A DNA stretch of 11,080 bases from Actinomycetota bacterium (lineage in GTDB: Bacteria; Actinomycetota; Coriobacteriia; Coriobacteriales; RUG844): positions 1 to 11,080 of the forward strand of contig JAAXUU010000018.1 of the NCBI GenBank assembly GCA_013335845.1. Reading direction: 5' to 3'. The notes under the pieces were generated by a model. It worked only from the letters and a program-made list of their open reading frames with translations, searched no databases and was not told the origin of the DNA. Of this stretch, positions 1 through 11,080 are shown in pieces (within the stretch, counting starts at the first letter, position 1; each line of letters begins with the position of its first letter). Made by a program: the position numbers and the translations under genes.

Positions 1-1
1 C

Positions 2-892
2 AAATATGTCGCCAAGAACACCGTTCTGTGCACCGGAGATATCGGTGGCAATCGCGAGATGTGCGAAGCCTATGCTCCTATCTGCATACCTTACGGATTC
101 GATCGCTCACAGTACATGCCCGCCGGTGTCAACACGGGTGATGGTCACAAGATGGGAATGTGGGCCGGTGCCAAGCTCCAAGACCTGCCTCTTCCGACGA
201 TGATGCACCCTCAGGCATTCTGCTGGTTCCACGGTCCCTTCCTTTTCGTGAACGCAGAAGGCAAGCGTTTCATGAACGAGGATACCTGGGTTCAGGGCAA
301 GTCGCTTGCTATCAATAAGCAAACCGACGGTTATGCTTGGTCGGTATTCGATGCCAACTGGCCTACCGACCTTGTCAATGGTCTTCCTTTTGGTGGTGGC
401 ATGTTCTGGGATTCATTCCGTGCGTACGGTTCCGATATCTCCGAAGCCCCTGCTTATTTCGAGACCCAGATCCCCACGTATATCGAGAGCGGAATCGCTT
501 TCAGCGCCGATACCCTCGAGGAGCTCGCAACCAAGATCGGTGCCGACCCCTCCACGTTCCAAGGGACCATCGATCGCTACAACGAGGTATGTGCAGCAGG
601 CGAAGATACCGATTACTACAAGAAACCGGTATTCCTTGCCCCCGTCAAAACCGGTCCTTTCTATGCTCTCAAGGTCGGACCCGCCCTTCTCACCGTTACC
701 GGTGGTCTGAATATCAACAACGACTTCAACTGCACCAACGCAGAGGGCGCTCCCATCCAAGGTCTCTATGCCCTCGGTAACTGCATGGGTGACATCACCG
801 CAGTCGACTATCCGATCAACGTAGCGGGTAACGCCCACGGTCGTTGCATCACGTATGGCTACCTGTTAGGCAATGAACTCGCAAGCGCATAA
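2..892 (+). CDS. FAD-dependent reductase, FrdA/FccA superfamily, C-terminal 296 residues (5' truncated by window edge)
   Basis: The frame is open from base 2 to a TAA at 890-892, and the start lies outside the window. The protein aligns by eye over its full visible length with the C-terminal part of the reductase at 4498-6171, at roughly 60% identity. Shared blocks include TGDIGGN-like, GDGHKM, MMHPQ, EGKRFMNE, TWVQGK, YAWSVFD, GGGMFWDSFR, CAAGEDTD and DYPIN. These belong to the FAD-binding 2 / fumarate reductase flavoprotein family, which reduces C=C bonds of organic acceptors with electrons passed through FAD. The missing N-terminus would be expected to carry a Tat signal and the Rossmann FAD motif. 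The fumarate-binding Arg and His residues of FccA are not conserved: the TTRD region reads TWVQ and the C-terminal NRLGGN region reads INVAGN. The substrate is therefore unknown. A strong terminator follows immediately, so this ends its transcription unit. Confidence 0.93.
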   Translation, partial: KYVAKNTVLCTGDIGGNREMCEAYAPICIPYGFDRSQYMPAGVNTGDGHKMGMWAGAKLQDLPLPTMMHPQAFCWFHGPFLFVNAEGKRFMNEDTWVQGKSLAINKQTDGYAWSVFDANWPTDLVNGLPFGGGMFWDSFRAYGSDISEAPAYFETQIPTYIESGIAFSADTLEELATKIGADPSTFQGTIDRYNEVCAAGEDTDYYKKPVFLAPVKTGPFYALKVGPALLTVTGGLNINNDFNCTNAEGAPIQGLYALGNCMGDITAVDYPINVAGNAHGRCITYGYLLGNELASA

Positions 893-912
893 TCCTACAG
901 CCTCCTCCCTTA

Positions 913-950
913 GAAAAGCCCACCTGAATCCCCTTCCAGGTGGGCTTTTC
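913..950 (+). terminator. Rho-independent terminator of the upstream reductase gene
   Basis: A perfect 14-bp stem (GAAAAGCCCACCTG at 913-926 with its exact complement at 937-950) encloses a 10-nt loop. It ends in TTTTC and is followed by a T-rich stretch. It starts 20 bases after the stop codon at 892. The A-run on the left arm and T-run on the right make it potentially active in both directions, but no minus-strand gene ends here. Confidence 0.9.
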
Positions 951-1105
951 GCTTGCATTTTCATTTGCAATAACCCACTTCTGCCAGGGGAATTATCACC
1001 GTAGTGGCATTTCGCGAACATACTAATGGTGTTATCATCACTATGATTGCCGCATTCGAAGAATCGATATTCCATCACGTGAGCTTAAAGTGAAGGGGCA
1101 TCAGT

Positions 1106-1855
1106 ATGGAGTCACAACCGATTTATCAGTTTTATGCCGAACTTTGTGACTATAAACCCGTAATATGGCGTCGTTTTCAGATACTTGATGCCACAACCAT
1201 GGCGCGGCTCGGCTATATCGTCATGACTATGTTTGAAATGCAGGCCAACCATCAGTTTCGTTTCGATGTACCCATACTGAAGAATTTCCGTACATGTGTT
1301 GGTGAACATATCCATAATGATATAAACAGAAGAGTTGTTGATTTATTCGAAAAAAAGCCCGAGCTGGCCCGATTGCATATCGAGTTACCCGGCGAGGGCG
1401 GCTTTCCGGAGTTCAAAGGGCGCACCCTTGATGCTAAAGAGACCAAAGTAAACACTACCCTTACCCAAGAAACTGAATCCATGACGTTCTCTTACGACTA
1501 TGGCAACGGTTGGGAAGTTAGGATGGTTCTTGAGAGAATCTTTGAAGACGAGACGATAGCCGTCAGAGAATTGCCCCATGTTTTAGCGGGCGATGGTTAC
1601 GGAATCATCGAAGATTGTGGAGGGCCGGGCGGGCTTGAGAATATTTCCAAAGCTCTTAAGAAGAAAGGCAGCTCACAGTATCGGCGGTACTGCGATTTGC
1701 TCGGCGTCGAGGATTTGGATTTGTCCTCTTTCGACCTCGACGATATGAACTTCAGATTGAAAAAGGTGCCGAGGATTTATGCGAATGCTTACGAATACGG
1801 GCTGGAACCGACGGAGCAGTCCATGAAACTGCTGACGCGCAAATACAAACAGTAA
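1106..1855 (+). CDS. pRiA4b ORF-3-like domain protein (249 aa)
   Basis: The N-terminus, about residues 7-55, has the family signature IYQFY followed by KPVIWRRFQI, a short helix-rich stretch, and NHQFRF. Near residues 125-140 comes FSYDYGNGWEVRMVLE, which matches the family F-x-Y-D-x-G-D-G-W pattern with Asn in place of the usual Asp. Around residues 160-180 comes LAGDGYGIIEDCGGPGG, the usual conserved end motif. The C-terminal tail of about 70 residues is charged and not recognised. The family is found on plasmids, in transposon passenger positions and in chromosomes, and its biochemical role is unknown. The start is ATG 1106, with GAAGGGG at 1092-1098, 7 bases upstream. Codons ending in A or T are more frequent than in the neighbours, especially in the first 300 bases, which suggests separate acquisition. 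No transposase or inverted repeats flank it. Confidence 0.82.
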   Translation: MESQPIYQFYAELCDYKPVIWRRFQILDATTMARLGYIVMTMFEMQANHQFRFDVPILKNFRTCVGEHIHNDINRRVVDLFEKKPELARLHIELPGEGGFPEFKGRTLDAKETKVNTTLTQETESMTFSYDYGNGWEVRMVLERIFEDETIAVRELPHVLAGDGYGIIEDCGGPGGLENISKALKKKGSSQYRRYCDLLGVEDLDLSSFDLDDMNFRLKKVPRIYANAYEYGLEPTEQSMKLLTRKYKQ

Positions 1856-1971
1856 ACATAATACCTTTTGAAAGGCGCGGCTCACCGATTATCGGCACGA
1901 GCTCAGTAGTAAACTAAAGTCCCAACCTGTTACTAGGCATCGACCGGACCGATTCCCAACATGGAAGTTCA

Positions 1972-2005
1972 TGGTACACTTGCATGCATAGCTGCAAGTG
2001 TACCA
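1972..2005. promoter_or_regulatory. 13-bp perfect inverted repeat, candidate operator or leader hairpin
   Basis: TGGTACACTTGCA at 1972-1984 and its exact reverse complement at 1993-2005 are separated by 8 bases. The right arm ends 4 bases before the AAAGGAA ribosome binding site of the CDGSH gene. As DNA it fits a binding site for a dimeric regulator. As RNA it would form a stable hairpin next to the ribosome binding site. No U-run follows, so it is not a classical terminator. No regulator gene adjoins it, and the acting factor is unknown. Confidence 0.6.
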
Positions 2006-2020
2006 ATGAAAGGAACGTCC

Positions 2021-2698
2021 ATGTCGGAACCTAAAATCAAGATAGTCAAAAATGGCCCCTATCTCGTATCGGGAAATGTACCGATATCGGAAAAGAAAAT
2101 CACCTCCAAAGGGAAAGAATATACACTGGAGGACGGACGCGAGCTGCCCCAGAGCGAAACCTATGCTCTCTGCCGATGCGGGCACTCCAAGAATCCCCCG
2201 TTCTGCGATGGGTCGCATGTGCAGGCCGGTTTCGACGGAACCGAGACCGCATCCTGGGTCGATTATTTGGATAGAATCGAGAAGACGGTTGTAGGGCCGG
2301 ACCTCGACTTGCTGGATGACGGCAGATGCGCATTCGCCCGTTTCTGCCACAGGAACGAGGGTAAGGCATGGGATCTCATCAAGAGCTCCGATGATCCCCA
2401 TTTGCGAGAAGAAGCGATTGCCGCGGCATACGAGTGCCCTGCCGGGAGATTGACCGCGCGAGATAAGATGGGGAACCTTCTCGACGAAGCATATGAACCC
2501 TCGATCGAGATCCTCCAGGATCCCGAGAAGGGCGTGAGCGGCCCCATTTCCGTCAAAGGGAAGATTCCCTTGGAGTCAGCGGACGGGTTCACTTACGAGC
2601 TTAGAAACCGTATGACATTATGTCGTTGTGGATACTCTGAAAACAAACCGTTCTGTGATGCATGTCACGTCGGCGCGGAATTCAGGGACAGCGAGTAA
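2021..2698 (+). CDS. CDGSH-type iron-sulfur protein with two CDGSH-like motifs and a central divergent 4Fe-4S domain (225 aa)
   Basis: Residues 51-66 read CRCGHSKNPPFCDGSH, a full CDGSH signature (C-x-C-x8-C-D-G-S-H). Its three Cys and one His would bind a 2Fe-2S cluster. Residues 201-216 read CRCGYSENKPFCDACH, a second copy in which GS is replaced by AC. Between them, residues about 99-145 contain Cys103-x5-Cys109 and Cys139-Pro, resembling the divergent mono-cluster ferredoxin domain (Fer4_19 type) found with CDGSH domains. The protein is probably cytoplasmic, as no signal or membrane segment is seen. Its role is likely electron transfer or iron-sulfur/redox handling, with partner unknown. 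ATG 2021 is preferred because AAAGGAA (2009-2015) lies 5 bases upstream. Earlier in-frame ATGs at 1961 and 2006 would place the palindrome inside or at the edge of the coding region. It converges with the LuxR gene, with a 74-base gap. Confidence 0.88.
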   Translation: MSEPKIKIVKNGPYLVSGNVPISEKKITSKGKEYTLEDGRELPQSETYALCRCGHSKNPPFCDGSHVQAGFDGTETASWVDYLDRIEKTVVGPDLDLLDDGRCAFARFCHRNEGKAWDLIKSSDDPHLREEAIAAAYECPAGRLTARDKMGNLLDEAYEPSIEILQDPEKGVSGPISVKGKIPLESADGFTYELRNRMTLCRCGYSENKPFCDACHVGAEFRDSE

Positions 2699-2759
2699 TC
2701 TGCGCTAGTCAGCACTGAACCATATTGACCGTCTCGGCACGACATGAATCGATCATAAC

Positions 2760-2787
2760 GACCCCGGTTGCCCTAGCGATCGGGGTC
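2760..2787 (-). terminator. Possible hairpin terminator overlapping the end of the LuxR-type gene
   Basis: GACCCCG at 2760-2766 pairs with CGGGGTC at 2781-2787 around a 14-base loop that contains the minus-strand stop codon (2773-2775). The stem is GC-rich, but neither strand has a clear T-run after it. It lies between two convergent genes and could stop transcription from either side. This is weak evidence. Confidence 0.35.
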
Positions 2788-4215
2788 GATCATATCGAGA
2801 AGCTCTTTCTTGCTATGGATACCCAGTTTGCGGTAGATATTCTTCATATGACCGCGCACGGTATTCTGTGAGATGAACAGGCGCTCACTGATGGATACGA
2901 CACTGTGACCGCGAACCAGCAATTCGAGCAACTCTCCCTCCCGCGTAGATAGACCGTGTGTGTCTGCAAGCTCATGCGCCCGTTGTTCGAAAGACTCGAA
3001 GGCGCTCTCCTGCCCAGTGGAGACGGTGGCCACCGTCTCAGTCATCTCGTCATCGAATGTCTCGTTCTTCCTACGGAATATGAAGAATAACGCCAAAGAC
3101 AAAAGGTAGATAGCTCCCAAGGCAACGCCGGTGAAACGCGCGAAATCGGATATCGTCTCAGATGAGAAAAGTCCTCCGACGAAATACCCCGATGCCATAG
3201 CGGCCAAAACAGCCCCCATAGAGATGCCGTATATGACGATGGGAGATAACCTTTCTTGATGCGCCGCTTCGGCGATAACCATAATGAGCGAAAGGTTGAC
3301 GATCTCGAAGCCGAACATCACGAACGCGAGCAATACATTGCCATAGGCGCCGCCCAAAAACGGCAACAGCAGAAACGCTCCGGTTACCACGGGGAATAAC
3401 ATCTGATAGATGCGCAGCAAGTGCAAGGTCTTCCCCGAGAAAAGTGCGAAAGCCGCCAGTATCGCAGCGGCACACGCGAATCCGAACAGTGTAAATGAGA
3501 CCGTCATGGTCGTCGTAGTAATGCGTGAGAGCATCTGCCATACGAACGCGAAGGTCACGACGCAGAATGTCGGACGCCAGAGTTTGAGGACAACCTGGTG
3601 GTACGCAACCGCATCCACCGAGAACCGATAGACCTCAGTAGTATTCAGGCTCCTCTTCAGACACCATGTGGCAATGCCGGGTAAAACGATTCCGGCAAGC
3701 ACCAACGCCGCCTCTACAGGTAGTACGAGTGCGATGACGTAAAGCACCACGGAGATCGTCGCGGTCAAGGGGATATAGAGACTCGCCCGCTCCGGTCCGA
3801 CAGCTGCGAAAAACGTTTGCCAAAGCAGGAAGAAAAGCGCGTTCGCAACACCCAGCAACAATGCTGCGACCAATGCGAGCGCAAGGGAATGAGCGGGAAC
3901 GTACAAGCCGAGAAAGGCGCAGATGGTTCCGACGCCCAAGGTGACGCCCGCGACCGGGATACACCACGAAGGTAATACCGACAACCTGTTGCGATAGATG
4001 AAGGCGATTGCCAACGGAATGGCGGCTACGAGGATCTTCTCGACGCTATTGAACCAGTTATATGCGTTGGCGTCCGGTATGCAATAGCTTGAAGCCCAGA
4101 GAGCGATGAATGTCACCGCCCAAAAGAAACTGAAGCCAAGATACTCGAATCGTATCTTGCGCAAAGTTTCGAAAGGATTCGCTTCCGGATTTTCTCGAGT
4201 ACCACGTTCTGTCAT
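2773..4215 (-). CDS. Membrane-spanning LuxR-family transcriptional regulator (480 aa)
   Basis: The first ~380 residues form about 12 hydrophobic segments (roughly 25-45, 57-74, 83-104, 108-133, 146-183 as two, 213-235, 240-260, 270-285, 293-317, 325-345, 360-378), giving an MFS-like bundle. A charged linker of about 40 residues follows. Residues 422-480 form a LuxR-type helix-turn-helix: LSTREGELLELLVRGHS, then SISERLFISQNTVRGHMKNI and YRKLGIHSKKEL. This architecture is typical of Eggerthellaceae, where the membrane half is thought to sense a ligand and the tail binds DNA. The ATG at 4215 is preferred, with GAGGG 10 bases upstream. An in-frame TTG at 4263 would add 16 residues of non-family sequence. 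The gene is divergent from the reductase at 4498, which is its likely target. The ligand is unknown. Confidence 0.9.
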   Translation of the reverse strand: MTERGTRENPEANPFETLRKIRFEYLGFSFFWAVTFIALWASSYCIPDANAYNWFNSVEKILVAAIPLAIAFIYRNRLSVLPSWCIPVAGVTLGVGTICAFLGLYVPAHSLALALVAALLLGVANALFFLLWQTFFAAVGPERASLYIPLTATISVVLYVIALVLPVEAALVLAGIVLPGIATWCLKRSLNTTEVYRFSVDAVAYHQVVLKLWRPTFCVVTFAFVWQMLSRITTTTMTVSFTLFGFACAAAILAAFALFSGKTLHLLRIYQMLFPVVTGAFLLLPFLGGAYGNVLLAFVMFGFEIVNLSLIMVIAEAAHQERLSPIVIYGISMGAVLAAMASGYFVGGLFSSETISDFARFTGVALGAIYLLSLALFFIFRRKNETFDDEMTETVATVSTGQESAFESFEQRAHELADTHGLSTREGELLELLVRGHSVVSISERLFISQNTVRGHMKNIYRKLGIHSKKELLDMIDPDR

Positions 4216-4497
4216 CAACCTATTACCCTCATAGTCCCCAACTCTGCCTCGGTGGCTCCCCAAGTCTCAGAGGTTCTATTCACTGTGTTCCATTTTACTC
4301 GATTCCCTACTACAAAAATCCGTGATGACTATAAATGACACGGAATATGTGGTGAGCCTGTGAAGCGAAGTAACTATAGTGTGGCGACAGGGAGACGCGA
4401 AAACGGCCGAAAGCGCTCTCTTGTTTACCGGGGTGCTTGCATAAAGCACGCGCAGTTCCGTACTGAGATTCGAAACTGCGTATCGAGAGGAGTTTGA
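4216..4497. promoter_or_regulatory. Divergent control region between membrane LuxR regulator and reductase
   Basis: These 282 bases hold no gene and must carry promoters for both directions. TCCGTG at 4319-4324 with CACGGA at 4339-4344 forms a 6-bp dyad around an AT-rich centre containing TATAAAT, a candidate operator. TATAGT at 4373-4378 could be a plus-strand -10 box, but no good -35 is seen. On the minus strand TAAAAT near 4292-4297 could be a -10 box. A near-perfect hairpin at 4451-4480 sits before the reductase ribosome binding site. Promoter positions are guesses. Confidence 0.4.
4451..4480 (+). promoter_or_regulatory. Leader hairpin just upstream of the reductase ribosome binding site
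   Basis: CGCAGTTCCG at 4451-4460 pairs with CGAAACTGCG at 4471-4480, nine of ten pairs, around a 10-base loop. It ends 5 bases before the AGAGGAG ribosome binding site (4486-4492). It could be an RNA leader structure or a DNA operator. The reductase at 9866 also has a hairpin upstream of its ribosome binding site, but with a different sequence. Confidence 0.45.
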
Positions 4498-6171
4498 ATG
4501 TTCGAAGAAACAAATGTACGAAAGGGTCTTTCTCGAAGAGACCTTCTGAAAGGTGCCACATTAAGCGCCGCAGGCGTCGCCGCCATGGGGATGTTGAGCG
4601 GTTGTGGAGCCAACGGTTCGAGCGCATCAAGCGATGCTCCTGCTGCCGAGACGAACTTGCACTCATGGGAGATCGCCCCTGAGCCCATCGCCGACGCTGA
4701 CATCGCCAGCACCGTCGAAACCGAAGTTCTTGTCATCGGTGGAGGATACTCGGGAACTTGTACCGCCGCATCTGCCGCAGAGCAGGGACTGAAAGTCATC
4801 TTGGTTGAAAAGGACGACGTACTCAACGGACACGGCGTCGGAGGAACCGGTGCCTTGGGTTCTCGTATGCTCGATCAGTACACCGATTACCACATCGATA
4901 AGCCCATCAACGCCGAGCGTTGGATCAAAACCTGCGGAGGCCGCTGCCGCGAGTCCTTGGTCGCCAGGTACTTCTCGGAGTCAGAACGCTGTATGAACTG
5001 GCTCCTCGACATCTCCGACGCAGACGGTGCTCAGTGTCTGATCACGGCGAATGCATCGAACAGCGAAGTCCACAAAGAAGAACATTCCTATCACATGATC
5101 GTCGGCGGAGCCATTGGTGAAACCAGCACGATGGCCAACGCATGCGAATACCGTTTCGAGGCATATGCGAAGAGCTTCGGCGCTGAGTTCGTCTACAAGT
5201 CACCTGTTGTGCAGCTCGTCCAAGATGAAAGCGGTCGCGTGATCGGAGCCATCTGTGAGACCGAGGGTGGCTATGTGAAGTACCTCGCCGACAAGGGTGT
5301 CGTTCTCGCTACGGGAGACATCAGCTACAACGACGAGATGCTCGAGTATTTCGCCCCTATCGGCACAAAGGTCATGACGCGTTTGTGCGGCGACACCGGC
5401 AACGTCGGCGATGGCCACAAGATGGCACTTTGGGCCGGCGGCGCATTCCAGGATGGTCCCTGGCCGACGATGATGCACCCACAGGCGGGGGCATTCTTCC
5501 ACGGCCCCTTCATGTTCGTCAGCCCCGAGGGTAAGCGTTTCATGAACGAGGGCACCTGGGTGCAAGGCAAGTGCGTTGGTATCATGACTCAGGCGAAATC
5601 CGACTTCGCATGGTCGGTTTTCGATAAGAACTGGCAGACCGACCTCATCAACGGTCTCCCCTACGGCGGAGGTATGTTCTGGGATAGCTTCCGTATGTTC
5701 GGAACCGATTTCCAGGATGCCGTCGATTACTTCACGGGTGTCGTCACCGAAGGTATCGCCGACGGAAGCGGTAACTACCTCGTCGCAGACACGCTCGAGG
5801 AGCTTGCTGCCGCGATGGGAATCCCAACTGAGGAATTCCTCGCTCAGACCGAACGCTACAATACGATGTGCGCAGCAGGGGAAGACACCGATTTCTACAA
5901 GGAACAGGTCTTCCTGACACCCGTGAAAGAAGGCCCCTTCTACGCATGCAAGATCGGAACCGGCCTCTTGGCTGTTGTCGGCGGCGTGCATATCTCCGAT
6001 AACAACGAGGTATTGTCAGCCGATGACACCGTTGTCGAAGGTCTCTACGCGGTTGGAAACGTATCCGGCGATATGTACGCATACGACTACCCGATCAACA
6101 TCCAAGGTAACTCACATGGACGTTGCTTGGTCGGCGGCAAGCTACTCGGAGAGTACCTGGCCACTGTGTAG
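4498..6171 (+). CDS. Tat-exported FAD-dependent lipoprotein reductase, FrdA/FccA superfamily (557 aa)
   Basis: Residues 12-19 are the twin-arginine motif SRRDLLKG. A hydrophobic stretch and lipobox LSGC with Cys36 follow, predicting a folded, exported, lipid-anchored protein. A Ser/Ala-rich linker leads to the Rossmann FAD motif at 77-105 (VLVIGGGYSG, with Glu104 for the ribose). GDGHKM is at 304-309, MMHPQ around His327, and EGKRFMNEGTWVQGK at 344-358. The C-terminus carries DYPIN (530-534) and GNSHGRC (537-543). Compared by eye with Shewanella FccA, His365 is kept as His327. The TEAVRG loop with Glu378 and Arg381 is missing, Arg402 is replaced in TWVQ, and His504 and Arg544 are lost. Fumarate is thus unlikely, and an unknown organic acceptor is more probable. 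No FMN-binding or haem domain is present. AGAGGAG at 4486-4492 fixes ATG 4498. The divergent LuxR gene is its likely regulator. It is monocistronic. Confidence 0.94.
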   Translation: MFEETNVRKGLSRRDLLKGATLSAAGVAAMGMLSGCGANGSSASSDAPAAETNLHSWEIAPEPIADADIASTVETEVLVIGGGYSGTCTAASAAEQGLKVILVEKDDVLNGHGVGGTGALGSRMLDQYTDYHIDKPINAERWIKTCGGRCRESLVARYFSESERCMNWLLDISDADGAQCLITANASNSEVHKEEHSYHMIVGGAIGETSTMANACEYRFEAYAKSFGAEFVYKSPVVQLVQDESGRVIGAICETEGGYVKYLADKGVVLATGDISYNDEMLEYFAPIGTKVMTRLCGDTGNVGDGHKMALWAGGAFQDGPWPTMMHPQAGAFFHGPFMFVSPEGKRFMNEGTWVQGKCVGIMTQAKSDFAWSVFDKNWQTDLINGLPYGGGMFWDSFRMFGTDFQDAVDYFTGVVTEGIADGSGNYLVADTLEELAAAMGIPTEEFLAQTERYNTMCAAGEDTDFYKEQVFLTPVKEGPFYACKIGTGLLAVVGGVHISDNNEVLSADDTVVEGLYAVGNVSGDMYAYDYPINIQGNSHGRCLVGGKLLGEYLATV

Positions 6172-6205
6172 TCAAGAACCGTACTCATCGCATCATCCTG
6201 TTAAG

Positions 6206-6244
6206 AAATCGGACCCGGGAATATGTTTCCGGGTCCGATCTTTG
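6206..6244 (+). terminator. Rho-independent terminator of the reductase gene
   Basis: A stem of about 14 pairs (6208-6221 with 6226-6239), including one G-T pair, has the core CGGACCCGG/CCGGGTCCG. The loop is 4 bases, and CTTT follows. It lies 37 bases after the stop at 6171. An A-run precedes the left arm, so it may also serve the convergent coiled-coil gene ending at 6297. Confidence 0.85.
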
Positions 6245-6296
6245 CGGCTCGCTTCAATTTGGTGTAGCTTCTTAGGCTAAACGTAATGTCCTCGCT

Positions 6297-6806
6297 TTAC
6301 TCCTGCGCATTGTCGAGGTTATCCTGCAGTTTTTCGCAACGTTCGAGCGTCGTCCGGTAGTCCTCTTGGAACCGGTCGATCCCCTGAGTGAGACGCGTGA
6401 ATTCCTCGTCCCCGAGAAGAGCGCTCCGGGATTCCTCCTCACTTGCAAAAGTTCCGCTCGAAAGCAGATCGCGAAACTCGTTCTCAAGACGTTGTAACGG
6501 CCCTTTTCTGTAGCCGATCAGTTCGGCCGAGAGGAACATCTTGCGCATCGCCCGTGCGACGCCTTCCTCGTCTTCGTTCTTCTCGGCAGTCTTGACTGCG
6601 TTTTGCGCTGCATCATAATCCGCCTGGAAGCCATCGATCTCTCGTCGAGCGTGTGTGATTCTTTTGCCGAGACCCTCCAATAGTCGCGCTTGCTGAGCAC
6701 GCATCAGTTCCTTATTCTTCTCTTCCATCGCGGGCAGAGCATCTAGCAAGCCCTGAAGATGCTCGCATGCCGAATCTAGTTCCTGTTCGATTTGCGTCAT
6801 ATCCAT
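6297..6806 (-). CDS. Hypothetical coiled-coil protein (169 aa)
   Basis: I do not recognise this family. The sequence is highly charged, with almost no predicted beta structure and no signal or membrane segment. Long heptad-like stretches run through about residues 4-85 (IEQELDSACEHLQGLLDAL and onward) and 135-168 (LTQGIDRFQEDYRTTLERC). They are joined by a more variable middle containing RKMFLSAELIGYRKGPLQ. It is probably a cytoplasmic helical bundle or dimeric coiled coil. ATG 6806 is supported by GAGGGGA 8 bases upstream, and a possible -10 box TATGAT lies further upstream on the minus strand. It lies 153 bases downstream of the zinc peptidase gene on the same strand, so it could be co-transcribed or have its own promoter. 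Confidence 0.75.
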   Translation of the reverse strand: MDMTQIEQELDSACEHLQGLLDALPAMEEKNKELMRAQQARLLEGLGKRITHARREIDGFQADYDAAQNAVKTAEKNEDEEGVARAMRKMFLSAELIGYRKGPLQRLENEFRDLLSSGTFASEEESRSALLGDEEFTRLTQGIDRFQEDYRTTLERCEKLQDNLDNAQE

Positions 6807-6959
6807 GTAATCGGTCCCCTCGAATCGTGATCTCCTATAGTAATATCATAGGGCGGGTTATTTTGCAGGACATATTCCATGTGGTCTTGCAATTACATGC
6901 CCAAAGCAATAGAGAAGTGATTGCAGGACGCCATTATATTCGGATGTCGGCAGCTGCGG

Positions 6960-7841
6960 TCAGGAGAGCGACTCGCCCAGCACTTCCTTGAAGGTGTCCC
7001 CCTGATTGATATCACCGGTCTGATAACCAAGATTAAACCAGTAAGCGCGCTGTTCAGAGGTGCCATGCGTGAAGGAGTCCGGCACGACCTGACCTTGGGT
7101 CTTACGCTGGATGGCATCATCACCGATTACCGCGGCAGCGTTCAAGGCTGCGTCGATGTCACCACTTTCCAATATCTGCTGCTGCTCGTGAGCGAAGACA
7201 CCGGCAAAGAAGTCAGCCTGTAACTCCATAGCCACCGAGAGCTGATTTGCTTCGGTCTGTCCGACTGTGGCTTGTTTTGCAGCGACAGCATCGGCGATAC
7301 CCAGCTGCTTCTGAACGTGATGGCCGACCTCATGGGCGATGACGTAAGCAACGACGAAGTCACCACTCTCGGCGCTGACATCCGTTTTGACCCGAGCTCC
7401 GAACTCGGTACGAAGTTGTTCGAAGAACGACATATCCAGATAGATGGTCTCCTCCGAAGGCATATAGAAGGGCCCCATCGCCGCCGAAGCGAACGACCCG
7501 CTTTCGGTCTGGACGCTATCGCGATAGAGCACAAGCTGGGGCTCGCGGTAATCCATGTCATTTTGTAAGAAGATCTCGTTCCAGACGTCCTCGGTGTCGG
7601 CCACGATGGTCTCGACATAATCCAGCTCTCGCTGCTCTTGGGCTGTCAACTCACGGGTTTCGGTTTGTGTAGTGCCGCCGACAGTCTGCGCGAGATCGAT
7701 CAACCCCGAGGTGTCGGTGCCCGTGAACAGGCCGAAAAGCATCAGTCCTACGACGATAAGCCCACCCACACCGCCTATCATACGTCCGGATAGGCGTTTG
7801 TCTGAAACATTACCGCTTTGTCGTCTGCCCGTCCATTTCAT
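6960..7841 (-). CDS. ypfJ: YpfJ-family neutral zinc metallopeptidase (293 aa)
   Basis: The protein begins MKWTGRRQSGNVSD, the usual start of this family. One membrane segment follows at about residues 21-41 (IGGVGGLIVVGLMLFGLF), so the C-terminal domain lies outside the cytoplasm. The zinc-peptidase motif HEVGH at 170-174 gives two His ligands and the catalytic Glu. ELQAD at 206-210 is likely to supply the third ligand. The conserved tail FTHGTSEQRAYWFNLGY is present. Length is normal for the family. Physiological substrates are not known. ATG 7841 is chosen over a GTG at 7850 because homologues start at MKW or MRW. AGGGAG lies 11 bases upstream of the ATG but only 2 from the GTG. The gene is divergent from the LuxR gene at 8163 and has no obvious functional tie to it. 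Confidence 0.92.
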   Translation of the reverse strand: MKWTGRRQSGNVSDKRLSGRMIGGVGGLIVVGLMLFGLFTGTDTSGLIDLAQTVGGTTQTETRELTAQEQRELDYVETIVADTEDVWNEIFLQNDMDYREPQLVLYRDSVQTESGSFASAAMGPFYMPSEETIYLDMSFFEQLRTEFGARVKTDVSAESGDFVVAYVIAHEVGHHVQKQLGIADAVAAKQATVGQTEANQLSVAMELQADFFAGVFAHEQQQILESGDIDAALNAAAVIGDDAIQRKTQGQVVPDSFTHGTSEQRAYWFNLGYQTGDINQGDTFKEVLGESLS

Positions 7842-7971
7842 AGTTGCCACTTCTCCCTAGGCCTTGGGGTCTGTTTGCGTCTTACGGGAAATTACTCCAG
7901 CGAACCTCATAGTCCGTCCGTACTGCTGATTCTATACTGATTATGAGTCGCTAGCCTAAAAATTGGGAGAT

Positions 7972-8010
7972 TTGTAATACGAGGTTGTAATACTAGGTTG
8001 TAATACTAGG
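7972..8010. repeat. Three tandem 13-bp direct repeats
   Basis: The unit TTGTAATACTAGG occurs three times end to end (7972-7984, 7985-7997, 7998-8010). Only one base differs, G for T at position 10 of the first copy. It lies about 150 bases upstream of the LuxR-type gene and 130 bases from ypfJ. It could be an array of regulator binding sites or a slippage-prone repeat. I see no copy elsewhere in the window. Confidence 0.85.
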
Positions 8011-8091
8011 AGTGGCAAAACACCGGATGGTTCGCTTGAGTCGAGGAGCTGTAAACGAAGCAATCGGTCCATGTCCACGGTTTAAACTATA

Positions 8092-8124
8092 TCGGGATAT
8101 TCCACGCATCGGATATCATCCCGA
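8092..8124. promoter_or_regulatory. Inverted repeat upstream of the second LuxR gene, candidate operator
   Basis: TCGGGAT at 8092-8098 and its exact complement ATCCCGA at 8118-8124 are separated by 19 bases. The dyad covers the region where a -35 box would sit relative to TAGAAT at 8133-8138. That position suits autoregulation or repression of the downstream regulator gene, but the binding protein is unknown. Confidence 0.35.
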
Positions 8125-8162
8125 CAATCTGCTAGAATAGTTCTCCAATAGGGACTATGGGG

Positions 8163-9686
8163 ATGCAGGACATATCAAAGGTTGGCGCTCCGGTGATGAA
8201 TGACCGAGATTTCATGGAAGACACAGAGACTCCTATGAGAAAGGAGAGCCTCCGCCTTCGCGGTTCCTACCTTTTCTTTTCCTGCCAATTCGCCGCTCTG
8301 TTCTTGCTTATGCGGATTCCTTCGTCCGTGCAAGCCATCTCACTATCGAACCCGATGTCGGACACTATCTTTTTCATAGCCTTTCTAGTCGCGTGCATCG
8401 TAGCCTCGCTTTGCATGACACTCGGCTCCATCAACTCGGTGAGGATTCTCTCGAATCCACCTCTCCTGTTCAGTGTGTTCCTTGTCGTTGCCGGAGGGAC
8501 CCTACTCGGCCTTTGTCAGTTCGGCATCACCGCGCCGAACGTATATTTCACCTTATCGGCAGTACTCATCGGCTTCGGCAATACCGTTTTACTCCTGTTT
8601 TGGGGGCGTGCGTATGCCCGCTTGGAACAGCGGGAATCCCTGCTTCACACAGCGATCTCTTTGGGAATCGCAGCGATCATCGGCTTGGTTATATCCTTCA
8701 TCTCCCTCCCTTTGGAACGCCATATCGTCATCGTGCTTCTCTTCCTTGTATCGGCACTTCCACTCGAAAGGACCTCCCTCCTCATCCCCAAAGATGAGGC
8801 AGACAGGCAGAACACTCCTACCAAACTTTCAGAGCTTTTTTCTCAAACATGGAAGACTCTTCTCGGCACCGCACTTTGCTGTTTGATCGTCGCTTGTCCT
8901 TGGGGGACTTCCTTGGCTCTCGATAGGTTCGCCGTTTCGACGACTGTCGGTATCGAAAAGAGCATCGCACATATGTTGGTTGCGCTCATGTTCACCTTCG
9001 TGATCATCCTCCGCTATCGGAAGAACGAGCCTACGCATGAGTACCAGAAGTATTCCCCCCTTGCCGGAGCCGCCCTACTTCTCGCTTGGTTCTTATCACT
9101 TGTCTTGAGCTCGACCGGGAACTCCTCTTTCATCAACAGCGTCGACATCGTCTCGGGCATCGGTTCCGCATTCTTCTTCATCGCTCTCTGGGCGAACTTG
9201 GCGGATGTTTCAAGAAAGAGTGACATCGATTCCTCCATCGTATTCGGTGGTGGTGTCGCCTTCTTATCAGGCGTGACACTGCTTTGCATTCCCTTGGCTC
9301 TCGTATTGAGAGAGGCCACCGAATACGTGACTCCCGCATTCATCGTCCTCTATCTCGCTACCATCGGACTGAACGTCGGTCGAAGCAAGGACAAGGACGA
9401 GCCCGGCCGAGAAGCAACCAAAGAAGCCGGACTCGGCGAAGGGGTGCTTGAAAAACGCTGCGTGATGATAGGGAGATCGTACCGTCTTTCTCCCCGTGAA
9501 AGCGAGATCCTCCCCTACCTCGCACAAGGGCATAGCGCAGCCTATATCGCAAAACATCTCTGCATCTCCTTCAATACGGTCAAGACCCACACGAAACGGG
9601 TCTATGAGAAGCTCGGCGTCCATTCACGCGACAACCTCATCGCCTTGATCAATTCCATGGATATCCCCCTCACTCAAGAGGATTAA
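8163..9686 (+). CDS. Membrane-spanning LuxR-family transcriptional regulator (507 aa)
   Basis: A short charged N-terminus is followed by about 12 hydrophobic segments over residues ~35-400 (first near GSYLFFSCQFAALFLLM). A charged linker rich in Lys, Asp and Glu leads to a C-terminal LuxR helix-turn-helix at 442-507: LSPRESEILPYLAQGHS, IAKHLCISFNTVKTHTKRV, YEKLGVHSRDNL. It has the same architecture as the regulator at 2773-4215, but the membrane half is clearly diverged, which suggests a different ligand. ATG 8163 is preferred because AGGGA (8150-8154) lies 8 bases upstream. ATG 8157 is only 2 bases from it. Later in-frame ATGs (8196, 8235) are also possible. The gene lies 179 bases upstream of the reductase at 9866 on the same strand, its probable target, with a hairpin and a separate promoter between them. 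Confidence 0.9.
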   Translation: MQDISKVGAPVMNDRDFMEDTETPMRKESLRLRGSYLFFSCQFAALFLLMRIPSSVQAISLSNPMSDTIFFIAFLVACIVASLCMTLGSINSVRILSNPPLLFSVFLVVAGGTLLGLCQFGITAPNVYFTLSAVLIGFGNTVLLLFWGRAYARLEQRESLLHTAISLGIAAIIGLVISFISLPLERHIVIVLLFLVSALPLERTSLLIPKDEADRQNTPTKLSELFSQTWKTLLGTALCCLIVACPWGTSLALDRFAVSTTVGIEKSIAHMLVALMFTFVIILRYRKNEPTHEYQKYSPLAGAALLLAWFLSLVLSSTGNSSFINSVDIVSGIGSAFFFIALWANLADVSRKSDIDSSIVFGGGVAFLSGVTLLCIPLALVLREATEYVTPAFIVLYLATIGLNVGRSKDKDEPGREATKEAGLGEGVLEKRCVMIGRSYRLSPRESEILPYLAQGHSAAYIAKHLCISFNTVKTHTKRVYEKLGVHSRDNLIALINSMDIPLTQED

Positions 9687-9689
9687 GCG

Positions 9690-9711
9690 AGGGAAAAGCG
9701 CTCTTTTCCCT
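9690..9711 (+). terminator. Hairpin after the LuxR gene, possible terminator
   Basis: AGGGAAAAG at 9690-9698 pairs perfectly with CTTTTCCCT at 9703-9711 around a 4-base loop, starting 4 bases after the stop. The T-run is inside the stem and not after it, so termination may be partial and allow some read-through into the reductase gene. Confidence 0.5.
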
Positions 9712-9756
9712 GCCGTCACCCATAATGGGGACATCGGTTTCTGCAAATCACCTCTT

Positions 9757-9785
9757 TTACGAATACTCCTATTCCGTCCTAAAAA
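9757..9785 (+). promoter_or_regulatory. Possible promoter for the reductase at 9866
   Basis: TTACGA at 9757-9762 and TAAAAA at 9780-9785 each match four of six consensus bases of the sigma-70 type and are 17 bases apart. Transcription would start near 9792 and give a leader of about 75 bases containing the hairpin at 9802-9830. Weak but well placed. Confidence 0.35.
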
Positions 9786-9801
9786 ATACACTCCCTACTA
9801 A

Positions 9802-9830
9802 CGGCGAATCCTAAACGATTCTTTTCGCCG
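9802..9830 (+). promoter_or_regulatory. Leader hairpin upstream of the third reductase gene
   Basis: CGGCGAA at 9802-9808 pairs with TTCGCCG at 9824-9830. An alternative inner stem pairs GAATC (9806-9810) with GATTC (9817-9821), so two mutually exclusive folds are possible. It lies 20 bases before the AGAAAGGGAG ribosome binding site. It could be an RNA leader element or an operator. Confidence 0.45.
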
Positions 9831-9865
9831 CTCAATCGAGGAGTAGGTCAAGAAAGGGAGTGCGC

Positions 9866-11080
9866 ATGGAAACAACAGATGGGAGCACGACAGTACGCGG
9901 GTCTTCTCGGCGAGATTTCCTCAAAGGGGCTGCCGTAAGCGCAGCAGGTATCGTAGGCGCGAGTCTTCTTAGCGCGTGCGCCGCAAAGACCGATAGCAGC
10001 AGCACCGCGGTTGCCGCCACTGAAACCGCAGCGAGCACCTCCGGAAACGTTGCAGGTTATTGCGGACCCGGGGACTGGCTGGGAGAAGCACCGGCAATCG
10101 CAGATGCCGACATAACGAGCGACGAGACCTACGATGTCGTCATCTTCGGAAGCGGTCACTCGGGAGTAGGCGCTGCAATGGCAGCTGCTGACAAAGGCCT
10201 CAAAGTGGCTGTCGTCGAAAAGCAGGCATGGAGCGCATTCGTCGACCTTGAGGGCACCGGCGACAACATGGCCGGTTGGTACGGCGAGGATATCGGGCAT
10301 GTGAATTCGCAATTCCTGATCGACAGAGGGTTCGGCCCTTACAACACCGGCGAGATAGCACTCGAATTCTGCAAGCGCGGCGGTAACGGACGCGTCAATC
10401 CCGATATCATCAAGGCGTTCATCCAGAACTCGGGCGCGATGTTCGATCGCTACCATGAGATTTACAACACCTACGAAGCCGAGAGAAAAGCGAACGACAG
10501 CAATGTCTTCATGAAAGGGACGATGGTCGTCATCGATGGCGAGCCGGTTCCGGACGAAGGCAACTTCGACATGAGCAACATGTTCGAGTATCCCCTTTGC
10601 AACACGCAAGCTGCCTATGCCGTCGATTCGTACCCCATCAATAGCGGCGGATACAAGACATGGCCATGCAATGCACAGTTCTACGGTTATCAGGGCAACA
10701 ACATCGAGTACATCCACAAATACATCGTCCAGTATGCACAGGAGAACGGCGCCACCTATTATTTCGAGCATACCGGCATCAAGTTGGTCCAAGACGAAAG
10801 CGGCGCGGTCACCGGCCTTATCGCCCAGAATGCAGAGGGTAAGTACATCAAGCTCAACGCCACCAAGGGTGTCATCCTGTGCTCCGGCGACTTCATCGGT
10901 AATCCCGCCATGTGCTGGGCGTTGCTGAACGAGGGCATGGAGTGGGGATCGCGCGGCGGATCGACCGCCGAGGATTGGGCGACCGCCGGAACGCGCGACG
11001 GTATCGGGCACAAGATGGGTGTATGGGCAGGCGGCATGATCGAGCCGACTCCGCGCGGGTGGCTGTCTCTCGGTGGTGGC
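9866..11080 (+). CDS. Tat-exported FAD-dependent lipoprotein reductase, N-terminal 405 residues (3' truncated by window edge)
   Basis: The frame is open from ATG 9866 to the last base. AAAGGGAG ending at 9860 places the ribosome binding site 5 bases upstream. Residues 14-21 are the twin-arginine motif SRRDFLKG, and the lipobox LSAC has Cys38, so the enzyme should be exported and lipid-anchored. A Ser/Thr/Ala linker leads to the Rossmann FAD motif at 91-119 (VVIFGSGHSG, Glu118). GIGHKM is at 379-384, the counterpart of GDGHKM in the other two reductases. Compared with the 4498-6171 enzyme, about 60 extra residues lie between these two motifs, including a segment rich in Asn, Tyr and Phe. It is therefore a separate subfamily, probably with a different substrate. 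The catalytic and C-terminal regions are cut off. The LuxR gene immediately upstream is the likely regulator. Confidence 0.93.
   Translation, partial: METTDGSTTVRGSSRRDFLKGAAVSAAGIVGASLLSACAAKTDSSSTAVAATETAASTSGNVAGYCGPGDWLGEAPAIADADITSDETYDVVIFGSGHSGVGAAMAAADKGLKVAVVEKQAWSAFVDLEGTGDNMAGWYGEDIGHVNSQFLIDRGFGPYNTGEIALEFCKRGGNGRVNPDIIKAFIQNSGAMFDRYHEIYNTYEAERKANDSNVFMKGTMVVIDGEPVPDEGNFDMSNMFEYPLCNTQAAYAVDSYPINSGGYKTWPCNAQFYGYQGNNIEYIHKYIVQYAQENGATYYFEHTGIKLVQDESGAVTGLIAQNAEGKYIKLNATKGVILCSGDFIGNPAMCWALLNEGMEWGSRGGSTAEDWATAGTRDGIGHKMGVWAGGMIEPTPRGWLSLGGG

Follow-up and report, generated by a model that had tools for sequence, protein, structure and literature searches.

A Tat-type flavin reductase subfamily of gut Coriobacteriales and its linkage to a small helical protein

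The described enzymes closest to the reductase analysed here are UrdA and FccA, a ketosteroid dehydrogenase, VprA and Cgr2. In the published account of urocanate reductase (UrdA), Arg411 corresponds to Arg402 of FccA (PMC7921117), and we infer that UrdA Arg560 is likewise the counterpart of FccA Arg544. For 3-ketosteroid Δ1-dehydrogenase (KSTD), Tyr487 and Gly491 are described as promoting keto–enol tautomerisation of the steroid (PMC5348764). VprA is reported to reduce vinylphenols (PMC10295242), substrates without a carboxylate. Cgr2, the digoxin reductase of Eggerthella lenta, is reported to be without six of seven Frd residues; loss of its Tyr532 had no effect in that account (the Y532F variant kept activity), and Gly536 mattered (PMC5953540). 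For the same species, three membrane LuxR proteins of like architecture (DadR, HcdR and CadR) are described as genetically shown, substrate-specific activators, and 50 such LuxR genes are counted near flavin enzymes (PMC9734109).

The stretch of DNA analysed here (the window, 11,080 nt) comes from an Actinomycetota genome and carries a flavin reductase gene, a divergent regulator gene and a gene for a small helical protein (Table 1).

The reductase and its family

The central open reading frame, P0001, is intact and encodes a 557-residue protein with a FAD_binding_2 domain (PF00890). Its Tat motif, this domain and the adjacent membrane LuxR-type protein of the 10–12-segment class (10 segments in the window protein, counted by hydropathy only) assign P0001, as predicted from its sequence, to the Tat-exported flavin reductases of Eggerthellaceae type. 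A Tat-type motif occurs in 29 of the 31 rows of the A1 alignment, and the remaining two (P0002 and L016) are without an N-terminus. By pattern search, 20 of the 29 rows carrying the Tat motif also have a lipobox; six of the other nine read FGC, and three (L015, L024 and L029) have no cysteine there. The LSGC sequence of P0001 makes a lipid anchor likely. In the dinucleotide-binding motif, Gly81, Gly83 and Gly86 are invariant across the combined alignment of subclades A, B and C. FMN_bind was not among the Pfam matches of P0001.

A scan of named genomes identified 32 relatives at 54–66% identity, in Gordonibacter, Eggerthella, Paraeggerthella, Adlercreutzia, Slackia, Raoultibacter, Rubneribacter, other Coriobacteriales MAGs and four Firmicutes MAGs. 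The Firmicutes-labelled relatives (L005, L015, L024 and L028, at ~60–65% identity) reflect either gene transfer or wrong binning. In a quick IQ-TREE tree of 103 rows, both window proteins and the family members form a single clade of 60 rows (SH-aLRT 100) that shares the PTMMHPQ, TWVQGK and DYPIN motifs. The Frd yardsticks form a separate group (support 99), and long branches elsewhere in this tree leave the deeper joins unsure. Subclade A contains 36 rows including P0001 (support 100), the other 35 being 54–69% identical to it; subclade B contains 16 rows including the truncated P0002 (support 99), and subclade C contains eight with weaker support (87). P0002 is 75–81% identical to 12 subclade B members from other genomes. 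We judge the P0001 family to be a new subfamily within an established type of flavin reductase.

The window genome is the sole member of its genus among the genomes scanned. Its family comprises three genomes, the other two of which gave no match at 1e-120; the genus and family counts place it near, and not inside, the family (f2) that is the source of most relatives. An A-type reductase is present in at least 33 of the 297 genomes of the order, where A-type means at least 58% identity with a partial check by tree, and some matches may have been missed because four candidates were scored per genome. On one MAG contig (L034), the reductase is split into two ORF pieces.

Table 1. Positions of the genes and reductase motifs within the window
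Feature	Window position	Strand	Remarks
Truncated subclade B paralogue P0002	2–892	+	Runs off contig start
Divergent membrane LuxR-type regulator	2773–4263	−	GerE 9.6e-16; 10 hydrophobic segments
Flavin reductase P0001	4498–6171	+	Subclade A, TWVQGK/DYPIN family; PF00890 7.5e-45
Tat motif SRRDLLK, residues 12–18	4531–4551	+	Direct reading
Lipobox-like LSGC, residues 33–36	4594–4605	+	Direct reading
FAD dinucleotide-binding motif GGGYSG, residues 81–86	4738–4755	+	Pfam match from residue 77
PTMMHPQ, residues 323–329	5464–5484	+	H327 in 60/60 rows
TWVQGK, residues 353–358	5554–5571	+	V355 at FccA Arg402 column, 60/60 rows
DYPIN, residues 530–534	6085–6099	+	Y531 at KSTD Tyr487 place; Y531 or N534 opposite FccA Arg544; Y531 in 56/58 rows with a letter
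Partner protein, 169 aa, all-helical	6297–6806	−	Profile A2; without TM segment by hydropathy

The helical partner and the gene neighbourhood

The protein encoded beside the reductase belongs to a family of ~165-residue, all-helical proteins that accompanies subclade A. Its model consists of five helices (pLDDT 97.2). Neither Pfam nor NCBIfam gave a match for the window protein, and none of ten homologues scanned against Pfam at E up to 1 rose above the cut-off; the best match below it linked L014 with the helical sensor domain HBM (7.4e-07; 29.3 bits versus 29.8). A profile search of the PDB returned no convincing kin, its best hit being a Mediator subunit chain (E 0.0037). The family is apparently undescribed, as judged from these libraries and from a limited literature search.

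Of the 32 subclade A loci fetched, 25 have a partner homologue next to the reductase, as detected with a profile grown from the window protein. The fetched loci with no partner are L015, L020, L022, L024, L027, L028 and L032, the last of which ends inside the reductase. Adjacency is circular for the 18 rows of the A2 profile, because A2 was built from reductase neighbours, and a search of whole genomes with A2 is the better test of linkage. This search found matches in 39 of the 297 genomes of the order. The partner is present in all 33 genomes in which an A-type reductase (at least 58% identity) was found, a count over related genomes, some of the same species. It lies <1 kb away at 29 of the 33 A-type places (26 on the same strand), and at 8 of 35 places of lower identity. 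Thirty-seven of the 45 partner places lie by a scored reductase and four more directly downstream of a family reductase (604–617 bits); the last four had no family reductase within the stretch of sequence examined.

Our best guess, from the helix content, the lack of TM segments and this linkage, is that the partner is a cytoplasmic maturation chaperone. It would hold the apo- or FAD-loaded enzyme in the cytoplasm before Tat export. The complete co-occurrence in A-type genomes would equally fit an obligate structural or electron-transfer subunit. Such a subunit, however, would have to act without a TM segment and with no obvious export signal by eye, and the only invariant residues among the 18 partner rows (L20, P25, M27, A40, L115, Y150 and L154) do not amount to a conserved set of cofactor ligands; we regard this assignment as rather unlikely. 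An unrelated neighbour kept in place by chance or synteny is very improbable: gene order is common to related genomes and some family members have no partner, but the pair recurs in Eggerthellaceae, other Coriobacteriales MAGs and one Lachnospiraceae MAG, on either strand (opposite to the reductase in L005, L030 and the window) and accompanied by LuxR or LysR genes, and 41 of the 45 partner places adjoin a family reductase.

Two Firmicutes MAG relatives without the partner have a neighbour of ~270 residues, at 7579–8394 (−) in L024 and 7718–8530 (−) in L028. These two proteins have no Pfam match and are similar to each other by eye. The L024 reductase gene (5563–7506, from an Oscillospiraceae MAG) also has an extra N-terminal stretch before the reductase that is FMN-binding-like by eye, which would point to a flavinylated domain as the entry site for electrons. 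A search of the window's own genome for FMN_bind, as a mark of an electron donor, found two proteins, both on other contigs. These two matches, in L169 and L170 (C264 and C215), are probably fusions, since their ORFs of 651 and 662 residues have the lengths of two flavin-reductase ORFs on the same contigs.

A LuxR homologue lies near the reductase in 18 relatives and in the window, making 19 of 33 clustered sources. By analogy with the E. lenta regulators, the divergent LuxR protein is probably a substrate-responsive activator. LysR genes occur near the reductase–partner pair in L123 (4056–4958) and L005 (8515–9405), and L123 also has a LuxR gene further off. No catabolic gene that might hint at the substrate is prominent among the neighbours in the conserved clusters. 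In some genera the locus lies, by eye, between ruvB-like and queA-like genes. Elsewhere in the window, a third Tat-type flavin reductase (9860–11080) is truncated at the contig end and has a membrane LuxR gene (8157–9686) just upstream on the same strand, and the product of the gene at 1961–2698 combines a Fer4_19 domain with two matches to the CDGSH iron-binding domain.

Active-site residues and the likely substrate

The AlphaFold model of P0001 (31 rows; pLDDT 82.9, pTM 0.84) has the two-domain fold of UrdA and FccA, which are its best Foldseek matches (UrdA 6t86, TMt 0.84; FccA, ~0.60). Δ4-KSTD 4at0 (0.74) and KSTD 4c3x (0.69–0.72) are also close. In contrast to UrdA and FccA, P0001 has no counterpart of Arg402/411, Arg544/560 or His504/520 and no FMN or heme domain, so that Arg411, Arg560 and the N-terminal FMN domain of urocanate reductase all find no equivalent.

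The preliminary description of this DNA had judged most FccA residues to be missing, and the alignments bear this out. Val355, where a helix begins in the model, stands opposite Arg402 in phmmer, two MAFFT alignments and hhalign, and Leu491 stands opposite His504 in two MAFFT alignments and hhalign. The residue opposite Arg544 is Tyr531 (two MAFFT sets) or Asn534 (phmmer, hhalign and another MAFFT set), and never Arg. Both members of the Glu378/Arg381 relay fall in a loop that is 8–9 residues shorter, with Arg381 opposite Phe334 (hhalign, one MAFFT set) or His335 (phmmer). FccA and four Fcc/Frd yardsticks have Arg at both the R402 and R544 columns. The truncated paralogue P0002 carries the same replacements as P0001, again as first read. 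The one residue thought to be retained, His365 as His327, depends on the alignment: phmmer pairs the two, whereas hhalign pairs W322-P-T with H365-P-T. The Frd-like yardsticks L111 and L116, from Fusobacteriaceae plasmids, read HPTVVH, with the second His at the H327 place.

As features that might set the enzyme apart, these losses do not survive comparison with its paralogues. The window's own genome has 58 PF00890 places; 39 ORFs from the fetched loci matched the A1 profile, 30 of these were at least 430 residues long, and removal of five of another flavoprotein type left 25. Arg occupies the Arg402 column in none of the 25 (one row is gapped there), and Tyr occupies the Tyr531 column in 22. 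The genome that encodes Cgr2 (G058, apparently E. lenta DSM 2243) has 64 PF00890 places, and among 49 flavin-reductase ORFs of at least 400 residues from its fetched loci, two carry an Arg where FccA has Arg402; in this alignment the column for Arg544 shifted to N534 and was excluded from counting. One of the two, L182, serves as a positive control, with an NRLG motif and, in the His504 column, a His. Given both counts and the published precedent of Cgr2, residue loss is the rule and not the exception. FccA was dropped as a yardstick, Arg402 being kept by no counted paralogue of the window genome. It is the wrong yardstick because a Tyr in the position of Tyr531 follows the pattern of ketosteroid dehydrogenase, vinylphenol reductase and Cgr2.

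Residues invariant across subclades A, B and C are H327, P328, Q329, W354, V355, K358, W395 and D396. The two exceptions at Tyr531 are L034, a MAG sequence in which the frame is broken, and L128, which is misaligned at an unreadable stretch. Two of the proton donors suggested earlier were dropped as too variable within the family: His335, described as conserved, is His in 29 of 36 subclade A rows (Ser in seven), 16 of 16 in B and 4 of 8 in C, and Tyr529 is Tyr in only 25 of 35 A rows, 0 of 15 in B and 0 of 8 in C. Weak conservation makes both poor candidates. The third, Tyr531, is conserved, but its role as donor is countered by the dispensable equivalent in Cgr2.

Tyr531, in the YP motif, aligns with Tyr487 of the solved KSTD (4c3x), whose chain numbering presumably carries a 20-residue tag offset. 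It is also the counterpart of Cgr2 Tyr532, since both correspond to KSTD Tyr487. Because Tyr532 is dispensable in Cgr2, Tyr531 more likely orients or polarises the substrate than donates a proton. Any role for Tyr531 in P0001 is a proposal by analogy, given that Cgr2 Y532F kept activity, and the loop that holds it (529–538) is one of the regions modelled with least confidence (pLDDT <50). KSTD Gly491 is replaced by Ile535 in P0001 and by Ile or Val in the family.

Two described enzymes share this pattern in part. VprA (NF053717) is the best NCBIfam match of P0001, and the yardstick taken as VprA (L114, 783.8 bits versus a cutoff of 600) carries Asp where FccA has R402 and Tyr where P0001 has Y531. 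P0001 itself is not a VprA by NF053717 (153.2 bits versus the curated cutoff of 600), and, unlike P0001, L114 starts directly at the FAD domain without an export signal. Cgr2 resembles P0001 as a Tat-exported PF00890 flavin reductase that has a LuxR gene in its cluster and is without most Frd residues. It differs in its operon partner Cgr1, its Fe–S cluster(s) and Gly536, as reported in PMC5953540, and its similarity to the A1 profile is low (115.6 bits).

The earlier expectation of a non-dicarboxylate acceptor gains support: P0001 has lost the Arg donor along with the residues known to bind carboxylate, and its Tyr531 corresponds to the Tyr of KSTD, VprA and Cgr2. From the KSTD/VprA active-site pattern, the acceptor would bear a carbonyl or phenol oxygen. 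If P0001 instead reduced fumarate or another carboxylate, the acid could be bound by Lys358, Arg399 and Arg542, which are conserved in 60/60, 59/60 and 56/58 rows, about as well as the polar set considered below, and UrdA and FccA are the closest folds. Against this stand the loss of every tested FccA residue except the uncertain His, the separation of the Frd yardsticks in the tree and a Tyr531 common to enzymes of non-acid substrates, and we consider a carboxylate reductase improbable. Oxidative use of P0001 as a KSTD-like dehydrogenase is more doubtful still. It would accord with Tyr at the KSTD Tyr487 place and with KSTD among the close folds, but the yardstick L115, which is called a 3-oxosteroid 1-dehydrogenase solely by its annotation (its 527.5 and 518.6 bits lie below the NCBIfam cutoffs of 789 and 788), has at the Arg402 column a Tyr, probably the KSTD base Tyr318, where P0001 has Val355. 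To our knowledge, the exported flavoenzymes of this kind studied to date are all reductases, which also argues for the reductive direction.

A proposed respiratory module

We favour, as reasonably probable, a Tat-exported and probably lipid-anchored, substrate-inducible FAD reductase that uses an organic non-dicarboxylate compound as terminal electron acceptor and has a dedicated maturation partner. A shared carrier would relay electrons to the reductase from the quinol pool of the membrane, and an activated C=C bond would then accept a hydride from FAD N5. As in ketosteroid dehydrogenase, the carbonyl or phenol oxygen may be held by Tyr531 together with a nearby backbone amide. With Val in the place that the donor usually takes, the proton would be supplied by water or by the polar residues that are invariant or nearly so (His327, Gln329, Gln356 and Lys358).

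More tentatively, the reductase and its partner may form a two-gene respiratory module found across gut Eggerthellales and exchanged with Firmicutes, in which a reductase without an Arg or Tyr donor needs the helical partner for FAD loading or export. The acceptor could then be a compound common in the gut or in plants whose use in respiration has so far gone unnoticed.

Gut Eggerthellales encode flavin reductases by the dozen, and for most of these no acceptor is known. The residue anomaly is ordinary in this group, and the linkage to the helical partner is the part worth following. The family is widely shared and occurs in the apparent E. lenta DSM 2243, a strain with genetic tools. The divergent regulator offers a handle for substrate screening, and the partner may aid the expression of such reductases in active form.
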